From assembly GCF_014642075.1 (NCBI RefSeq), contig NZ_BMIK01000013.1, positions 1 to 64,000 on the forward strand: 64,000 nt of DNA, in the 5' to 3' direction. Each line of letters opens with the position of its first letter. The first letter of the stretch is position 1. The DNA comes from Parapedobacter defluvii (GTDB taxonomy: Bacteria > Bacteroidota > Bacteroidia > Sphingobacteriales > Sphingobacteriaceae). The translations under genes were made by a program, and so were the position numbers. Positions 1-64,000 of the stretch are shown here, piece after piece. The notes under the pieces were generated by a model. That model ran no database searches. It was not told the DNA's origin and was given only the letters and a program-made list of their open reading frames with translations.

Positions 1-170
1 AAGTGGTTGCCTTTGTAATGAAATATCAGAAAGTCTACCACAGACATTGACGGAGTTTTTTCTTTGTGCTCGAAATAATGAGCAACCAATGCCGGCAATT
101 TCAACAACTGGTAAAGCTCCGTTGTCGAAAAAAGGTAAGTGGTTACTATCAGCGCCGTGAGCAATTTCAT
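1..170 (-). CDS. small hypothetical protein, partial at window edge
   Basis: An open frame starts with ATG at 170 on the minus strand and runs off the left end of the window without a stop, giving 56 residues that begin MKLLTALIVTTYLFSTTELY. It contains the phrase LLKLPALVAHYFEHK and then a short region ending near FLIFHYKGNH. I recall small Bacteroidota proteins of about 100-130 residues with a 'KLP.L..HY.EHK' segment, usually with an N-terminal hydrophobic stretch and often near metal or stress genes, but no function is assigned to them. The hydrophobic start suggests membrane association or secretion. It sits upstream-to-downstream in the same orientation as the ric remnant, about 85 bp after its stop. 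Confidence 0.5.
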   Translation of the reverse strand, partial: MKLLTALIVTTYLFSTTELYQLLKLPALVAHYFEHKEKTPSMSVVDFLIFHYKGNH

Positions 171-254
171 CTATACAAATTTAGTTAATCTTTAGGCAAT
201 CGTACCTGGTAATTTTATGCCTGAGCGTAATTTATATTTTATCAAAATAAAATT

Positions 255-690
255 CTATCGATGTGCCAAGCGTTCGTTTTCGATTTTGATGACCTTTGGA
301 AACAGGATGTTGTTTTCAAGGTGGATATGTTGGAATAGATCATTTTCAAACGCTTTGATCTTTTCATACAGGTAGGTGTAGGAATTGCAAGCATTGGCGG
401 GCAGCTGATAATCAGCGGTCAATTTACGGAAGTTGCGCAATTCATTTCCGGCATCCTGATGTTCCCGTTCCAAGTCTTGCACCGCTTCGTGGATTTGCTA
501 AGGCAAATCGTTGGCTCCGTGTTCCAATTTTTTGACCAAGGGAAAAAGTATTTGCTCTTCTTTTTGAAGATGACTATAAAGATCGGCCATGAATGCGTGC
601 ATGCCTTCGGCCAACTCCATCAGTTCGTGATGTTCGAAACCGTGGCGTAGCGCTACTTTATCTGCCAATTGTTCAATGATAGGCCCATGT
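255..690 (-). pseudogene. ric/ytfE/scdA (iron-sulfur cluster repair di-iron protein) remnant
   Basis: RIC proteins are hemerythrin-like di-iron proteins that repair Fe-S clusters after nitrosative or oxidative stress. The minus strand from about 690 encodes the hemerythrin-like part: HGFEHHELMELAEGMHAFM, then LQKEEQILFPLVKKLEHG, then after an in-frame TAG (498-500) LEREHQDAGNELRNFRKL and FQHIHLENNILFPKV, ending at TAG 255-257. The spaced H..E, HLQKEE, EREH and HIHLEN motifs are the di-iron ligands of the family. The gene lacks the N-terminal ScdA_N domain and the first part of the di-iron domain, and has an internal stop. It is interrupted at about 680-690 where recombinase sequence starts on the other strand, so I call it a pseudogene broken by the mobile-element event. 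Confidence 0.75.
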
Positions 691-1434
691 TCCCGTATAT
701 CCCACTTAAGCGGTTTTTAACTTGCGGTCACTGTGGAAAACCTCTCCGCGGTTATATCGTCAAGAAAAAGAATCTCCACTATTACAAGTGCTGCACAAAG
801 GCCTGCAATAACAACAAAAGCGCAACGACGCTCAACAGCCTTTTTGAGAAAGTTTTGGATAGGTTTAAAATCGACAGGGCAAAGGATGTCATCGATTTGA
901 TAAAACAACAGACCGTTGCCGTGTTTAACCAGTTGACTGCCGGAAAGCAGGACGATTATCAACATCTACAGCGACAGCACAGGGAAATCGTAACAAAGAT
1001 CAACAGGCTTGAGGAAAGATATGTTGAAGAGGAGATAGGGGGTGACCTATACCACAAATACCGTCAGCGATATGATGATGAGAGGATAAGAAATAGAGGA
1101 AAAACTGATGAAGCTATCCCGGCAGGTGTCGAACCTCGATGACAGCATCGGATTTGTTATCAAATTCGCCCTTGAATTGCCTTTAAAGTGGGTTTCTGCC
1201 GACTATAACACTAGGCAGCGTATCCAGTTTTTACTCTTCCCTCAAGGTATTAGTTACTGCAAGAAAACTGATGAAAGTCGAACCCCGAGAATAAATTTAT
1301 TGTTTTTGTATGTTGCTTATTTTCAGCAAATTATAACAAAAAAGAAAAGAGGCATACCAGAACTTGGACTGGATTTTGCCTCTTTTTCCACTTTGGTAGC
1401 CCCGACGGGAATCGAACCCATATCTAAAGTTTAG
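687..1434 (+). pseudogene. serine recombinase, N-terminally truncated and frameshifted
   Basis: Only the C-terminal half of a large serine recombinase remains. The first frame begins FPYIPLKRFLTCGHCGKPL and shows the zinc beta ribbon (CGHCG, then YKCCTKAC), followed by the coiled-coil region LQRQHREIVTKINRLEERY, and stops at 1140-1142. The reading continues in another frame after about 1085 (EEKLMKLSRQVSNLDD, LPLKWVSADYNTRQRIQ, LLFPQGISYCKKTDESRTPR), which is the typical C-terminal tail of Bacteroidota serine recombinases. The catalytic resolvase domain with its Ser is absent. The tail frame runs through the terminator-like hairpin and ends inside the antisense of tRNA-Arg, so the element ended at, or was integrated beside, this tRNA. 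It is non-functional. Confidence 0.8.
1345..1387. terminator. bidirectional hairpin terminator next to tRNA-Arg
   Basis: AAAAGAGGCA (1345-1354) pairs with TGCCTCTTTT (1377-1386), with an inner CCAG/CTGG stem. A T-run follows on either strand, so it can end tRNA-Arg transcription on the minus strand and the recombinase remnant on the plus strand. Confidence 0.7.
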
Positions 1435-1468
1435 GAAACTTCTATTCTATCCGTTGAACTACAGGGCC
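1394..1468 (-). tRNA. tRNA-Arg(CCT)
   Basis: Read on the minus strand it folds as a 75-nt cloverleaf with encoded CCA. Acceptor GGCCCTG pairs with CGGGGCT, the D stem is GTTC/GAAT, and the anticodon stem GAAGT/ACTTT encloses loop TTCCTAA, giving anticodon CCT (Arg, AGG codons). The T loop is TTCGATT with stem ATGGG/CCCGT, followed by discriminator A and CCA at 1394-1396. A hairpin terminator lies 7 nt downstream. The neighbouring recombinase remnant suggests that this end of the tRNA served as, or lies beside, an integration site. Confidence 0.93.
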
Positions 1469-1663
1469 ATACCGTTCTTGCGGCAAAAATACGATTTTAT
1501 ACAGATAATGAAAAAGGATTTCTTCTGCAGCCAAAAATGTATCCAAAATCACTAATTAACCCAAAAAATCGCTCGAAAAGTAATCTTAATTTAAAATTAT
1601 CGGTTAATAGACAATATATATATCCCATTGACAAAAACGATAAATTACGATGGGGATAAACCG

Positions 1664-1671
1664 TATCTTTG
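1664..1671 (+). promoter_or_regulatory. -7 promoter element of the peroxiredoxin operon
   Basis: TATCTTTG matches the Bacteroidota -7 consensus TAnnTTTG and is followed by GCAC. It lies 26 nt before the ATG at 1698 and so favours that start over the upstream in-frame ATG at 1650. Confidence 0.6.
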
Positions 1672-1697
1672 CACCCGAAAACAATAAACAGATAGTC

Positions 1698-2342
1698 ATG
1701 AGTTTAACAGGAAAAAAATTCCCAAACATTACAGTTGATGCAATTGATTACCTCGGTGATTACTTGTCTATTAACATTTTTGAAGAAGCAACCCAAAAAG
1801 GCAAAAAAGTATTGCTTTTCTGGTATCCCAAAGATTTTACATTTGTATGTCCTACTGAGCTTCATGCATTCCAAGAGGCACTGCCCGAATTTGAAAAACG
1901 CAATACACTGGTCGTTGGTGCATCTTGCGATACCAACGAAGTACACTTTGCTTGGTTAAACACAGCCAAAGATAACGGAGGCATCGAAGGGGTAACCTAT
2001 CCCATTCTGGCCGATACGAACCGTAATCTGTCCCGCGTGCTGGGCATACTGGAAGGTGAAGAGAAAGAAAGCGAAGAGTTTGGATACCTATTTGAAGGTT
2101 CAAACGTAACATTCCGCGCCACTTACCTGATTGACGAAGATGGCAAAGTGTTTCACGAAAGCGTAAATGACATGCCTGTAGGCCGCAATGTAAAAGAATA
2201 CCTCCGGCTGATCGACGCTTATGCGCACGTACAGAAGTTCGGCGAAGTATGTCCTGCCAACTGGGAAGAAGGAAAAGATGCCATGCATGCCACCCGTGAC
2301 GGCGTAGCCAGTTATTTGGCAAGCCAAGTTTCGCTTAGCTAA
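1698..2342 (+). CDS. 2-Cys peroxiredoxin (AhpC/TSA family)
   Basis: A thiol peroxidase that reduces H2O2 and alkyl hydroperoxides in the cytoplasm. The 214-residue protein has the peroxidatic cysteine motif DFTFVCPTEL near residue 50 and the resolving cysteine motif GEVCPANWEEG near residue 170, with the catalytic Thr and Arg of the fold in place. Its length fits the AhpC-like class. The start MSLTGKKFPN is chosen because an upstream ATG (1650) lies before the -7 element. It heads an operon with a CGNC thioredoxin and a DUF6952 protein; the thioredoxin may be its reductant, which is an inference from position. A perfect hairpin follows the stop and may attenuate downstream expression. Confidence 0.93.
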   Translation: MSLTGKKFPNITVDAIDYLGDYLSINIFEEATQKGKKVLLFWYPKDFTFVCPTELHAFQEALPEFEKRNTLVVGASCDTNEVHFAWLNTAKDNGGIEGVTYPILADTNRNLSRVLGILEGEEKESEEFGYLFEGSNVTFRATYLIDEDGKVFHESVNDMPVGRNVKEYLRLIDAYAHVQKFGEVCPANWEEGKDAMHATRDGVASYLASQVSLS

Positions 2343-2363
2343 GCGGTGCACAAAGATTTAACA

Positions 2364-2395
2364 GGTAACCACCCCTTTAAGAGGGGTTGGTTACC
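2364..2395 (+). terminator. intercistronic hairpin after the peroxiredoxin gene
   Basis: GGTAACC (2364-2370) and ACCCCT pair with AGGGGT and GGTTACC (2389-2395) around a TTAA loop. No T-run follows, so it is more likely an mRNA-stabilising or attenuating hairpin than a full terminator. Confidence 0.5.
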
Positions 2396-2421
2396 CTAAT
2401 AAATGAAGAATTAAAATTAGT

Positions 2422-2736
2422 ATGCTACAAGAATTAGAAAACGACAACCTTTCCGATATTGTAAAAAGCAACGACGTAGTACTGGTGCAATACTCAGCTA
2501 CCTGGTGCGGAAACTGCAAAATTATGAAACCAAAGTTCAAAAAATTAGCTTCGGAAAATGAGCAGATTCCCTTCGTTATTGCAGATGCCGAGCGGTTTCC
2601 GCAATCCAGACAATTGGCCAATGTCAGCAATTTACCCACCTTTGCCGCCTTCAAAAACGGGCAGTTGGTAAATCAGGTACAAACAAACAAATTTGATCCG
2701 TTAATCGAACTACTGAATGAAGTTACCCATAATTAA
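2422..2736 (+). CDS. thioredoxin family protein (CGNC active site)
   Basis: A 104-residue single-domain thioredoxin without signal peptide, so cytoplasmic. The active site WCGNCKIMKPKFKKLA lies near residue 30, with the cis-Pro region VSNLPTFAAFKNGQLV near residue 75. The CGNC pair is atypical compared with the usual CGPC of thioredoxin 1 but is found in other thioredoxin-like proteins. It sits between the peroxiredoxin and the DUF6952 gene and overlaps the latter by 20 nt, which points to translational coupling. A role as electron donor for the peroxiredoxin is likely from context, not shown by the sequence. Confidence 0.9.
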   Translation: MLQELENDNLSDIVKSNDVVLVQYSATWCGNCKIMKPKFKKLASENEQIPFVIADAERFPQSRQLANVSNLPTFAAFKNGQLVNQVQTNKFDPLIELLNEVTHN

Positions 2737-2977
2737 ACACCTAGCTGAGTTCATCGAGCAGAATGATTCCGATTACGTACTTGAAACCATCGAAACATTG
2801 GAATCGCTTATCGAGGTACCCTCTTTGAAAGACGAGGAGTTGGATGTCATCGGGGAGTTGATTTCAAATATGTACGGTGCCATTGAAGTTGATAAGTTGG
2901 TAAAAAGCGGGATGGAGCGGAAAGAAGCATTGAATACTTTTATGAAGCGGGTGCTGGGATCGATCGACAAAGCGTAA
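2717..2977 (+). CDS. DUF6952 family protein
   Basis: A soluble 86-residue acidic protein beginning MKLPIIKHLAEFIEQNDSDY, with a conserved stretch ELDVIGELISNMYGAIEV and the end KRVLGSIDKA. I recognise this as the small family (DUF6952) that follows a thioredoxin and a peroxiredoxin in many Bacteroidota; no function is known. The start overlaps the thioredoxin gene by 20 nt. Because the trio is kept together, a part in peroxide or thiol redox balance is a fair guess. Confidence 0.8.
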   Translation: MKLPIIKHLAEFIEQNDSDYVLETIETLESLIEVPSLKDEELDVIGELISNMYGAIEVDKLVKSGMERKEALNTFMKRVLGSIDKA

Positions 2978-3178
2978 CAATGTTCAAAACCATTTGTTTG
3001 TGGAAAACTTGTAAGGCCCCAGTTAGCTGATATCGCTTCCATTTTTGTAACTTTACCGTTGTTAAAGGTTAACTTCTTAAGGCTGATTTTATAGTTTAGA
3101 TGAATGCGATGTCCTTTTGGGTATTTGCTAAAAGCACGGTTTTAAGATTTAAATGATTTTTTAATTGTTAATTTGCAG

Positions 3179-3214
3179 GAGCCGTCCCGATGTACAATCG
3201 GGACGGCTTTTGTT
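3179..3214 (+). terminator. rho-independent terminator
   Basis: AGCCGTCCCGAT pairs with ATCGGGACGGCT around the loop GTACA/TGTACA, followed by TTTGTTTT. It closes the peroxiredoxin operon and insulates the PIG-L gene, whose likely -7 element (TATCTTTA, 3232-3239) comes just after. The rest of the 2978-3244 gap shows nothing I can name. Confidence 0.8.
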
Positions 3215-3244
3215 TTATCCCCCGCAAACTTTATCTTTAAACCC

Positions 3245-5680
3245 ATGAATATAAGACGTATCGCCTTTTTCTTTTCACTCTTCCTTGTTACATTCTCCAC
3301 CGTCGCCCAAACACAAAAACCGAAGCATGCCGGCGAAATTAAGCAAGCCATCAAGAAACTGAATACCCTAGGTTCGGTATTATATTTTGCTGCCCATCCG
3401 GACGACGAAAACACCCGGTTAATTGCGTGGCTGGCGAAAGAGAAATTATATCGGACCGGCTACCTTTCACTGACCCGTGGCGATGGCGGCCAAAATCTCA
3501 TCGGAACCGAACAAGCGGAAGAGCTCGGACTTATCCGTACCCAGGAACTCCTTGCGGCACGCAGCGTAGACGGAGGAGAACAGTTCTTTTCACGGGCACT
3601 CGATTTCGGGTTTTCGAAAACATGGGATGAGACTTTCCGGTTCTGGGGTCGAGAAAACATCCTTGCAGATGCCGTCTGGACTATCCGGAAATTCCGCCCG
3701 GATGTCATCATCACCCGCTTCCCTCCCGATGAACGGGCCGGGCACGGACACCACCAAGCTTCCGCTTTATTGGCCATTGAGGCCTTTAAAGCCGCTGCAG
3801 ACCCCAGCCGGTTTCCGGAACAGCTTACCCATGTTTCGGTATGGCAGGCCAAACGCTTACTTTGGAACACGTCGAGTTTCTTCCAGGGATCGCCCCCCTC
3901 TTCGGCTCATTTGCTGATAAACATCGGCGATTACAATCCTTTTCTGGGGGAGTCCTATGGTGAAATCGCCGCAGAAAGCCGGTCTAACCACAAAAGCCAG
4001 GGCTTCGGAGCCGCCCGGCAGCGGGGCAACAGCATTGAACGCTTTGAGGTATTGGCGGGAGATACCCCTGAAAAAGACCTGTTTGATGGAATCGGAACTT
4101 CCTGGGAGCGGGTGGAAGGGAGCGGAAACATTCCGCAATTGATCACGGCCATTTACAACGCCTTTGAAGACGAACATCCGGAAAATTCGATCGATGGATT
4201 GATCTCCCTTCTCGCCGAGGTAGAGAACGTAAAAGACACCTATTGGAAGGAACAAAAAACGGCAGAAATAAAAGACCTAATTATTGCATGCGGAGGGATT
4301 TGGTTTGAAAGCTACGCCCCCATGGCTAAATATGCCGTCGGCGAGCAAATTCCCGTTAATACAACTTTCATCGTGCGCCGCCCGGGCATCGAAGTGTTTG
4401 TTGGAAATACAAAGCTGACTTTTAACGAGCCCTACGAGCAGTCTTCCACCCTTGAAGCAAACCGCATCACACAACCCTATTGGCTCCGTACCCCACATAG
4501 CTTGGGTAGTTTTACAGTGGAACATCAAGAAGACATCGGGCAGCCCATCAATTCCGATGGTCCCAAGACTTCGGTCAGCTTGCGTGTCAACGGTAAGGAA
4601 CTCACGTTTGAACGCCCGATTGTCTATAAATATACCCATCCGGTTCGGGGCGAAGTGTACGAGCCACTGGCCATAGCACCACGGATAACTGCCAATCTCG
4701 GCCAAAAGGCTCTCGTATTCAATGGTAACGAGCCCAAAACGCTGGAAGTTGTCTTTACGGCACACACTCAAGATCGCGTAGCTGCTACGGCCTTTCTCCG
4801 CCTGCCCCAGGGCTGGCGGGCCGAACCCCAGCAGATACCCTTGGATTTCGCTGCCAAGTCGGATGAAATCACGTCCAAATTCACCATTTATCCTGCGGCC
4901 AATGCGTCGCTTTCGGATTCGTTAAGCATTGCATTGCAATATGCCGATTCCACAGAAACGGCCCATGCCATCCGTTCCATCGCCTACGAACATATTCCCC
5001 ATATCACGTGGTTCCCGCCCACCACCGCCCGCTTAAGCAAAATAGAAACCGGTGTATCCGCAATGCACATCGGCTATCTGCCGGGTGCGGGTGATTTAAT
5101 TCCGCAGGCTTTGCGGGAAATCGGATTGCGGGTGGACATACTGAGCGAACAGGATATCCTCTCGGATAATCTCTCGCAATACGATGCCATTGTTACGGGT
5201 GTACGTTTGTACAATGTAAATGAACGGATGCGTTATATGCAGCCTCACCTGATGGCTTACGTGAAAAACGGTGGTACGTTACTGGTTCAATATAACGTCA
5301 GCGGAGGGTCTCTGGCGTCTGACCTCGGCCCCTATCCATTGGCATTAAGCCGAAGCCGGGTGACCGACGAAACCGCTCCCGTAACCATACTCAGTCCCGA
5401 TAGTCGGGCACTCAACTATCCAAACCAGATTACCGCTGCCGACTTCGACGGTTGGATACAGGAACGCGGCCTGTATTTTGCAGGTCAGGCAGACAGCCAA
5501 TACGACCAACCGCTGCAGATGGCTGATCCGGGAGAGGCCCCCAACAGCGGGTCGTTGCTGGTAGCCCGGTACGGAGAAGGTAACTTTGTTTATACATCGC
5601 TTGCTTTTTTCAGGCAATTGCCTGCCGGCGTACCCGGAGCATACAGATTATTTGTAAATTTGCTGGCAAAACCCAATTGA
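3245..5680 (+). CDS. secreted PIG-L (LmbE) family deacetylase
   Basis: Predicted zinc-dependent N-acetyl sugar deacetylase of the PIG-L/LmbE family, exported by a signal peptide (MNIRRIAFFFSLFLVTFSTVAQ). In the 811-residue protein the metal motif AAHPDDE is at 49-55 and the second motif GHGHHQA at 166-172; both are the family hallmarks. After the catalytic domain (about 40-300) come beta-rich regions and a C-terminal domain (about 620-805) with LPGAGDLIPQALREIGL and a GATase-like look. This long form is common in Bacteroidota; its substrate is not known. The start at 3245 is chosen since the upstream in-frame codons lie across the terminator. It is followed by two tiny membrane genes and a symporter, and may form an operon with them. 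Confidence 0.9.
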   Translation: MNIRRIAFFFSLFLVTFSTVAQTQKPKHAGEIKQAIKKLNTLGSVLYFAAHPDDENTRLIAWLAKEKLYRTGYLSLTRGDGGQNLIGTEQAEELGLIRTQELLAARSVDGGEQFFSRALDFGFSKTWDETFRFWGRENILADAVWTIRKFRPDVIITRFPPDERAGHGHHQASALLAIEAFKAAADPSRFPEQLTHVSVWQAKRLLWNTSSFFQGSPPSSAHLLINIGDYNPFLGESYGEIAAESRSNHKSQGFGAARQRGNSIERFEVLAGDTPEKDLFDGIGTSWERVEGSGNIPQLITAIYNAFEDEHPENSIDGLISLLAEVENVKDTYWKEQKTAEIKDLIIACGGIWFESYAPMAKYAVGEQIPVNTTFIVRRPGIEVFVGNTKLTFNEPYEQSSTLEANRITQPYWLRTPHSLGSFTVEHQEDIGQPINSDGPKTSVSLRVNGKELTFERPIVYKYTHPVRGEVYEPLAIAPRITANLGQKALVFNGNEPKTLEVVFTAHTQDRVAATAFLRLPQGWRAEPQQIPLDFAAKSDEITSKFTIYPAANASLSDSLSIALQYADSTETAHAIRSIAYEHIPHITWFPPTTARLSKIETGVSAMHIGYLPGAGDLIPQALREIGLRVDILSEQDILSDNLSQYDAIVTGVRLYNVNERMRYMQPHLMAYVKNGGTLLVQYNVSGGSLASDLGPYPLALSRSRVTDETAPVTILSPDSRALNYPNQITAADFDGWIQERGLYFAGQADSQYDQPLQMADPGEAPNSGSLLVARYGEGNFVYTSLAFFRQLPAGVPGAYRLFVNLLAKPN

Positions 5681-5697
5681 TTAAACAACGTATCGTT

Positions 5698-5898
5698 ATG
5701 GAACAACACATCGAAGAACAAGCTAACGGAAAAAATATCAACGGCTATTTCTACTTGTTGGGTGCCGTATTTGGTGGTCTGACAGGAGGCTACATTCAAG
5801 AAAGTTTTCTCGCTGCCATCATCGGCGTTGTAGTGGGAGTGGCGTTTGCCGGCTTTTTTGTAGGCAGCCTGCTCAAAGGGCGCGAGCATGACCGATAA
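5698..5898 (+). CDS. small two-helix membrane protein
   Basis: A 66-residue protein with a short polar N-terminus (MEQHIEEQANGKNINGYFY) and two glycine-rich hydrophobic helices (LLGAVFGGLTGGYI and LAAIIGVVVGVAFAGFFVG), ending in a basic tail. No family is recognised. It starts 17 nt after the PIG-L stop (an in-frame start at 5677 overlapping that stop is an alternative) and overlaps the next 39-residue gene. The arrangement suggests it is translated with the symporter, perhaps as an accessory membrane subunit. Confidence 0.6.
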   Translation: MEQHIEEQANGKNINGYFYLLGAVFGGLTGGYIQESFLAAIIGVVVGVAFAGFFVGSLLKGREHDR

Positions 5899-6007
5899 GG
5901 GACTTCCTCCCTTCATCCGTAACTGGAAGCGCTTCTACTGGATTGTGATCGGCTGGTTACTGGTGCTTATCCTGTTATTTTATTTATTTACCAAACATTT
6001 CGGATGA
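5888..6007 (+). CDS. 39-residue single-span membrane protein preceding the symporter
   Basis: ATG at 5888 overlaps the end of the preceding small gene, and the TGA at 6005-6007 overlaps the symporter ATG (6004), a tight ATGA coupling. The peptide starts MTDKGLPPFIRNWKRFYWI and has one strong hydrophobic helix (VIGWLLVLILLFYLF) followed by TKHFG. Short single-span proteins directly before SSS-family transporters are known from several bacteria, where they are assumed to be small subunits; that role here is an inference. The double overlap is the main evidence that it is real. Confidence 0.65.
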   Translation: MTDKGLPPFIRNWKRFYWIVIGWLLVLILLFYLFTKHFG

Positions 6008-7719
6008 GTACGACGGATTGGGTGGTATTGTTTTGCACACTGCTACTGATCGTAGCCTATGGTGTGTATAAGAGCCGGGGAATCCGCAACATCGACGGAT
6101 ATCTTTTGGGCAATAAGTCATTGCCCTGGTATCACGTAGCCTTATCCGTTATGGCCACCCAGGCAAGTGCGATCACCTTCCTGTCAGCTCCCGGCCTTGC
6201 CTACTCCTCGGGCATGAGCTTCGTCCAGTTTTACTTTGGCCTTCCCTTGGCGATGATTGTGCTGAGCGTTTCGTTTGTGCCCATTTTCCATCGGCTACGG
6301 GTTTTTACTGCCTATGAATTTCTGGAGAAACGTTTTGACGTACGTACGCGTGCCTTCACTGCAGCACTCTTTCTAATCCAACGGGGCCTTTCCACGGGCA
6401 TCACGATCTACGCCCCCGCCATTATCTTATCCAGCATTCTGCAGATCAACGTCATCTATACCACGCTGTTCATCGGCACACTTGTGGTCCTCTACACCGT
6501 CTATGGAGGCACCAAAGCGGTCTCGTACACGCAACTGCTCCAAATGACCATTATTTTCGGCGGACTACTCACTGCAGGTATATTGGTAGTGTATATGTTG
6601 CCCCAAGACATTGGCTTTTCCAAGGCATTGCATATTGCCGGCAAGTCAGGCAAGGCGAATGCCATTGACCTATCGTTCGACTGGAACAACCAGTATACAT
6701 TGTGGAGTGGCCTCATCGGTGGTTTTTTTCTACAGCTATCTTACTTTGGTACCGACCAAAGCCAAGTGGGCAGATACCTTACCGGCTCCTCGGTCCGCGA
6801 CAGCCGTATCGGGTTACTTATGAATGGATTGCTGAAGGTCCCCATGCAGTTTGCCATTTTACTGATCGGTATTTTGGTGTTTGCCTTTTACCAATACAAC
6901 AGTCCACCCATATTCTTCAACAAATACGAACTGCACCGAATCGAAAACAGCCCCTATGCCGCTCAGGTCGAAGCGCTGAAAACAGAACACCACGCTATTT
7001 TCGAAGACAAACAGAAGCAGATACACCGGTTGACCGAAGCGTTGGATGCGGATGACGAAACCGTCATTGCTGACGTCCGTAACCAACTGCAAAGTGCAGA
7101 CGAACGGGCCAAGGAAATACGGCAGAACCTGGTGGAATTAATGCAGCAGAACGATGCGCTGGCTGATACCAACGATAACAATTACATCTTTCTTTCTTTC
7201 GTGACGGAAAACTTCCCAAAGGGCCTGATCGGACTGTTGGTAGCCATTGTATTCATGGCTTCCATGGGCGCCACCTCGGGGGCCATTAACTCCCTGGCAT
7301 CCACGACCGTCATTGATATTTACAAGCGCTTCGTCAGCAAAAAGGGCAGCGAACGGAGGTACCTGTCGGCCTCACGGATATTTACGTTGGTGTGGGGTAT
7401 ATTTTGCATTATCATTGCCCTCTATGCCAGTAAACTGGGCAATTTATTGGAAGCCGTTAACATCCTGGGATCCCTGTTCTACGGTACTATACTGGGGATA
7501 TTTGTTGTCGCCTTTTACGTGAAACGGGCAGGTGGGAAAGCCGTGCTTTGGGCAGCAGTCCTCACCGAAGTTGTGGTGGTGTCCTTTTGGTGGTTTGATG
7601 TAATGGCGTTTCTCTGGCTCAATCTGGTGGGATGTGCCGGCGTGGTCTTATTCTCCCTCATCTTTCAGGGTACCCGCTCCAATCAACAAACACTTGCAAC
7701 AAATGCATCTCCCCAATAA
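6004..7719 (+). CDS. sodium:solute symporter (SSS family) with coiled-coil insert
   Basis: An inner-membrane Na+/solute symporter of 571 residues with about 13 membrane helices. The start WVVLFCTLLLIVAYGVYKSR and GYLLGNKSLPWYHVALSVM, and the helix with ATQASAITFLSAPGLAYSSG, are typical of SSS transporters. Between about residues 300 and 390 there is a long charged helical insert rich in Glu, Gln and Lys (EALKTEHHAIFEDKQKQIHR, QLQSADERAKEIRQNLVELM) that predicts a coiled coil between two membrane helices; this is unusual for the family at large. The following helix region (ASMGATSGAINSLASTTVID) carries the Na+-site-like motif. The substrate is not evident. It is coupled to the 39-residue gene upstream. 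Confidence 0.9.
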   Translation: MSTTDWVVLFCTLLLIVAYGVYKSRGIRNIDGYLLGNKSLPWYHVALSVMATQASAITFLSAPGLAYSSGMSFVQFYFGLPLAMIVLSVSFVPIFHRLRVFTAYEFLEKRFDVRTRAFTAALFLIQRGLSTGITIYAPAIILSSILQINVIYTTLFIGTLVVLYTVYGGTKAVSYTQLLQMTIIFGGLLTAGILVVYMLPQDIGFSKALHIAGKSGKANAIDLSFDWNNQYTLWSGLIGGFFLQLSYFGTDQSQVGRYLTGSSVRDSRIGLLMNGLLKVPMQFAILLIGILVFAFYQYNSPPIFFNKYELHRIENSPYAAQVEALKTEHHAIFEDKQKQIHRLTEALDADDETVIADVRNQLQSADERAKEIRQNLVELMQQNDALADTNDNNYIFLSFVTENFPKGLIGLLVAIVFMASMGATSGAINSLASTTVIDIYKRFVSKKGSERRYLSASRIFTLVWGIFCIIIALYASKLGNLLEAVNILGSLFYGTILGIFVVAFYVKRAGGKAVLWAAVLTEVVVVSFWWFDVMAFLWLNLVGCAGVVLFSLIFQGTRSNQQTLATNASPQ

Positions 7720-7723
7720 ATTA

Positions 7724-8608
7724 TTACTTACGGTATAAACTATATAATACGCTGAGATCGTAATCCGTTAGTTCCGGACTGATATCATCCTGGATGTAAT
7801 GCAGTTTAAATGCCTTGATCGCCGCGTCAAGATTACGGGTATCATAACCGATGATGCGCAACGCATCTTCCGGATTAAAATTTTCGGGAGGTGTCATCAA
7901 CACTTCATCCGGCCACATCCCAAAACCACGTTCCGCTAAACGCTTCCAGGGAAAGAACGCACTCGGATCCACCTTGCGGGAGGGTGCGATGTCCGAATGG
8001 CCGATGAAGTTGGCCGACGGAATGTTATACCGCTGCTTCAACGTATCCAAAAGCGTCAACAAACTATAGATCTGGGGTTCGGTGAAAGGTTCTTTACCAT
8101 TGTTATCCAGCTCAACACCCAGTGATATGGAATTTAAATCGGTTACCGTGCCCCATTTACCAGCCCCTGCATGCCATCCGCGCACATAGTCGTTAAGCAG
8201 CTGGTAAACCTCCCCGTTACGCCCGATCACGTAGTGGGCACTTACCTCTGAATGCGGAACGGTAAAGGTATGCAGTGTCTGTTCCAGGCTATCTTGTGCC
8301 GTATGGTGAATGATCACGTAGTTGGGCTTACGCAGGTTAAAATGGATGGATGCAACCTGCCGCGCTTCGCGTTTGGTCTGAGGGATTTCCGACACGGCAG
8401 TCATGCCTGTTATCGAATCATAAGTGGCAGTCAGACGGGGTGTTGCGTAGGGCAAAGGCGCCTGCATTTGCTTGGTCAGCACTTTCAGCTGCTGCTTATA
8501 TTGCTTGTTGGTTTTCGCATAGCGGTTTGTAGTGCACGCTGATAACACCAATGTCGCCAGCAAAATCGACATCGCCCTACGTATCGTGCAAATGCCACCG
8601 TGTGCCAT
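7724..8608 (-). CDS. N-acetylmuramoyl-L-alanine amidase, lipoprotein (Amidase_2)
   Basis: A peptidoglycan amidase that cuts the MurNAc-L-Ala bond. The N-terminus has Arg residues, a hydrophobic stretch and lipobox LVLSAC, so it is a lipoprotein with the mature Cys near residue 25. The AmpD-like domain covers about 95-240: NYVIIHHTAQDS (zinc His pair), VSAHYVIGRNGEVYQL, RGWHAGAGKW, SLGVELDNNG, and NFIGHSDIAPSRKVDPSAFF with the last zinc His. A C-terminal segment probably binds cell wall. It lies 4 bp after the DUF3078 gene, so the two are likely co-transcribed. The long start is kept because it supplies the positive n-region of the signal. Confidence 0.9.
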   Translation of the reverse strand: MAHGGICTIRRAMSILLATLVLSACTTNRYAKTNKQYKQQLKVLTKQMQAPLPYATPRLTATYDSITGMTAVSEIPQTKREARQVASIHFNLRKPNYVIIHHTAQDSLEQTLHTFTVPHSEVSAHYVIGRNGEVYQLLNDYVRGWHAGAGKWGTVTDLNSISLGVELDNNGKEPFTEPQIYSLLTLLDTLKQRYNIPSANFIGHSDIAPSRKVDPSAFFPWKRLAERGFGMWPDEVLMTPPENFNPEDALRIIGYDTRNLDAAIKAFKLHYIQDDISPELTDYDLSVLYSLYRK

Positions 8609-8612
8609 GGAA

Positions 8613-9605
8613 TTATCTTGGTATTTTATAGAGAAGGCCTAATGCGAGTGCCTGACTCGTTTGGATATTTTCATGCTGTCTGCTGTCGTAAACCAGAATA
8701 CCCGCCAGCGTCACGTTAATCAGCCGGGTAACTGACGCCGTAAGCGTTGCTTCCAGCCGGTGAGACGGGTCAGTGAGTTCTTCGTAGTTGGCAAACATAT
8801 TATAGCGGCTTTTCAGATTGATGTTCTGGGCAATGTTGCGATCAAGAAGGGCCGTAAGCTGGAATGCAAGGTCATTTCGGAAATGCTTTCCCGGTTCAAC
8901 ACCATACCGTGAGCCATCGCCCGCCGTAGGTACTACATTATCATCCGATACGAACGTCTGCCGGGCAGTACCTGTACCGATACGTAGCGAAAAAGTATTG
9001 TCCGGTTTGTATTCAATACCCAAGGATTCAGCAAGATAGCCAGGGGCCATAAAATTGGACTTTACCGTAGTTGTCTCTTCACGGCCCGTAACTTCATTTA
9101 CCCCATAATTCCAACCGATGTCAAACTGGCTTTCAAAAGTGAGCGACGTAAATAGCGACCAATGGTTGGCCACCTTCAATGAAAGTTTATTATCCCAAAA
9201 AATACGGTCATTATTTTTACGGGGTAACTGCTCTTTGTTTTTCTGCTTACCATATTGCAGATTTAGTTCGGTGACGAAGTTGGTATTATTCCGTGTATAG
9301 TCGGACTTGTGATTAAGCAATAGGCCTACGGATATTGAATTGACACCCCCGGTTTGCCAGTTATCACTGAACGATGCTTGATTGGCATTGATACCAAACG
9401 AAGACCAATGCCGCCAATAAATCACCTTCAAATCCAGGTTGGACATGGGGAGTTTAACAGGGCGTATCCCGAGTTCGGGCTTTTCTACCTTAAGGCTATT
9501 GGAATCCGGTCGGTACCGCAATTCATCTAAATCATAGATCTGTGCCCGGCCTATCGACACACAGAATAGCAACGAAGAAAGCAAAAAGTAAAACTGTCGT
9601 CTCAT
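8613..9605 (-). CDS. DUF3078 family outer-membrane beta-barrel protein
   Basis: A 330-residue secreted protein with signal peptide (MRRQFYFLLSSLLFCVSIGRAQ). The family hallmark follows at about 65-130: YWRHWSSFGINANQASFSDN and WQTGGVNSISVGLLLNHKSD, then alternating beta strands (NFVTELNLQYG, DNKLSLKVANHWSLFTSLTF) to the end, which predicts an outer-membrane barrel. DUF3078 proteins are common in Bacteroidota and have no assigned function. It is the first gene of a pair with the amidase, which hints at envelope or peptidoglycan work. Confidence 0.85.
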   Translation of the reverse strand: MRRQFYFLLSSLLFCVSIGRAQIYDLDELRYRPDSNSLKVEKPELGIRPVKLPMSNLDLKVIYWRHWSSFGINANQASFSDNWQTGGVNSISVGLLLNHKSDYTRNNTNFVTELNLQYGKQKNKEQLPRKNNDRIFWDNKLSLKVANHWSLFTSLTFESQFDIGWNYGVNEVTGREETTTVKSNFMAPGYLAESLGIEYKPDNTFSLRIGTGTARQTFVSDDNVVPTAGDGSRYGVEPGKHFRNDLAFQLTALLDRNIAQNINLKSRYNMFANYEELTDPSHRLEATLTASVTRLINVTLAGILVYDSRQHENIQTSQALALGLLYKIPR

Positions 9606-9652
9606 ATCTGCTGCTAAATTAGCAAATATCGTGCTGTTTTTTCTGCAAACGT

Positions 9653-10405
9653 TTATTTATCCACTTGCGGAAACGGTGGAAGCCGCCGTGCAGCCGGATT
9701 TTGCCGGTATTGTGCCAGTGAGGAGCGGATGTAAAACGCCAAATTATAGTCATTGGCACTCAGGACAAAATAATAAGAAGGCCTGTATTGGCGCATGAAA
9801 TCCGCCAATGTCGCACCGGTCAAACCCGTCACCCCGCTCACCAGCTCAGGCGTAAATCGATAATCAATCACTGATTCCCGGTAATCCTGCTCGATGATTT
9901 CCTGTAGCCGGCGAGAATTTTTGCCCTCACGGCTTATCAGTTTATACAATGCATCAATGCTCACTCCCGCTCCGGTCGGGCCCACAGAAAAGATAGATCC
10001 TGCGTTTCCTTTGCTATAAGCCGTGCCATACTCCTTTTTGTTTTCTTCAAGCCGCTCTTCCGGGCTACGCCGGGCAATGACAGAGACTTCATCCAGCCAA
10101 ATGGTAGACCGCTCCATATTAAACAGCACAACGTTTTTGGTAGACACAACGAGCGTATCGGGGTAGTAACCTTTCGTGGCTGCAATCAGGATGTCTCCCG
10201 GAGATGCCTGAATAGAGAACTCGCCGCGCGTGTTATTATATCCCCCTTCGTCATTCGCCGTATTATAGACATATACCTGCGAGATTCGCTGCTTGGTATG
10301 TTTGTCAAACACGATACCCTGTATGGTGGTCTGGGCCCATGCATCACCACAGAAATACAATCCCCCAAAAAGCAATCCGACAAGAAAACGACTTACATAA
10401 TTCAC
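9653..10405 (-). CDS. carboxypeptidase-like regulatory domain protein (CarboxypepD_reg-like)
   Basis: A secreted protein with signal peptide SRFLVGLLFGGLYFCGDAWA, followed by a CarboxypepD_reg-like beta-sandwich (QTTIQGIVFDKHTKQRISQV, GGYNNTRGEFSIQASPGD, ILIAATKGYYPDTLVV), the usual N-terminal module of Bacteroidota outer-membrane proteins. Here it is not joined to a TonB receptor; about 150 further residues have no recognised domain. I place the start at GTG 10405, directly before the signal peptide; the open frame extends upstream to 10504 but that would overlap the next gene and hide the signal. The function is unknown, probably periplasmic or outer-membrane. Confidence 0.75.
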   Translation of the reverse strand: MNYVSRFLVGLLFGGLYFCGDAWAQTTIQGIVFDKHTKQRISQVYVYNTANDEGGYNNTRGEFSIQASPGDILIAATKGYYPDTLVVSTKNVVLFNMERSTIWLDEVSVIARRSPEERLEENKKEYGTAYSKGNAGSIFSVGPTGAGVSIDALYKLISREGKNSRRLQEIIEQDYRESVIDYRFTPELVSGVTGLTGATLADFMRQYRPSYYFVLSANDYNLAFYIRSSLAQYRQNPAARRLPPFPQVDK

Positions 10406-10472
10406 TGCCGTAAAACTACAGCTAAGTTTGCAGTTGACGAAAAATTTAACATCAATTTGCACTATTGCGCAC

Positions 10473-11327
10473 CTACTGTGACACCAGGATAAGCTGGCCA
10501 ACAAACAGAGACTCGGTTTTTAATCCATTCAGGTCCATTAAGTCACGGGTAGACATTCCGTGTTTACGGGCAATATCAGCCAATGTATCTCCCTGCCTCA
10601 CTTCATGAATATCGATCCGAACAGGAGCCTTGGCCTGAGCTACCTGAAGCTCTTCCGGTTTATTTTCTACGATTTCGGTTTGGACTACTTCTTCCCGTCT
10701 GACTTTTTCGGCTCGGCTTTCCGGCTGGTCGTATTGATGGAGTTGATAGCGTTCGATCAGTTCAACAAGCATGTCCGCATAACGTGGATTGGTTGCATAA
10801 CCGGCAGATTTAAGTCCCTTCGCCCATCCCTTATAATCATCTTTATCAAGCTCGAAGAGCGCAGCATAGCGCTTCCGTAACAGAAACTGCGAATGATCTT
10901 TAAAAGAATCTTCCGGCCGCTCATACACCCGGAAACAATCATCACGCCGGTCGTCGTCCTGATAGGTTTTTTTACCTATCCATTCCGGCGTACACTTAAT
11001 ACCGAAGTGATTGTTCGCTTGCCGTGCCAATGCACTGTTACCGTTTCCGGATTCAAGGAGTGCCTGAGCCAATTTGATACTGGCCGGTATGCCGTACCGT
11101 TCCATCTCTTCTATTGCAATGCCCTTATAACGTTCGATGTAATCCTGCCCCGATGTACTCGCATAGGAAGAAACTGGTGGACGTGATACCGGTTTGTTCG
11201 GCGCATCCGTAGGCTTCTGAACCGGAACAGGACGTTTCGTTACGTGCGGATTCTGAAGCACATCCTGCTTTGATAAACAGGACGAAAACAATGCGGCAAT
11301 CAGCCATGCATATAACCACCTTTTCAT
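10473..11327 (-). CDS. glucosaminidase with LysM domain, lipoprotein
   Basis: A peptidoglycan hydrolase (beta-N-acetylglucosaminidase, FlgJ/Auto type). The N-terminus MKRWLYAWLIAALFSSC ends in a lipobox, so it is anchored as a lipoprotein. The glucosaminidase domain covers about 60-200 (GIPASIKLAQALLESGNGNS with the catalytic Glu, NNHFGIKCTPEWIGKK, YKGWAKGLKSAGYATNPRYA). A LysM domain closes the protein (HEVRQGDTLADIARKHG, LMDLNGLKTESLFVGQ) and binds glycan. It directly follows a paralogue (stop and start adjacent), so the two form an operon and probably arose by duplication. Confidence 0.9.
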   Translation of the reverse strand: MKRWLYAWLIAALFSSCLSKQDVLQNPHVTKRPVPVQKPTDAPNKPVSRPPVSSYASTSGQDYIERYKGIAIEEMERYGIPASIKLAQALLESGNGNSALARQANNHFGIKCTPEWIGKKTYQDDDRRDDCFRVYERPEDSFKDHSQFLLRKRYAALFELDKDDYKGWAKGLKSAGYATNPRYADMLVELIERYQLHQYDQPESRAEKVRREEVVQTEIVENKPEELQVAQAKAPVRIDIHEVRQGDTLADIARKHGMSTRDLMDLNGLKTESLFVGQLILVSQ

Positions 11328-12014
11328 CTACAGGATCAATTGTTGTCCGATGTGCAACCGCGAATGGGTAAGCCCATTGTTACGCTGCAGGTCCTTTACG
11401 GTTGTGCCGTATTTCCTTGCAATGTCATACAAGGTATCCCCCTGTTTCACGGTGTATGTCTCGGTCTCGACCGGCTCATCCAACGAAGCAGCAACCTCTC
11501 CGGCAGCGGGTTGGCTGTCCAAATCATCCAGGTTATATTCCCGGATGATCCCGATTACTTTCGCTGACCAGGATGGACTATGCGCATATCCCGAACGCGC
11601 GATTCCCTGTACCCATTTCTGGTATTCGTGAGGTTGATACCGTTCAAACAGTTCCCGGCTACCTTTACGCCGCTTTAGAAATTCAATAAAGTCTGCATAG
11701 GATTCTTCCACGGAGGCGTACCCCTTGTAAGCCGACCGGATTTCTTTGCTGGTATTCGGGCCTTTGATGCCGAAATGATTGTTTAAATACCGTGCCACCC
11801 GACTGCTGCCATGTGCACTCTCGTGCATGGCAATCGCCAGTATGATGCTAGCGGGGCAACCATATTCCTCCATATAGTGTACCGCAGCATCTTTATATTG
11901 TTCAATATAACGTTGAGCCGTGTATTCCTGAGCCATCGAATGGCTAGCAAAACCCACGATCCACCCGATTGTAAGGCATAAGGCGATTCGTATTGATTTA
12001 CTTGTTCCTTCCAT
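11328..12014 (-). CDS. glucosaminidase with LysM domain, secreted
   Basis: Paralogue of the adjacent gene: 228 residues, with a signal peptide ending SHSMAQ instead of a lipobox, so soluble in the periplasm. The catalytic domain has CPASIILAIAMHESAHGSSR and NNHFGIKGPN, and ends with GIARSGYAHSPSWSAKVIG. The LysM repeat is ETYTVKQGDTLYDIARKYG followed by LTHSRLHIGQQLIL. Its stop TAG touches the ATG of the next gene. One copy being lipid-anchored and the other free suggests they cut wall at different places. Confidence 0.9.
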   Translation of the reverse strand: MEGTSKSIRIALCLTIGWIVGFASHSMAQEYTAQRYIEQYKDAAVHYMEEYGCPASIILAIAMHESAHGSSRVARYLNNHFGIKGPNTSKEIRSAYKGYASVEESYADFIEFLKRRKGSRELFERYQPHEYQKWVQGIARSGYAHSPSWSAKVIGIIREYNLDDLDSQPAAGEVAASLDEPVETETYTVKQGDTLYDIARKYGTTVKDLQRNNGLTHSRLHIGQQLIL

Positions 12015-12034
12015 GCGTCAATAGGTTAACTCGT

Positions 12035-12670
12035 TCAGCGCTTTCGCAACAAATATACACCGTCGCGAATGGGGAGAATTAATTTATCCACACGATCATC
12101 AGCCCCCAGTTGCTTATTCAGGGCAGCAATCTGCTGGGTCTGAGCGTCATGGGCATCTCCTACCACTTTCCCCTTCCACAAGACATTGTCTATCAAGATC
12201 AGACCGCCCCGGCGGCTTTTTTCCAAAGCTAGTTCGTAATAAAGACCGTTGTTCTTCTTATCGGCATCGATGAAAACCAGATCAAAAGGCCCCTCCAATT
12301 GCGGAACGAGGGTTACTGCATCGCCGATATGATAGTGAATCGAATGACTCCATTCGGATGACTCAAAATAGCCCCGCACCCGTTCCTCCAGTTCGACGTT
12401 GTTGTCAATGGTATGGATTTCGCCGCCCTCAGCAAGTCCTTCCGCCAGGCACAACGTAGCATATCCGGTAAATGTGCCAACTTCCAGAATCCGGTGCGGA
12501 GACACCAGCTTGCTCAAGAAAGCCAGCAACCTGCCCTGATAATGACCTGAGAGCATATGAGGTCTTGTCTCTTTTATATAGGTTTCCCTATGGATATGCT
12601 GCAACCATGCAGGCTCCACATCACAGGTCTTTTCCAGATAGCTCGTCAATAAGTCATCGAACATATCCAT
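12035..12670 (-). CDS. class I SAM-dependent O-methyltransferase (CCoAOMT-like)
   Basis: A cytoplasmic methyltransferase of about 211 residues. It shows the SAM-binding motif ILEVGTFTGYATLCLAEGL near residue 60, the acidic loop IHTIDNNVELEERVRGYF, and the family motif FDLVFIDADKKNNGLYYE with the metal-binding Asp near residue 135, followed by GGLILIDNVLWKGKV. It belongs to Methyltransf_3; the substrate in bacteria is usually unknown. The start ATG at 12670 is chosen because a -7 element TAAGTTTG (12677-12684) lies 6 nt upstream, which predicts a nearly leaderless mRNA; the in-frame TTG further up would overlap that element. Confidence 0.88.
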   Translation of the reverse strand: MDMFDDLLTSYLEKTCDVEPAWLQHIHRETYIKETRPHMLSGHYQGRLLAFLSKLVSPHRILEVGTFTGYATLCLAEGLAEGGEIHTIDNNVELEERVRGYFESSEWSHSIHYHIGDAVTLVPQLEGPFDLVFIDADKKNNGLYYELALEKSRRGGLILIDNVLWKGKVVGDAHDAQTQQIAALNKQLGADDRVDKLILPIRDGVYLLRKR

Positions 12671-12676
12671 CGCCTG

Positions 12677-12684
12677 CAAACTTA
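12677..12684 (-). promoter_or_regulatory. -7 element of the O-methyltransferase gene
   Basis: On the minus strand this reads TAAGTTTG, matching TAnnTTTG, 6 nt before the ATG at 12670. It implies transcription starts within a few nt of the start codon. Confidence 0.55.
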
Positions 12685-12838
12685 GCTAAAATCTTGGTAT
12701 CACGAGCGTCCCCGGGGCAAAAAAATTGCCACCTCCGGCCCGCAAAATACTGCCGGCCCACGGATACACGAATGATCAATGATGATTGATTCGTGTATCC
12801 GTAGCATCCCTCGCTTTTTTAACTTGACAACTTATTCC

Positions 12839-12846
12839 TACCTTTG
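12839..12846 (+). promoter_or_regulatory. -7 element of the M3 peptidase gene
   Basis: TACCTTTG, a TAnnTTTG match, lies 25 nt before the ATG at 12872 and after an AACTTGACA stretch. It supports 12872 rather than the upstream in-frame ATG. Confidence 0.55.
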
Positions 12847-12871
12847 GCTCCGGAAACCCATCCGCACACAG

Positions 12872-14995
12872 ATGAATCGTAAACAAATTTTACCCTTATT
12901 GATGATTTCTACCGCGTATATCACGTCTTGTGAAGACCCCAAAAAGATCGCCGAAAACCCATTTTTAATTGCATATAACACGCCCTTCGGTGTGCCACCT
13001 TTTGACCAGATCAAAGACGGACATTTCAAACCCGCCCTCGAAGCAGGGATGGAGGAGCACAACGAAGAAATTGCGGCCATCGTCGGCAACGCCGAAGCGC
13101 CCACTTTTGAGAACACCATCGTCTCGTTGGAACATGCCGGCCGGCTGCTTAGCCGGGTTAATACAGTGCTCAGCAACCTTAACTCGGCCAACACCAATGA
13201 TTCGATCCAAGCCGTTGTAAAAACAATGGCACCGGTACTTTCCGCCCACCATGACAACATCCGTCTGAATGAACAGCTGTTTACCCGCATCCAATCCGTC
13301 TGGAACCAAAGGGACTCCCTCTCGCTTAACCCAGAGCAGGCCAAGTTGCTGGAAAACACCTATAAAATGTTTGTCCGGGGTGGTGCCAACCTACAGGAAG
13401 AAGACAAGAACAAGCTACGCAAGATCAACGAAGAGCTGTCGGTCCTGACGGTACAGTTCAACCAAAACCTGCTGGCGGAAACCAATGCTTACGAACTGGT
13501 TATTGACCACGAGAAAGATCTGGCAGGGCTGCCGGAAAGTCTGATCGCCGCCGCTGCGGAAACGGCCGGCGAAACCGGAAAACCAGGCAAGTGGGTATTT
13601 ACACTTTCCAATCCCAGCGTTATGCCCTTTTTGCAATATGCCGACAACCGCGTCCTACGCAAACAGATCTGGGAGGCCTATAAAAACCGGGGAGATAACG
13701 GGAATGCCAGCGACAATAAAGAAATCGCCGTAAAGATAGCCAACCTCCGGCTGCAACGGGCCAATCTGTTGGGCTATCCCACACATGCACACTACGTATT
13801 GGAAGAAGCAATGGCTGAAAAGCCGGACCATGTATACCAATTGCTACATGACCTTTGGAAGCCCGCATTGGCCAAGGCTAAGGTAGAAGCTGCTGATATC
13901 AAGAAGGAAATCGAAGCGTCGGGCCAATCGTTTGATCCTGCTCCGTACGACTGGTGTTACTACAGCGAAAAGATCCGCCAAAAACGGTACGCGCTCAATG
14001 AAGACGAAATCAAGCCTTATTTCAGCCTGCGCAACGTACGCGAAGGTGCTTTTGACGTTGCCAACCGCCTGTATGGACTTACCTTCACGGCGCTGGATAG
14101 CATACCTGTATACCATCCCGATGTCGAAGTATACGAAGTATCCGATGCCGATGGCAGCCAACTGGGTATTCTCTATGCCGATTTTTTCCCGCGTGCATCC
14201 AAACGTGTGGGTGCATGGATGACCTCTTACCGCCGGCAGAAAACCGAAGACGGTAAGCGCATCGCACCGATCATTTCCATCGTTTGCAACTTCACCAAGC
14301 CCATCGGCGACAAGCCTGCGCTGCTCACCTTTGATGAAGCCAGCACCTTGTTCCACGAATTCGGCCATGCCCTGCACGGATTGCTTTCAAACGTCACCTA
14401 TGAAAGCTTATCGGGCACTTCCGTTTCACGGGATTTTGTGGAGCTTCCCTCGCAGATCCTGGAAAACTGGGCAGCAGACCCTGCGGTACTCCGCTTATAT
14501 GCCCGCCATTATGAGACCGGAGCGGTCATTCCGGATGAATTGATCGCCAAGCTGGAACGAGCCCGTACGTTCGACCAGGGGTTTGCAACCGTTGAATACC
14601 TGGCGGCTTCTTTTCTCGACATGGATTACCACACACAAACAGCCGAGATTACCGATGGGGCAGTTGCTTTCGAGCAGGCTTCCATGCGCAAAATCGGACT
14701 GATCGATGAAATCATTCCACGCTACCGCAGCACGTATTTCCAGCATATTTTCAGTGGTGGATATTCTGCAGGCTATTACAGCTACATCTGGGCAGAAGTA
14801 TTGGATTCGGATGCCTTTGCCGCGTTTAAAGAGAAGGGATTGTTCGACAAGGCTACGGCCGACTCCTTCCGCGGGAACATCCTGGAACGGGGCGGAACCG
14901 AGCGCCCAGCCGTGTTGTACCGTAACTTCCGGGGTGCCGATCCGAATCCGGTATACCTGATGCGGAAACGCGGATTGGATTCAATAGCCGAATAA
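12872..14995 (+). CDS. M3 family metallopeptidase (dipeptidyl carboxypeptidase type), lipoprotein
   Basis: A zinc oligopeptidase of about 707 residues, related to Dcp and OpdA. The catalytic motif FHEFGHALHGLLS (HExxH) lies near residue 500, with the downstream Glu in the helix LPSQILENWA. The N-terminal helical lid (EHNEEIAAIVGNAEAPTFEN) is typical of the family. The start MNRKQILPLLMISTAYITSC carries a signal with a lipobox-like TSC, so the enzyme is probably a periplasmic lipoprotein that degrades peptides. It is transcribed alone, divergently from the methyltransferase and convergently with the ABC exporter. Confidence 0.93.
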   Translation: MNRKQILPLLMISTAYITSCEDPKKIAENPFLIAYNTPFGVPPFDQIKDGHFKPALEAGMEEHNEEIAAIVGNAEAPTFENTIVSLEHAGRLLSRVNTVLSNLNSANTNDSIQAVVKTMAPVLSAHHDNIRLNEQLFTRIQSVWNQRDSLSLNPEQAKLLENTYKMFVRGGANLQEEDKNKLRKINEELSVLTVQFNQNLLAETNAYELVIDHEKDLAGLPESLIAAAAETAGETGKPGKWVFTLSNPSVMPFLQYADNRVLRKQIWEAYKNRGDNGNASDNKEIAVKIANLRLQRANLLGYPTHAHYVLEEAMAEKPDHVYQLLHDLWKPALAKAKVEAADIKKEIEASGQSFDPAPYDWCYYSEKIRQKRYALNEDEIKPYFSLRNVREGAFDVANRLYGLTFTALDSIPVYHPDVEVYEVSDADGSQLGILYADFFPRASKRVGAWMTSYRRQKTEDGKRIAPIISIVCNFTKPIGDKPALLTFDEASTLFHEFGHALHGLLSNVTYESLSGTSVSRDFVELPSQILENWAADPAVLRLYARHYETGAVIPDELIAKLERARTFDQGFATVEYLAASFLDMDYHTQTAEITDGAVAFEQASMRKIGLIDEIIPRYRSTYFQHIFSGGYSAGYYSYIWAEVLDSDAFAAFKEKGLFDKATADSFRGNILERGGTERPAVLYRNFRGADPNPVYLMRKRGLDSIAE

Positions 14996-15007
14996 CGTGA
15001 ACCCGGA

Positions 15008-16771
15008 TTAGATTCCTGCCGAATGGAATTGCAGCTCGTATAACCGGCGGTAATACCCGTCTATCCGGAGCAATTCCTGGTGGGAACCCATTTCCTTCAT
15101 TTCGCCTTTATCAAGCACAATGATCTTATCGGCCTTCTGGATGGTAGACAGCCGGTGGGCAATGACGATGGACGTGCGGCCTTTCATCAGCGTGTCAATG
15201 GCTTGCTGAATAAGTTCCTCGGTCTCGGTGTCTACCGATGAAGTAGCTTCATCCAATACCAGTATTCTGGGGTCGTGAACCAGCGCCCGGATAAATGAAA
15301 TCAGTTGGGCCTGCCCGGAAGAAAGGGTTGCACCCCGTTCCTGCACTTTATAGTCATACCCACCCGGCAACCGCATGATAAACTCATGGGCTCCCACCTG
15401 TTTGGCCGCGTCGACAATCTGCTCCCGTGTAATAGCCGGATCATTCAGGCTGATGTTGTTGGCCACCGAATCCGAAAACAGAAAAACATCCTGCAACACC
15501 GTAGCAATGGTACGGCGCAGGTAATTAAGTTCATAATCACGGATATCCGTGCCGTCCAACAGGATAGCACCGCTGTTTACTTCGTAAAAGCGGCTGAGAA
15601 TGTTGATGGTAGAGGACTTGCCGGCACCCGTAGCCCCCACCAAAGCAAGGGTTTCACCCGGCTTCACGTGGAAGTTGATGTCTTTCAGCACCCAGTTGTC
15701 GGCATCGTAAGCAAACCATACCTTGTCAAATACAATGTCTCCGCGGATCGTGCCAGGTTGCCGGGTGCCGGTGTTCGGGGTTTGTTCATCGGTATCCAGC
15801 ACCGCAAATATCCGCTCGGCACTTACCATCCCCATCTGCAGGGTATTGAATTTATCTACCAATTCCCGGATGGGACGGAAGATCATGTTGATGTACATAA
15901 TGAATGCCACAATCACACCCGGCGACAGCTGGCCGGCCAATACCTGTTTAGAACCGTACCATACCAACAGGCCCAACGCAATGGCCATGATCACTTCTAT
16001 CACCGGAAAAAAAATAGAAAAATACCAATTGGCCCGGATGTGTGCATTGCGATGCTCGGCGTTCGCCGCCTTAAACTTACGCATTTCCTGCTCTTCACGC
16101 GCGAAGTACTGGATGATAGGGATGCCCGATATGTGTTCCTGCAGGAACGTATTGAGGTTGGATACCCACTTGCGCACATCTTGAAAGGCCGATTTCATGG
16201 CCTCTTTAAAAACGTAGGTTGCCCCGATCATCAGGGGCATGGGAATCAACACGATCAGTGTCAGCTTCCAATCGGTATAAAACATTACACCGAGGATAAC
16301 CACCAGCTGAAGGATGTCTCCGATGATCTGGATGAGCCCCTCGGAAAAGATATTTGCAATGGTTTCCAGATCGGAGATCGTACGGGTGATCAGCCGGCCG
16401 ATTGGCGTATGGTCAAAATATTTCAGCCGCAGCCCCGTAATGTGGTTGAATACGTCGATGCGCAGGTCGCGGATGACGGACTGCCCCAACGTGCTGGTCA
16501 TCAACGTATGAAAATAGCGGATCACGGTTTGAACCACCAACAGCCCCAACATTAGCATCAGCATCAGCTGAAGCCCGTTGACGTCATTCTGAAGGATAAA
16601 TCGATCCAGGGTATACTCAATGACCATGGGGAGCGCCGGAGCCACACCGGCCATGATAATCGTAAGGATGACAGAGACGACAAAAATTCTGCGATAGGGC
16701 TTCACATACCGCATCATCCTGCGCAGCAGGTGCGCATCATACGTCTTGCCGGTAACTTGGGGTTCGCTCAT
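15008..16771 (-). CDS. ABC transporter, fused permease and ATPase (MsbA-like)
   Basis: An inner-membrane half-transporter of 587 residues. Six membrane helices (about 20-310) precede the nucleotide-binding domain, which has Walker A VGATGAGKSS, the signature LSSGQAQL, Walker B ILVLDEATSS and the switch His in IVIAHRLST. The signature reads LSSGQ instead of the common LSGGQ, a variant seen in some lipid and multidrug exporters. As a half-size protein it should act as a homodimer or pair with a partner; none is adjacent. The substrate is unknown, lipid or drug export being typical. A -7 element sits 8 nt upstream of the ATG. Confidence 0.92.
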   Translation of the reverse strand: MSEPQVTGKTYDAHLLRRMMRYVKPYRRIFVVSVILTIIMAGVAPALPMVIEYTLDRFILQNDVNGLQLMLMLMLGLLVVQTVIRYFHTLMTSTLGQSVIRDLRIDVFNHITGLRLKYFDHTPIGRLITRTISDLETIANIFSEGLIQIIGDILQLVVILGVMFYTDWKLTLIVLIPMPLMIGATYVFKEAMKSAFQDVRKWVSNLNTFLQEHISGIPIIQYFAREEQEMRKFKAANAEHRNAHIRANWYFSIFFPVIEVIMAIALGLLVWYGSKQVLAGQLSPGVIVAFIMYINMIFRPIRELVDKFNTLQMGMVSAERIFAVLDTDEQTPNTGTRQPGTIRGDIVFDKVWFAYDADNWVLKDINFHVKPGETLALVGATGAGKSSTINILSRFYEVNSGAILLDGTDIRDYELNYLRRTIATVLQDVFLFSDSVANNISLNDPAITREQIVDAAKQVGAHEFIMRLPGGYDYKVQERGATLSSGQAQLISFIRALVHDPRILVLDEATSSVDTETEELIQQAIDTLMKGRTSIVIAHRLSTIQKADKIIVLDKGEMKEMGSHQELLRIDGYYRRLYELQFHSAGI

Positions 16772-16779
16772 GGGTCATG

Positions 16780-16787
16780 CAAAAGTA
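16780..16787 (-). promoter_or_regulatory. -7 element of the ABC transporter gene
   Basis: On the minus strand TACTTTTG (TAnnTTTG) lies 8 nt upstream of the ATG at 16771, leaving room for only a very short leader. Confidence 0.5.
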
Positions 16788-16814
16788 CGATTTTGTTGGA
16801 TATCTCCGATCGGA

Positions 16815-17576
16815 TTATAGATATGGATAGGTCACTTCCGATAAAAACAACCCACAGGCCGGAACCGAGGTGCCGGCTACCGACCGGTCCTTACTGCGGA
16901 TGACCTCGTGCATATATTCCGGTGCATGCTCACCCCGTCCGATCTCCATGAGCGTGCCGACAATCGCCCTGACCATGTTGCGGAGAAACCGATTGGCTGA
17001 AATGTAAAATACCAGCTGCCCGTCACCCACCCAACGCCATTCCGCGTCCGTAATACGGCAAAGATTCGTATGCACCTGCGTATGGGACTTGCTGAAACAG
17101 GAAAAATCTTCGTATTGCTGTAAAATTTCAGCTGCAGCATTCATGGCACTCACATCGGGCACTTCGCGCAGTAACCAGGAGCGACCGTGTAAAAAGGGAT
17201 CTTTCCGGGTGTGCGCATGGTATTCATACGAGCGCCTCACCGCGTCAAAGCGCGCATGGGCATCATCAGCTACGGCAATGAGTCTTTTTGCAGCGATATC
17301 ATGCGGCAGCAGGGAGTTAACCTGGTAGAGGAATCTGTCAGTGTCGTCAAGTGCCGCTGAATGACTCACGTCAAAATGTGCATACAGTTGTTTCGCATGG
17401 ACACCGGTATCGGTACGGCCACATCCCACGGTATGGATGGATTGGCGCAACAGTGTACTCAATGCCCGGTCAAGGACCTGCTGCACGGTTAACGCATTCG
17501 GCTGGATCTGCCAACCGTGGTAAGCTCCACCGTCGAATGCGAGTTCAATGAAATACCTGCTGTTGGTGCTTTTCAC
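16815..17576 (-). CDS. truA: tRNA pseudouridine(38-40) synthase TruA
   Basis: Makes pseudouridine at positions 38-40 of the tRNA anticodon arm. It has the catalytic Asp in GCGRTDTGVHA near residue 55, the start region RYFIELAFDGGAYHGWQIQP, and the C-terminal motifs VFYISANRFLRNMVRAIVG and GLFLSEVTYP. About 253 residues, the usual size. I choose GTG at 17576: a -7 element (17582-17589) lies 5 nt upstream, so the ATG at 17612 would be ahead of the promoter. This makes it a likely leaderless GTG start. The tandem repeat array begins only about 17 bp upstream of the promoter. Confidence 0.93.
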   Translation of the reverse strand: MKSTNSRYFIELAFDGGAYHGWQIQPNALTVQQVLDRALSTLLRQSIHTVGCGRTDTGVHAKQLYAHFDVSHSAALDDTDRFLYQVNSLLPHDIAAKRLIAVADDAHARFDAVRRSYEYHAHTRKDPFLHGRSWLLREVPDVSAMNAAAEILQQYEDFSCFSKSHTQVHTNLCRITDAEWRWVGDGQLVFYISANRFLRNMVRAIVGTLMEIGRGEHAPEYMHEVIRSKDRSVAGTSVPACGLFLSEVTYPYL

Positions 17577-17581
17577 GGAGG

Positions 17582-17589
17582 CAAAGATA
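17582..17589 (-). promoter_or_regulatory. -7 element of truA
   Basis: On the minus strand TATCTTTG lies 5 nt before the GTG at 17576. It decides the start codon and predicts a leaderless transcript. The upstream promoter part would fall in the repeat array edge. Confidence 0.6.
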
Positions 17590-17605
17590 GGGTTTAGAGA
17601 GGCGT

Positions 17606-18101
17606 GTTGCAATGCACGACGGAACTGTAACGCTCACTCCGTTCACGCCACTAGGTTCCTTTCGTGCATTTGCAACACTGGAAGGCGGGGTGGGGACGGA
17701 ACTGTAACGCTCACTCCGTTCACGCCACTAGGTTCCTTTCGTGCATTTGCAACACTGGAAGGCGGGGTGGAGACGGAACTGTAACGCTCACTCCGTTCAC
17801 GCCACTAGGTTCCTTTCGTGCATTTGCAACACTGGAAAGGCGGGGTAGATACGGAACTGTAACGCTCACTCCGTTCACGCCACTAGGTTCCTTTCGTGCA
17901 TTTGCAACACTGGAAGGCGGGGTAGATACGGAACTGTAACGCTCACTCCGTTCACGCCACTAGGTTCCTTTCGTGCATTTGCAACACGGAAAGGCGGGGT
18001 GGGGACGGAACTGTAACGCTCACTCCGTTCACGCCACTAGGTTCCTTTCGTGCATTTGCAACACGGAGAGGGAGTTGGGGTTCCTTTCGTGCATTTGCAA
18101 C
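17606..18101. repeat. tandem array of six 77-bp repeats plus a partial copy
   Basis: The stretch GGAACTGTAACGCTCAC recurs at 17621, 17698, 17775, 17853, 17930 and 18007, giving periods of 77, 77, 78, 77 and 77 bp. Each unit has a core (TGTAACGCTCACTCCGTTCA then CGCCACTA), an arm GGTTCCTTTCGTGCATTTGC, and a variable G-rich spacer (GGAAGGCGGGGTGGGGAC, with GTAGATAC and GTGGAGAC variants). The first unit is preceded by GTTGCAATGCACGAC, almost the reverse complement of the arm, so the founding element was a long inverted repeat. A truncated arm copy ends the array near 18101. It fills the space between truA and the PTPS gene. One frame is open through it, but only because the period leaves few stops. 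Confidence 0.95.
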
Positions 18102-18175
18102 GCAGGAAGGGCATAAGAGGCAAATGCAAATTTGCGAATCGGCGATTTTACAATTAGCAAATCATCAAATTAACG

Positions 18176-18183
18176 TATCTTTG
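18176..18183 (+). promoter_or_regulatory. -7 element of the PTPS/folE operon
   Basis: TATCTTTG lies 6 nt before the ATG at 18190, predicting a leader of only a few nt. It rules out the longer in-frame start at 18124. Confidence 0.6.
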
Positions 18184-18189
18184 CACGCT

Positions 18190-18603
18190 ATGATATATCT
18201 TACACGGCGTGAACGGTTTAATGCGGCACATAAATTATACCGCGAGGGGTGGACACTGGAACAGAACGAGGCCGTTTTCGGTAAATGTTCAAATCCGAAT
18301 TGGCACGGGCATAACTACGAACTTTTTGTCACCGTAAAAGGGGAAGTCAACCCCGAGACCGGGTTTGTCATCGATTTAAAAGAACTGAAAAGTATCATTA
18401 CCACCTATGTGATTGACAAACTGGATCACCGGAATGTCAATTTAGATGTAGATTTCATGCAGGGAAAAATGGCTTCTACCGAAGTGCTCGCGATCGAAAT
18501 CTTTCATCAGCTCAAAGCCCATATCGAAGCCCACGGGGCAATCTTGCATTCGGTCAGGCTGGTCGAAACTGAAAACAATTCTGTGGAATATTTCGGCGAC
18601 TGA
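18190..18603 (+). CDS. 6-pyruvoyl-tetrahydropterin synthase / 6-carboxytetrahydropterin synthase family
   Basis: A 137-residue T-fold enzyme of the PTPS/QueD family that acts on dihydroneopterin triphosphate. Zinc ligands are in FNAAHKLY and NWHGHNYEL, and the catalytic Cys is in FGKCSNPNWHGHNY. The pair DHRNVNLD and the Glu in VRLVETENNS complete the site. The product could be 6-carboxy-tetrahydropterin (queuosine route) or 6-pyruvoyl-tetrahydropterin; sequence alone does not decide. It is 12 bp upstream of folE, whose product is the substrate maker, so the two form a pterin operon. Confidence 0.9.
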   Translation: MIYLTRRERFNAAHKLYREGWTLEQNEAVFGKCSNPNWHGHNYELFVTVKGEVNPETGFVIDLKELKSIITTYVIDKLDHRNVNLDVDFMQGKMASTEVLAIEIFHQLKAHIEAHGAILHSVRLVETENNSVEYFGD

Positions 18604-18615
18604 CGCCGGCTATTA

Positions 18616-19260
18616 ATGGATACAATTATGGAAACTAACTTTCCACTCAACGAGGAAGAAATTGACGGATACGTCAAGATTGACCGCTACAATCCCGAAA
18701 AGATTGCCCGTATTGCAGGGCACTATACGGAGATTCTTGAGTTACTGGGAGAGGACCCTTCCCGCCAAGGGCTGCTGAAGACGCCGGAACGGGTGGCCAA
18801 AGCCTTACAATACCTTACCCATGGGTACGATTTGGACGCAGCGGAAATACTGCGCGGGGCCATGTTTGAAGAGGAATACAGCCAAATGGTCGTGGTCAAA
18901 GACATCGAGGTATACTCCATGTGTGAGCACCACATGCTGCCCTTTTTCGGCAAAGCCCACGTGGCTTATATTCCAAACGGCCACATCGTTGGACTTAGCA
19001 AAATACCGCGCGTCGTGGATATTTTTGCCCGCAGGTTGCAGGTGCAGGAGCGGCTTACCAATGAAATCCGTGATTGCATTCAGGACACGCTGAACCCGGT
19101 TGGCGTAGCGGTGGTTATCGAATGCAAACACCTTTGCATGTGTATGCGGGGGGTGCAGAAACAAAACTCCGTTACCACCACTTCGGCGTTTACCGGCGAG
19201 TTTGCACATGAGCGCACCCGCAACGAATTCCTGCGGCTTATCACGGCTTCCCTGGATTAA
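18616..19260 (+). CDS. folE: GTP cyclohydrolase I FolE
   Basis: Converts GTP to 7,8-dihydroneopterin triphosphate, the first step toward folate, pterins and queuosine. The 214-residue protein has the zinc and active-site motif [20 protein letters not shown], the helix [20 protein letters not shown], and the second Cys region [16 protein letters not shown]. Both MDTIM and the Met at 18628 are possible starts. It follows the PTPS-family gene by 12 bp in the same operon; its 3' end faces the DUF5686 gene 4 bp away. Confidence 0.95.
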
Positions 19261-19264
19261 CCCA

Positions 19265-21727
19265 TCAGAACAGCCTCAACCCGATCCGGATGGCGTCTTT
19301 TCCGCGTAGCCCGGACTCGGAACTGAATGAACGCGCATACATCACACGCAGCCGCTGCCATTCCAGTCCGACATGCGCCTCTGCATAATGCTCCATTTCA
19401 GACGTATGCAGGTAGTGGACTCCAATAATTTCCTGCAACTTGAGTTTACGGAGCAACGGCACCTTGCTGGTCAGTAGCGTAGATAAATTATATTCACCAT
19501 GCCCCTCTACAAAGTTCCCCGCCGTGCTGTGCAGGTAATAATCCAACAGCAGGAATGTTGTGAGATGCTGGTCGCTCACCAACGTCTTTGTACCGTTAAA
19601 ATGCCCGTAATCGGTGTAGTATAGTCGCTTGTTGTTCAGAAATGCCCCTCCCTGGATATCGAATGACACACGGCCATACAGTCCCAATCCGATTTCTGTT
19701 TTGTGCAGCCGGGCGGTTACCAAGTCATAGTCTGTATCCCCACCGAAGACACCGGGAATACCCTTTGTATAATTGACCGACAAGGTAGGCCATTTCGATG
19801 GAAGGTATACCCGCCGGTGGGGATAGGTTTCATACTGAGTACCAAAGTCATACATTGCTCCCAAGCTGATTTTGAACGACTGGTTTTCATCAAACAGGGG
19901 AATATCGGCATGCGGCGTGAACGGGTTGTTTGAAGTAAGGTATGGCTCATTTTGCTCCCAAAATGTATAGCCCGAACGGTTCGGTAACCATAGGCGGTTC
20001 TCCCACGCTGCTGATGCGGTCAGGGTTACGTTAGCCGGCAGCGTATATCGCCACGCCGTCCTAGCAAACGTCCGTTCGTATAATTTCAGGTAGTTACGGC
20101 CGAAAAACGCCGTACTGATCGTATTGAAAAGCGGCGGCAATGCCCCCCGATTATTTAGGTCCTGCATATCACTGCCGGCGGACAGGTTGACAAAACTTTT
20201 CGCCAAGGGGAACGAAGTACCCACGTAACCGTTGAATCGCTTGTTGATAAACCCATACCGCGCATTGCCGTACACGGTGAGGTCCCGATCGAGGATGGTA
20301 TCCACACGCTTGACATACCGTGCACCGTAGTTAAGCGCCAGTCCTTCCACGGTATTATAGCCCACGGAAGTCGCCAGCCCGTCCATCGAAATCCGCCAAC
20401 GCTGCGCGCGGTTGCGGTACGTATATCCACCCAACAGAAAGCTCTGTGGTTTGAAGCGGTTCGCTTTGCGGTCTACGGAATCCAGGTATTCCTTCGACTC
20501 GCGTCGACGCTGCAAGCTGTCTTTCCGGAGGTAGTCTACCCGCTCTTCTTCGGTAAGCGGTAGCGGCCGGTGTTCAGCCCAATAGACGGAGTCCCGTTTA
20601 TTGACACCTTCCACAATCCGCAATACCTCATTCAGTTTGCCCCGTTGCATTTCGGGATTCATCGCATATTCACTGTATACAGCAGCAAAATATCCGCCCA
20701 CCCGGAAACTGAATAGTCCGCCCACAAAATCAAACCGGATGCTGGACGGCTGCCATTGCCCGCTTTGCAACGGAATAAATTCCTGCCGGATATGCAGCGT
20801 ATCCAGTATGTTGATACTTGCTTCCTTGGTAAGCAGCAGGTTTATCCCATAAATCCGCCACGAATCTTCTAGGATGTAGATATCACCCTGATAAAGAGGT
20901 TCCGCCTTGCGGCGCGGGGTTACTTCAATTTTGTGGACTACCTGCCCATTTTCTTCCGTGGTGCCCAATAGCCTGTACCGGTAGTAGCTTAATGCATTAT
21001 CCGCTATGGGGGACACAAACGGTCGGGCGCTAAGCCCGTCAAAGATGGGCTGATGGTTTTCGTAAAAATTAAGTTTCAGATCGGCCGCCCGGTTAAAACT
21101 GAATGCCTGGTTGTTGCCTGAAAACTTGGAGCTGATCATCTCCTCGTGAAAATCATCGGGAGGATGTACGCGGATGCGGGATTCGGATTCCGAGAGGTAG
21201 ACAATACCCGTCCGGTTAGAATCCAGGCCGATTTCCCGGCCGATTTCGTCGAGGTCTATCCCCAAAAACTTCTTGGGTGCCTGCAGCAGCCGCTGCACCC
21301 CCTTGATGTAGACGCGGGCGGTGTAAGGAGCTGCTTCATTCAAATGCTGCTTCCTGCTGCGGATCGCCTTACGAATAATCGCGTAGGCCGGGTCTTCTCC
21401 GTTGCCGATGACCACTTCATCCAGCAGGTAAGCCTCTGTATGCAGCACGATGGACAGCTGGGTGTCCCGGTCGAGTGTTAAACGTTCCGCAGTTTGCCGG
21501 TATCCGACCGCTCTGGCAAGCAGTTGATGTTCGCCTGCCGGCAGCCGGAGCCGGAATAGCCCCTCGCTGTTGGCAGCCGTGCCCACGCCACCTTCTTGTT
21601 TATAGATGCTGGCAAACGGCACCGGATTTCCATGCTCATCGGTTACCTGCCCTGTTAACAGGTAAGACTGTGTATGGGCCGACAGCGCAGCGATGAAAAG
21701 AATAAGCGTAAAAACGGATTTGAGCAT
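19265..21727 (-). CDS. DUF5686 outer-membrane protein with carboxypeptidase-like regulatory domain
   Basis: An 820-residue outer-membrane protein. After the signal peptide (LKSVFTLILFIAALSAHTQS) there is a CarboxypepD_reg-like domain (TGQVTDEHGNPVPFASIYKQ to about residue 110), then the DUF5686 region with GEDPAYAIIRKAIRSRKQH and AAPYTARVYIKGVQRLLQAP, and a long beta-barrel ending in RLF, a typical outer-membrane C-terminus. The family is widespread in Bacteroidota with no known function. The start is placed at ATG 21727 since TAAGTTTG (21731-21738) lies 3 nt upstream, which would put the first transcribed base at or next to the ATG. Confidence 0.87.
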   Translation of the reverse strand: MLKSVFTLILFIAALSAHTQSYLLTGQVTDEHGNPVPFASIYKQEGGVGTAANSEGLFRLRLPAGEHQLLARAVGYRQTAERLTLDRDTQLSIVLHTEAYLLDEVVIGNGEDPAYAIIRKAIRSRKQHLNEAAPYTARVYIKGVQRLLQAPKKFLGIDLDEIGREIGLDSNRTGIVYLSESESRIRVHPPDDFHEEMISSKFSGNNQAFSFNRAADLKLNFYENHQPIFDGLSARPFVSPIADNALSYYRYRLLGTTEENGQVVHKIEVTPRRKAEPLYQGDIYILEDSWRIYGINLLLTKEASINILDTLHIRQEFIPLQSGQWQPSSIRFDFVGGLFSFRVGGYFAAVYSEYAMNPEMQRGKLNEVLRIVEGVNKRDSVYWAEHRPLPLTEEERVDYLRKDSLQRRRESKEYLDSVDRKANRFKPQSFLLGGYTYRNRAQRWRISMDGLATSVGYNTVEGLALNYGARYVKRVDTILDRDLTVYGNARYGFINKRFNGYVGTSFPLAKSFVNLSAGSDMQDLNNRGALPPLFNTISTAFFGRNYLKLYERTFARTAWRYTLPANVTLTASAAWENRLWLPNRSGYTFWEQNEPYLTSNNPFTPHADIPLFDENQSFKISLGAMYDFGTQYETYPHRRVYLPSKWPTLSVNYTKGIPGVFGGDTDYDLVTARLHKTEIGLGLYGRVSFDIQGGAFLNNKRLYYTDYGHFNGTKTLVSDQHLTTFLLLDYYLHSTAGNFVEGHGEYNLSTLLTSKVPLLRKLKLQEIIGVHYLHTSEMEHYAEAHVGLEWQRLRVMYARSFSSESGLRGKDAIRIGLRLF

Positions 21728-21730
21728 CCT

Positions 21731-21738
21731 CAAACTTA
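21731..21738 (-). promoter_or_regulatory. possible -7 element of the DUF5686 gene
   Basis: On the minus strand TAAGTTTG lies 3 nt before the ATG at 21727. The spacing fits a leaderless mRNA but is the tightest of the set, so it is less certain. Confidence 0.4.
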
Positions 21739-21786
21739 CAAAAGGTTACCCATTCATCGGTGTTAAAAAATGTGAAGGGTACCTGT

Positions 21787-22464
21787 TTACTCTTCAAAAA
21801 GATCGGGACGCCGTTCTTTGGTACGGGTAAGGGCCTGTTCATCCCGCCAGGCATGGATAGCGGCCTCGTTACCGCTCAGCAGCACATCGGGCACTTTATG
21901 CCCACGCCAATCGGCCGGCCGCGTATATACCGGTGCATCCAGCAATCCTCCCTGAAACGAATCGGACAGCGCCGAAGTCTCGTCAGACAAGACACCAGGA
22001 ATCAGGCGGACCACCGCATCCACCAATACCGCGGCCGGCAATTCGCCGCCCGACAGTACGTAGTCACCTATGGAAAGCTCCCGCGTCACGAAGATATCCC
22101 GGATGCGCTGGTCAATCCCTTTGTAGTGCCCGCAAAGAAGGATGATATTTCCCTTGGTTGAGAGGTGATTGGCGATGGATTGGTTGAGTGTCTCACCATC
22201 GGGTGTCATAAAAATGACCTCGTCATATTCCCGCGCTTTCTGCAACTGCTCAATACAGCTTGCAAAAGGTTCAATCTGCATTACCATGCCGCTTCCACCG
22301 CCATAGGGATAATCGTCTACACTTTTATGTTTGTTATTCGCGTAGTCGCGCAGGTTATGCACGACGATTTCACACAGTCCTTTTTTCTGAGCACGTTGTA
22401 AGATTGAGTGCGCAAAAGGACTTTCCAGCAAACCCGGCAGCACCGTGATGATATCAAATCGCAT
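21787..22464 (-). CDS. trmD: tRNA (guanine(37)-N1)-methyltransferase TrmD
   Basis: Methylates G37 of tRNAs that read CNN codons, preventing frameshifts. The trefoil-knot SAM site shows [31 protein letters not shown] and [16 protein letters not shown], with the catalytic Asp in [11 protein letters not shown]. 225 residues, the usual size. The start [11 protein letters not shown] at 22464 is chosen because TATCTTTG (22468-22475) lies 3 nt upstream; two codons further up would fall inside the promoter. It stands alone, upstream of the second symporter in direction but with its own promoter and without the rpsP-rimM-rplS neighbours seen elsewhere. Confidence 0.94.
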
Positions 22465-22467
22465 GAA

Positions 22468-22475
22468 CAAAGATA
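22468..22475 (-). promoter_or_regulatory. -7 element of trmD
   Basis: On the minus strand TATCTTTG ends 3 nt before the ATG at 22464. The first transcribed base should be at or next to the start codon. Confidence 0.6.
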
Positions 22476-22488
22476 GGGGTTTTACTTC

Positions 22489-24156
22489 CTACCAGAAAAT
22501 TGCATAGACAGCTACGAGCAATCCCACGATAATGATCGTACCCGCCAGGAATCCGGGGTGAACCTTAAACATGCCGCGGTCCACTTCCAGCCCATTGGGC
22601 ACCACACCCCGCTTATTTTCGATGACACTGATGATATACATCCCTAAAATACAGAAGAGAAATACGATCCCCATCCGATCGATGAATGGAATTTCGTATA
22701 CCCCCGCCGCATTGGGTACGGCAAATCCGATGGAATATAACCCCGATAGATCCGTCCACTCCGGCAGGAATTTCAGGATAACGGACAGTGCAAACCCGCC
22801 CACCGTTGCAAACAATGCCGCATTGGATGTGGATTTCTTCCAGAAGAATCCAAGGATGAACATGGCGAAAATACCGGGGGATACAAATCCCGTATACTCC
22901 TGAATATACTGGAACCCTCCTTTTTCAATACCCAGGTGCGGCGCGATAACAACCGCCAGGATCATCGTAACCACGATGGTGATTTTGCCGATATTGACCA
23001 GTTGGCGTTCACTGGCATCTTTGTTGAATATTTTCTTGAAGATATCGAGCGTAAAAATGGTTGCGATACTGTTGGACTTCCCGGCCAGCGAAGCGACGAC
23101 CGCTGCCGTCAATGCGGCAAAGGCCAATCCTTTCAATCCTACGGGAAGCAGGTTGAGCAGCACCGGGTAGGCTTTATCCGGACGTACCGCATCGCCTTCC
23201 AGCATCTCCGTCTGAAAGAATCCTTCCTGATACAATACATAAGCGGCGATGCCCGGCAGTACCACGATAACCGGCATCAGCATTTTCAGGAACGACGCAA
23301 ACAGAATTCCGTTGCGGGCGGTTTTGAGATCGGCTCCCAGTGCCCGCTGCGTGATGTACTGATTACACCCCCAGTAGTTGAGGTTGACGATCCACATCCC
23401 ACCAATGAGGATGGAAAGCCCCGGCAAGCTGATGTAATGTTCCTGTGTCTTATCAAAAATCATATCGAAGTGCGAGGGTGCCTTTTCATGCAACAGGCCC
23501 AATCCGTTAAACACCCCTGTGGTTCCGAAATGATCAGACACCATGTTAAGTGCCAGGTATGTTGTGGCCAATCCGCCGAGAATCAGTACCAATACCTGGA
23601 TCACATCCGTGTACCCGATCACCTTCATGCCGCCCAGCGCGATGAAAATGGCAAAGATCGCAAGCCCATACATGCACACCGTGAAGTTAATATCCGAAAT
23701 GGCCGATACCGCCAATGCTCCCAGGTAAAGAATGGAGGTCAGGTTGACCACGACATACAGCAACAACCAGAACACGGCCATAATGGTACTTACGGTGCCA
23801 TTATAGCGCTGGTTAAGAAACTGGGGCATGGTGTAAATCTTATTCTTCAGGTACACCGGAATAAAAAACACCGCCACAATAATCAGCGTAGCCGCCGCCA
23901 GCCACTCATAGGCCGCAATGGCGAGGCCCAGTTTGAAGCCGTCTCCGCTCATGCCGATAAACTGTTCCGCCGAAATGTTGGAAGCAATCAACGATGCACC
24001 GATGGCCCACCACGTCAGCGAACCCTCTGCCAAAAAATAATCCTTGGTATTTAATTCCTTGGTTTTCTTGCGATAGTAAATCCAAAGACCATAGCCTGAG
24101 ATAATGATAAAATAACACAGGAAGACGATATAATCCGATGGTGCCAAGGTTTTCAT
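22489..24156 (-). CDS. sodium/sugar cotransporter (SSS family, SGLT-like)
   Basis: An inner-membrane Na+-coupled transporter of 555 residues with about 14 helices. The family marks are FLAEGSLTWWAIGASLIASN and ISAEQFIGMSGDGFKLGLA in the first helices, GGMWIVNLNYWGCNQYITQR in the middle, and ALTAAVVASLAGKSNSIATI, the Na2-site region. These strings fit the SGLT/vSGLT branch, so a sugar substrate is likely. It lies 18 bp from trmD but is a separate unit. No sugar catabolic genes are next to it. Confidence 0.92.
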   Translation of the reverse strand: MKTLAPSDYIVFLCYFIIISGYGLWIYYRKKTKELNTKDYFLAEGSLTWWAIGASLIASNISAEQFIGMSGDGFKLGLAIAAYEWLAAATLIIVAVFFIPVYLKNKIYTMPQFLNQRYNGTVSTIMAVFWLLLYVVVNLTSILYLGALAVSAISDINFTVCMYGLAIFAIFIALGGMKVIGYTDVIQVLVLILGGLATTYLALNMVSDHFGTTGVFNGLGLLHEKAPSHFDMIFDKTQEHYISLPGLSILIGGMWIVNLNYWGCNQYITQRALGADLKTARNGILFASFLKMLMPVIVVLPGIAAYVLYQEGFFQTEMLEGDAVRPDKAYPVLLNLLPVGLKGLAFAALTAAVVASLAGKSNSIATIFTLDIFKKIFNKDASERQLVNIGKITIVVTMILAVVIAPHLGIEKGGFQYIQEYTGFVSPGIFAMFILGFFWKKSTSNAALFATVGGFALSVILKFLPEWTDLSGLYSIGFAVPNAAGVYEIPFIDRMGIVFLFCILGMYIISVIENKRGVVPNGLEVDRGMFKVHPGFLAGTIIIVGLLVAVYAIFW

Positions 24157-24319
24157 TTGCCTTTTGTTGAGATAAGTTTATAAAGTCGGCTAATGTAAAT
24201 ATTAATCGGAACAATCGCAATGCAGTAAGCTTACATTTCAGGAGATATTTTGCAAAAATAAATACAAAACACTTATAATGAATGCATTAAAATAGTGTTT
24301 CGAACACACTAAGCACCGT

Positions 24320-24943
24320 TTACATAAACTGATCGATAAAATGCTGGATGATACCGGGGTACAGCAAAACGGTAAACAGCAAACCGAAAACGGCCCCGTA
24401 AAAATGCGCGTCGTGGTTGATGCTATCCCGTGCGTTTTTCGACGCCCATACGCAATACCCCAGATAGAGGATGGCAAACAGCCACGCGGGCATGGGGATA
24501 ATAAAGAAAATGCCCAGCATAGTTGTCGGCTGAAAAAGAATAAAACTGAACAACACCGCGCTTATCGCCCCCGAAGCTCCCAAACTATAGTAATGCGGAT
24601 TACTGCGTTCTTTAAATACCGTGCGGACATCGCTCAGCACCAGACCCAGCACATAGAGCAACGCAAACTGTACATGCCCCCAGGTGCTTAGCCCTGCTAA
24701 GATGGACTCAAGTGCAAACCCGAAAAAATAAAAGGTGAGCATATTGAATAACAGATGCCCCCAATCACGATGGATTAACCCACTTGTGAGCAGTGTATAC
24801 ACCCGCTGCCCCCGGCTTACGCTGTAAGGATGCAGCATGAATCTGCCGAAAAGATGCTGATTTGAAAAGGTGTACAAGCTGGTGACGATCGTAAAGGCAA
24901 AAATAATGCTCGCTACAGGAGTGTTAATCAGGTATTCTTTCAT
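24320..24943 (-). CDS. rhomboid family intramembrane serine protease
   Basis: A membrane protease of 207 residues with six helices. The catalytic Ser is in YSLGASGAISAVLFS (GASG motif) and the catalytic His in the last helix, DSINHDAHFYGAVFG; the early motif GLIHRDWGHLLFNMLTFYFF is the conserved HxxxH/N region. It cleaves transmembrane segments of other proteins in the inner membrane; substrates are unknown. It is transcribed alone between the symporter and the radical SAM gene. Confidence 0.9.
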   Translation of the reverse strand: MKEYLINTPVASIIFAFTIVTSLYTFSNQHLFGRFMLHPYSVSRGQRVYTLLTSGLIHRDWGHLLFNMLTFYFFGFALESILAGLSTWGHVQFALLYVLGLVLSDVRTVFKERSNPHYYSLGASGAISAVLFSFILFQPTTMLGIFFIIPMPAWLFAILYLGYCVWASKNARDSINHDAHFYGAVFGLLFTVLLYPGIIQHFIDQFM

Positions 24944-24976
24944 GTAAAGGACTTCTGGTCCCGAAAGTAAGAAAAA

Positions 24977-26068
24977 TTATTGGCCATCAAAGACAGCGGA
25001 AAACAAATTCAACTGCCTCCCGCCCTTTGGCGCAAACAAATCCAGTCTCAGTTCCGGTATCCCGGCGGTTGGCATGTGGCGCTTTACACTGAGTTTGAAT
25101 AACTGCCTGATACTGGATGCCAGCTCCCCTTCGCCACGCATGCGTACGCCCCAACGGCTATCGTTCAGCTTGCCGCCGTGGCACGCTGCAATGTTATGCA
25201 ACACCTTTTCGGCCCTGTCTGGGTATGCCTTATGTACCCAGTCTGTGAACAGCTCCCCAATCGCGCCGTTTAATCGGACGATGGTATAGCCCGCTCCTTT
25301 GGCCCCATGTTCGGCTGCGGCTTTGATGACCTCCGGCATCTCGTCACTGTTGAGCCCCGGCACAATGGGTGCACACATGATCATCGTGGGTATGCCTGCT
25401 TCACTAAGGGCCTGAATCACCTTAAGCCTCCCCTTGGCCGTAATCGTCCGTGGTTCCATTTTCTGGCGCAGTTCCTCATTCAGTGAGTTTAACGAGATCG
25501 CCACCTGAACGAGCCCCAATCCGGCCATTTCGGTCAAAATGTCTAGGTCCCGCAGAATCAGGCCATTCTTGCTGATGATGGATACCGGATGCCGGTATGC
25601 CCGCATTACTTCCAGAATTGATCGCGTAATCCGGAGCTTCCGTTCAATAGGTTGATAGCAATCGGTATTTCCGGATAGCATAATGACCTGCGGCTGATAA
25701 CCTTTTGTGTTAAACTGGCGCTCCAGCACCTCCGCAGCGTTCCGCTTCACGATAATCTTACGCTCAAAGTCCAGCCCCGCACTGTATCCCCAGTATTCAT
25801 GGGCATTCCGTGCGTAACAATAAATACACCCGTGTTCACACCCCTGATAGGGATTGAGCGAGTACCCCATGGGCAGATCGGGACTGTCGTTCGTACTGAT
25901 TATCTTTTTCGGGTGCTCCTCGATAAGCTGCGTATCCGAATTTTCCAGAAATTCTTCGTCGAGCCCTTCGATGTGCTCGGCTACATACCGCTGAGCCGCA
26001 AACTTATTATGTGTATTAACCTGAGCGCCGCGACCCTTGAAATAGTCGGGATTTTGTATGATGTCCAT
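24977..26068 (-). CDS. PA0069 family radical SAM protein
   Basis: A 363-residue radical SAM protein. The cluster motif is CEHGCIYC at 77-84 (Cx3Cx2C), inside LPMGYSLNPYQGCEHGCIYC, followed by YARNAHEYWGYSAGLDFERK, which is typical of the PA0069 group related to spore photoproduct lyase. Later motifs are VIMLSGNTDCYQP and ERKLRITRSILEVM. The reaction is not known; members are found near DNA repair genes in some bacteria. A -7 element TATTTTTG lies 4 nt before the ATG. Confidence 0.9.
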   Translation of the reverse strand: MDIIQNPDYFKGRGAQVNTHNKFAAQRYVAEHIEGLDEEFLENSDTQLIEEHPKKIISTNDSPDLPMGYSLNPYQGCEHGCIYCYARNAHEYWGYSAGLDFERKIIVKRNAAEVLERQFNTKGYQPQVIMLSGNTDCYQPIERKLRITRSILEVMRAYRHPVSIISKNGLILRDLDILTEMAGLGLVQVAISLNSLNEELRQKMEPRTITAKGRLKVIQALSEAGIPTMIMCAPIVPGLNSDEMPEVIKAAAEHGAKGAGYTIVRLNGAIGELFTDWVHKAYPDRAEKVLHNIAACHGGKLNDSRWGVRMRGEGELASSIRQLFKLSVKRHMPTAGIPELRLDLFAPKGGRQLNLFSAVFDGQ

Positions 26069-26072
26069 GAGA

Positions 26073-26080
26073 CAAAAATA
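26073..26080 (-). promoter_or_regulatory. -7 element of the PA0069-type gene
   Basis: On the minus strand TATTTTTG lies 4 nt before the ATG at 26068, another start-proximal promoter. Confidence 0.5.
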
Positions 26081-26099
26081 CTAAATAAATTAGTATTTT

Positions 26100-26658
26100 G
26101 TTATTTTATTTTCCCTCGCCGGGCATGGGAGCGCTCTATCGCCGCGGAGGCGACTTCTTTTGCTCAGTCGCCGCAAGGGCTCGTTCTTTGGCTTGACCCA
26201 AAGAACCAAAGGTCAAGGCTGTGAAGCCTCGGTCGCAGGCTGATTGCAAAGCATTTACGGTGCGTATTGCAGCCGCTGTGCTTCCCCAATCCGCTTGTAT
26301 GTTGCCAGTACGCAGGTTCCTGCACATGCTTTGCGGCTCCCTGCTTCCCGATTCTTCAAGGCCGATCCCCCTCCGAACGGAGATGTATTGCAATACGAAC
26401 AGCCATTCCGCTCCGAACGTCCGTTCCCTGCGCCTGTCAGCACCTCCTCATCGTATCCCGCCAATGCCGCCTTATCCTGCCGCGGCTTGCAGTGGGATGC
26501 ACTACCGTGGTAGCGGCAGGATACAGCGGCGAGTCTTTGGTTACTTTCTGCGGAAGAAAGTAACGCCCTGTCGCGGCGAGCGACGAAAAGCCTTGCGCGC
26601 CAAAGCCAAAAAGCCCTGCGCGCAGACAAATAAAAGCCTTGCGGCTTGAGCAGAAAAT
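26100..26658. other. non-coding, palindrome-rich intergenic block
   Basis: A block of about 560 bp between two minus-strand genes with no gene I can support. It is G+C-rich against AT-rich flanks. Inverted repeats seen: TTCTTTGG/CCAAAGAA (26184-26205), TATCCTGCCGC/GCGGCAGGATA (26473-26483 and 26513-26523) and GTTACTTTC/GAAAGTAAC (26540-26564). The right part has short direct repeats of AGCCTTGCG/AGCCCTGCG. Open frames in several phases overlap here on both strands, but none has a recognisable domain or start signal. It may be an interspersed repeat or structured RNA block. Confidence 0.5.
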
Positions 26659-27303
26659 TCAATCTAATAAAAACACATAAAGCTCCTTAGGGCCATGGGC
26701 ACCCAATACAAGCGTCTTTTCGATATCTGCCGTACGGCTTGGGCCTGTAACGACGCTGATCAGGGAGGGCAGTGCCGCACCGTATTTCTGCTGCATGAGA
26801 GCGAGGCCATCTTTGATGTCCATCACCAGCTGAGCGGTATAGGCTACCACGATGTGGATATGGGGATAAATATTCAACCGCCTTCCCCCGGCATTGCCAT
26901 TGCTTACCAATACGCTGCCCGAACGCGCTATCAGCGCTTCACACGTAGTGATTCCCGCTTCGGCCTCCATAAAATCTTTCTCCGTACGGAAAAAGGGAAA
27001 CTCATACCGGTCCAGCAGTTGCTGTACCGGGGACTCCCATGCATACATTTTCCGTAGCTTTTCTTTCTCGGCGAGTGACAAAAGGTTCTCGATAAAACTT
27101 ACCTCGTCTTCACAGTACACGAACTTACCGGCCACTGCCGTAAAACGTTCCGCAAAAAGAATGTCCATAGGCTCTGTCTCACGGACGTGTAAGGCCGTTT
27201 CCTCAAAATTCGGATAAGGATGTTCCCGCTTTTGGAGCAGTGCATGCCGTATTTTTTTCAGCATCTGCTCCTTAGCCGTCGTGTTCTTTATATTCTTTTG
27301 CAT
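26659..27303 (-). CDS. LUD domain protein (LutC/YkgG family)
   Basis: A 214-residue cytoplasmic protein of the LUD family, related to LutC of the lactate utilisation complex LutABC. Visible are the end VVTGPSRTADIEKTLVLGAHGPKELYVFLL, the family signature (shown here in part as TGPSRTADIEKTLVLGAHGP), and the central GITTCEALIARSGSVLVS. No LutA or LutB is adjacent. Its ATG touches the ftsH stop, so it is the last gene of the rsfS-ftsH operon; Bacteroidota often place a LUD protein there. Its biochemical role alone is not established. Confidence 0.88.
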   Translation of the reverse strand: MQKNIKNTTAKEQMLKKIRHALLQKREHPYPNFEETALHVRETEPMDILFAERFTAVAGKFVYCEDEVSFIENLLSLAEKEKLRKMYAWESPVQQLLDRYEFPFFRTEKDFMEAEAGITTCEALIARSGSVLVSNGNAGGRRLNIYPHIHIVVAYTAQLVMDIKDGLALMQQKYGAALPSLISVVTGPSRTADIEKTLVLGAHGPKELYVFLLD

Positions 27304-29400
27304 CTATGCAGAGGTCTGCGTATCCTCTTCAGAAGGTTTATTTTCGAACGTTCCGGAATTATCACCTACGCCATCGTGTACCAAACCTTCCGCAGCCTTG
27401 CGTTGGTCACCTTCCGACTCACCGTTCACAAACTCATCATACGTGGTACGGTGATCAAACGGACGTTTACCAAGAATTTGCTCCAGGTCTGTCTGGAAGA
27501 GGATTTCTTTTTCAAGCAGCTTTTCCGCCAAGGCAATGAGGCCATCCTGTTTTTCAAGCAGCAATTTCCTGGTTTTCTCGTAAATGTCCGCAATCAATCC
27601 ACGTACCTCCTCATCGATCAATTCGGCTGTTTTTTCCGAATACGGACGCTGGAACTGGTTCTCCTGGCTATCGTTGAACGAGATATTACCCACTTTGGAG
27701 TTCATGCCGTATACCGCCACCATCGCGTAAGCCAATTTGGTGATGCGCTCCAGGTCATTCTGAGCACCCGTAGAAATCTTACCGAAGGTAATATCTTCGG
27801 CCACCCGTCCGCCCATGGTCATGCACATTCCGTCGATCAACTGCTCGGTGGTGTATAAGAATTGCTCTTTGGGCAGGTACTGGGCATAGCCCAATGCTGC
27901 CACCCCACGGGGTACGATGGATACTTTCACCAGCGGATCGGCATGTTCGAGGAACCAACCTGCAATCGCGTGACCCGCTTCGTGGAATGCCACAATGCGT
28001 TTCTCCTCGGGCGATATGATTTTATTTTTCTTCTCCAACCCACCGATTACGCGGTCAATCGCATCCTGGAAGTCCTGCATATCGATCGAAGCCTTGTTAC
28101 GCCGTGCAGCAATCAGGGCCGCTTCGTTGCACACATTGGCAATTTCGGCCCCCGCAAAACCCGGTGTTTGTGCCGATAGCTTTTTGGCGTCTACCTCAGC
28201 CGCCAGCTTCAGCGGCTTCAGGTGTACTTTGAAGATCTGTTCGCGGCCTACCAGGTCCGGTTTGTCGATGGAAATCTGTCGGTCGAACCGCCCCGGCCGT
28301 AGAAGTGCCGAATCCAGTACATCCGGGCGGTTGGTAGCCGCCATGATGATGATGCCTGAATCGGTGCCAAAGCCGTCCATTTCCACCAGCAGCTGGTTCA
28401 GCGTATTCTCCCGCTCATCGTTGCCGCCCATCACACTGTTTTTCCCCCGAGCCCGCCCGATGGCATCTATTTCGTCGATAAAAATGATACAGGGGGCCTT
28501 GTCTTTCGCCTGGCGGAATAAGTCACGCACGCGGGAAGCTCCCACGCCGACAAACATCTCCACGAAATCAGAACCCGACAGGGAGAAAAATGGCACCTGC
28601 GCTTCTCCCGCAACCGCCTTTGCCAACAGGGTTTTCCCGGTACCGGGCGATCCCACCAACAGAGCGCCCTTCGGAATTTTACCTCCCAGGTTCGTGTATT
28701 TTTTCGGATTTTTAAGGAAATCCACGATCTCCATTACCTCCTGTTTCGCTTCCTCCAGGCCCGCCACATCACTGAACGTAATGGCTACCTGCGATTCCTT
28801 ATCGAAAAGCGTGGCTTTGGACTTTCCGATATTGAAAATCTGTCCGCCGGGGCCTGCACCTCCGCCGCCCATGCGCCGCATGATAAAAATCCAGAATACG
28901 ATGATCAGCAACAGCGGCAACATGATGGAAAAAATCCAGCCCGTCCAGGCATTGGTACGGTCTTCCAACCGCAGGGATACCCGGTCATTCGGATCAATGT
29001 CCTGCTGGGCTTCGCTCAGCTTCCGTTCCAATGCGTCATACGATCCATCTGTAAAGAAATACTGAGGGCCGGCAGATGGTGTGAGCATCAGGCCGTTGGC
29101 ATTGGGCTGTACATCTTTATATTTCGGATCGGTGAGCCGGTCTTTTTTGATAAATACCTCAACAAAGAACAGCTCATTCCGTTTATAGGCAATCAGGCGG
29201 TCTACATCGCCCGGCTTCAACATCTTTTCTTCAAACTCCTGATACGTAATCTGCTTCGCTTTGTCGTCGCTGAAAACGTACTGCAGCGCAAAAAAGCCAA
29301 AAATCATCGCTACCCATAACCACATGATATTGAACCGCGGCGGTTTTGGCGTCACTTTTTTACTGGGCACTCTTTTTATTTTATCGGGTCCGTTCGGCAT
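27304..29400 (-). CDS. ftsH: ATP-dependent zinc metalloprotease FtsH
   Basis: Membrane-bound AAA+ protease that degrades misfolded and regulatory membrane and cytosolic proteins. The 698-residue protein has two N-terminal membrane helices flanking a periplasmic domain, the AAA domain with Walker [18 protein letters not shown], Walker [11 protein letters not shown], and the second region of homology [20 protein letters not shown], and the zinc site [14 protein letters not shown]. The C-terminal tail is acidic and low in complexity. It is in an operon with rsfS upstream and the LUD gene downstream. Confidence 0.97.
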
Positions 29401-29433
29401 ACCTCTTCTTCTCTTTTGTTTAGTCTCTGTTAA

Positions 29434-29808
29434 TTATGCACTTTGATAATACTCCAATTCCGCATCGCCCCAAAGGTCTTCTATGCCGTAAAATTTACGT
29501 TTGTCCGTTTTGAAAATGTGTACCACGACATCAACGAAATCGAGTAATATCCATTCTCCATGTTCAAGCCCTTCTTTACGCCAGGGCTCCTGGTTCAGTG
29601 CTTTAAACACTTCTTCTTCTACACTCTTTGCCAATGCATTGACCTGCGTAGTCGAGTCTGCATGGCAAATTACAAAATAATCCGAAACTGAGCTCCGGAT
29701 GTGTCTCAAATCAAGCCGCACAATCTCATTCCCTTTCTTCTCCTGCATACCGTGAATGACAACCTCCGATAAGCGAGCTGATGTGGCTGATTTTTTGTTT
29801 TTTATCAT
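29434..29808 (-). CDS. rsfS: ribosomal silencing factor RsfS
   Basis: Binds uL14 and keeps the ribosomal subunits apart under starvation. A 124-residue protein with the family motifs SVSDYFVICHADSTTQVNAL, EPWRKEGLEHGEWILLDFVD and VHIFKTDKRKFYGIEDLWGD. It is the first gene of the rsfS-ftsH-LUD operon and is divergent from birA, with 50 bp between the two start codons. Confidence 0.93.
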   Translation of the reverse strand: MIKNKKSATSARLSEVVIHGMQEKKGNEIVRLDLRHIRSSVSDYFVICHADSTTQVNALAKSVEEEVFKALNQEPWRKEGLEHGEWILLDFVDVVVHIFKTDKRKFYGIEDLWGDAELEYYQSA

Positions 29809-29844
29809 TAAAAATAATTATAGTTTTGGGCACTATTACCCCTT

Positions 29845-29852
29845 TAACTTTA
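29845..29852 (+). promoter_or_regulatory. likely -7 element of birA
   Basis: TAACTTTA differs from TAnnTTTG only in the last base and lies 6 nt before the TTG at 29859. It supports a TTG start with almost no leader. Confidence 0.4.
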
Positions 29853-29858
29853 TTCGTA

Positions 29859-30629
29859 TTGCAAAGTAACACATTTCCGGGATTATTTGAAGGACAAAAT
29901 GTTATTACATTACAGCGGACACCTTCCACAAACGAATACCTAAAGAATGAACTGTCAAAATCCACGCCACTTCGGGAAGGCACTGTAATAATGGCAGTTG
30001 ACCAGTATGCTGGCAGGGGTCAAAAGGGAACGACGTGGCAAAGTGAACCGGGTAAAAACGTAACCTGCAGTCTGCTGCTTATGCCTTCCTTTCTCGACCC
30101 CAAACGTCAATTTGACCTTACGGCGGCCATTAGCCTCGCCATCGCCCAATGGCTGGAGTCACTGCTTCAACTATCTGTAAAGATCAAATGGCCGAATGAC
30201 ATGTATGTCGGCGACCGGAAAATCGGCGGCATCCTCATCGAAAACATCCTCAAAGGGAAAGTCTGGAAATCGGCCGTCATCGGAATCGGCATCAACGTGA
30301 ATCAAACCGAGTTTCCTCCGGAGATCCAAGCGCACACCACTTCCGTCAAGCAAATTTTACACACCGATTGCGATCTCACCAAATTATTGACCGATCTTTG
30401 CCAGTACATCGAGCGGGTATACACGGCGCTGAAAAGAGGGGAAAACAACACGCTATTAACCCTTTATAAGCAACACCTGTACCGACTCGGTGAGTTGCAT
30501 CCATTCCTTGTGGATGGCGTGCGCGTAGAGGGTATACTGAGCGGCGTGACGGAGACGGGAAGGCTACAGGTTGATTTCAACGGCCATACGGTCGATTTCG
30601 ATATCAAAGAAATCGCCTTCGTCATTTGA
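29859..30629 (+). CDS. birA: biotin-[acetyl-CoA carboxylase] ligase
   Basis: Attaches biotin to the carrier domain of acetyl-CoA carboxylase. The catalytic motifs are in place: GRGQKGTTWQSEPGKNVTCS (biotinyl-AMP loop) and KIKWPNDMYVGDRKIGGILI, with VIGIGINVNQ. There is no N-terminal HTH, so it is a monofunctional ligase, not a repressor. The open frame has no early ATG in a sensible place; the start of the family (LQSNTFPGLFEGQNVITL) fits a TTG at 29859, giving 256 residues. An upstream in-frame start at 29781 would overlap rsfS and code for unrelated hydrophobic residues. Confidence 0.88.
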   Translation: MQSNTFPGLFEGQNVITLQRTPSTNEYLKNELSKSTPLREGTVIMAVDQYAGRGQKGTTWQSEPGKNVTCSLLLMPSFLDPKRQFDLTAAISLAIAQWLESLLQLSVKIKWPNDMYVGDRKIGGILIENILKGKVWKSAVIGIGINVNQTEFPPEIQAHTTSVKQILHTDCDLTKLLTDLCQYIERVYTALKRGENNTLLTLYKQHLYRLGELHPFLVDGVRVEGILSGVTETGRLQVDFNGHTVDFDIKEIAFVI

Positions 30630-30640
30630 GCGGAATTGCT

Positions 30641-30648
30641 TATCTTTG
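30641..30648 (+). promoter_or_regulatory. -7 element of the DsbD-N gene
   Basis: TATCTTTG followed by CAG. Transcription would give a leader of about 85 nt before the ATG at 30738. The leader holds ATAGGA and TCCTAT about 30 nt apart, a weak hairpin. Confidence 0.55.
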
Positions 30649-30737
30649 CAGCCCAGACACCTGATAAACTCATAGGATTAAACCTCGGTAAGCAAGTAAG
30701 GTCTTATTCCTATCATTAACACGTAACATTGTCGATT

Positions 30738-31190
30738 ATGATGAAAAATTTTTTGCTGGCAGCCTTTATTTCGTTAATTGCGGCCACCGGTGTTTCGGCG
30801 CAGATTGTTAAGCCTGTCAAATGGCAGTTCGGTGCGAAGAAAATCAACAAAGACGAAGCGGTCATTTTCATGAAGGCCACCCTAGAAAATGGATGGCATA
30901 TTTATTCACAACATGTGGACGAGGGAGGCCCCATCAAAACCAGCTTCACGTTTACGCCCTCTGGTGATTTTACCCTGGTGGGCAAAACCGCTGAACCGAA
31001 ACCCAAGGTCAAACACGAAGAAGTCTTTAACATGGACGTAGGTTACTTCGACAAGGAAGTGGTATTTCAACAAAAGGTGAAGCTGAAAAAAGGGGAAACC
31101 ACCGTCAAAGGTGCAGTCGAATACATGGCTTGCGATGCCAGCCAATGTTTGCCTCCCGATGAAATTCCGTTTGCCGTAGCCATAAAATAG
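30738..31190 (+). CDS. secreted protein with DsbD N-terminal-like domain
   Basis: A 150-residue exported protein with signal peptide MMKNFLLAAFISLIAATGVSAQ. The rest is a single DsbD alpha-like immunoglobulin fold with LENGWHIYSQHVDEGGPIKT and the redox Cys region MACDASQCLPPDEIPF. In DsbD this domain passes electrons from the membrane domain to periplasmic clients. Here it is a separate protein directly before a DsbD that lacks it, so the two probably work together as a split DsbD. A terminator and a second promoter lie between them, so expression can differ. Confidence 0.88.
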   Translation: MMKNFLLAAFISLIAATGVSAQIVKPVKWQFGAKKINKDEAVIFMKATLENGWHIYSQHVDEGGPIKTSFTFTPSGDFTLVGKTAEPKPKVKHEEVFNMDVGYFDKEVVFQQKVKLKKGETTVKGAVEYMACDASQCLPPDEIPFAVAIK

Positions 31191-31214
31191 TTCCGTCCGC
31201 AAAAAGAATCCATG

Positions 31215-31238
31215 AAAGGCAGGATACTGCCTTTTTTT
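31215..31238 (+). terminator. rho-independent terminator
   Basis: AAAGGCAG (31215-31222) and CTGCCTTT (31227-31234) with loop GATA, then a run of T to 31238. It ends the DsbD-N transcript before the dsbD promoter. Confidence 0.85.
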
Positions 31239-31243
31239 ATTAC

Positions 31244-31251
31244 TATGTTTG
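31244..31251 (+). promoter_or_regulatory. -7 element of dsbD
   Basis: TATGTTTG matches TAnnTTTG, 26 nt before the ATG at 31278. It argues against the upstream in-frame ATG at 31212, which lies in the terminator. Confidence 0.55.
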
Positions 31252-31277
31252 CATCCCGTTTTAACGCATACGAATTC

Positions 31278-32987
31278 ATGAGGCATCTGGTTCTTGCTTT
31301 GTCGTTCCTATTGGGTATGGTCTTCACGGCCCTATCTCAAGACACTGGACAGGATACGTTGCTCAATTTCGACGATGTGGTGTTTACCGATGGACAGGAC
31401 ACCTCGACCGAAGTCGGTGAAGACACACTGCTGGAAGTTCCCGAAGATCTCGAATTTACCGATGGACAAGACACCGCTGCGGTCGCCGCCGTTGACATTC
31501 CGGCAACCACAACCGATACGCCCCAATCCTTGTGGGGCATCTTTGTGGCCGGTTTTCTGGGTGGTTTTCTCGCCATTCTGATGCCGTGTATTTATCCGAT
31601 GATTCCCCTCACCGTCAGCTTCTTCACCAAGCGGGCCGAAACCCGGGGCAAAGGCATACAGGGGGCGCTGTTATATGGACTTTCCATCATTGTGATTTAC
31701 GTGGCACTCGGGTTGCTGGTTACCGTCATCTTCGGTGCCAGCGCCCTGAATGAGCTGGCCACCAATGGTATATTCAACCTGTTCATCTTTGCGGTATTGC
31801 TGGTCTTCGGCATTTCCTTTTTGGGTGCCTTTGAAATCACGCTGCCCAGTTCGTTTGTCAATACCGTCGATTCGAAGTCAGACACCAACGGACTGATCGG
31901 CATCTTTTTCATGGCGGCAACCCTGGCCGTTGTATCCTTTTCCTGCACGGGCCCGATCATCGGTAGCGTCATCGTGTTGGTGAACCAAACAGGCAACTAC
32001 CTCGGCCCTGTCATCGGCATGTTTGGCTTTTCACTTGCGTTGGCACTGGTGTTTACCGTATTTGCGGTATTTCCCAATTGGCTCACCTCACTCCCCAAAT
32101 CCGGTGGCTGGCTTAATTCGGTGAAGGTTGTACTGGGTTTTCTGGAAATTGCGCTGGCGCTCAAATTCCTGTCTACCGCAGACCTCGTGTACCATTGGCG
32201 GATCCTGGACCGCGAGGTATTCCTCGTGCTGTGGATTGTCATTTCCGCCTTGGTCGGATTTTACCTGCTGGGCAAAATTAAGCTGTCGCACGATTCGGAC
32301 TTGCCCTATATATCGCTTACACGGCTTTTCCTGGCAGGAGGGTTTTTTGCCTTTGCGTTGTACATGGTGCCCGGTTTGTGGGGGGCACCCCTTAAAGTCA
32401 TCAGCGGCTTGATTCCTCCCATGCATACCCAGGATTTCCGTGTGGCTACGTTTGACCAACGTCCTGTGGCGGCGGGTGCAGGTACAGCGACGGGGATGCC
32501 GGCTGTAAAGAAATATGCCGATATCCCTCTCCATGTTCCCAACGACATCGACGGCTTTCTCGATTACGACGAAGCCCTGAAATATGCCAAGCAAGTAAAC
32601 AAACCGCTTTTTCTGGACTTCACCGGACACGGCTGCGTCAATTGCCGGGAGATGGAAAACAATGTATGGGTAGACCCGCCGATAGATAACCTGCTTCGCA
32701 ATGAATACATTGTCGTATCGCTGTACACCGACGAGCGGCACAAACTGCCCGAGGCAGAGCAGTTTTATTCGCCCGTACTCGAACGGCAGGTCAATACCGT
32801 TGGCAAAAAATTCATGCACCTGCAAGCATCGCGCTTCAATTCCATTTCACAGCCCTATTACGTACTGTATTCACCGGATGAAGAGCTGTTGGTATCGCCA
32901 CCAATCGGTGCCGAATTCAACAAACAGAAATTTCTTGCCTATTTGGAACAAGGATTAAAGACATTTAACGAAAAGCAAGCACAATAA
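31278..32987 (+). CDS. thiol:disulfide interchange protein DsbD (membrane and C-terminal thioredoxin domains)
   Basis: Carries reducing power from the cytoplasm to the periplasm. After a signal peptide (MRHLVLALSFLLGMVFTALS) and an acidic linker with TDGQDT repeats come eight or so membrane helices (about 85-375) with the Cys in AILMPCIYPMIPLTV and SFSCTGPIIGSV. A thioredoxin-like domain follows (about 440-565) with active site DFTGHGCVNCREMENNVW. The usual N-terminal domain is missing and is supplied as the preceding gene. The linker repeats TDGQDT twice, with QDTGQDT, and is low in complexity. pfkA follows by 6 bp. Confidence 0.92.
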   Translation: MRHLVLALSFLLGMVFTALSQDTGQDTLLNFDDVVFTDGQDTSTEVGEDTLLEVPEDLEFTDGQDTAAVAAVDIPATTTDTPQSLWGIFVAGFLGGFLAILMPCIYPMIPLTVSFFTKRAETRGKGIQGALLYGLSIIVIYVALGLLVTVIFGASALNELATNGIFNLFIFAVLLVFGISFLGAFEITLPSSFVNTVDSKSDTNGLIGIFFMAATLAVVSFSCTGPIIGSVIVLVNQTGNYLGPVIGMFGFSLALALVFTVFAVFPNWLTSLPKSGGWLNSVKVVLGFLEIALALKFLSTADLVYHWRILDREVFLVLWIVISALVGFYLLGKIKLSHDSDLPYISLTRLFLAGGFFAFALYMVPGLWGAPLKVISGLIPPMHTQDFRVATFDQRPVAAGAGTATGMPAVKKYADIPLHVPNDIDGFLDYDEALKYAKQVNKPLFLDFTGHGCVNCREMENNVWVDPPIDNLLRNEYIVVSLYTDERHKLPEAEQFYSPVLERQVNTVGKKFMHLQASRFNSISQPYYVLYSPDEELLVSPPIGAEFNKQKFLAYLEQGLKTFNEKQAQ

Positions 32988-32993
32988 TCTACA

Positions 32994-33971
32994 ATGAGTA
33001 CTATCAAAAACATCGCTGTATTTACATCCGGTGGAGACGCACCCGGCATGAATGCGGCCATACGCGCCGTAGTCCGCACGGGATTGTATTACAACCTGAA
33101 CGTATTCGGGATCGGCCGGGGTTATGACGGCCTGGTGCATGACGACCTATTCGCCATGGATGCCAAGTCTGTCGCCAACATCATCCAACGTGGCGGAACC
33201 ATCCTCAAGACCGCCCGCAGTGAAGAATTCCGCACGGTAGAAGGCCGCCGCCGGGCATTTGAAAACCTGCAAAAAAGAGGTATAGACGGACTGGTTGCCA
33301 TTGGCGGGGATGGCACCTTTACCGGAGCATCAAAATTCATCGAAGAATACAACATTCCCATTATCGGCCTTCCGGGTACCATTGACAACGACCTTGCCGG
33401 CACCGATTTCACAATCGGCTACGATACGGCCATTAACACCGTGATCGAAGCGGTCGACAAAATCCGCGATACCGCCGAATCACACGACCGCGTATTTGTA
33501 GTAGAAGTGATGGGACGTGATTCGGGGCTTATCGCCCTGCGATCGGGCATCAGTGTGGGAGCCGAATGCGTGCTCATCCCTGAAATCAAAGTGGATTATC
33601 AAGCCATGATGGACCGCTTGGACCGTACCCGCAAGAACAAGGCATCGCGGGTGATCATCGTAGCGGAAGGCGACGATGCCGGTGGCGCCTTTGTAGTGGC
33701 CGAACGCATCAAAGAGCGGTTTCCACACTATGACCTGCGGGTGTCTATCTTAGGCCACATCCAGCGGGGAGGCAGCCCCACCTGTATGGACCGCGTATTG
33801 GCCAGCCGGTTGGGTGTAGCAGCGGTAGAAGCGCTAATGGAAGGCCGCAAAGGCGAAATGGCCGGATTGATTCACGGACAGGTTGCTTTCACACCGTTTG
33901 AAAAGGCCATCAAGCACATTGGAGCCGTCAATGACAATTTGCTTCGCATCGTGGATATCCTTTCGTCGTAA
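32994..33971 (+). CDS. pfkA: ATP-dependent 6-phosphofructokinase
   Basis: Phosphorylates fructose 6-phosphate in glycolysis. The 325-residue protein has the ATP site FTSGGDAPGMNAAIRAVVRT, GGDGTFTGASKF, and the catalytic PGTIDNDLAGTDFTIGYDTA with the catalytic Asp, followed by VEVMGRDSGLIALRSGI and LGHIQRGGSPTCMDRVLASR. The Gly in GGDGT points to ATP rather than pyrophosphate as donor. It lies 6 bp after dsbD and is probably co-transcribed with it. Confidence 0.96.
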   Translation: MSTIKNIAVFTSGGDAPGMNAAIRAVVRTGLYYNLNVFGIGRGYDGLVHDDLFAMDAKSVANIIQRGGTILKTARSEEFRTVEGRRRAFENLQKRGIDGLVAIGGDGTFTGASKFIEEYNIPIIGLPGTIDNDLAGTDFTIGYDTAINTVIEAVDKIRDTAESHDRVFVVEVMGRDSGLIALRSGISVGAECVLIPEIKVDYQAMMDRLDRTRKNKASRVIIVAEGDDAGGAFVVAERIKERFPHYDLRVSILGHIQRGGSPTCMDRVLASRLGVAAVEALMEGRKGEMAGLIHGQVAFTPFEKAIKHIGAVNDNLLRIVDILSS

Positions 33972-33992
33972 AAACATGCGGGTCTCGCATAC

Positions 33993-34021
33993 GAGTTGCT
34001 GGATGATTAATCCAGCAACTC
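33993..34021. terminator. hairpin between convergent pfkA and the TlpA gene
   Basis: GAGTTGCTGGAT (33993-34004) pairs perfectly with ATCCAGCAACTC (34010-34021). The right arm codes for the last residues and stop of the TlpA protein. A smaller hairpin ATGCG/CGCAT precedes it. There is no T-run, so it may stop or stabilise both transcripts rather than act as a classical terminator. Confidence 0.55.
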
Positions 34022-35137
34022 CGCTAAGGTATCGTGCAATTCCTGTCCACGCAGGTTTTTGGCAATGATGCGCCCTTCGGGGTCAAGGAGGAAATTGGCC
34101 GGAATACCCTGAATAGCGTATTGATCTACCACACCCGATTGCCACCATTTCAGTTCCGACACATGTGGCCAATCCTGCAAGCCATCGTCGTGGATGGCTT
34201 TTATCCATGCATCTTTTGCCCCCGGCCGGTCAAGCGATACGCCAAAGACGGTAAAATTCTTATCCTTAAATGCCTGATACGCCGCCACGACATTGGGATT
34301 TTCCTGACGGCAGGGCCCGCACCAGCTTGCCCAAAAATCGATCAGCACATACTTTCCCCTCAGGGATGACAAGGCGATGGGATTGCCCGATGTATCGGGT
34401 TGACTGAATTCCGGAGCTACTGCACCGATATCCACCCGCTTGATACTTTCAAGCTGTTCGTTAATCGCTTTCCCCTTTTCAGAGCTTTTCAGCGTAGCGG
34501 ACAGCCCGTTGAAGGCGGGCTCGATTACCTCCTGCGCGGGCTCTGAACCCACGTATGGGTGCAACAGATCCAGACTGACCACACTGGCGGGATGATCCTT
34601 GATATACTGGAAATCGATGGCTTTTTGTTCTTCCTGAAGCGACATGGCTTCGGACTGGAGTTCCTGCATAAAAGCAGGGTCCTGCTTCTGCTCATCCGGG
34701 GCCGCAACATAACGGCCCATCAGCACACGCATCTTGTCCTGCACGGGAGCCAGGCGTTCGTGGTACACGGCAAAATCTTTGTTGACCGCACCGCCATCTA
34801 TCGATGCTTTTGACAGGGAGTCGGCTGCAGTGATCTTAATGGCGCCTTTTTCCAAATAAATAGCCACACGGTCCGGATCCTGCATCTGCCGGATGTCACC
34901 TCCCTCATGGGCAAGCAGCACCAGCGCCTGCGAAGGTTCCGTGATACTACCGTGAAACTTGAATGCCCCGTCCGTCACATCGGCTGAGTCTAAGGTAGGT
35001 CCTGCTTCCGTACGATAGCTTAAATACGCCTTCGCAGGCGCATTTAAATTACCCACTTTTGCGGTTATCGTGAAGTCATCTTGTGCGATTGCCATCAGGG
35101 GCAATGCTGCCATTGCCGTCAAAATGATTTTATTCAT
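34007..35137 (-). CDS. TlpA family thiol-disulfide reductase with DUF4369-like N-terminus
   Basis: A periplasmic reductase of 376 residues. Signal peptide MNKIILTAMAALPLMAIAQ is followed by a beta-rich N-terminal domain (FTITAKVGNLNAPAKAYLSY), a helical middle (about 120-230), and a C-terminal thioredoxin fold with the site DFWASWCGPCRQENPNV (CGPC). The cis-Pro region is IQGIPANFLLDPEGRI. This DUF4369-TlpA layout is very common in Bacteroidota and usually follows SusCD-type loci, but here it stands alone. The start at 35137 is chosen since the signal peptide begins there. Confidence 0.9.
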   Translation of the reverse strand: MNKIILTAMAALPLMAIAQDDFTITAKVGNLNAPAKAYLSYRTEAGPTLDSADVTDGAFKFHGSITEPSQALVLLAHEGGDIRQMQDPDRVAIYLEKGAIKITAADSLSKASIDGGAVNKDFAVYHERLAPVQDKMRVLMGRYVAAPDEQKQDPAFMQELQSEAMSLQEEQKAIDFQYIKDHPASVVSLDLLHPYVGSEPAQEVIEPAFNGLSATLKSSEKGKAINEQLESIKRVDIGAVAPEFSQPDTSGNPIALSSLRGKYVLIDFWASWCGPCRQENPNVVAAYQAFKDKNFTVFGVSLDRPGAKDAWIKAIHDDGLQDWPHVSELKWWQSGVVDQYAIQGIPANFLLDPEGRIIAKNLRGQELHDTLAELLD

Positions 35138-35199
35138 GCTATATTTTTTGCTGTATGCGGTAGTGCATCCTGCAAAGATGCGAATTTTTATGCAAACGA

Positions 35200-36546
35200 T
35201 CACAAATACTGCCGGGCTTTGATGGCTAAGTACTTGTTAATTGTATGAACCGTCAGGTCTTCCGGAGGTGTCAGAACAGCTTGTATGCCATGGAGATTCA
35301 ACTCACGGACAATCTGCTTTTTCTCATAGGCAAATTTGGAAGCAATGGTATGTAAATAGATTTCTTCGACATCCGCAGCGGGTTTATTCGTCAGCCTTGT
35401 CAGTTCGGTATTTTCGAAGAAAACCACAACCAATGCATGGAATTTGGCAATTCGCTTCAGGATCGGAAGCTGCCGTTTCATACCCGACATACTTTCGAAA
35501 TTGGTAAAGAAGACCAGTAAACTCCGTTGCTTGGCGGTCTGCCGGATGGTTGTATACAGCAGTTCCATATTCGTTTCCAAATAACGTGTTTTTTCCTTAT
35601 AAAGGACTTCCATGATCCGGCCAAGCTGCCCCGCCTTCCGGTCTGCCGGTATCACCGCTCCTTTCCGGTCGGAAATCGTAATTAACCCTGCCTTATCTTC
35701 TTTCAGCATCACCACCTTGGAAAGCGCCAGACTGGCGTTGATGGCATAATCGAGGAGGCTGAGCGCGTGAAAGGGCATGCGCATGGCGCGGGATTTATCC
35801 AGCACGCAATAGATGGACTGCGAACGTTCGTCGGTATAGGCATTCACCATCAACTGACCCTGCCGGGCCGTCGCCTTCCAGTTGAGCGTACGGTAATCAT
35901 CCCCCGGAACATACTGTTTAATCTGATCAAACTCCATGCTGTGTCCGACACGGCGTATCCGCTTGCTGCCGTAATCGCTGACCCGCTGCGATACAGCCAT
36001 CAGCTCGTATTTGCGGAGCTGGGTGAATGACGGGTAAACCGGTACTATTTCGGGGTTACCTGCGGTAAACCGCCGCTCGATGAGGGTAAGGGGCGACTTT
36101 ACATATAACCGGATCCTGCCGAACGCATATTCGCCCCGTTTAACCGGCCGGAGCTGATAGGCAAGGATCTTGCTCCCGCCAATCGGCAACCGGGTCTGAA
36201 ACCCGATATCCCTCCGCTGGAACTGGACGGGTACCTCATCGATGATCCCTACCTGAACCGGGAAGCGGTAGCGGCTTTCTATATAAATGCTGATTTCGTT
36301 GTCGTCGCCGTTGCTCAGCCGCTCAGGGGTACGCCGATGGGCGTATATCCCTTCACGCTGGCGATAAAGAAGGAAAACATCAATGGCCAGCAGCAGTAGC
36401 AACGCATACAAACCGATGGTAGGGAGGAAATCGATGGCTGGAAAAAAGAACGCCAGCAGGTATAACACCGACACCGTGCCCAACGCGGCAAACAGGCGCC
36501 CCGTGAGGAACAGATTCACATAAAAATTTTGGAAAAACCGTTTCAC
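35200..36546 (-). CDS. DUF58 domain protein
   Basis: A 448-residue membrane protein with two N-terminal helices (LFAALGTVSVLYLLAFFFPA and IGLYALLLLLAIDVFLLY) and the DUF58 region RVGHSMEFDQIKQYVPGDDY followed by RTLNWKATARQGQLMVNAYT. A von Willebrand A-like fold runs to the end (IYCVLDKSRAMRMPFHALSL). DUF58 proteins are usually coded with MoxR ATPases and VWA proteins; none is next to it, but TPM and LemA genes follow upstream in the same orientation. The role is unknown, possibly in envelope protein assembly. Confidence 0.88.
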   Translation of the reverse strand: MKRFFQNFYVNLFLTGRLFAALGTVSVLYLLAFFFPAIDFLPTIGLYALLLLLAIDVFLLYRQREGIYAHRRTPERLSNGDDNEISIYIESRYRFPVQVGIIDEVPVQFQRRDIGFQTRLPIGGSKILAYQLRPVKRGEYAFGRIRLYVKSPLTLIERRFTAGNPEIVPVYPSFTQLRKYELMAVSQRVSDYGSKRIRRVGHSMEFDQIKQYVPGDDYRTLNWKATARQGQLMVNAYTDERSQSIYCVLDKSRAMRMPFHALSLLDYAINASLALSKVVMLKEDKAGLITISDRKGAVIPADRKAGQLGRIMEVLYKEKTRYLETNMELLYTTIRQTAKQRSLLVFFTNFESMSGMKRQLPILKRIAKFHALVVVFFENTELTRLTNKPAADVEEIYLHTIASKFAYEKKQIVRELNLHGIQAVLTPPEDLTVHTINKYLAIKARQYL

Positions 36547-36597
36547 TGGCTAGCTACATTTTCACAAAAGATCACGAAGACTTTTCGGTTTTTCCGT

Positions 36598-37386
36598 CTA
36601 CCACCTACCGCTGGCACCGCCGCCGCCGAAACCACCCCCACCGAAGCCACCAAAGCCGCCTCCACCACCAAAGCCACCGCCGCCGAAGCCGCCACCACCA
36701 CCGTGGCCACCACGGCCCATACCGCTCAACAGTGTCCACCACAGCAGGTCAGAGGCCCCACGGCTACCCATTACACGACCGCCACCGCGACCACCGCCAC
36801 GTCCAACTATCGCGATGATGACCACGATAATAATCACAAGCAGGAAAAGTCCGCCCACAGCGCCGCCGCCATCCTCTTTCTTGGGAGGAGCCTGGTACTC
36901 ACCCTTGGTATACGCAATAAGCGCGTCGGTTGCCCGGTCAATGCCTGTAAAATAATCACCCTGACGGAAAGCAGGTTTTATCTCATTTTCGATGATGCGG
37001 TAGGCAATCGCATCGGGCACAGCACCTTCCACGCCATACCCTGTCTGGATGGTCACGGCCCGGTCTCCCAAAGCAACCAGCAACAAAATCCCGTTATTAT
37101 GTTCTTTTCCGCCTATGCCCCAACGCTGGGCCAACCGTACACCATAGTCTGCAATATCGTATTGACCCGTTGACTGCATGATGACAACCGCAATCTGCGT
37201 GGATGTGCTGTCATCAAAAGCAACCAGCTTACGTTCCAGCTGCTGTACCTGAGCTGCCGACAGCGTCTGCGTGTAGTCATTTACCAGTTTATTGGGGGTA
37301 GCGGGAAAGTCCTGAGCCCATACGGTACCCACGGTCAGCACCGCACAGACAATCGCCACGAAGAACTTATTCTTTCCCATCACCAA
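36598..37386 (-). CDS. TPM domain protein with Gly-rich tail (YgcG family)
   Basis: A 262-residue membrane-anchored protein with signal peptide ending TVWAQ and a TPM domain (about 25-150: LVNDYTQTLSAAQVQQLERK, VVIMQSTGQYDIADYGVRLA and QRWGIGGKEHNNGILLLVAL). One hydrophobic helix (GLFLLVIIIVVIIAIVG) follows, then a tail built of GGGFGGGG-type repeats to the C-terminus (GGGASGRW). The layout is that of YgcG/Psb32-like proteins with unknown function. It overlaps the next TPM gene by 20 bp, so they are translated together. LemA is the third partner; LemA-TPM pairs are common. Confidence 0.9.
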   Translation of the reverse strand: MVMGKNKFFVAIVCAVLTVGTVWAQDFPATPNKLVNDYTQTLSAAQVQQLERKLVAFDDSTSTQIAVVIMQSTGQYDIADYGVRLAQRWGIGGKEHNNGILLLVALGDRAVTIQTGYGVEGAVPDAIAYRIIENEIKPAFRQGDYFTGIDRATDALIAYTKGEYQAPPKKEDGGGAVGGLFLLVIIIVVIIAIVGRGGGRGGGRVMGSRGASDLLWWTLLSGMGRGGHGGGGGFGGGGFGGGGGFGGFGGGGFGGGGASGRW

Positions 37387-37804
37387 AGGCTATATCGTTA
37401 GGCAATTCATTGACATCATCCGCTTCGCGGGGAAAGAAGCGTTTCAGTTGTTCTCCCGCATGTGCGATCCCCGCAATAAGCCCCTGCACCAAATCGCCTG
37501 CCTTAAAGTGCTTCAGCATCAACTCCTTTGTTTCCTCCCAGAAATCAGCAGGCACCCGTGTGTGAATCCCTTTATCGCCCAGGATGGCAAACTGGTGATC
37601 TTCCGTGGCCAAATAAATCAACACACCATTGTGAAGAGCCGTTTTGTCCATACCCAGCCGTTCAAAATACACCATCGCCCGGTCCAATGGCTCCCCCTTA
37701 CAATGGGGTTCCACGGCCAGTCGGATTTCGCCCGATGTACGTGCTTCGGCCTGTTGAATGGCGAAAACGATTTTTTCCTGCTGTTCGTCGGTGAATGCTT
37801 GCAT
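37367..37804 (-). CDS. TPM domain protein, cytoplasmic type
   Basis: A 145-residue protein with no signal peptide and one TPM domain: FTDEQQEKIVFAIQQAEART, SGEIRLAVEP, YFERLGMDKTALHNGVLIYL and AILGDKGIHTRVPADFW. It lies between LemA and the Gly-rich TPM protein, 6 bp from the LemA gene and overlapping the next. Such LemA-TPM-TPM sets are found in many Bacteroidota. The function is unknown; membrane or phosphatase roles have been suggested for the family. Confidence 0.9.
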   Translation of the reverse strand: MQAFTDEQQEKIVFAIQQAEARTSGEIRLAVEPHCKGEPLDRAMVYFERLGMDKTALHNGVLIYLATEDHQFAILGDKGIHTRVPADFWEETKELMLKHFKAGDLVQGLIAGIAHAGEQLKRFFPREADDVNELPNDIAFGDGKE

Positions 37805-37810
37805 ATCCCC

Positions 37811-38392
37811 TTAAAACTGCACTTCAGGAGCCTGATTAGCGCCTGCTTCTGCGGTGAAATAGCCCTTTTGCTTAAACCCAAAAATACCCGCAGTCAGGTT
37901 ATTCGGGAATCGCCGTACCGATGAGTTGTATTCCTGTGTGGCTTCATTGAATGCCCGGCGTTCGGTGCTGATCCGGTTTTCCGTACCTTCCAGCTGCGCC
38001 TGCAGTTCCAGGAAATTCTGGTTGGCCTTCAATTCGGGATAGCGCTCTACGGTGACCAACAGGCGGCCCAGTGATTGCGACAGGGCATCCTGCGACTGCT
38101 GGAATTGCTGAATCGCTTCGGGTGTCAGGTTGTCAGGGTCGACCGTAACCGACGAAGCCTTGGCCCGTGCTTCGATCACCTGGGTAAGGGTTTCCTGCTC
38201 AAAGTTGGCTGCGCCCTTCACTGTATTGACCAGATTGGGAATCAGATCGGCACGGCGTTGGTACGCATTTTCTACCTGTGCCCATTTACCCTTCACGTTT
38301 TCCTCCAGGTTAACGAGGGTGTTGTAACCGCAGGAGCTGAATGACAAGGCGGCGAATAAGCCTACCATTGCAACCAATAATCGTTTCTTCAT
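37811..38392 (-). CDS. LemA family protein, lipoprotein-like
   Basis: A 193-residue helical protein of the LemA family. The start MKKRLLVAMVGLFAALSFSS ends at a Cys (SFSSCGYN), a lipobox-like site. The family marks follow: NLEENVKGKWAQVENAYQRR, ADLIPNLVNTVKGAANFEQE, then FNEATQEYNSSVRRFPNN near the C-terminus. The long helices predict a four-helix bundle beneath a membrane anchor. First gene of the LemA-TPM-TPM unit. The function is unknown. The ATG at 38392 is chosen as the signal begins there. Confidence 0.9.
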   Translation of the reverse strand: MKKRLLVAMVGLFAALSFSSCGYNTLVNLEENVKGKWAQVENAYQRRADLIPNLVNTVKGAANFEQETLTQVIEARAKASSVTVDPDNLTPEAIQQFQQSQDALSQSLGRLLVTVERYPELKANQNFLELQAQLEGTENRISTERRAFNEATQEYNSSVRRFPNNLTAGIFGFKQKGYFTAEAGANQAPEVQF

Positions 38393-38450
38393 GTTGACTG
38401 AATTTAAATTCATTATTGCCACTAATTTACTACTTTGATGGCAAAATTCA

Positions 38451-38458
38451 TACCTTTG
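38451..38458 (+). promoter_or_regulatory. -7 element of the flavoprotein gene
   Basis: TACCTTTG lies downstream of the first in-frame ATG codons (38435-38438) and 33 nt before ATG 38492, which points to the later start. Confidence 0.45.
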
Positions 38459-38491
38459 TTACACTTCGGGATAAAAACCCGACATCCTAGC

Positions 38492-40033
38492 ATGCAGCGC
38501 GAAATCGAATTAGGCATTCTCCCGGAGAAAATCGCTGACGAAACCCATATCGTCCAACAAGGTGCAGCGCAGTTAAATATTGCTCCAGCACGCATCAAGG
38601 GCGTAAAAATACGCAAGCGTTCCATCGATGCACGGGGGAGACAGGTGGTTTTCCGTATCCGCGTTATCTTTTATATCGACGAAACTCCGACGCCCGAAAT
38701 CCTGAATGTGCAATATGCCAATGTTGCAGACGCACCACACGTAGTTATTATCGGGGCAGGGCCAGCCGGATTGTTTGCCGCCCTTCGGTGCCTGGAAAGG
38801 GGGTTGCGGCCCGTCCTCGTAGAGCGGGGAAAGAATGTGCAGGAACGGCGGCGGGACCTGGCGGCATTAAACAAAGCAGGTATTGTAAACCCGGATTCCA
38901 ACTACTGTTTCGGCGAAGGAGGGGCCGGCACCTATTCAGACGGCAAGCTGTATACGCGATCCAACAAACGGGGAGATGTACAACGGGTTCTGCAGATCCT
39001 CGTTGCACACGGTGCCACGGAAGATATCCTGGTAGATGCACGGCCCCACATCGGCACCAACAAGTTGCCGCATATCATCCAAGCAATACGCCACACCATC
39101 CTGGAATACGGCGGTGAAATCCATTTCAACAGCCGGGTGGTAACTATCACCGAAGCCTTTGGCCGGGCAACGGGGGTAACGTTGGCTTCGGGTGAACACA
39201 TCGAAGCGAATCATATTATACTCGCCACCGGGCATTCGGCGCGCGATCTTTTTGAGCTCTTCCACCGCAAGCGCTGGCTTGCCGAACCCAAACCTTTTGC
39301 ACTCGGTGTCCGCATTGAGCACCCCCAGGAAATCATCGACCAGGCACAGTACCATTGCGCCGTGCGGAGCGAACACCTGCCTCCGGCCTATTACAGCCTG
39401 GTAGAGCAAGTGGATGGCCGGGGTGTCTTTTCCTTTTGCATGTGCCCCGGTGGTGTGATAGCCCCCTGTGCGACAGACAAAGGAGAAGTGGTGGTCAACG
39501 GTTGGTCGCCCTCTAAGCGCAACAACCCCTATGCCAACTCCGGCACGGTGGTACAGGTCAATCTGGAAGATGTACCCCACGCGGCACGGTATCCGTTTGC
39601 CCTCCTGGATTTTCAGCATGAGGTGGAGGAAAGGGCATACGTAGTGGGTGGCGGCAACCTGGTAGCTCCGGCACAGCGGATGGTGGATTTTGTACAGGGA
39701 AAACTTTCTGACAGCTTGCCCGCCAATTCGTACAAGCCCGGAACCAAAAGTGCCCTGCTTTCCGAAGTGCTCCCTCCGTTCGTTCACGATGCCCTGCGAA
39801 AAGCCCTGCCCTTGTTTGGCAAGAAAATGAAAGGTTACTACACCAACGAAGCCATCTTGGTCGGGGTGGAATCACGCACCTCATCGCCCATCCGTATCCC
39901 GCGTGACAAGGACACCCTGCAGCATCCACAGATCAAGGGATTGTATCCCTGTGGTGAGGGTGCCGGCTATGCCGGAGGAATCGTGTCTGCCGCCATTGAC
40001 GGCATGAACTGTGCGGATGCGATAACCGATTGA
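38492..40033 (+). CDS. FAD-dependent oxidoreductase (FAD-dependent dehydrogenase family)
   Basis: A cytoplasmic flavoprotein of 513 residues. The N-terminal 80 residues (MQREIELGILPEKIADETHI and RIKGVKIRKRSIDARGRQVV) are a small domain typical of this family. The FAD-binding Rossmann motif is VVIIGAGPAGLFAALRCLER, then SNYCFGEGGAGTYSDGKLYT, GVFSFCMCPGGVIAPCATDK and, near the end, YPCGEGAGYAGGIVSAAIDG. The substrate is unknown. The start at 38492 is chosen from the promoter position and family start; an upstream frame to 38435 is open. Divergent from LemA. Confidence 0.9.
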   Translation: MQREIELGILPEKIADETHIVQQGAAQLNIAPARIKGVKIRKRSIDARGRQVVFRIRVIFYIDETPTPEILNVQYANVADAPHVVIIGAGPAGLFAALRCLERGLRPVLVERGKNVQERRRDLAALNKAGIVNPDSNYCFGEGGAGTYSDGKLYTRSNKRGDVQRVLQILVAHGATEDILVDARPHIGTNKLPHIIQAIRHTILEYGGEIHFNSRVVTITEAFGRATGVTLASGEHIEANHIILATGHSARDLFELFHRKRWLAEPKPFALGVRIEHPQEIIDQAQYHCAVRSEHLPPAYYSLVEQVDGRGVFSFCMCPGGVIAPCATDKGEVVVNGWSPSKRNNPYANSGTVVQVNLEDVPHAARYPFALLDFQHEVEERAYVVGGGNLVAPAQRMVDFVQGKLSDSLPANSYKPGTKSALLSEVLPPFVHDALRKALPLFGKKMKGYYTNEAILVGVESRTSSPIRIPRDKDTLQHPQIKGLYPCGEGAGYAGGIVSAAIDGMNCADAITD

Positions 40034-40092
40034 AAAAATAATTGGAAAATAACCTGCTGTTGCCTTACATTTGCTAACGGTAACAACGATCA

Positions 40093-40165
40093 GCGAAAGT
40101 AGCTCAGTTGGTAGAGCATCAGCTTCCCAAGCTGAGGGTCGCGAGTTCGAGCCTCGTCTTTCGCT
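40093..40165 (+). tRNA. tRNA-Gly(CCC)
   Basis: A 73-nt cloverleaf without encoded CCA. Acceptor GCGAAAG pairs with CTTTCGC, D arm GCTC/GAGC, anticodon stem TCAGC/GCTGA with loop TTCCCAA (anticodon CCC, Gly GGG codons), T arm GCGAG/CTCGT with loop TTCGAGC. It marks the change from core genes on the left to accessory genes on the right. Confidence 0.93.
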
Positions 40166-40246
40166 CAGCTGATTAAGCATATTAGTCCCATTGCTAACCA
40201 AGCATTGGCCAAAGCCTGTGGTGAATACTTGATGATATGCAATAAC

Positions 40247-40702
40247 TTAATTTAAGGAATATTGATAGAATCTCCCCTTCTTCTCGCCTTTGATCGCTCC
40301 TTGTTTGAGTAAAAAGGACAGCCGCACTTTCACGTTAGCTTCTAACCGTTCAAAATTACCGTTCGGTTCATACTTGGTCTTGATCTCATCCAGGATCTCA
40401 TCCCGGTTCCCTTTTCCCAGGGTTTTAATCACAAACAGGATCCGCTTATCCACACTGTCGGAGACATTGTATTCCGACGGGACGTTAATTTTCAGCTGCC
40501 TGTTCATCTCACGTTCGGCTTTCCCGCTGTCAGTCCGGCTTTGTAACCGCTTTGATTTGTCCGCATCAAAACCCGGACCGACCGTCATATCGGTTTCTGA
40601 CTTCAATCCGGCAATTGTGGTATCGATACTCCTTAATTCGGCTGCCAGTTTTTCCCTCCGTTCGGTCAGGAATTCTATCACGTCAAGTTCCGATATTTTC
40701 AT
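40247..40702 (-). CDS. hypothetical protein, coiled coil plus winged-helix-like C-terminus
   Basis: A 151-residue cytoplasmic protein of no recognised family. The N-terminus (MKISELDVIEFLTERREKLA and AAELRSIDTTIAGLKSET) predicts a short coiled coil; a polar linker rich in Asp, Lys and Arg follows. The C-terminal third (ILFVIKTLGKGNRDEILDEI, LEANVKVRLSFLLKQGAIKG, EKKGRFYQYSL) has the rhythm of a winged helix: helix, recognition-like helix, then a beta wing. It is divergent from the lanA-like gene, with palindromes in the gap, so a DNA-binding regulator of that locus is possible. It could equally be a tRNA-linked accessory gene. Confidence 0.6.
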   Translation of the reverse strand: MKISELDVIEFLTERREKLAAELRSIDTTIAGLKSETDMTVGPGFDADKSKRLQSRTDSGKAEREMNRQLKINVPSEYNVSDSVDKRILFVIKTLGKGNRDEILDEIKTKYEPNGNFERLEANVKVRLSFLLKQGAIKGEKKGRFYQYSLN

Positions 40703-40801
40703 ATCAAGCATTTTTAAATGAGTTAATCACCTTCAAAATTAAACAACCAAAGTTAAGTTAGCAAATTATAAATATAGGAAAACAGCCGATGGTAAAAACA
40801 G

Positions 40802-40827
40802 TTCGTACGTACGAAACGGCGTTTCGT
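40802..40827. promoter_or_regulatory. overlapping palindromes in the lanA-like control region
   Basis: TTCGTACGTACGAA (40802-40815) is a perfect palindrome and overlaps ACGAAACG-G-CGTTTCGT (40811-40827), a perfect 8+1+8 inverted repeat. They lie between the minus-strand gene and the precursor gene, about 85-110 bp before its ATG. The layout is that of an operator with two alternative or stacked sites. Confidence 0.55.
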
Positions 40828-40912
40828 TATATTAAATCCCGCGTTCGCAAATTAAATTTTTAAATACACTCCCGACAATGCAATTTTCCATACTAATTAA
40901 AACAAACTAATT

Positions 40913-41092
40913 ATGGAAAAGCCACTTGAAAACAACGTTGAGAATTACCTCCGAATCGAAAAGGAATTCATAGGTTCCGCGGATTACTTCCCAAGCAACT
41001 CCGCCTCATTCTGGGATTTGATAGATACCGTGAGCAGTATGACGGTCACCGGTACCACCACCTCGAACAAGACAACCACCGGTGCTTACTAA
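40913..41092 (+). CDS. putative RiPP precursor peptide, Ser/Thr-rich, no Cys
   Basis: A 59-residue peptide coded from ATG 40913 to TAA 41090. The first 40 residues look like a leader (MEKPLENNVENYLRIEKEFI, then GSADYFPSNSASFWDLIDTV): acidic, with aromatic residues. The last 19 are a core with eight Thr and three Ser: SSMTVTGTTTSNKTTTGAY. There is no Cys at all, so no lanthionine can form. It lies upstream of a LanB dehydratase, which acts on Ser/Thr through glutamylation; the expected product is a linear peptide with dehydrobutyrine and dehydroalanine. No double-Gly motif is seen, and no protease or exporter is adjacent. The role as precursor is inferred from composition and position. Confidence 0.72.
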   Translation: MEKPLENNVENYLRIEKEFIGSADYFPSNSASFWDLIDTVSSMTVTGTTTSNKTTTGAY

Positions 41093-41159
41093 AAAAGCGA
41101 AACGTTTTCAAAGGCCACTTGACACGGCGGGCTTGACGCAAGGGCGTAGCGGAGCAAAC

Positions 41160-41537
41160 GTGTTTGGTTGCATTTTGGTGGAAAATGAATATTTAGCCAT
41201 CGAGATGATGCAGGAATACATCCATACCCATGAAAATCTCCTGTTGCTGGGGACAGCTCAAACGCTTGCTGAATTGAGGCACCTGACCATTAAACTCAAG
41301 CCGGAGATCATTTTTTTGGACCTGATTATCCCCTCCGGCGGATACAGGGATTTCGATTATGGCATGTTACCGGACCATGCAACCGTTGTCGTCGTTTCGG
41401 GTATTCCGCTGGCCTTGTATGACAAAAAGCACCTGCTTAAAAATCCGATCGAATTGCCCAAACCCGTATCCCACGAAAGTTTCAACAAATGCGTGGAACG
41501 GGTCATAAAAGAAAGGAAGAGGGAAGCATGCCGATAA
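41160..41537 (+). CDS. stand-alone receiver (REC) domain protein
   Basis: About 125 residues with one response-regulator receiver fold and no output domain. It begins VFGCILVENEYLAIEMMQEY (acidic pocket formed by Glu residues instead of the usual Asp pair), with the phospho-acceptor Asp in KPEIIFLDLIIPSGGYRDFD, the switch Ser in VVVVSGIPLAL and a Lys-Pro near IELPKPVSHESF. The start is uncertain: GTG 41160 has GGAG upstream and begins the fold exactly, but GTG 41082 overlaps the precursor stop and is also in frame. Its end overlaps lanB by 10 bp. The receiver resembles LytTR-type ones, so the nearby LytS/LytTR pair may be its phospho-partner. Confidence 0.7.
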   Translation: MFGCILVENEYLAIEMMQEYIHTHENLLLLGTAQTLAELRHLTIKLKPEIIFLDLIIPSGGYRDFDYGMLPDHATVVVVSGIPLALYDKKHLLKNPIELPKPVSHESFNKCVERVIKERKREACR

Positions 41538-44500
41538 AAGGGGAATCAGGCGATTATTTTGTTGTCCGTACACCGAGACTGCCGTTAAAGGCATTGAACG
41601 GAATTCACCGGACTGACCCCTCAACGGTTTCAACTTTTATCGGGGCACTAAGAACCCTCGACCCGCAGGTCGAGGATGCGCTGTTCCTTGCCAGTAGGAT
41701 ACTTCACGATGAAATCAAACACCATCTTGACAATAACCTGCAATTTCCTGAAAAACTCGCTGTTACCGCCTATAAATACCTGCTGCGGATGTCAAGCCGG
41801 GCGACCCCTTTTGGCTTGTTCTCTTCCATAGCCCATGGCACGGTCGAGCCGGCCCAAACCGATATCCGGTTGACCGGTAACATCGCCCCGCATACCCGCA
41901 TCGACATGGAGTTGTTCGAATCCATGCGCGACACCCTCCTGTTGGACCAAGCATGTTATCCTTTTCTTACATTCTTTCCCAACAGCTCAATACATATACA
42001 CGAAGACCACTACCGCTTTTTCATCTACCGCAATCGCGACGGCAGGCAGGAATGTCATTGGATCCGCGTGGCAAAAAACCCACTGATCGAGGCTATCCTG
42101 CAACGGGCACGGACCGGCGCCACCTTCGCCGCCCTGCTCGAAACTGCCGCCGCTTTTCACATCCCCCAAGAGCGGGGAAAGGATTTCATCATCCGGTTAA
42201 CCTATGAGCAATTGCTGCACACAGACCTGGAGCCTACAATATCCGGAGATACCCAATTATCGGCCATTCAGTCCCTGCTTGGAAAAGTAACAGGGACCGG
42301 TAATGTGCCGTCAAAGTACTCCGGGTATTTGAAGCTCTGGAAGCTTTTGAGCCGGGTAAACAAGCAGAATGGCAGATTGGCAAGACTAGCTGCCCCGATG
42401 CCCGTTACCATCTTCCAGACCGATTCACTTACACACACGCATACCTGTAAACTCGGCAAAAGCCTTACGGACACGATTACACGTGAAATTGCCGAGCTGC
42501 ATCCGCTTTACCAAAATCCGATTCCCAAACACCTATGTGAATTCCGCGACCGCTTTTCTGAGCGGTATGGAGAGCAGGAAGTACCGCTGCTTGAGGCCCT
42601 TGATCTGGACCGGGGAGTCGGTTACGGCAACCCTACGGCCCAATATTTTCACGAAAACCCCTTGCTTGACGGACTCAGCTTCGCTCACGCAGCAAATGCC
42701 CGAACCGGAGATGCTTCCGAAAAAATCTTTCGTAAATACCTGTCTACCGTTCCGGAACGTGGACAGCGCATTCTGAAATTGGAACCGGAGGATTTAGCCG
42801 GTCTGCAGCAAGGCGGGGGCATCCCGATTCTTCCCGATCAGGGATGCTATGCCCTAGGAAACCTACTGACTACAAATCCCGGCAAACAACCCGATCCCCA
42901 AAACTTCCGCTTTCACCTGCTGGCCTGTGGGGGACCGTCGTCTATTCCGTTGATGACCCGGTTTGCACACCTCGATAGCCGTTTGCTGGAAAGCCTGAAA
43001 GATAGTGCCGCAGCCGAACAACAACTCTATCCCGATGAAGTTATCGCCGAAATCGTGCATATGCCGGGTAAACGGATCGGCAACATTCTGCTACGCCCGT
43101 CATTGCATCCCTATGAAATACCCGTGCTGGGACGGAGCACCTTACCCATGGAATACCAGATCGGCCTATCGGACATCCTGGTGTCGGTCACAGCCGGTGA
43201 AGTGGTATTGCGTTCGAAACGGCTTGACAAAATCATCAGGCCAAGGCTGAGCTCCGCACACAATTACCAGTCTGGCATGAACGTGTACCGTTTCCTTTGC
43301 GACGTTCAGGAACAGCATGCATACCGGCTGTTCTGGGATTGGGGCGATTCGCCCAGATACCACACATTCCTCCCCAGGGTGTGCTACAAACACCTGATCC
43401 TGCACAGGGCACAATGGAACATTCCGTCACATGTTTACAGGGAGATAAAGAATCTTGCCAAAAATCGGGCTATAGACACTGTCCGGCATCGTTACGGGAT
43501 ACCCGAGGACGTTGTTCTTGCCGATGGTGACAATGAAATTCCGCTGAAGCTTACCAACGGGCTATCGGAACGTATCTTTCTCCACGCATTGAAGGCAGGG
43601 AATGTGCGGCTTTATGAGCCATTGTATCCCGAATTTTTTTCACCGGTGGTTGATGAACGGGGAAGATCTTACCACAACGAAATCATCATTCCTTTCTTTC
43701 TGCGCGGGAATTCTTCCCTGGCCCGAAAGCGGAAGATACATTGCAATTCTTCCGTACAACGTGTTTTCCCACCAGGCAGTGAGTGGGTTTACCTGAAACT
43801 GTATTGCGGTCAAAAGGAAACTGACCGGATTATTGCCAATCACCTTTCCCCCTTTCTGGCCGGTATTGCCAAAGAAATCCCGCTGAAAAAATGGTATTTC
43901 ATCCGTTACCGGGATACGGACCATCACCTGCGGGTGCGGTTTCATCTTGAAGATGCCGGCAATGCTCCGAAACTGATGACCTTATTAAACAACAAGTTCG
44001 GAAAATTGATCGAAAGCAGAACCGTCCATAGCATCCAGTATGACACCTATATCCGGGAGGTAGAACGGTACGGAGGTAAAAGTATCGAACTCTGCGAAGC
44101 GATTTTCCATCAACACAGCGAATTTGTGCTGCGGATTGCTCCGATGTTCCTTAAACCGGAAATGGGACAAGGAAGATGGATGCTTGCGATGAAAGGGGTG
44201 GATCAGCTGCTGGACGCATTCGCAATTTCCAACCCGGGAAAACTCGATTTGGTATCCGCCTGGCGTTCGGCCATGCTTACGGAATACGCCAAACCGGACG
44301 AACTCAAACGGAAACTTGACGTCCGTTACCGTGAGGTGAAAAGTAATCTTACGGACTATATGGAAAGGGGAGGGATCTATCCACCGGTTCATGGAGACCT
44401 GCGGAGCTCGATCGTATCCTTTGCCAATGGTATAAAACTTGCCTTTGGCAAAGACTGGTCAATATCGGGCCGCAATGAAACGACCAATCTGTTGTTCAGT

Positions 44501-44674
44501 TTGTCCCATATGAACCTAAACAGAATGTTCTACAGCAACCAACGGGAGAATGAGCTCGTTGTCTATCATTTGCTTGCCAAATATTACCTGACGGTTTCCA
44601 AGAAATACGAGCGCTTTTTGGATCAGAAAACACCCTCCGTTCTTCCAGAACCGAGGGTAGCAGCTTTCCGATAA
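41528..44674 (+). CDS. LanB-type dehydratase, full length (class I lanthipeptide family)
   Basis: A 1048-residue protein with both LanB parts. The N-terminal glutamylation domain (about 1-720) has SSRATPFGLFSSIAHGTVEP at 89-108, the family hallmark; the C-terminal elimination domain (SpaB_C type, about 745-1040) has EWVYLKLYCGQKETD and WYFIRYRDTDHHLRVRF at about 788-804. In characterised LanBs the enzyme uses glutamyl-tRNA(Glu) to glutamylate Ser/Thr and then eliminates glutamate. ATG 41528 follows a GGAAGAGGG-like RBS. It overlaps the REC gene by 10 bp. No LanC cyclase, LanT or protease is in the window, and the likely precursor has no Cys, so the product may be only dehydrated. Confidence 0.9.
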   Translation: MPIKGESGDYFVVRTPRLPLKALNGIHRTDPSTVSTFIGALRTLDPQVEDALFLASRILHDEIKHHLDNNLQFPEKLAVTAYKYLLRMSSRATPFGLFSSIAHGTVEPAQTDIRLTGNIAPHTRIDMELFESMRDTLLLDQACYPFLTFFPNSSIHIHEDHYRFFIYRNRDGRQECHWIRVAKNPLIEAILQRARTGATFAALLETAAAFHIPQERGKDFIIRLTYEQLLHTDLEPTISGDTQLSAIQSLLGKVTGTGNVPSKYSGYLKLWKLLSRVNKQNGRLARLAAPMPVTIFQTDSLTHTHTCKLGKSLTDTITREIAELHPLYQNPIPKHLCEFRDRFSERYGEQEVPLLEALDLDRGVGYGNPTAQYFHENPLLDGLSFAHAANARTGDASEKIFRKYLSTVPERGQRILKLEPEDLAGLQQGGGIPILPDQGCYALGNLLTTNPGKQPDPQNFRFHLLACGGPSSIPLMTRFAHLDSRLLESLKDSAAAEQQLYPDEVIAEIVHMPGKRIGNILLRPSLHPYEIPVLGRSTLPMEYQIGLSDILVSVTAGEVVLRSKRLDKIIRPRLSSAHNYQSGMNVYRFLCDVQEQHAYRLFWDWGDSPRYHTFLPRVCYKHLILHRAQWNIPSHVYREIKNLAKNRAIDTVRHRYGIPEDVVLADGDNEIPLKLTNGLSERIFLHALKAGNVRLYEPLYPEFFSPVVDERGRSYHNEIIIPFFLRGNSSLARKRKIHCNSSVQRVFPPGSEWVYLKLYCGQKETDRIIANHLSPFLAGIAKEIPLKKWYFIRYRDTDHHLRVRFHLEDAGNAPKLMTLLNNKFGKLIESRTVHSIQYDTYIREVERYGGKSIELCEAIFHQHSEFVLRIAPMFLKPEMGQGRWMLAMKGVDQLLDAFAISNPGKLDLVSAWRSAMLTEYAKPDELKRKLDVRYREVKSNLTDYMERGGIYPPVHGDLRSSIVSFANGIKLAFGKDWSISGRNETTNLLFSLSHMNLNRMFYSNQRENELVVYHLLAKYYLTVSKKYERFLDQKTPSVLPEPRVAAFR

Positions 44675-44682
44675 GCGTCCGG

Positions 44683-45390
44683 TTACCCGATACCCAGCTT
44701 TTGGAAGACAGCTTCTTTAAACGATGATCCCAAAGGAATATTACCTATGCTTCCCTGCATGATGATCTCCCGGGGTGTCAACTTCTCAACATAATCCAGG
44801 TTGACAATGTACGACCTATGTACGCGCATGAATCTATCCGGAGGCAGCTTTTCCAGCATATTGGTCAGAGATTCCTGCACGATGTGTGTTTTATTCAGGG
44901 TTTCTATCTCGACATATACCCGGTCTGCTTTGATAAAAAATATGTCGTCATGTTTTACGATCAGGTTGCTATATCCCGATTTCACTGTGATAAAGCTTTT
45001 CGTCTCTTGAATACCGGCTTTTCCAAGCTGCAACCGTGCTTTGTCGACAGCTTTCAGGAACCTTGGGTAATCGTAGGGTTTAACCAAATAATCTGCTACA
45101 TTGTATTCGAAGCTTTCCACGGCATATTCATGGGATGCGGTCACAAAGATAAATAACGGCGGACTGGCCAGACTCTTCAGTAATTCCATCCCCGAAATCC
45201 CAGGCATCAGGATATCGGAAAAAACGAGCTGTATTCCCTTTCCCTGCCCGATGTGGTTAAAAGCGGACATGGCATCCTTGAAAACTCCCTCAAGCCTGAG
45301 AATCGGTGTTCTATGGATATGCCCTACGATGTCGGCTCTCGGCAATGGGTCATCTTCGACAACGATGCAACTAATTGTGCTTTGGTTCAT
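44683..45390 (-). CDS. LytTR-type response regulator
   Basis: A 235-residue regulator with an N-terminal receiver (CIVVEDDPLPRADIVGHIHR, phospho-Asp in LVFSDILMPGISGMELL, VTASHEYAVESFEYNVADYL and a Lys in LVKPYDYP) and a C-terminal LytTR DNA-binding domain (about 130-235: FITVKSGYSNLIVKHDDIFF, RFMRVHRSYIVNLDYVEKLT). LytTR proteins bind direct repeats. It overlaps its sensor kinase gene by 4 bp and converges with lanB, 8 bp away. Likely regulates the RiPP locus, by position. Confidence 0.9.
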   Translation of the reverse strand: MNQSTISCIVVEDDPLPRADIVGHIHRTPILRLEGVFKDAMSAFNHIGQGKGIQLVFSDILMPGISGMELLKSLASPPLFIFVTASHEYAVESFEYNVADYLVKPYDYPRFLKAVDKARLQLGKAGIQETKSFITVKSGYSNLIVKHDDIFFIKADRVYVEIETLNKTHIVQESLTNMLEKLPPDRFMRVHRSYIVNLDYVEKLTPREIIMQGSIGNIPLGSSFKEAVFQKLGIG

Positions 45391-46484
45391 TTCAGATCGA
45401 TTTTGAGTTTGACGTGGTAACTCCCGTTTTCCCTCCACGTGGTTATTTCATGTTTTTCTGGATAATAGTATTTGAGACGCTTAGTAGCGTTTTCAAGCCC
45501 CACACCACCGAAAATTCGCCCTCCGTTTTCGTCGGGTTCCGGTATAATTGCAGCGTTCAAGATTTCCATATGAAAGACATTGTTTTCCATCCAGGCCTTG
45601 ATTTGAATCCAGTTATTATCCGGGTGCACTTCCGGCCCGTGCTTGAATGCGTTTTCCACAAATGGGACTAGGATAAGCGGGGCGATTTTATAGGGCTTGT
45701 CCACGTTTTCGACATCGTAGTCTATTTTGATGGCATCACCGTATTTGAGCCGGTTCAATTGCACATAGTCTGACAGGAAAGCCGTTTCCCGGGAAAGGGC
45801 GATCCGATTACTGTCGGATTCGTATAAAATGTACCGCATCAAACCGGAGAGCTTTAAAATCATTTCGGGTGTTTCCTGGTCGAACCGCTTGGCCATGATG
45901 TAGATATTATTCAGCGTGTTGAACAGGAAATGCGGCGTGATCTGAGACTTGAGGAATTTCACTTCCAGTGAGAGGTTCGCATTTTCCAATAGCGCATTTT
46001 TGTATCCGCTTTCCATCAGTGACTTCATCAGTTTGGGCCCGATTGGCAGGTAAACCATAAAGATGAAATCGAAAACAAAAACATCCAAATTAGGCAACCT
46101 GAACATTCCCGCGATGCCATTTTCTGTCACGAACTCCAGGTAATACCGCCACCGCTCGTCCGGGTTGGGGTACAGTTGCAGACTCAATTTACAGGTAAAA
46201 TAATTTACAGTGGCCCACCAGGCATAGGCGAAGACGGTCCAAATCGGAATGATGTAGTATTTTCCTCCGAGAATCCCTTTGTTGACAAGAAAAGGTACGG
46301 TAAAGTAGAATAAGGGAAAGACAATGACCCAGTCCTTGACCGTAAAAAGCCATGTGTCTGGTCCGGCTAGCCGATTGTAGTTCAGGTAGTAGAACAGCGA
46401 GAAAAAAAACCAAAATACGATATGACAGATGATCCGGACTTTTCTGTCGTACCATTTGAACCAATTAAAGGTCAATTTTTTCAT
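45387..46484 (-). CDS. LytS/YehU-type sensor histidine kinase
   Basis: A membrane histidine kinase of 365 residues. Four or so helices fill residues 1-150 (KVRIICHIVFWFFFSLFYYL and others). The kinase core is the HisKA_7 type: FLKSQITPHFLFNTLNNIYI with the phospho-His, followed by LSGLMRYILYESDSNRIALS and ATPase motifs LVPFVENAFKHGPEVHPDNN and GRIFGGVGLENATKRLKYYY. There is no separate periplasmic sensor domain. It forms a two-component system with the LytTR regulator just downstream; the signal is unknown, but a peptide signal is plausible beside a RiPP gene. Confidence 0.92.
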   Translation of the reverse strand: MKKLTFNWFKWYDRKVRIICHIVFWFFFSLFYYLNYNRLAGPDTWLFTVKDWVIVFPLFYFTVPFLVNKGILGGKYYIIPIWTVFAYAWWATVNYFTCKLSLQLYPNPDERWRYYLEFVTENGIAGMFRLPNLDVFVFDFIFMVYLPIGPKLMKSLMESGYKNALLENANLSLEVKFLKSQITPHFLFNTLNNIYIMAKRFDQETPEMILKLSGLMRYILYESDSNRIALSRETAFLSDYVQLNRLKYGDAIKIDYDVENVDKPYKIAPLILVPFVENAFKHGPEVHPDNNWIQIKAWMENNVFHMEILNAAIIPEPDENGGRIFGGVGLENATKRLKYYYPEKHEITTWRENGSYHVKLKIDLK

Positions 46485-46768
46485 GCGATGCAAGAAATAT
46501 GAAATACAATATTAGCAAGGCACATAACCCGATCGGATTAAGTCAAATAATACGGATTTCAATTTCTCACAATTATAACAAAACAAATCAAAAAAACCAT
46601 TCTTTGGTGGGCTCGTTGTGTTGTTACAGATTAACGGAAGTTCGTAAAGTTTTCTGTGGTTGGCGGTCAGCTTACCGCAAGGTTTACCACCGGACAAGGT
46701 CGTGTCCGCCGTTGGCTACTAATTTGCCGTGTATGCTGGTAAAAACTTTGAATGATCCGATGAAATTC

Positions 46769-46776
46769 ATATTTTT
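46769..46776 (+). promoter_or_regulatory. -7 element of the nucleotidyltransferase gene
   Basis: TATTTTTG lies 6 nt before the ATG at 46783. The remaining 46485-46768 gap shows no gene; a 298-bp AT-rich spacer. Confidence 0.5.
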
Positions 46777-46782
46777 GAACCA

Positions 46783-47064
46783 ATGATTGATTCAAGAAAA
46801 CAACAGATCATCAAAGAAATCACCGCGAAATTCAATCCATCGCTGGTTGGTGTGTTCGGTTCTTATGCCCGAGGGCAGCAAGGGATTCGGAGCGATCTTG
46901 ATATATTGATTGATTTCAATCACCGAGTCAACCTATTAGATCTTATTGGTCTTGAAAACGAATTATCCAAGAAACTAGGCATTAGAGTGGATTTGGTAAC
47001 TGCTAGTTCGTTGCATCAACGTTTACGACCTATTATTGAGCGAGACTTGATCCGTATTACCTAA
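46783..47064 (+). CDS. MntA-like minimal nucleotidyltransferase (antitoxin family)
   Basis: A 93-residue nucleotidyltransferase with the site GVFGSYARGQQGIRSDLDIL (GSx10DxD) and a second Asp in VDLVTASSL. In HepT/MntA systems this enzyme AMPylates and so neutralises the HEPN RNase toxin. The toxin partner is present only as a truncated copy starting at the overlapping TAATG. The motif is complete, so it may still be active. AT-rich, unlike its neighbours, which suggests recent transfer. Confidence 0.85.
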   Translation: MIDSRKQQIIKEITAKFNPSLVGVFGSYARGQQGIRSDLDILIDFNHRVNLLDLIGLENELSKKLGIRVDLVTASSLHQRLRPIIERDLIRIT

Positions 47065-47215
47065 TGGAAAAATTATCCTCCATTTATCTTCATCATATTT
47101 TGGAGTGTATTTCACGAATCCGAGCGTATACCAAAGACATCGATGAACAAGCATTTTTAAAAGATTTCCTCCTTCAGGATGCTGTAATTAGAAACTTCGA
47201 AGTACTAAAGGCCAA
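47064..47215 (+). pseudogene. hepT-like HEPN toxin gene, truncated
   Basis: ATG 47064 overlaps the MntA stop. The reading starts MEKLSSIYLHHILECISRIR and AYTKDIDEQAFLKDFLLQDA with VIRNFEVLKA, which matches the N-terminal half of HepT-type proteins. After about 47215 the match ends and the frame runs into the antisense of the DUF5675-type cassette. The HEPN catalytic R-x4-6-H motif, normally further on, is missing, so the toxin should be dead. Confidence 0.75.
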
Positions 47216-47217
47216 CT

Positions 47218-47252
47218 TAAAAAGAGGATGCCTGACCTTTTAGACATCCCCC
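47218..47252 (-). terminator. terminator of the small minus-strand cassette
   Basis: On the minus strand GGATG-TCT ... AGG-CATCC pairs and is followed by TCTTTTTAAG. Stem bases are 47227-47231 and 47246-47250. It lies at the junction with the hepT remnant. Confidence 0.6.
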
Positions 47253-47271
47253 TGATTTTGCCGGGCCACCT

Positions 47272-47445
47272 TCATCCCCGCTTTTGCAGCCACCGCTGCA
47301 GCAACCAGCTTACCACAAAGCTCACCACCGCGCCGATGGCAGCCAACACTACGGTCTTGGCAATGTCATACACACCAAGGAAGGCCAAGGCACTGAGCAG
47401 TGTACCACTGCCCGTACCGATGCCGATTTGTTGGCTATTTTTCAT
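47272..47445 (-). CDS. 57-residue one-helix membrane protein (holin-like)
   Basis: A short protein coded ATG 47445 to TGA 47272: MKNSQQIGIGTGSGTLLSAL, then AFLGVYDIAKTVVLAAIGAV and VSFVVSWLLQRWLQKRG. One or two helices with Gly at regular steps and a basic end. It overlaps the previous gene by 11 bp. Small proteins like this in phage lysis cassettes are holins; the likeness is only structural. Seen in other Sphingobacteriaceae beside DUF5675 proteins, as I recall. Confidence 0.65.
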   Translation of the reverse strand: MKNSQQIGIGTGSGTLLSALAFLGVYDIAKTVVLAAIGAVVSFVVSWLLQRWLQKRG

Positions 47446-47662
47446 CGGATTTGCCCTCCTCCTTTTTTGAAGTACCTTCCAGCGCTTCGGCCAGGGTTAG
47501 CGCAAGCGCTACGTATTTGGCCACAGCCACTACCCGGGGTGGTAATTTGAGGGGCGAAGCGATGATTAATTGGCTGGCCACGGCAAGCCCTTCTTTGATC
47601 CGATCGTATAAGGCCGGTTTTCCCGCTACGGGTAGTCCGACCGTATTTTCTTGCTGTTTCAT
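47435..47662 (-). CDS. 75-residue hypothetical protein
   Basis: MKQQENTVGLPVAGKPALYD, a helical middle (IKEGLAVASQLIIASPLKLP and RVVAVAKYVALALTLAEALE) and an acidic-basic tail EGTSKKEEGKSDEK. The middle is fairly hydrophobic and may be amphipathic. No family is recognised. It overlaps the holin-like gene by 11 bp (SDEK stop) and lies next to the DUF5675 gene, with the palindromic repeat element between. Confidence 0.6.
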   Translation of the reverse strand: MKQQENTVGLPVAGKPALYDRIKEGLAVASQLIIASPLKLPPRVVAVAKYVALALTLAEALEGTSKKEEGKSDEK

Positions 47663-47704
47663 TTGTTCGATTTTCGTAATAGATTTATTTAAAGATATTT
47701 ATAG

Positions 47705-47778
47705 AACTTAGTAAGCCCAACGAAACTGTAACGCTCGCTACGCTCACGCCACTAGGTTTCTTATGGGCTTACTAAGTT
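47705..47778. repeat. palindromic repeat element, solitary copy
   Basis: A perfect 15-bp inverted repeat, AACTTAGTAAGCCCA (47705-47719) and TGGGCTTACTAAGTT (47764-47778), encloses a core CTGTAACGCTCGCTACGCTC then ACGCCACTAGG. The core is nearly the same as that of the 77-bp array at 17.6-18.1 kb, while the arms are unrelated in sequence to the arms there. Confidence 0.85.
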
Positions 47779-47873
47779 GCCTGGGGGAGCAATAAATCCC
47801 AGTTCCAGGGTGGATCACTGAATTTAAAACTGCACCTTCCCCCTCGGGTTTTTATGCCCTTTGCAAACACGGC

Positions 47874-48371
47874 CTAGGATGTGGAAGCGAAGCGCCCCGG
47901 ATCCCGTCGTGGAGCAAAGGGCTGAAACCCATTCTCCACCACCACCCTATCATTCCCTTTTTCAATCTGTTCCACCAGGAGTGGGTACACATAGCGGTAT
48001 GCCGCCGCCGAGTGCATCACCTGATAATCACCATCCAGCCGCTGCCAATACGAACCGGTGAGCGGGCAGCCCGCGGTCTGCGTATGGTAATTGCCAATGT
48101 GGATGAATACCAGCCGGTAATTGGGTATTTCGGTTATTTCAATCATTCCCCGGTGCATATGCGGATACTTAACCCCATAGCGGGCGTTCATGCCCGCACC
48201 GTGATTGAGCGAGAGCCCATACTCCCCTTCGGGAATGCAGGTGAGGCCCTGAACCTTCTCTACACGGATGCTGTCTTCCAGCAGGTAGCAGGCGAAGAGC
48301 CTGTTGATATAGAGGTGGCTGAGGGTACTGTTCTTTCCCTGCGCCACGCGGGTGATTGTTATTCTATCCAT
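47874..48371 (-). CDS. DUF5675 family protein
   Basis: A 165-residue soluble protein. Its 'NSTLSHLYINRLFACYLLED' start, CIPEGEYGLSLNHGAGMNAR, MIEITEIPNYRLVFIHIGNY and TAGCPLTGSYWQRLDG (with HIGNYHTQTAGCP) are the family marks. The Cys and His suggest an enzyme site, and the fold has been compared with endopeptidase-like cell-wall enzymes, but the function is unproven. It sits in a cassette with DUF6266 proteins and small membrane proteins. Confidence 0.8.
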   Translation of the reverse strand: MDRITITRVAQGKNSTLSHLYINRLFACYLLEDSIRVEKVQGLTCIPEGEYGLSLNHGAGMNARYGVKYPHMHRGMIEITEIPNYRLVFIHIGNYHTQTAGCPLTGSYWQRLDGDYQVMHSAAAYRYVYPLLVEQIEKGNDRVVVENGFQPFAPRRDPGRFASTS

Positions 48372-48380
48372 TTTTAATTC

Positions 48381-49055
48381 TCAGTTGTCGGTTTCAAAAC
48401 CGGAAGTCATCACAAGCTCAGCATCCACCAACGTTCCGAGGAACACGCTATCGGAGGCCGATCGGCGTATGCGATCCATTAGGAAACCGTAGCAGTGCAC
48501 CGTACCGTTCAGCATCTCCGCTGCCACCTGCATATCCAGTTGCCCATCTCCCCTGCAGGCCGTGCCCTCGCTCAACACCAGGCGCTGATGGGTCTGGTTG
48601 TACACCAGCAGATAAGCAGGCACATTATTATCGATAAGCATGCTGTCGACGGTCATCCAGCTAAGCGTGAATACCCCTTCGCCGAAGGCAAGCTCCGGAT
48701 AACGCATCGGCGGCAATGGCCCGCAGCTAACCAATACCCGTTCGGCACTGACATACAGGTCGGGGTAATCGCCGGCAATCGCATCCTGGAGCACCTGCCG
48801 GGTTGCCCAGTTGGGGCCTGACAGTTTCTTCCGGTTGCCCGGCTTGAACGTATCGGCCAGCACGGGCACGAGCGGTGCAAGGAACTGCGTGGCCAGTTTC
48901 ATCCGCAGCCGCTGTGCCTGCTGCGCGGGACTGGGTGGGGTGGTGCGCGGCTTGGGTGCCGAGCGCACATAGGATACGCCGTTGCGTGTGTAGTAGACGA
49001 GGCCTCCCACCTTGCCGTGCGGGGTACCTCCTGTTAGAATAGCCATATTGCTCAT
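48381..49055 (-). CDS. DUF6266 family protein (copy 1)
   Basis: A 224-residue protein beginning MSNMAILTGGTPHGKVGGLV and YYTRNGVSYVRSAPKPRTTP, followed by an all-beta region with SPAQQAQRLRMKLATQFLAP. The N-terminal 'GKVGGLVYY..NG..Y.RS.P' is the DUF6266 sign. No signal peptide. It is paralogous to the next gene, with a shared start (GKVGxV, PPxxAQxxQRLR) and beta-sandwich tail. The function is not known; the fold is suspected to be structural. Confidence 0.85.
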   Translation of the reverse strand: MSNMAILTGGTPHGKVGGLVYYTRNGVSYVRSAPKPRTTPPSPAQQAQRLRMKLATQFLAPLVPVLADTFKPGNRKKLSGPNWATRQVLQDAIAGDYPDLYVSAERVLVSCGPLPPMRYPELAFGEGVFTLSWMTVDSMLIDNNVPAYLLVYNQTHQRLVLSEGTACRGDGQLDMQVAAEMLNGTVHCYGFLMDRIRRSASDSVFLGTLVDAELVMTSGFETDN

Positions 49056-49110
49056 GAATAAGAGAAGTAAGGGGGGCCATGCCCCCTTACCGGTGATACC
49101 ATTGATCTGC

Positions 49111-49752
49111 CTATTGGAAGGTAACTTCCCCTAAGTAGACCGTTTTTGAAACCTTCCTGCCATCGTGGCTGGCGAAGAACATCCACGCGTGGCCGGTTTG
49201 CCCCACAAAGGGCGCCGGCACGTCCACCACCGCCTCGCCATCTTCCCGCGTGGCGGGCGTGTCGGTGGTGATGAACAGCTGCCGCTCCACGTTGTGCACC
49301 ACGATGTAGGCCACATCGTTGCTGGCACCCCCGAACTGGTTGGGCGTAGGGTCCCAGGTAAGGGTGACCGATCCCTCTGCCACTTCCAGCGAACTGGTGA
49401 GCGGGATGAACAGGCCGCCGTCACTGAGCGTGACGGCCGGATAGTCCAGCTCAAAATCCGGCGCTGCACCGATAACCGCCTGCTCGATGTTGCGCTTCAC
49501 CGCCATGCTGAACTGCGCTGCCGTGAGCCGCCGGATGTGGCGGAAGCCCACCGAGAGGATGCCCTGCAGGGGCGACAGAAATTTGGTGACCAGCGCAAAG
49601 CGGAGCCGCTGGGCCACCTGTGCTTCGGTGGGTGGCACCGTACTCTTTTTCGCCAGGCCACGCAGGTAGTGGATGCCGCGCCAGCTTGCGCCGATCACGC
49701 TGCCCACTTTTCCGGAAAAGGTGCCGTTGGCACCGTTAATGAATTTTGCCAT
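49111..49752 (-). CDS. DUF6266 family protein (copy 2)
   Basis: A 213-residue paralogue: MAKFINGANGTFSGKVGSVI, GASWRGIHYLRGLAKKSTVP, then EAQVAQRLRFALVTKFLSPL. It shares the N-terminal GKVGxVxGxxxxGxxYxR pattern with copy 1 and the beta-sandwich tail (SVTLTWDPTPNQFGG). The pair lies in tandem 55 bp apart. Tandem DUF6266 genes are common in Pedobacter-like genomes. No function is known. Confidence 0.85.
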   Translation of the reverse strand: MAKFINGANGTFSGKVGSVIGASWRGIHYLRGLAKKSTVPPTEAQVAQRLRFALVTKFLSPLQGILSVGFRHIRRLTAAQFSMAVKRNIEQAVIGAAPDFELDYPAVTLSDGGLFIPLTSSLEVAEGSVTLTWDPTPNQFGGASNDVAYIVVHNVERQLFITTDTPATREDGEAVVDVPAPFVGQTGHAWMFFASHDGRKVSKTVYLGEVTFQ

Positions 49753-50156
49753 TGTTTTTAATTTTTTAAATTATTACTTCAATTTATACTCCTGCCAGTG
49801 TTTCGATGTACCGGTACGATGACTGACGGAGGCAAACATAGTTCACTGTTTTACAGCCTCATAGGTGTGTCACCCCGTTGTCACCGCTTTCGGACGATGT
49901 TGTCACCAACCTATGGCTGGAGTGACAGGAATGTCACCGGGGTAAACACCGGAATACGGGCATAAACGTGCGTAGCGTGGGCCGGCCACCCCTGGCCGAA
50001 AGGCGCCGTATCAGGGAGTAGTCTGCTGGCTGTTTCAGTGCGGTCTCCTTGCGATATCAGTGCGGCGAACCGCCAGCGGAACGCCAGCTCACCGCAGGCA
50101 TATGGCTACCCCATGCGCGGCGGTTAGGGAGCCGTCCGGCAGCGGGCGCATGCAGC
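49753..50156. other. 404-bp intergenic region with TGTCACC cluster
   Basis: No gene is seen between the DUF6266 and HTH genes. Four TGTCACC copies (49868, 49879, 49901, 49932) and one inverted form TGACA (49923-49927) lie in 71 bp, the first three inside an inverted repeat CATAGGT (49860-49866)/ACCTATG (49909-49915). The rest is G+C-rich. The cluster could be a binding site array for the HTH protein, or an origin-like iteron group. Confidence 0.5.
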
Positions 50157-50489
50157 CTATGGCCTTTTGCCCCATTTCCAGAAATAGCAGTCGCTGAGGT
50201 CCTCCTCGCGGTATCGGATCCGGTTATCGGCGTTGTACACAAACCGGAGTTTGCCGCTGTTGCGGTAGCGTGTTACCGTGCGCGGGTCCACCAATAAGAA
50301 ATCTGCCGCTTCCTTGCGGTTGTACAGGGTGTCGGGTTCCGGTTCGGCTGGTTCAGCCGCTTCATTACTGCCCGGCAGGTTAAACGCCATCACGCCGGCA
50401 AGGAGTTGTCTATTGATTTCGATTAAGTGGTCTTGTTGGCTGATCAACTGCTGTTGCTGGCTGATCAGTACTTTCAGGTAGCTTTTCAT
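50157..50489 (-). CDS. helix-turn-helix protein (excisionase/HTH_17 type)
   Basis: A 110-residue protein. The N-terminus (MKSYLKVLISQQQQLISQQD) is a Gln-rich coiled coil, probably for pairing; the C-terminal HTH_17-like domain reads YNRKEAADFLLVDPRTVTRY then RNSGKLRFVYNADNRIRYRE. It is the MerR/excisionase type that bends DNA in mobile elements. It is the first gene of the cassette with DUF6266 and DUF5675 and may control it through the TGTCACC cluster. Confidence 0.85.
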   Translation of the reverse strand: MKSYLKVLISQQQQLISQQDHLIEINRQLLAGVMAFNLPGSNEAAEPAEPEPDTLYNRKEAADFLLVDPRTVTRYRNSGKLRFVYNADNRIRYREEDLSDCYFWKWGKRP

Positions 50490-50600
50490 GGGTAAAACAG
50501 GCTTAATAGCCCATCTTCCATAGCAAGTCTGGCGCAGGGCGCCCCGTGGGAGATGCTTGGCTAAGGTAAATTAACTGATTAGATCCTTCGCAACACGAAG

Positions 50601-51677
50601 TTACGTAAACGTTTCCGCTGGATCAAAAGTCGATAACGGCGGCAGGTCCGGCCGTTGGCCATCCATTGAAATAAGAAGTGACACAACGCACCAACCGTCT
50701 ACCCTTGCGTATTCCAGCAGAAATGATTCCGAAAACGTATATTCAAGACGCTGACGGAGGTTCGACAGCCCAAATCCCGTATGCTTTCGCCGGAGCGAGT
50801 TGTTGGGACGGTTGCGCGTGGTAATAAACAGGTAGGGATATCGGTAATCGACATGCAGCTCAGCCTTTTCCTTCAGGAAATCGCCATGCGCAAAAATATT
50901 TTCCACCAGCGTCAGTATTCCCATCGGCACGATGCGCGATCGTCTGAGCGGTCCGTGCATAAGGATGTCTAACCGCACTAAACCATTAAAACGCAAATCT
51001 GTGATACGAATGATCTTTTTCGTCATTTTCAGTTCCTTTTTCACAGATACCGTCTTTTTGTTCCGGGTGGCCAGGCAATAGTACAGCACATCCAGCAAGA
51101 GGTCATAAGCTTCGCCCAAACGGGAAGAGCCGGTGAGGCTTAGTTCGCGCAGCAACGCAAGGGCATTGAGCAGAAAATGTTCCGGCAAATGCATATGTGC
51201 CCACTTATGCTGGAGTACAGCCAATCGCTTTTCCAGTTCGGCTACATTGCTCAGCACCCGTTGCCGATCAACCTCCATCTTGTGCATGGTATAGTGGCGC
51301 ACACTGTAAAGCAGGCAGAGTACCAACGGAAATAAGACGGCAAACACATTGGTCACCTGAAAGACCAGCCCCCGCAACGAGCGGATGCGGATTTCCAGTG
51401 CGCCGGAATAGTGACTGACCAGTGCGATGAGCACTAACATCACCAGCCACTCGGCGCCCAAGGCGATCCATATTGTTTTAGGCCGCCAGCCAACTACCTT
51501 TCCGACCCACGGAAACAATCCATACACATTTCCATAAAAAAGCAGCGTACCCAAGGCGACTTGCAGAAGCAGGTCTGGATTGTTTAACAAACCCGCCACG
51601 AGCGACGAGCGTGTATACGTACAGTAGGCGATAACCAGCAGTACAAAACCAGGAAGATGTCGGCTAAAATTCTTCAT
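50601..51677 (-). CDS. LytS-type sensor histidine kinase
   Basis: A 358-residue membrane kinase. The membrane part (about 1-150: FVLLVIAYCTYTRSSLVAGL and others, six helices) is followed by an HisKA_7-like core in which HKWAHMHLPEHFLLNALALL replaces the usual QxxPHFLFNxLN motif. ATPase motifs MGILTLVENIFAHGDFL and TGFGLSNLRQRLEYTF are present. The pHis region is divergent, so activity is not certain. It overlaps the response regulator by 14 bp. Start chosen as MKNFSRHLPGF at 51677; longer readings would overlap the regulator more. Confidence 0.85.
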   Translation of the reverse strand: MKNFSRHLPGFVLLVIAYCTYTRSSLVAGLLNNPDLLLQVALGTLLFYGNVYGLFPWVGKVVGWRPKTIWIALGAEWLVMLVLIALVSHYSGALEIRIRSLRGLVFQVTNVFAVLFPLVLCLLYSVRHYTMHKMEVDRQRVLSNVAELEKRLAVLQHKWAHMHLPEHFLLNALALLRELSLTGSSRLGEAYDLLLDVLYYCLATRNKKTVSVKKELKMTKKIIRITDLRFNGLVRLDILMHGPLRRSRIVPMGILTLVENIFAHGDFLKEKAELHVDYRYPYLFITTRNRPNNSLRRKHTGFGLSNLRQRLEYTFSESFLLEYARVDGWCVVSLLISMDGQRPDLPPLSTFDPAETFT

Positions 51678-52401
51678 CCGGCTTATGTTTTCCAAGCATT
51701 CGGGCCTTCCAAAATGCATTGAACTGCTCGGCATAGGCCGGACCAATGACAAACGAATCGCCGTTATGCAGTGTGACCATCCCCTCACCTAGTTCACGGA
51801 TGCTTTCAACCCGGACAATAATCGATTTGTGAATGCGGATAAAGCGCCCGGTTATCCCCGGTTCCTTCAGAAAACCTTTGAGTGTGTGGTGCACCACATA
51901 TGAGCGGGCGGGTGTGTGAACGATGATGTAGTCTTTGGCCCCTTCCACGTGTGTGATATCCGGAATGGATACGGCATATTGCCTCCGTTTGGAGCCATCA
52001 TTGACGAAACGCAACATGTCTCCGTCTGACTCAGCCCTTAACGATTTGCTGAGTTTCGTAATTTGCCGTAAGAGCTGACGTTCGCGAAGGGGTTTAAGCA
52101 GAAAGGCATCGGCATCCGTATCATTGGCCTCATCCAGATGTTCGGCATGACCCGTCAGGTAAACGAAGCGCTGACACTTATCGCCCAATAGGGTCACGGC
52201 CGAAAAACCATCCGTGCCGGGCATTTCCACATCGCAAAGGATCAGTGCTACCATTTGCTGTTTGTCTACATATTCCAGTGCTCTTGCCACACCCGTAAAG
52301 ACTTGTACGGTAATGTCCGCTCGCCCCAAACCTTCCACAACCCGCTTGGAATCGGCCAAAGAAAGCGGTTCGTCGTCAATGATTATAATCTGAAAAGCCA
52401 T
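51664..52401 (-). CDS. LytTR-type response regulator
   Basis: A 245-residue regulator: receiver with IIIIDDEPLSLADSKRVVEG, phospho-Asp in ALILCDVEMPGTDGFSAVTL, YLTGHAEHLDEANDTDADAF and LLKPLRERQLL, then LytTR domain (about 140-240) with VEGAKDYIIVHTPARSYVVH and FIRIHKSIIVRVESIRELGE. It forms a two-component system with the overlapping kinase and is divergent from the secreted-peptide operon at 52.6 kb, so that operon is its likely target. A direct repeat near its own start may be the LytTR site. Confidence 0.9.
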   Translation of the reverse strand: MAFQIIIIDDEPLSLADSKRVVEGLGRADITVQVFTGVARALEYVDKQQMVALILCDVEMPGTDGFSAVTLLGDKCQRFVYLTGHAEHLDEANDTDADAFLLKPLRERQLLRQITKLSKSLRAESDGDMLRFVNDGSKRRQYAVSIPDITHVEGAKDYIIVHTPARSYVVHHTLKGFLKEPGITGRFIRIHKSIIVRVESIRELGEGMVTLHNGDSFVIGPAYAEQFNAFWKARMLGKHKPDEEF

Positions 52402-52426
52402 GGCCTGATAAGCTTAATTGATGATC

Positions 52427-52456
52427 GATCGGTTTGAAGATCGGTTTACAAACGTA
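52427..52456 (-). promoter_or_regulatory. promoter and direct repeats of the LytTR operon
   Basis: On the minus strand TACGTTTG (52449-52456) is a TAnnTTTG match. Just downstream, GATCGGTTT occurs twice (52427-52435 and 52439-52447, plus-strand reading), near the likely first transcribed base. The repeat could be an autoregulatory site. Confidence 0.5.
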
Positions 52457-52576
52457 AAAGTAGCAAAAACGTTTTATCGAATGAAATGCCTTTGTTGTCG
52501 AAACACCCCCTTGGCGGCGTCGAAATTCAGTAGGAATCGGTCTTAAAAGCCTTCATATTAGCAAAAAACACAGAAA

Positions 52577-52771
52577 ATGAAAAGAAAAACACAAACACAT
52601 GCATTGGCTGTACTAGGTATGGCCATCCTCGCTTCCGCTCCCTTTCTGCAGTCTATTGCCAATGACCCCGCAAAGGCGGACTATGCCGCTGCAGTTGCCA
52701 GTAAGGATCAACCCAAAGAGGACGACGATGATTTCAACGGCATCCGGTTCAAGCTGTTTTTTCCAAACTAA
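52577..52771 (+). CDS. small secreted peptide (64 residues), possible toxin or signal precursor
   Basis: MKRKTQTHALAVLGMAILAS and APFLQSIANDPAKADYAAAV: a clear Sec signal peptide with basic start, hydrophobic core and a cut near SIA-ND. The mature part (about 35 residues) is acidic (KEDDDDF) and ends FNGIRFKLFFPN, an aromatic-basic tail. No family is recognised. It lies 33 bp before a membrane-anchored protein and an HTTM protein, the same layout as SdpC-type toxins with SdpA and SdpB, though it is shorter and unrelated in sequence. The peptide being the product of this operon is an inference. Confidence 0.65.
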   Translation: MKRKTQTHALAVLGMAILASAPFLQSIANDPAKADYAAAVASKDQPKEDDDDFNGIRFKLFFPN

Positions 52772-52804
52772 GCCACTGCCCGCCAATCATCAAACCGTAG
52801 TGTC

Positions 52805-53365
52805 ATGACAACCAACAGCCGCATGCTTTTCTTAATCGGCGTGGCCTTTCACCTGCTGGTCATCGCAGGGCACAACATACTGGCCACTGCCGATGGCGTA
52901 AGGACGATATACGGCTGGCGGCTGCTGCCGGTACCCACAGAACATAGGCTCCGTGCGTTGCTTAGCCATCCTGTTGCCGCACATTACGGTATCTTTAGTG
53001 GCATCGGGATGGGCTACGGCTTCTACGCCCCGCAGGTGGGCAGCCCCTATGTTGCCATGCTGGAACGTAAATCAGGCGGTCATTGCGATACACTGTTCCA
53101 TCCGGGGCTGCGTACAAGTACCGGTATCCTGCGGTTTTCGTCGGCATTGGACCTCTTTCAGTGGCTCACGGTGGCACCTGACACGGCTGCTCACGGCATG
53201 GCGAAACAACTGGTTGATGAACTCGCCAAGCAATACCGGCGGCGTTCGGGAGCGGACAGCGTACGGTGCCATATTTACCGTATCCAGCCGCCGAGTTTCC
53301 AGCGGCCTTCAGACGGTATCGGGCTGAGGGAGGTTTTTTCTTCATCCGGTTATTCAATACCGTAA
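52805..53365 (+). CDS. membrane-anchored protein, SdpA-like by context
   Basis: A 186-residue protein with one N-terminal helix (MLFLIGVAFHLLVIAGHNIL) and a soluble domain outside. It has GIGMGYGFYAPQVGSPYVAM, a short motif that resembles the 'GWGFFTKNP' phrase of SdpA, and FSSALDLFQWLTVAPDTAAH. No family is certain. It precedes the HTTM gene by 5 bp, which is the SdpA-SdpB order. SdpA in Bacillus is a small protein needed with SdpB to make the mature SDP toxin. Confidence 0.55.
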   Translation: MTTNSRMLFLIGVAFHLLVIAGHNILATADGVRTIYGWRLLPVPTEHRLRALLSHPVAAHYGIFSGIGMGYGFYAPQVGSPYVAMLERKSGGHCDTLFHPGLRTSTGILRFSSALDLFQWLTVAPDTAAHGMAKQLVDELAKQYRRRSGADSVRCHIYRIQPPSFQRPSDGIGLREVFSSSGYSIP

Positions 53366-53370
53366 CCGCT

Positions 53371-54285
53371 ATGCTTACACACTTTTTCTTCAAAAAGCCA
53401 GTCGGTGGCAACTACCTCCAACTGCTGCGCATCGGTACCGGGTCGGTACTCCTCTTCGCCGTGCTGGAGCTTTGGCCCGACTTTGATGCGCTGTATGGAC
53501 CCGATGGTGTGCTGCCGCATTCACTGGTGATGGAAATCCAGTCTGCGGTTGGCCTATCGTATCCCACTATCCTTCAGGAAATCCATTCCGTCACGGCATG
53601 GCCTTATGCCGTGTTAACGCACGGCACGGTAACCCTGTATGCTATTCTGTGTATACTACTGGCTTTTGCACGCCGGCTACACCGGATTGTGGCGGCCGCG
53701 TTACTGTTGCTACATAGCAGCCTGTTTACCGTGCAACCCCTGTACAGTTATGGGTTCGATTTTCTGGGGAGTGTAGCCCTGTTCTATTGCTTATTGGCAC
53801 CCCGGCGGCCTTCAAGTAGCTGGGCAAGACCCTGGCTGCGTGTATTGCAGTTGCATCTTTGTTTGATTTACTTTTTCAGTGGCGCCGGCAAAGCTCTTGG
53901 CCACACCTGGCGAAACGGAGCTGCGCTCTACAAAGCGCTGGGAGTTCCCGCAATGCCTCCGCTGCTACCCCTTGATACGGCCTTACCCACCCTCGGCGAA
54001 TATCCCTTCGCATTTGCCATAGGGGGTTGGGCAGTAATTATCCTTGAATTGGGGTACGCGGCTGGCATCTGGTGGCGGCGCACATATTCACTATTTCTTT
54101 ACGGTGCGATTTCGCTTCATGCGGCTATCGCATTGCTGCTCGGATTGTACCATTTCTCACTTTTGATGATTGTTTTCAACTACTGTGCGTTCTGGACGGA
54201 TCCGCCAGCCCAGTACGGGAATAGGCAGGATGGCACACCGGAGGCGGCCAAGTCTACGTCTACCGGATACCGCCCTGTAATGTGA
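53371..54285 (+). CDS. HTTM domain membrane protein (SdpB-like)
   Basis: A 304-residue protein with about eight helices. The HTTM (VKGC-like) sign is the start LQLLRIGTGSVLLFAVLELW, PDFDALYGPDGVLPHSLVME, then LHLCLIYFFSGAGKALGHTW and RNGAALYKALG. Such proteins resemble the membrane part of gamma-carboxylase; SdpB is the best-known bacterial case and helps mature a peptide toxin. The downstream Crp-like gene overlaps its end. The start MLTHFFFKKP is chosen since longer frames overlap the preceding gene. Confidence 0.85.
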   Translation: MLTHFFFKKPVGGNYLQLLRIGTGSVLLFAVLELWPDFDALYGPDGVLPHSLVMEIQSAVGLSYPTILQEIHSVTAWPYAVLTHGTVTLYAILCILLAFARRLHRIVAAALLLLHSSLFTVQPLYSYGFDFLGSVALFYCLLAPRRPSSSWARPWLRVLQLHLCLIYFFSGAGKALGHTWRNGAALYKALGVPAMPPLLPLDTALPTLGEYPFAFAIGGWAVIILELGYAAGIWWRRTYSLFLYGAISLHAAIALLLGLYHFSLLMIVFNYCAFWTDPPAQYGNRQDGTPEAAKSTSTGYRPVM

Positions 54286-54347
54286 TGCGACCGCAAGTCC
54301 TGTCAGCCGGTTCCGCCCGCCCGCCGCCATCGTCTATTCTTATTGAC

Positions 54348-54932
54348 ATGTTTGATCATTTTTACCACTTTTGGAAGCACTATTGCCCAGACATCCGTGA
54401 TATCGCCCGTGCTTACCTAGCTACCCATCACCGGATGGTGATGTACCGACGCGGCGAGGTAATTAAAGTTCCCGACGATTATTTTCCCTACCTGTGCATC
54501 GTACTTGACGGCACGGTGGGCGGCTATCAGTATAACCGATCGGGTAAGCGGAGCCTGCGTGAACTGCTATTGCCGATGGACTTTTTTACCGGTACGGAGC
54601 ACACGTTCAGCGACCGGAAAGCCAGTGTAGAGTTTGTGGCGTTGCGCGCCACTACCTCATTGCAGATTACAATTGCAGATGCCCGGAAGGCGCAGTCACT
54701 ATTTTTCGAAGTCAGCGAGCTATTCCATGTATTAAAACAGCGCAAAATTCTCCGGTTGCGCAAGCTTGTGGCGCTTTATCAAGAGGATAGGTACTACGAC
54801 CGCTATGCGCTTTTCCGTGAATTGCTACCAGATGTCGCAACTACCCTAACCAACGGCACCCAAGCCGAACTCCTGCACATGAGCCTTGGGCATTTGAAGA
54901 AGTTGAAGAAGCGGTATGTAGAAGAAGAGTAA
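54348..54932 (+). CDS. Crp/Fnr-like cyclic-nucleotide-binding domain protein
   Basis: A 194-residue Crp-family protein. The cNMP-binding fold reads VMYRRGEVIKVPDDYFPYLC and IVLDGTVGGYQYNRSGKRSL then RELLLPMDFFTGTEHTF. The C-terminal part (LPDVATTLTNGTQAELLHMS then LGHLKKLKKRYVEEE) is a weak HTH. The canonical cAMP residues are not obvious. It follows the HTTM gene (stop and start overlapping if the GTG at 54282 is used); the Met at 54348 fits the family better. Likely a transcription factor that responds to redox or a nucleotide, or an immunity or control gene of the operon. Confidence 0.75.
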   Translation: MFDHFYHFWKHYCPDIRDIARAYLATHHRMVMYRRGEVIKVPDDYFPYLCIVLDGTVGGYQYNRSGKRSLRELLLPMDFFTGTEHTFSDRKASVEFVALRATTSLQITIADARKAQSLFFEVSELFHVLKQRKILRLRKLVALYQEDRYYDRYALFRELLPDVATTLTNGTQAELLHMSLGHLKKLKKRYVEEE

Positions 54933-54989
54933 AAATAGTCGCGAGCTGTGCGCCCATTTTGGCTTGTTGTGAAGGGTATCTTTGTTTTT

Positions 54990-55274
54990 ATGAAGGCAGC
55001 AGAAGACAATATCATCATCTCCTATCTACTACGTACCCTCCTTACGTTACTGGCAAGTGGTTATGTGACTATCGCGCTTTCGGCTGAATGCCACGCTGAG
55101 ACATACCTGATTTACCAGCGTTCGCAATGTGTGTATGCCTTCGGGCTCCAGGGCCGATTATCATTGCTACCAAAGACGACGGTACGCATATACCACGAAG
55201 GGTCAATCAATGCGGGTTTGCGACCAAACATCCGATGGGAGAAGCAGAGCGAAAGGTCTGGGAGAATACCATGA
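54990..55274 (+). CDS. doubtful short membrane protein (possible MauE-like remnant)
   Basis: MKAAEDNIIISYLLRTLLTL then LASGYVTIALSAECHAETYL: one N-terminal helix like the start of MauE/DoxX-type proteins, but the rest of the frame (GLQGRLSLLPKTTVRIYHEG) has no such look. Probably a decayed gene or chance frame. It is in the 54933-55496 gap, which otherwise shows nothing I can name, apart from a 40-codon frame at 55271. Confidence 0.25.
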   Translation: MKAAEDNIIISYLLRTLLTLLASGYVTIALSAECHAETYLIYQRSQCVYAFGLQGRLSLLPKTTVRIYHEGSINAGLRPNIRWEKQSERSGRIP

Positions 55275-55496
55275 GTAGCACAGACACACATGCAAGAAAA
55301 AACAGCAATCCGGTTAGTTGGCTGGATTTCCATATCGCTACGCATAATCGCAGGTATGCGTTGTTCACGCGATGCGTGTGTCGGTTCGCTTAAAGTAAGG
55401 AGCCACACAACCGATGGAACATCGGTATCGGCACGCATATAGGAGATCACACAAATTAGATGAATGATTTTTTTAAACATCAATAAATTTTCAACC

Positions 55497-55952
55497 ATGA
55501 AAAATTTACTTTCGGTTATGGTGGCAGCGTTATTTGTTACCGCCACTTCAAGCGCAATTACGGTGAATGTTCCGAACACCGACAAGGAAAAGACGGAACA
55601 AAAAGAAAAAGTCAGTCCTGATCAGCAAGTGGAAACGGTACAGGCTGCAACGTTGGTATCGCTTACCAAGGTTGGGAAAACAGAGCTTTCCACATTAAAA
55701 ACAATTAAAGCTATAAAAAAGCGCTCCGCCCCCGTGTATTACGGCTGGGACATGTCGAACCCGTCTAATCCAGTCTATCGAAGGATTGACGGGCCGTTGG
55801 AAATCAATGAAAAATGTGATGCTGGTACAAATGATTGTGTATTAGAATCCCAAGACGACCATGGCGAAACCATTTCAGCCGAGGATGCCGATAATTTTGG
55901 CCTGACCCCAGCCCAAGGCAGTTCACCCGAAGGCCAATATCTTTTCGATTGA
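55497..55952 (+). CDS. small secreted protein with a Cys pair (DUF6520-like?)
   Basis: A 151-residue protein with signal peptide MKNLLSVMVAALFVTATSSA. The middle is low in complexity (Lys, Glu, Thr); the C-terminal part has YYGWDMSNPSNPVYRRIDGP, then CDAGTNDCVLE with two Cys, and a Ser/Gly/Glu-rich end. The layout reminds me of DUF6520-type small secreted proteins that come with TlpA and MauE genes in Bacteroidota, but the match is weak. It faces the TlpA gene at 18 bp. The two Cys could be a TlpA client disulfide. Confidence 0.6.
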   Translation: MKNLLSVMVAALFVTATSSAITVNVPNTDKEKTEQKEKVSPDQQVETVQAATLVSLTKVGKTELSTLKTIKAIKKRSAPVYYGWDMSNPSNPVYRRIDGPLEINEKCDAGTNDCVLESQDDHGETISAEDADNFGLTPAQGSSPEGQYLFD

Positions 55953-55969
55953 ACAATGTTAGATTACTG

Positions 55970-57520
55970 CTAGCCACCGTCAATAGCCAAATCAATCAGC
56001 GATTTCAATTTGGCTATATTGTCGTTTGAACTCGGTCTTGGAGGGGAAGCACTGATCAGCTTCCCCTTCTTGTCGATGATCAGTAAACTTGGATAACCGG
56101 TCAGGTTATAATGCTTTACGATAGGAGCATTCTGCCCCTGGCCATTGGTAATCAGATCAATTCCGCCTTTATGTGTATACAGGCCGGATTTAATGCCCTT
56201 TTCTTTCCAAAATTCGATTGACTTATCCACGCTTATGGTAATAAACACGACTTCTTTCTTCTTATAATACGAAATGATTGGTTCCATCATTTTCTTTAGA
56301 TTTCGGCATGGTATGCAACCGGTAAACCAGAAATCCACGACAACGGCTTTGCCATGGAAATCGGCTAGGTTCACCAAATTTCCGGAAGAGTCAGGCAGCG
56401 AAAATTCATAAGCGAGCTTGCCGACCCCACGGTTGGCATACAGGCTCAATGCCAGATCCCGATAAGGCCATGTCGTAATGTCTCTACTGATGTCATGAAG
56501 ATAATTTTCGGATGGGAGTTCATTTCTGATGAGGTACGAGGCTCCCATCAGCAATAATCGCTCCTTAATCCTTCCGGCATATTTTTCGGTCAGTATCCGG
56601 TAAAGCTCATCTTCGGTGACCGCTATTTCTTTCGAATCTTTAGTGCCGAATGCCATTTGCTTTATCAGAAACAATTCCTTAAAGAGCAGGTAATCCATAA
56701 AATAAGGTGATTGATGCCAATCGTCCGAAAATGGGACATCGAAATCAGGAAGCGACTCCATCAAGATCTGATAAGCCACCCGGTTGAACCTGTCTTTCTC
56801 CTCTTTTTCTATACTTGCTCCTCCTACCATCATCGCATTGACTACAGAGATCAAGGTTAAATTGCGCCGACCGATGATATCAAAATAAAGCCGGTTATAA
56901 ACCTCCTGCTCAACACTGTCTTTATAGCCGTTTAAAAGGGTGATCTGTTGCTCTGCAATTTTTTTTCTGAGGGTGATAAACCGCTGGACATAGGCAGCGG
57001 CATTGCTGTCCATATTATTAGCGTCAAATTTATAATCGTTTTCGATGGACTCCAACCCAAGTTGAAGGTTCAGTCTAACCGCGCCTTTTCCACGGAAGCC
57101 CAATGAATCTTTGTTTATCCGAATACGGATACTATCTCCATCACGTATCAGAAATGCAAATTGTTTCAGAAAGAAGCCCGAACGTTTTACGCTTCCATTC
57201 CCAACTGGCGACATATAATCTACTTCCATAAAATTGGTCCGGTCCGACAGTTGAACGGGAAAACGATGCAAGTCCTGATTGTTGACTTTCTTTACATAGG
57301 TTCTTGTATGGATGTTATTAGGATATCTAAAGGATAAATAATCGTTAAGACGTATTAATAGCTCCCCCTTGGTATGAGAAGCATTGCTGTCCGCTATTTC
57401 GACCTCTATAATTGCAGACAAGCCGCCCGCATTTACCCGTTGGCAATTGTTGGTTGTGTCCGCTTTTACATCGCAGGAATACAAGATAGCGACCAGCCCC
57501 ATCATATTGAGGTATTTCAT
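55970..57520 (-). CDS. TlpA/thioredoxin-like lipoprotein with large N-terminal domain
   Basis: A 516-residue periplasmic lipoprotein. Start MKYLNMMGLVAILYSCDVKA has a lipobox-like YSC. Residues 25-380 form a mainly helical domain of no recognised family; the C-terminal thioredoxin fold (about 375-510) has FHGKAVVVDFWFTGCIPCRN with the CIPC active site, and TGYPSLLIIDKKGKLISASP with the cis-Pro. It is the last gene of a SusC-SusD-TlpA operon (2 bp after SusD), a common trio in Bacteroidota. The trio suggests uptake of a disulfide-containing or thiol peptide, an inference. Confidence 0.87.
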   Translation of the reverse strand: MKYLNMMGLVAILYSCDVKADTTNNCQRVNAGGLSAIIEVEIADSNASHTKGELLIRLNDYLSFRYPNNIHTRTYVKKVNNQDLHRFPVQLSDRTNFMEVDYMSPVGNGSVKRSGFFLKQFAFLIRDGDSIRIRINKDSLGFRGKGAVRLNLQLGLESIENDYKFDANNMDSNAAAYVQRFITLRKKIAEQQITLLNGYKDSVEQEVYNRLYFDIIGRRNLTLISVVNAMMVGGASIEKEEKDRFNRVAYQILMESLPDFDVPFSDDWHQSPYFMDYLLFKELFLIKQMAFGTKDSKEIAVTEDELYRILTEKYAGRIKERLLLMGASYLIRNELPSENYLHDISRDITTWPYRDLALSLYANRGVGKLAYEFSLPDSSGNLVNLADFHGKAVVVDFWFTGCIPCRNLKKMMEPIISYYKKKEVVFITISVDKSIEFWKEKGIKSGLYTHKGGIDLITNGQGQNAPIVKHYNLTGYPSLLIIDKKGKLISASPPRPSSNDNIAKLKSLIDLAIDGG

Positions 57521-57522
57521 GG

Positions 57523-58905
57523 CTACCGATCGTTTTGTTGAATCTTGCTTAAGACTATTTCATCGTCCGGGATGGGGAATACATAGCGAGGCGATCCGGG
57601 AGCAAGTGTATACTCTTTCCCGCCGATATTTCGGATAAGCGTAATATTGGCCCCAATCGCATTCAATCTTTTTATGTCTGTCCATCGCAATCCTCTCCAA
57701 ACCAGCTCCTTCCGACGCTCCCACAATATCCTATCCAATGTAGCAGCAGCCGACTCGAATTTCAATGAAACATATTCACCGGTTTTGTACCGCTTCTCCA
57801 GCAATGTATCCATCGTACGCAATGCACCGTCGTTATCACCTCTACGTGCCTGGCACTCGGCTTTAATTAAGTAAATTTCATCGGTGGCCAAGCCGGTAGA
57901 CGGATAAACCGCCACGCCGATATATCCCCTTTTGACGTTGTAATTTCCCAACGTGTTTTTCAGGAAATAAATCTGTAATCTCAGATCATTTACATCATAT
58001 TTATTGATCAGATCCGGATCTACTCCTATCGCTGGTCGAAGGTTGTATCCGGAAGTTTCGGGATATGATCCTGACTGGGTGGAAAAATAGATTACCTCAA
58101 GCGTGTTATTGCTGAAAGGGGTCGCAGCAGCCACATCTACCGTATTGTAATCTATCAACGTGCTGTAAAGCATTAATGTACTATCTGCATATTTTTCCGC
58201 ATTTCCAAAATCGTTCAAGCTCAGATAAATCCTCGATAGCAAGGCATATGCAGCGGCCTTTGACGGCCTGTTCCGGTGCAGGTGCTCCGGCGGTCCCGCC
58301 AAAAGGCTGGCAGCCTGGGCAAGGTCCTTAAAAATCTGCTGATAATTTTCTGAAACCGTTGCACGCGGCGCGATCCTGTCAACATCCGGACTCAGTCTGA
58401 GGGGCACTCCCAGGGCCATCGGGTTGGATGGATCAAATAAAGCCCCAAAATTCTGGACCAGGTTATAGTAGGCGTAGCCACGGGCAAATAATGCCCACCC
58501 CTTTATAAAACCCGCCTCCTCCCGGTCGTGAAAATCGCTTTTCTCCAATATATCCAGTACACTGTTGGCATAAAATATCTGCGTGTATGGGACATTCCAG
58601 TCGGGAATGTTTGTCGCCCCTTCGTAAATGTCTGCTGCCCATGTGTAGGCGTTTCGAGTTACCGGGTCAATCAGTGCGGAAAATGCGGCATCATCAACGA
58701 TGAAGTATTCATCTGCCGAAATCTGGGGAAGGCCGGGCGTGTTGTTGAATATCCCTTTGTTTTCCAGTAATCCCCTGAGGTCTTCAAGGGTGTTCGGAAT
58801 GAGGATATTGGCGGCGGGCTTTTTATCTAAAAACTCGCTTTTATTGCACGCAAATAGACTCAATGAGCATGCGATCAAATATGGAATGACGGTTTTCATA
58901 TTCAT
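57523..58905 (-). CDS. SusD/RagB family outer-membrane lipoprotein
   Basis: The substrate-binding lid of a SusCD importer. A lipoprotein of 460 residues with lipobox SLSLFACNKSEFLDKKP. The SusD marks are EFLDKKPAANILIPNTLEDL, GWALFARGYAYYNLVQNFGA, TKAAAYALLSRIYLSLNDFG (here SKAAAYALLSRIYLSLNDFG), and RRKELVWRGLRWTDIKRLNA near the end. It pairs with the SusC gene directly upstream. No glycoside hydrolase or sigma factor gene is linked, so the substrate is not evident and may not be a glycan. Confidence 0.95.
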   Translation of the reverse strand: MNMKTVIPYLIACSLSLFACNKSEFLDKKPAANILIPNTLEDLRGLLENKGIFNNTPGLPQISADEYFIVDDAAFSALIDPVTRNAYTWAADIYEGATNIPDWNVPYTQIFYANSVLDILEKSDFHDREEAGFIKGWALFARGYAYYNLVQNFGALFDPSNPMALGVPLRLSPDVDRIAPRATVSENYQQIFKDLAQAASLLAGPPEHLHRNRPSKAAAYALLSRIYLSLNDFGNAEKYADSTLMLYSTLIDYNTVDVAAATPFSNNTLEVIYFSTQSGSYPETSGYNLRPAIGVDPDLINKYDVNDLRLQIYFLKNTLGNYNVKRGYIGVAVYPSTGLATDEIYLIKAECQARRGDNDGALRTMDTLLEKRYKTGEYVSLKFESAAATLDRILWERRKELVWRGLRWTDIKRLNAIGANITLIRNIGGKEYTLAPGSPRYVFPIPDDEIVLSKIQQNDR

Positions 58906-58923
58906 TTAAAGGATAGTTTGCAA

Positions 58924-61900
58924 TTAGAAATTTGCCGAGACCCCGATAGCAGCGGTCCTCGGAGCAGAAAATGAGGAGAGGCTTGGCCTTGGATTGTCCG
59001 GATCCAGGCCGTATTGGTTTGCCCTCCACAGATAGCAGACATTGTTCAGGTAAGCAAAGAACTGCAACGTTCCGGCCCGCCCTGACGGGTAATTCCAGCT
59101 AAGCCGGATGTCCTGCAAACGTATGTTGTCTCCTTTTACTACCAAAATGTCTGCGTATTTATAAATATCGTTACGCGGCAGGTTTGAAGGGTAGATCAGG
59201 GCAGGAACATCCGTTACCAACTCGTCGCCGGGTTGCTGCCATCGGTTGTCATAATCCCATCTGCTCATAAATCCGGCAGTGGTATAGATCGTACCGTTAT
59301 CCAATGAGGGTCTTCTGATGTAATAACGCGAACGAAATGTGATATTGAACGATAATTGAAATGACCGTACCGTAAGCGTGTTTCTAAGGCCGCCATTCAG
59401 CTCAGGCACAAGGGATCCGATGTAATTGATGTTTCCGTAGTCCTGTGAATTGCGGACGCTGTTGTAGTTTGTCGACTTCTCACCATTGAAATAAATCTGG
59501 GGACTGCCCGTTTTGTCCAAACCGGCCCATTTGTACCCATATATTGCATAAAAAGGATAGCCCACAATGGGACTGTTATAGGTACGTTCAATTACTTCCT
59601 GGTTTGTAGAGGGATTTCCGTGGTAAGCGGTTACCTTGTCCTTATTCCAGCTAACGATGAGATCCGTATTCCAACTCAGTCTTCCTCTTGCGTTCACCGT
59701 ATGCAATGTGACATCAACACCCCTGGTAGACGTATTGGCGGAGTTGGATGTATAGCTGGTTAAACCGGTCTGCGGGGCCAGCGGACTCTCGCCGATCAGA
59801 TCAACCCCGCTTTTCCAGTAGGGTTCTATGCTTCCGCTTACCCGGCCATTGCCGGTGCCAAAATCTATCCCGCCATTCAGCACTTTGACCCGCTCCCAAC
59901 TGAGTGAGGGATTCGGCGGGTTGGTAATCGTATTGTAGGATGCGCCCCACGTATTTCTGAGACCGGAAGCGTTTGCGGTGAGGTACGCCGAGATGCTTTT
60001 ACTCACATTTCCGGTATATCCGTAGCTCAGCCGAATTCTCAGCACAGGAAGCCAATCAAAGGAGTAATATGGTTCATTGGCCAGGTTCCACAGCAGGCCC
60101 GCTGACCAAAGCGGCACGCCTTTTTGGTTTGGCTTTACCCCAAAGAGGTTGGACTCATCTTTTCGGGCACTACCGTTAAGCGTCAAGGTATTTCCATATG
60201 TATATGACGCATTTATATAATAAGACACGTAGCGGTCTACCATAAAATCCGATGCTGTCCGCGGAGCTATCCGCGTGGTACCGCCGGAGTAGAAGACGGG
60301 ATAGTCTTCGTTAAAATTGACCAACGAGTTACCGTTTGTGCCGGTGACGTCGTTGTATCCGTAAAGCCTGTGGCTCTGGCTTTTGATTTGGTCATCCCTT
60401 ACTTCAAATCCAGCGATCGCCGATACCGTATGCTTCTCTGCCCATCCGGTTTGATAATCCAGCTGCAACCTGCCATAATTTGAAAAATATTGTGTATTGC
60501 CGATATCCATGATAGCTCCAAGCGGTATGGGCCGCAGCACAGCCCCGTTTTCACGGTCGATCTGGGATACCCGATTGATTTCGTTGCGGGCGGTATATGA
60601 ATTTTCCCCGTAAAGTGTTCCGCTTTCGGTACCGTGCCTTTGATACTGATAAAGCAGGGAGCCATTGAGCCCTTTGGCAATCTTGTAGGTTAATCCTGTA
60701 TTAATCCGGTAGGCTGTCAGCGTGTTTGTCCGGTTGCTTTGGTTTTCATCAAGCGGACGATAAGCCCAGTCCAGCAGAAAGTCTTTTCCCGCTGTGTCTG
60801 CATAAGCAATTCCCAATGTACCGTCGGTTGCGGGCAGTGCATTTCCCCGTTCGTCGGCCAGCCTGGCGTATGGCTCGTATGGAGTGAACTGGCCGACCAT
60901 ATCTTTTTGCCTGCTTGAAGTAAATTGAATACCTGTAGTCAGTTCCAATCTGCGATCAAAGAAACCATATACGTTGTTTGCATTGAGTACCAACCGGTCA
61001 TAGCTGTCCGTTTTCTTTTGGCTGAGGTTACGATCATAGTTCGCCGACAGGTAGAACTTGCTGTTTGCACTTCCCCCCGAAAAGTTCATCGCATATTGCT
61101 GGTTAAGTGTCTGGCGATAAATATAGTCGGACATGTCTCTCCGTATGTCAAACGGTTTCAGGGAATTGATCATTTCAAGGGAATCTTCCGCGGTGATCAG
61201 CCCCCGGGCTTTTTGGTGAAACACGTTTACCGCCGAAGGTACGGGTGAGTAGCCATTGTTGAGTGCGGTATTGAAGGTTCCTTTGTGATATAAATCTTGG
61301 AGAATGGCAATCCACTCGCTGTTGCCAAACCATGGAGCCTTAAAGAGATCGGGTGCCTCGCCTACTGTCAGATTTGAAGTGAGACTGGTCTTTATCTTTG
61401 TGCCATAGTCTCCACTTTTGGTTGTTATGACGATCACCCCGTTGCCCGCCCGCGTTCCCCAAATGGAAGCCGCAGAAGCATCTTTTAATATGGTGATCTG
61501 CTTAACATCATTTGGGCTTAAGGCATTGATATCGCCTTCATATGGAAAATTATCCACCACAATCAATGGTTTATCGTCCCCAAACAGGGTACTTCTTCCC
61601 CTGATTATGATGTCACTCTGATCATTCAGCATTTTATTTTTGTTGAATACCAGCCCACTGGTAACGCCGTCGAGCCGTTCCAGTATGCCTGTACTGTTGC
61701 TCCTTGCCAGCGTCGCACTATCAATCACAAACACACTGCCGGGCACCTGTTCTTTGTTGAACACTTGGTAACCCGTACTTATTTCCACCTCTTCCAGCAT
61801 GTTCTCATTGGGAATCAGCACGAAATGGAACGTTCCGCTATTCTCTTCATCAAACTTTTGATTGATGGTCTGATGGCCGAGGTACGTGATGACCAGCGTA

Positions 61901-62157
61901 CCGGAAGGTTCCGGCGATCGGAGCGTAAATTGGCCTTGATTGTTCGTAAGGGTTTTGGTCGTGGTACCTTTGATAGCAACAGTAGCGCCCGATACGGGGC
62001 TACCGATAGTATCTGTGATAATGCCCGACAGCACAGGCCCCGAGGATTCGGGGCGCTGTGCGCGGACTTCCAAACACATGATCGTCGCTACAGCCAACAG
62101 GCTGAGGTATATTTTGGAAAGGCCATACCCCGTCCCTGTGCGTAAATTTATTTTCAT
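58924..62157 (-). CDS. SusC/RagA family TonB-linked outer-membrane protein
   Basis: TonB-dependent receptor of 1077 residues. After the signal peptide comes a CarboxypepD_reg domain (PVLSGIITDTIGSPVSGATV, about 38-115), then the plug with the SusC sign VFVIDSATLARSNSTGILER and SIWGTRAGNGVIVITTKSGD, and a 22-strand barrel ending in VSANF. There is no N-terminal STN domain, so no anti-sigma signalling. It heads the SusC-SusD-TlpA operon. The substrate is unknown; the partner TlpA suggests a thiol- or peptide-like cargo. Confidence 0.95.
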   Translation of the reverse strand: MKINLRTGTGYGLSKIYLSLLAVATIMCLEVRAQRPESSGPVLSGIITDTIGSPVSGATVAIKGTTTKTLTNNQGQFTLRSPEPSGTLVITYLGHQTINQKFDEENSGTFHFVLIPNENMLEEVEISTGYQVFNKEQVPGSVFVIDSATLARSNSTGILERLDGVTSGLVFNKNKMLNDQSDIIIRGRSTLFGDDKPLIVVDNFPYEGDINALSPNDVKQITILKDASAASIWGTRAGNGVIVITTKSGDYGTKIKTSLTSNLTVGEAPDLFKAPWFGNSEWIAILQDLYHKGTFNTALNNGYSPVPSAVNVFHQKARGLITAEDSLEMINSLKPFDIRRDMSDYIYRQTLNQQYAMNFSGGSANSKFYLSANYDRNLSQKKTDSYDRLVLNANNVYGFFDRRLELTTGIQFTSSRQKDMVGQFTPYEPYARLADERGNALPATDGTLGIAYADTAGKDFLLDWAYRPLDENQSNRTNTLTAYRINTGLTYKIAKGLNGSLLYQYQRHGTESGTLYGENSYTARNEINRVSQIDRENGAVLRPIPLGAIMDIGNTQYFSNYGRLQLDYQTGWAEKHTVSAIAGFEVRDDQIKSQSHRLYGYNDVTGTNGNSLVNFNEDYPVFYSGGTTRIAPRTASDFMVDRYVSYYINASYTYGNTLTLNGSARKDESNLFGVKPNQKGVPLWSAGLLWNLANEPYYSFDWLPVLRIRLSYGYTGNVSKSISAYLTANASGLRNTWGASYNTITNPPNPSLSWERVKVLNGGIDFGTGNGRVSGSIEPYWKSGVDLIGESPLAPQTGLTSYTSNSANTSTRGVDVTLHTVNARGRLSWNTDLIVSWNKDKVTAYHGNPSTNQEVIERTYNSPIVGYPFYAIYGYKWAGLDKTGSPQIYFNGEKSTNYNSVRNSQDYGNINYIGSLVPELNGGLRNTLTVRSFQLSFNITFRSRYYIRRPSLDNGTIYTTAGFMSRWDYDNRWQQPGDELVTDVPALIYPSNLPRNDIYKYADILVVKGDNIRLQDIRLSWNYPSGRAGTLQFFAYLNNVCYLWRANQYGLDPDNPRPSLSSFSAPRTAAIGVSANF

Positions 62158-62922
62158 TCAGCATTGATAATTAACGGTTTAAGAAAATTTCGTTTTCAAA
62201 AACCGACCGACCAACGCCAAAGAAAAATTCTCGTATTATTTGCAGGTTTGGAAAAAAGCGTCTACTTTTAGCTATTGCATAGTAACCGAAAATAAACACC
62301 TTCTCCAACCTGAGCTAAAAACGGGTTTTCCATTCAGCATTGGGGTCGGTGGCAGCCGGGGAAGTTGGGCCTTTTTATTGGCCGTGCTTTCGGGGTTTGG
62401 CTATTAATGGTCTCTCCCCTACGCGCTTCTTGGCTGCGGTTAGTGGAAGGGATTTATTCAGGTGCTGCAATGACGTTCTTTATGTTGGATTGAAGGGATT
62501 GGGGTTGTAAGCGTTTGCTATCGCAAATTGCGATACCTAACGCAAGAGGCTTGCGGCGATAATAAACTGGCGGTTTGGTGTTGCTCGTTTTCATAAACAT
62601 TTTGATCAAAATGAACGAGCAAACTAAAGGCGGGAAACTGTATCCTACTGACAATCCAGGGACTAGCAGCCCTCAACGCAATATTCAACAGATCCCGCCT
62701 AAAGATTGTGCAAATTTACACAATATCTTTAGACGTGGATTAAACCTGTTGCCTCGCGTTGATTTTTGAAGTTTTGCTAGTCTTCGGATTGTTTGCCGAG
62801 GCTCGTTCAACTCACGCTCTATCTATATCAGTAGACGTAGTTATCGTATTTCATGTCAATCCTTGATCGACAAAGCAAATATAAAAACTAAGTATATACT
62901 AAGCAAATGTTTTTAAAAAAAT
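62158..62922. other. intergenic region with palindromes
   Basis: A 765-bp gap between SusC and the XRE gene. It holds TATCGCAA-A-TTGCGATA (62519-62535), an inverted repeat TTGCTCGTT/AACGAGCAA (62581-62622) around an inner palindrome TTTTGATCAAAA (62600-62611), and AGTATATACT (62891-62900) near the XRE start. A 52-codon frame from ATG 62611 is open but has no support as a gene. The nature of the region is otherwise unclear. Confidence 0.55.
62891..62900 (+). promoter_or_regulatory. palindrome before the XRE gene
   Basis: AGTATATACT is a perfect palindrome 22 bp upstream of the ATG at 62923, in the promoter region. A self-binding site of the XRE protein is likely. Confidence 0.45.
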
Positions 62923-63153
62923 ATGCCGAAAACAAAGATCGAATGGTTAATTGCTCGAAATGTTCGGACAATTAGAAAGGCAAAAAAGAAGACGCAGCGA
63001 GATATTGCTTCTTGTTTAAATGTTTCTGCGGGGTACATTGGCCAGATTGAAACCGAAGACTCGGCGAGCATGTATTCCTTTGATAATTTAAATGAGCTAG
63101 CAAAGTATCTTGGGTGTAGCATGCGGGATTTTATGCCCGAGAGTCCATTATAA
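62923..63153 (+). CDS. XRE family helix-turn-helix regulator
   Basis: A 76-residue Cro/C1-type protein with one HTH: LIARNVRTIRKAKKKTQRDI, ASCLNVSAGYIGQIETEDSA and SMYSFDNLNELAKYLGCSMR. It has no further domain, so it is the small regulator type seen in mobile islands and toxin-antitoxin loci. AT-rich, with a second HTH gene after it. Confidence 0.88.
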   Translation: MPKTKIEWLIARNVRTIRKAKKKTQRDIASCLNVSAGYIGQIETEDSASMYSFDNLNELAKYLGCSMRDFMPESPL

Positions 63154-63189
63154 TCTAAAAGGCCAAAGCGCAGCAATTGTAAGGAAGTT

Positions 63190-63412
63190 ATGCCTAACTA
63201 TAAAATTAACCGGATATCGAAAGTTTTAGAGGAAAAAGGAATGAAAAATAATGATCTGGTTGTTCATCTAAAGGTTAAGAAAGAGACCCGTTTCGAGGTG
63301 GGTAAACAACAAGCAGCAACCTACTTTGAACACACTTAATGATATCGCTAAATTCCTTAAAGTCGACATAAGAGAGTTACTATATCAAAGTGAGTGGGTG
63401 AAGAATGAATAG
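63190..63412 (+). pseudogene. XRE-type HTH gene with a frameshift
   Basis: The first frame from ATG 63190 reads MPNYKINRISKVLEEKGMKN and NDLVVHLKVKKET, then a second frame carries on SRWVNNKQQPTLNTLNDIAK and FLKVDIRELLYQSEWVKNE. A single extra C near 63288 (ACCCGTTTCG against ACCGTTTCG) explains the shift: corrected, it would read KKETVSRWVNNKQQP, a proper recognition helix. It is either a pseudogene or an assembly error. Confidence 0.75.
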
Positions 63413-63607
63413 GCTCTGTTCTTAAGGGAAAGAATGCGGAAGTGACGAAAGCAAAAGAGGCAAAGGAAGAAAACCCTTTTACTTTCAATTGATTAAGAAA
63501 ATACCGGCTAAGGTTTTGAAAGAGGCAAAGGGGAAGTTGGGGGGAAATAATATCTTCTTTTGATTAACGAAAAATTTGACTATTTTAGTAGAACTAACCG
63601 TTGATAA

Positions 63608-64000
63608 GTGCAATTAGGACTATTTAAATCTATAACCAAGGCTTTGGTATGGTTGATATTTGTAATGTTCATTGGATCAACCCAAATTGGCATGACATAC
63701 CTGTTTGGGACTATTTCGGATGTGCAGGGTATTGATTTCCCAAGGTTGATCATTGATGGCTTCTTTGTATTTTTCAGTATTTCAATGGTCAGTACGATTT
63801 GCTTTGAATTTTACTTTGACCATACGATTAAGTCAAACAAATATGTTAATATTGTAATTGTATTGTTTAGTATAATATTGGTGTTGATATCCATGGTTGG
63901 TTATGCATATATTTATGTGGCTAAAAATTTCACTAATACCATAAATATCAATATAACCGCTTATAAGACGATACAGCTATGGGTATTTTTTATCGCTGCC
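63608..64000 (+). CDS. hypothetical membrane protein, partial at right edge
   Basis: GTG 63608, just after an in-frame TAA, opens a frame to the window end: QLGLFKSITKALVWLIFVMF, GSTQIGMTYLFGTISDVQG, FFVFFSISMVSTICFEFYFD, YVNIVIVLFSIILVLISMVG. Three to four helices are seen. No family is recognised. It is AT-rich like the XRE genes beside it. Between 63413 and 63607 only short tail-like frames occur (ending NPFTFN and GGNNIFF), which I cannot call genes. Confidence 0.5.
   Translation, partial: MQLGLFKSITKALVWLIFVMFIGSTQIGMTYLFGTISDVQGIDFPRLIIDGFFVFFSISMVSTICFEFYFDHTIKSNKYVNIVIVLFSIILVLISMVGYAYIYVAKNFTNTININITAYKTIQLWVFFIAA

Follow-up and report, generated by a model that had tools for sequence, protein, structure and literature searches.

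A LanC-free LanB cassette with a cysteine-free precursor in Sphingobacteriaceae: a probable source of ring-free dehydrated peptides under LytS/LytTR control

What can a complete class I dehydratase (LanB) make of a peptide that contains no cysteine, if no cyclase is encoded beside it? The question is raised by a locus of Parapedobacter defluvii within the 64,000-nucleotide stretch analysed here (the window, always meant at its full length). We consider it fairly probable that the locus is a self-contained LanC-free RiPP cassette, whose peptide is dehydrated by LanB, remains ring-free and is controlled by LytS/LytTR, and that the cassette derives from LanB/LanC clusters. Probably many Sphingobacteriaceae make ring-free dehydrated peptides under dedicated control of their own. 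The features of the locus are as follows.

40799..40828, strand +: candidate LytTR-type direct repeat CAGTTCGTA-N12-CGTTTCGTT, whose two copies begin 21 bp apart, ~114 bp ahead of the precursor gene.
40913..41092, strand +: gene of the Cys-free 59-aa precursor peptide (open reading frame, homologues beside LanB, purifying selection).
40949..40972, strand +: leader box LRIEKEFI, the equivalent of LSLDKETI in Cys-containing class I precursors of Sphingobacteriaceae (p=0.007 against shuffled sequence).
41033..41089, strand +: Thr/Ser-rich, Cys-free C-terminal core SSMTVTGTTTSNKTTTGAY (translation, alignment of precursors).
About 41160..41537, strand +: lone receiver domain that retains the phospho-acceptor Asp54 and Lys101-Pro102; its start codon is uncertain.
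41528..44674, strand +: class I dehydratase LanB, full-length, 1048 aa, with glutamylation and elimination domains (Pfam, motifs); 41528 is the most likely start, and an alternative in-frame ATG lies at 41489.
44683..45438, strand -: LytTR response regulator, convergent (domain match, co-occurrence, congruent divergence).
45387..46493, strand -: LytS-type histidine kinase (PF06580), convergent, with a hydrophobic N-terminal region (domain match, comparison with paralogues, congruent divergence).

The preliminary description of this DNA presented it as a LanB-type RiPP locus with a Cys-free precursor of 59 residues, followed by a lone receiver and by a full-length LanB with both catalytic regions. 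That reading is supported by our analysis, with the reservation that the dehydration, the linear product and the role of the peptide as a signal are inferences. The peptide is as described: the frame translates as MEKPLENNVENYLRIEKEFIGSADYFPSNSASFWDLIDTVSSMTVTGTTTSNKTTTGAY, Ser/Thr account for 11 of the last 19 residues, and Cys is absent from all 59. It has no convincing match among curated families, Pfam or NCBIfam, and this together with its shortness could suggest a chance open reading frame that is not a gene. Such an explanation is contradicted by the conservation of the frame family-wide at the same place and by dN/dS of 0.02–0.24 in nine close precursor pairs, which indicates purifying selection (one further pair had no synonymous changes, and three were saturated); we believe it can be practically dismissed.

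The composition of the core is common to the family. Cys is absent from the last 25 residues in 24 of 24 aligned precursors, including the outlying G363. In 17 representative precursors the Ser/Thr fraction is 0.40 in the last 16 residues and 0.11 before them, and the Cys count is 0 in the core as against 12 in the leader. The common core pattern is hydrophobic-T-hydrophobic-T/x-T-S/T, e.g., MTVTGTTTS, MTFTTSNFI or LTMTTTMTG. The leader lacks a GG motif in the window precursor. Cys-containing lanthipeptide precursors adjoining LanB in Sphingobacteriaceae have LSLDKETI-like boxes, which correspond to the FNLD-like leader recognition box of class I, and an equivalent box is found in the Cys-free precursors (LRIEKEFI, LKLEKETL, LKIEKEII, FALDVQTI), at residues 11–14 in 15 of the 17; it is significant against shuffles (p<0.05) in 10 of the 17 and weaker in some members. 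The shared box would tie the Cys-free peptide to LanB as its substrate, which is an inference and not biochemistry.

The enzyme is complete. Lant_dehydr_N is matched over positions 2–647 of 649 (4.5e-113) and Lant_dehydr_C (PF14028) over 1–255 of 255 (4.5e-60), so both regions noticed in the preliminary description are confirmed; TIGR03891 is also matched over the full length. The closest solved relative is MadB (9G04, 5.4e-48; PMC12241602). The similarity to MadB (5e-48) and the conservation of motifs settle the assignment to LanB. Across the clade of cassette LanBs the glutamylation-domain motifs FVVRTP, YLLRMSSRATPFG and TRFAH are kept, as are the elimination-domain motifs HLRVRF, EVERYGG and SHMNLNR. 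Because both sets are conserved, both half reactions are expected, the activity itself being inferred. The window LanB is the only LanB in the genome of P. defluvii. It does not meet the definition of a PEARL, a small LanB without the elimination domain, since PF14028 is matched throughout, nor that of a split LanB of the goadsporin/thiopeptide type, being a single full-length chain.

LanB-related enzymes with different results do exist (PEARLs, split thiopeptide LanBs; PMC11117183, PMC10676384). One could imagine accordingly that only partial glutamylation takes place here, or that dehydration does occur and Dhb is then captured by small thiols or by a different protein. The presence of the elimination motifs R-x-R, E-x-E-R-Y and H-M in every full-length member speaks against such outcomes, which we regard as improbable.

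Dehydration without cyclization remains our preferred reading, and the cyclase is the next point to consider. A LanC or a Cys-rich precursor linked to this LanB, or a 59-residue frame not conserved in related loci, would have refuted the preliminary description; none of the three was observed. A LanC elsewhere in the genome, which it proposed to look for, was sought, and two LanC-like genes were found, both on a contig other than that of the cassette and neither zinc-competent. In one of the proteins Ser replaces the first zinc Cys and Cys-Gln replaces Cys-His, and the other has none of the three ligands; hence no LanC with the Cys-Cys-His zinc-ligand set is linked to the window LanB or found elsewhere in the P. 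defluvii genome. The two genes are adjacent on contig C11 (~61.9–69.8 kb; L035:9882-17775). Their neighbours are glycosyltransferase-like genes, an HlyD and a C39-type ABC transporter (named by eye from the translations), and in this respect they resemble the zinc-less LanC-like proteins reported near CAZymes in Bacteroidales (PMC10352776); they possibly belong to a different peptide pathway.

In a broader sample, 11 of the 20 cassette genomes, all 20 at least 91% complete, have no LanC-like gene at all (G068, G019, G225, G243, G015, G210, G216, G412, G369, G288 and G028), and among the LanC-free cassettes that were inspected none has a Cys-containing precursor ahead of its LanB. Most of the other Sphingobacteriaceae LanBs inspected are near lanC, usually with the WCYG and CHG ligands intact. 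These data bear on the possibility of an ordinary class I lanthipeptide, in which a distant LanC and a second, Cys-containing peptide would give rings in trans, and the Thr-rich peptide would be accessory. The two LanC-like genes on another contig agree with this possibility, as do the loci of the G088 type, where a LanC-like gene and GG-leader peptides with Cys accompany a Cys-free peptide. However, it leaves unexplained the absence of the zinc-ligand set from both LanC-like proteins and their glycosyltransferase-like surroundings, the genomes that lack any such gene, and the lack of Cys-containing precursors in LanC-free cassettes. We rejected LanC in trans as the general case on account of the zinc-less proteins of P. 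defluvii and the 11 genomes, and consider the explanation quite improbable.

A ring-free product is strongly inferred, because the core has no Cys and the genome has no zinc-competent LanC. Lanthionine within the window peptide is not possible since the peptide has no Cys. Some relatives have Cys in the leader, and a leader–core thioether is not strictly excluded for them; for the window peptide it is.

How far does the cassette extend beyond P. defluvii? In a six-frame search, several genera of the family proved to have relatives of the peptide, encoded a few hundred bases before an orthologous LanB gene. In total, Cys-free precursors lie beside orthologous LanBs at about 27 loci of Sphingobacteriaceae. 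Of 401 genomes in the order, 24 contain a match to the precursor profile, and these all belong to a single family. The matches in G115 and G363 are weak and were set aside; G363, whose LanB also falls into another clade, was not counted in the core family, and the G291 locus is truncated where its contig stops. No convincing case of the precursor outside the family was found in a class-level sample of 395 genomes, and a contig scan with a single LanB sequence as the query gave just one distant locus.

The recurrent order is precursor, receiver, LanB, then the convergent LytTR and kinase genes. The same genes also occur in G288, in G231 and as a second copy in G243; the precursors there are Cys-free as well, and have diverged too far for the profile to match. 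The exceptions are G295, which lacks the receiver, G028, in which the locus is split over two contigs, and the second copy of G015, which stops at a contig edge; in the four loci of the G088 type the precursor is a few kb further upstream. Beyond the five genes, none is broadly conserved near LanC-free cassettes; in particular, genes for immunity, export or proteolysis are not conserved there. As an aside, the LanB of G028, a genome of the same genus, is split over two contig ends (L043 on contig C3, L076 on contig C17), and a transposase-like frame (IS66-like, by eye) at the break possibly reflects an insertion in lanB.

On the LanB tree the enzymes of the cassettes group together in a single clade (26 rows, SH-aLRT 99 in a quick search) next to the LanC-linked LanBs. 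The first branch of this clade (G088, G181, G238 and G320) keeps a LanC-like protein that has Lys-Tyr in place of Cys-His, and the other cassettes have none nearby. This suggests a path of cyclase decay followed by the loss of cyclase and exporter; the direction of the loss is only inferred, because the root of the tree was set at the midpoint. The clusters of the first branch (L044, L045, L046 and L105) include a TonB-receptor-like protein, the Lys-Tyr LanC-like protein, an exporter and several small peptides, of which one is Cys-free and Thr-rich, one is of the GG type without Cys, and others of the GG type have up to two Cys. Another LanB clade (G281, G230 and G287; L128, L130 and L131) also has an adjoining convergent LytTR gene; LanC was not found nearby, and the precursor was not recognised.

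A point against a specific regulatory link is the abundance of LytS/LytTR pairs in Bacteroidota. The preliminary description proposed peptide-controlled regulation from the convergent LytS/LytTR genes, and a regulatory link is supported by their strict co-occurrence, by congruent divergence and, in many loci, by a 21-bp repeat. LytTR and kinase genes are present in every cassette with a long enough contig, and the lone receiver in nearly all; the lone receivers retain the phospho-acceptor Asp and Lys-Pro. Distances between LanBs correlate with those between kinases (r=0.92) and LytTR regulators (0.87), which could also reflect joint vertical inheritance of the locus. The window kinase scores 193–314 bits against cassette kinases of other genomes and at most 132 against paralogues in its own genome.

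Upstream of the precursor, 9-mer repeats spaced by 21 bp reach at least 7/9 identity in 9 of 15 representatives and at least 8/9 in 6 of 15; in 300 shuffles the maxima at any spacing were 7 and 4, respectively. A canonical LytTR site consists of two 9-bp direct repeats separated by 10–13 bp (PMC11347149), i.e., 19–22 bp start to start, and the spacing in the cassettes is 21 bp. The window repeat is weak, with 6/9 identity; it is not significant alone, the significance being that of the repeats at the equivalent place across the cassettes. Direct repeats ahead of the kinase gene gave no consistent 21-bp signal. When the genomes of six relatives were scanned with one repeat pattern, the precursor promoter was the sole exact match in three of them, but near-matches overall were not commoner than with a reversed control pattern; one conserved near-match precedes an operon of small membrane proteins.

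Several side observations may be recorded here. In L139, L142 and L143 a conserved 21-bp repeat (TTTGGTCG...TTTCGTCG) lies 94 bp before a two-gene operon of small membrane proteins (DUF2752-like and TM2-like, by eye), and is perhaps the target of another LytTR regulator. The window has a second kinase-like/LytTR-like pair outside the cassette (50601–52401), which the cassette kinase matches with only 24 bits. At 46783–47243, next to the kinase gene of the cassette, there is a nucleotidyltransferase (MNT-like) with a small HEPN-like partner, resembling a toxin-antitoxin pair by eye, and the segment 48381–49752 encodes proteins of 224 and 213 aa that look related and have similar Gly-rich stretches at their N-termini.

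We presume the following mechanism. LanB would bind the precursor via the leader box LRIEKEFI, activate Thr/Ser of the core with glutamyl-tRNA and eliminate glutamate to give Dhb/Dha, as the family and the conserved residues lead one to infer; dehydration has not been observed. No ring would be formed, given a Cys-free core and a genome without a zinc-competent LanC. The operon of precursor, receiver and LanB is most likely switched by LytS/LytTR through binding to the upstream 21-bp direct repeat. This control, the Glu-tRNA-dependent dehydration and the ring-free product are all inferred. What the sequences themselves show is the precursor gene, the gene order, the selection, a complete LanB and the absence of both core Cys and a zinc-competent LanC. 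The modified peptide is most likely a signal, or feeds back on LytS/LytTR, and the lone receiver may tune the phosphoryl flow; these are the weakest steps, and the peptide as the kinase ligand and the role of the receiver are speculative. The cassette is presumed to have arisen from ordinary LanB/LanC lanthipeptide clusters by the loss of the cyclase and of the core cysteines. It is tempting to propose a new RiPP signalling system, descended from clusters that lost both, in which the LytS/LytTR pair of the cassette has as its ligand the ring-free dehydrated peptide made by LanB; we advance this only tentatively, as a possibility that may well prove wrong.

Since neither an exporter nor a leader protease is linked to the cassette and the leader has no GG motif, the route of the peptide out of the cell is unexplained. 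Export in trans is possible, because C39-domain proteins (C39-type transporters) occur elsewhere in all 20 cassette genomes. The same transporters would serve a ring-free dehydrated peptide with an antimicrobial or interbacterial function, whose synthesis LytS/LytTR merely switches on another cue. Products of LanB are commonly antimicrobial, and bioactivity is possible for linear peptides with dehydroamino acids (PMC10880069); nevertheless, it is the two-component genes that are conserved in LanC-free cassettes, and not immunity, exporter or protease genes. We consider the antimicrobial function unlikely, with some room left for it.

If the prediction of a ring-free product holds, LanB alone would define a ring-free class of RiPPs, and the series from a zinc-competent LanC through a zinc-less LanC-like protein to no LanC would show how a pathway changes its product. 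With a dedicated two-component system in every complete cassette and a lone receiver in nearly all, a regulatory role of LanB products can be tested directly in environmental bacteria. We found no report in the literature of a full-length LanB as the sole modifier of a Cys-free substrate, although an earlier mention remains possible. A large LanC-anchored survey of lanthipeptides discarded open reading frames without core Cys (PMC7268733), and mining that is anchored on LanC and requires Cys would miss a whole clade in which complete LanBs have Cys-free substrates.

Among the known systems, the pinensin-type clusters are similar in having a class I LanB in Bacteroidota, but pinensins are lanthipeptides with precursors in a LanC-associated family (PMC7268733), and the cassette has neither LanC nor core Cys. 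Goadsporin and thiopeptides likewise involve LanB-type dehydration with Dha/Dhb not used for lanthionine (PMC5303826; PMC10676384); their split LanBs act after azole formation by YcaO, whereas a single full-length LanB is the sole modifying enzyme of the cassette. AgrCA, ComDE and SilAB also combine a peptide gene, a membrane histidine kinase and a LytTR regulator with paired 9-bp direct repeats; the kinase of the cassette is of the LytS type (PF06580), its peptide has a RiPP leader and a LanB, and there are no sensing data. Linaridins, e.g., cypemycin, are linear Dhb-rich peptides similar to the predicted product; they are dehydrated by unrelated enzymes and are not known to involve a LanB (PMC10880069). 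The closest comparison is with class I lanthipeptides, including those of Sphingobacteriaceae with GG leaders, which share with the cassette the full-length LanB, the Ser/Thr-rich C-terminal core and the leader box L-x-L/I-D/E-K-E-T/I-I. The cassette differs from them in lacking core Cys, LanC and a linked exporter or protease, and in having the lone receiver and the convergent LytTR/LytS genes as fixed members. We do not file it as a lanthipeptide pathway, because a zinc-ligand LanC and core Cys were both looked for and not found; as far as dehydration, itself inferred, it would work like a class I LanB pathway.

Follow-up and report, generated by a model that had tools for sequence, protein, structure and literature searches.

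Intergenic hairpin repeats with a conserved core and variable complementary arms in Parapedobacter and a few related genomes

Results

The hairpin at 47.7 kb and its neighbours

The window, a 64,000-nucleotide stretch at the start of a Parapedobacter defluvii contig, contains near 47.7 kb a hairpin element of type A, with a small ORF on one side and a sister hairpin of type B on the other (Table 1). These belong to a cassette spanning 47435-50489, comprising the 75-aa ORF, A, B, a DUF5675 gene and DUF6266 genes, which recurs at several places in the genome and in other Parapedobacter (L116, L117, L118, L127 and L128). Within the window's own genome, four cassette copies of the element lie directly upstream of the same small ORF. 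Type B shares loop words and the tip with A, and often adjoins it in the opposite orientation. Both types are also found together in genome G052 (L148, L150, L151 and L160), where at L150 longer outer inverted repeats (GGATTTCGCTTTTAA/TTAAAAGCGAAATCC) enclose A and B in an arrangement resembling a composite MITE.

Table 1. Features of the window related to the hairpin family
Feature	Position	Strand	Basis or remark
Empty site (approximate); occupied in two relatives by an insertion that carries an element, unoccupied in the window	9630..9680	.	
First array unit, sole unit with both arms	17602..17683	-	model match, 82.7 bits
Five further units, core and right arm only, period ~77 bp	17695..18049	-	
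Last unit, truncated, right arm only	18080..18101	-	by eye
Small ORF, 75 aa, no Pfam match	47435..47662	-	adjoins A in several paralogous cassettes
A-type hairpin element, arm to arm	47705..47778	-	covariance-model match 47703-47783 minus, 98.3 bits
3' arm on structured strand	47705..47719	-	complementarity to 47764-47778
Conserved core NAAG-NAAC-CTA-GTGGCGT-GA-GC-GNA-GC-GA-GCGTTAC-A-GTTN-CGT	47720..47763	-	aligned copies, covariation
Apex GCGTAGC with a GNA triloop on a closing C-G pair; covarying outer pair	47737..47743	-	
5' arm on structured (minus) strand	47764..47778	-	100% complementary to 47705-47719
B-type sister hairpin (GGGTTTTTATGCCCTTTGC ... GCAAAGGGCTGAAACCC, apex AGCGAAGCG)	47846..47930	+	outer coordinates by eye
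DUF5675 protein	47874..48371	-	final codons overlap B element

The arms of the A element are 15 nt long and perfectly complementary across the 44 nt between them, as originally predicted from the window alone. The prediction had also recognised a conserved core, correctly, but had given it 20 nt, whereas the conserved part covers about 44 nt. Relative to shuffled sequences, the folding of the element reached z -8.35 on the minus strand and z -5.43 on the plus strand. Read inwards on the minus strand, the arms are followed by an internal loop (NAA/GT), a stem (NAAC/GTTN, the pair at N being A-T, G-C or C-G) and a bulge (CTA/A); within these come a seven-pair stem rich in G.T, tandem G.A, a pair that is G-C, A-T or C-G, a C-G pair and the GNA loop, the tip of the family on this strand being GCGNAGC. 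In three copies of A (L111:4429-4562, L111:6222-6356 and L112:4789-4922) the tip holds about 53 extra nt, the insert being the same in all three.

A covariance model was built from 23 aligned copies, in 20 of which the bulge was CTA and in none of which it was GTA. Changes on both sides were found in 15 of 29 pairs, amounting to 79 such cells against 28.6 in shuffles, and the covariation score was 0.378, compared with 0.157 for shuffled and at most 0.113 for slid alignments. The outer pair of the apex (alignment columns 41-47) was itself variable, occurring as G-C in 16 copies, A-U in four and C-G in three. This covariation demonstrates a repeat family with a conserved fold.

The array at 17.6-18.0 kb

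A 19-nt core of the 47.7-kb element recurs with three mismatches in six units of an array at 17.6-18.0 kb, so that the window has seven core matches where shuffles predict 0.02, in agreement with the proposal that the two loci share a core. Pairing of the array's arms, also proposed, holds for the first unit only, with one base missing from its left arm (GTTGCAATGCACGA where the complement would be GTTGCAAATGCACGA), and fails for the other five, which have a core and a right arm alone. The array, whose subfamily has TGCACG as an arm, may have arisen when a unit of core and right arm was duplicated in tandem. Cores are also arrayed in tandem in another species (L108:10088-10359), with a period of about 69 bp and, again, few full arm pairs.

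Pairing and divergence of the arms

Complementarity was listed copy by copy, as had been suggested. In the 78 full copies that remained after leaving out 35 of 113 rows with gaps or duplicates, arms paired with their own partners at 10.0 of 12 positions, versus 6.3 of 12 with the arms of other copies. Arm identity was nevertheless correlated with core identity in these 78 copies (r = 0.47), and pairs of copies with a core identity of at least 0.9 had a mean arm identity of 0.80, with a minimum of 0.17. Hence the arms are inherited with the core, yet diverge faster. Some arms characterise subfamilies (TTAGNAAGCCCA, TTTGGATGCGC and TGTTTCCNG...TTTTTGG), and within each of eight orthologous pairs (seven A, one B) they are recognisably alike. 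The outermost arm positions are the most variable, in type A alone and with the G052 composite excepted, and remoter copies share the tip and AACCTAG...CAGTT wholly or partly.

These observations qualify two earlier claims. The arms at 47.7 kb do differ from those of the array, but are not without relatives, each set resembling the arms of copies elsewhere; and conservation of the arms is mainly, but not only, in their pairing, given the sharing within subfamilies and the correlation with the core. A third claim, that the core inserts and then copies flanking DNA, was rejected: the longest match of the arms was 5.88 with their own flanks and 5.74 with the flanks of foreign copies (p = 0.23; 97 copies, 16 of 113 rows being left out), making them no closer to the former.

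A narrow and patchy distribution

The genome of the window has 13 occurrences of the core pattern, which is present in eight of 301 genomes of the same taxonomic family, the named genomes with exact core matches being Parapedobacter (P. pyrenivorans, P. indicus and P. koreensis). At E <= 0.5 the covariance model returned 20 matches for the window's own genome, and 117 across nine of 12 chosen genomes, the 12 comprising nine of the genus and three others previously known to have the core. The predicted repeat family with a conserved core is real. Three genomes of the genus (G003, G057 and G087) had no matches to the model, and six of its nine genomes carry the element. Under stricter filters the model matched nine of the 301 family genomes, and only the window's own genome in a sample of 395 from the phylum. 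Hence the family is narrow and patchy in its distribution. Placement is nearly all intergenic, with five of 113 matches inside a crudely called ORF of more than 150 aa. Carriage by phages or plasmids was rejected, as the viral contigs searched contained no exact core matches and the plasmids searched no matches. The model also matched weakly at L185:2273-2338 and L186:2311-2376, which seem to represent another hairpin family: their tip (GAGCGNAGCGA) is related, and their arms are long and almost perfect.

Empty sites, nesting and inversion

Copies of the element are dispersed and differ in presence between related genomes, with empty sites, nesting and one clean inversion of the core. In the window, the truA/PTPS gap that holds the array separates two fixed motifs by 793 bp, whereas the distance is 218-320 bp in G003, G028, G045, G068 and G078; two further genomes, G087 and G057, give no information here, having no truA motif upstream in the stretch examined. 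The comparison with empty sites that had been recommended proved instructive, in that those of the five relatives contained no model matches and, by eye, no such arms. The arms therefore arrive together with the element, and insertion into a ready-made palindrome was rejected for these sites. In G093 the gap contains two copies and a PDDEXK_2 gene.

Near window positions 9630-9680, two relatives (L143 and L110) have an insertion that carries A and is bounded by a duplication of about 9 bp (CTATTTCTC). At L109, A lies inside the apex of B with GCG on either side, and the same locus also has an intact B. Putative target duplications were confined to that one composite site and this one nested type. 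The nested A copies at L109:8972 and L109:3737 have the same flanks and opposite core orientations. Between the orthologous loci L121 and L146, the core is inverted between unchanged arms that are identical over about 19 nt each. Orientation also differs between L107:4521 and L109:3737, which may be separate insertions; in all, orientation differs in two of the eight orthologous pairs, and the difference is clean in one. No recent transposition was seen; the copies compared between orthologous loci are shared and of old date.

Movement by a DDE transposase acting on terminal inverted repeats, as in a classical MITE family, would fit both the outer inverted repeats of the G052 composites and the duplication at the L143/L110 insertion, a site that is empty in the window. 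It is nonetheless improbable, as the arms vary between copies and are least conserved on the outside, unlike transposase-bound ends, and as no parent element was found.

Selection on one strand, as RNA or DNA

On the structured strand, G.T outnumbered A.C by 250 to 10 in the inner stem and by 64 to 22 in the outer stems; four duplicate rows of 113 were dropped, and, with related copies being non-independent, the counts do not amount to a formal test. Such an excess implies selection of one strand as a single strand, beyond that of a double-stranded palindrome. The suggestion that an RNA fold is under selection is thus upheld for a fold of one strand, which may form as RNA or as single-stranded DNA. 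No rule of gene direction emerged from the 108 matches classified (32 same, 22 opposite, 25 convergent and 29 divergent, after dropping five edge matches of 113). A role as a terminator was rejected, partly by eye, there being neither a T-run nor an orientation rule. Searches of Rfam at the gathering score returned only tRNAs in the window and nothing other than tRNAs at ten loci, further matches being at chance level, and membership of a known structured RNA family was rejected accordingly.

One rival explanation is a structured RNA element: transcription of the copies would yield a hairpin that functions within mRNA, through stability, processing or protein binding, with recombination spreading it. 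Strong covariation, G.U pairs on one strand and the four cassette copies upstream of the same ORF all speak for such an element. It is still unlikely, since neither coding orientation nor side of the gene is preferred, Rfam yielded nothing besides tRNAs, and the core is inverted at an orthologous site with its arms retained.

After six of 75 regions with both orientations had been dropped, 46 of the remaining 69 had their structured strand on the G-rich strand (p = 0.008). In a split made once this overall bias was known, the two strands coincided in 28 of 42 regions of types A and C minus paralogous cassettes (p = 0.044), and in six of 13 of type D. The bias is confounded with the coding strand, since 45 of 69 (p = 0.015) is reached with the coding majority by itself, and balancing for the coding strand leaves 38 of 61 (p = 0.07). 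As an exploratory result, the strand bias lends slight support to single-stranded DNA on the template of the lagging strand.

Some REP/BIME sequences bind gyrase or IHF, and the DNA hairpin could likewise be a chromosomal protein-binding site that spread passively, any mobility being old. Intergenic placing, a conserved tip, the retention of orthologous copies and the mild strand bias suit this role. Patchiness within the genus, at six of nine genomes, does not, and nesting at precise points together with empty sites calls for insertion events, making this reading distinctly unlikely.

Candidate mobilising enzymes

A REP-associated tyrosine transposase had been suggested as the mover, but a RAYT/Y1 transposase gene (PF01797) was found in none of the nine carriers, the single match being in the non-carrier G087, and the candidate was rejected. 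Reverse transcriptases were not found in five of the nine carriers (G000, G045, G068, G093 and G171); a retro-mobile element was rejected because the enzyme is not in every carrier. At L113:4546-5475, a PDDEXK_2 (Rpn-type) gene lies in the truA/PTPS gap between two oppositely oriented A copies. Its protein has matches in 11 of 12 genomes, G003 and G087, both non-carriers, among them, and of the 30 loci checked among 44 matches the original alone has A copies. The nuclease was hence rejected as a mover and regarded as a coincidental neighbour. A search of the open-access literature found no account of this hairpin family.

Discussion

On balance, these repeats are probably short intergenic hairpin elements of a REP-like kind, mobile but non-autonomous, found in Parapedobacter and a small number of other genomes within its family. 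The element would be, or have been, mobile as a hairpin, with some enzyme recognising its structured strand, probably in the form of single-stranded DNA. Recognition may be seated in the core, with its CTA bulge, tandem G.A and GCGNAGC tip, whereas the arms would need only to pair and hence could drift, no fixed sequence being required. Template switching between the arms during replication, combined with selection for folding, could keep them complementary and sometimes flip the core. In yeast, template switching is described as homogenising arms and inverting spacers (PMC8604942), and it is also described as able to maintain hairpins (PMC8794818). Against a mobile REP-like family stand the lack of a mobilising enzyme among the Y1, reverse transcriptase and Rpn genes checked in carriers; the absence of visible recent transposition, with a single unambiguous inversion and few duplications; and a strand bias confounded with the coding strand.

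A more specific version, and a doubtful one, is a new kind of mobile single-strand hairpin, in which a non-RAYT enzyme recognises the tandem G.A and GCGNAGC tip on the lagging-strand template and inserts copies exactly into the tips of sisters, the stems being renewed by fold-back copying. If true, this would be an element that keeps its tip and changes its stem.

The nearest known kind is the REP. REP/BIME sequences are described as short imperfect intergenic palindromes in many copies, with G.T pairs, inverted pairs and subfamilies that have alternative complementary stem residues (Di Nocera 2013, PMC3733652), and in these respects the GTAG- or CGTC-tagged REPs and REPIN/RAYT systems resemble the Parapedobacter family. 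That source also describes some REP dimers inside longer palindromes and CGTC-type REPs as a class with no known transposase (PMC3733652). The Parapedobacter element differs in being longer (~75-80 bp), in conserving its tip rather than its foot, in having CTA(G) instead of a GTAG or CGTC tag, in its tandem G.A and GNA triloop, and in being carried by genomes without RAYT.

The neisserial dRS3/NIME repeats have conserved inverted ends, whereas the arms in Parapedobacter vary by subfamily. The mosaic intergenic repeats described in Neisseria (PMC3733652) are otherwise similar, as interleaved mosaics of several short repeats between genes. Template switching in quasipalindromes offers a parallel in arm homogenisation and spacer inversion (PMC8604942, PMC8794818). 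It is, however, a mutation process rather than an element family, and leaves spread unexplained. With tip, stem pairing and orientation varying separately among more than 100 natural hairpins, it would become testable whether compensatory stem changes arise by stepwise selection or by template switching in one step, and whether bacteria have a non-RAYT activity that mobilises hairpins. The ends of IS200/IS605 and the substrates of TnpA(REP) are recognised as bulged single-strand hairpins; such a form is likely recognised here too, with the side of the lagging-strand template weakly suggested, yet none of the nine carriers shares the Y1 transposase of those systems. Integron attC sites have conserved outer core sites and a variable centre, and the Parapedobacter family shows the reverse pattern, with its centre conserved and its ends variable.
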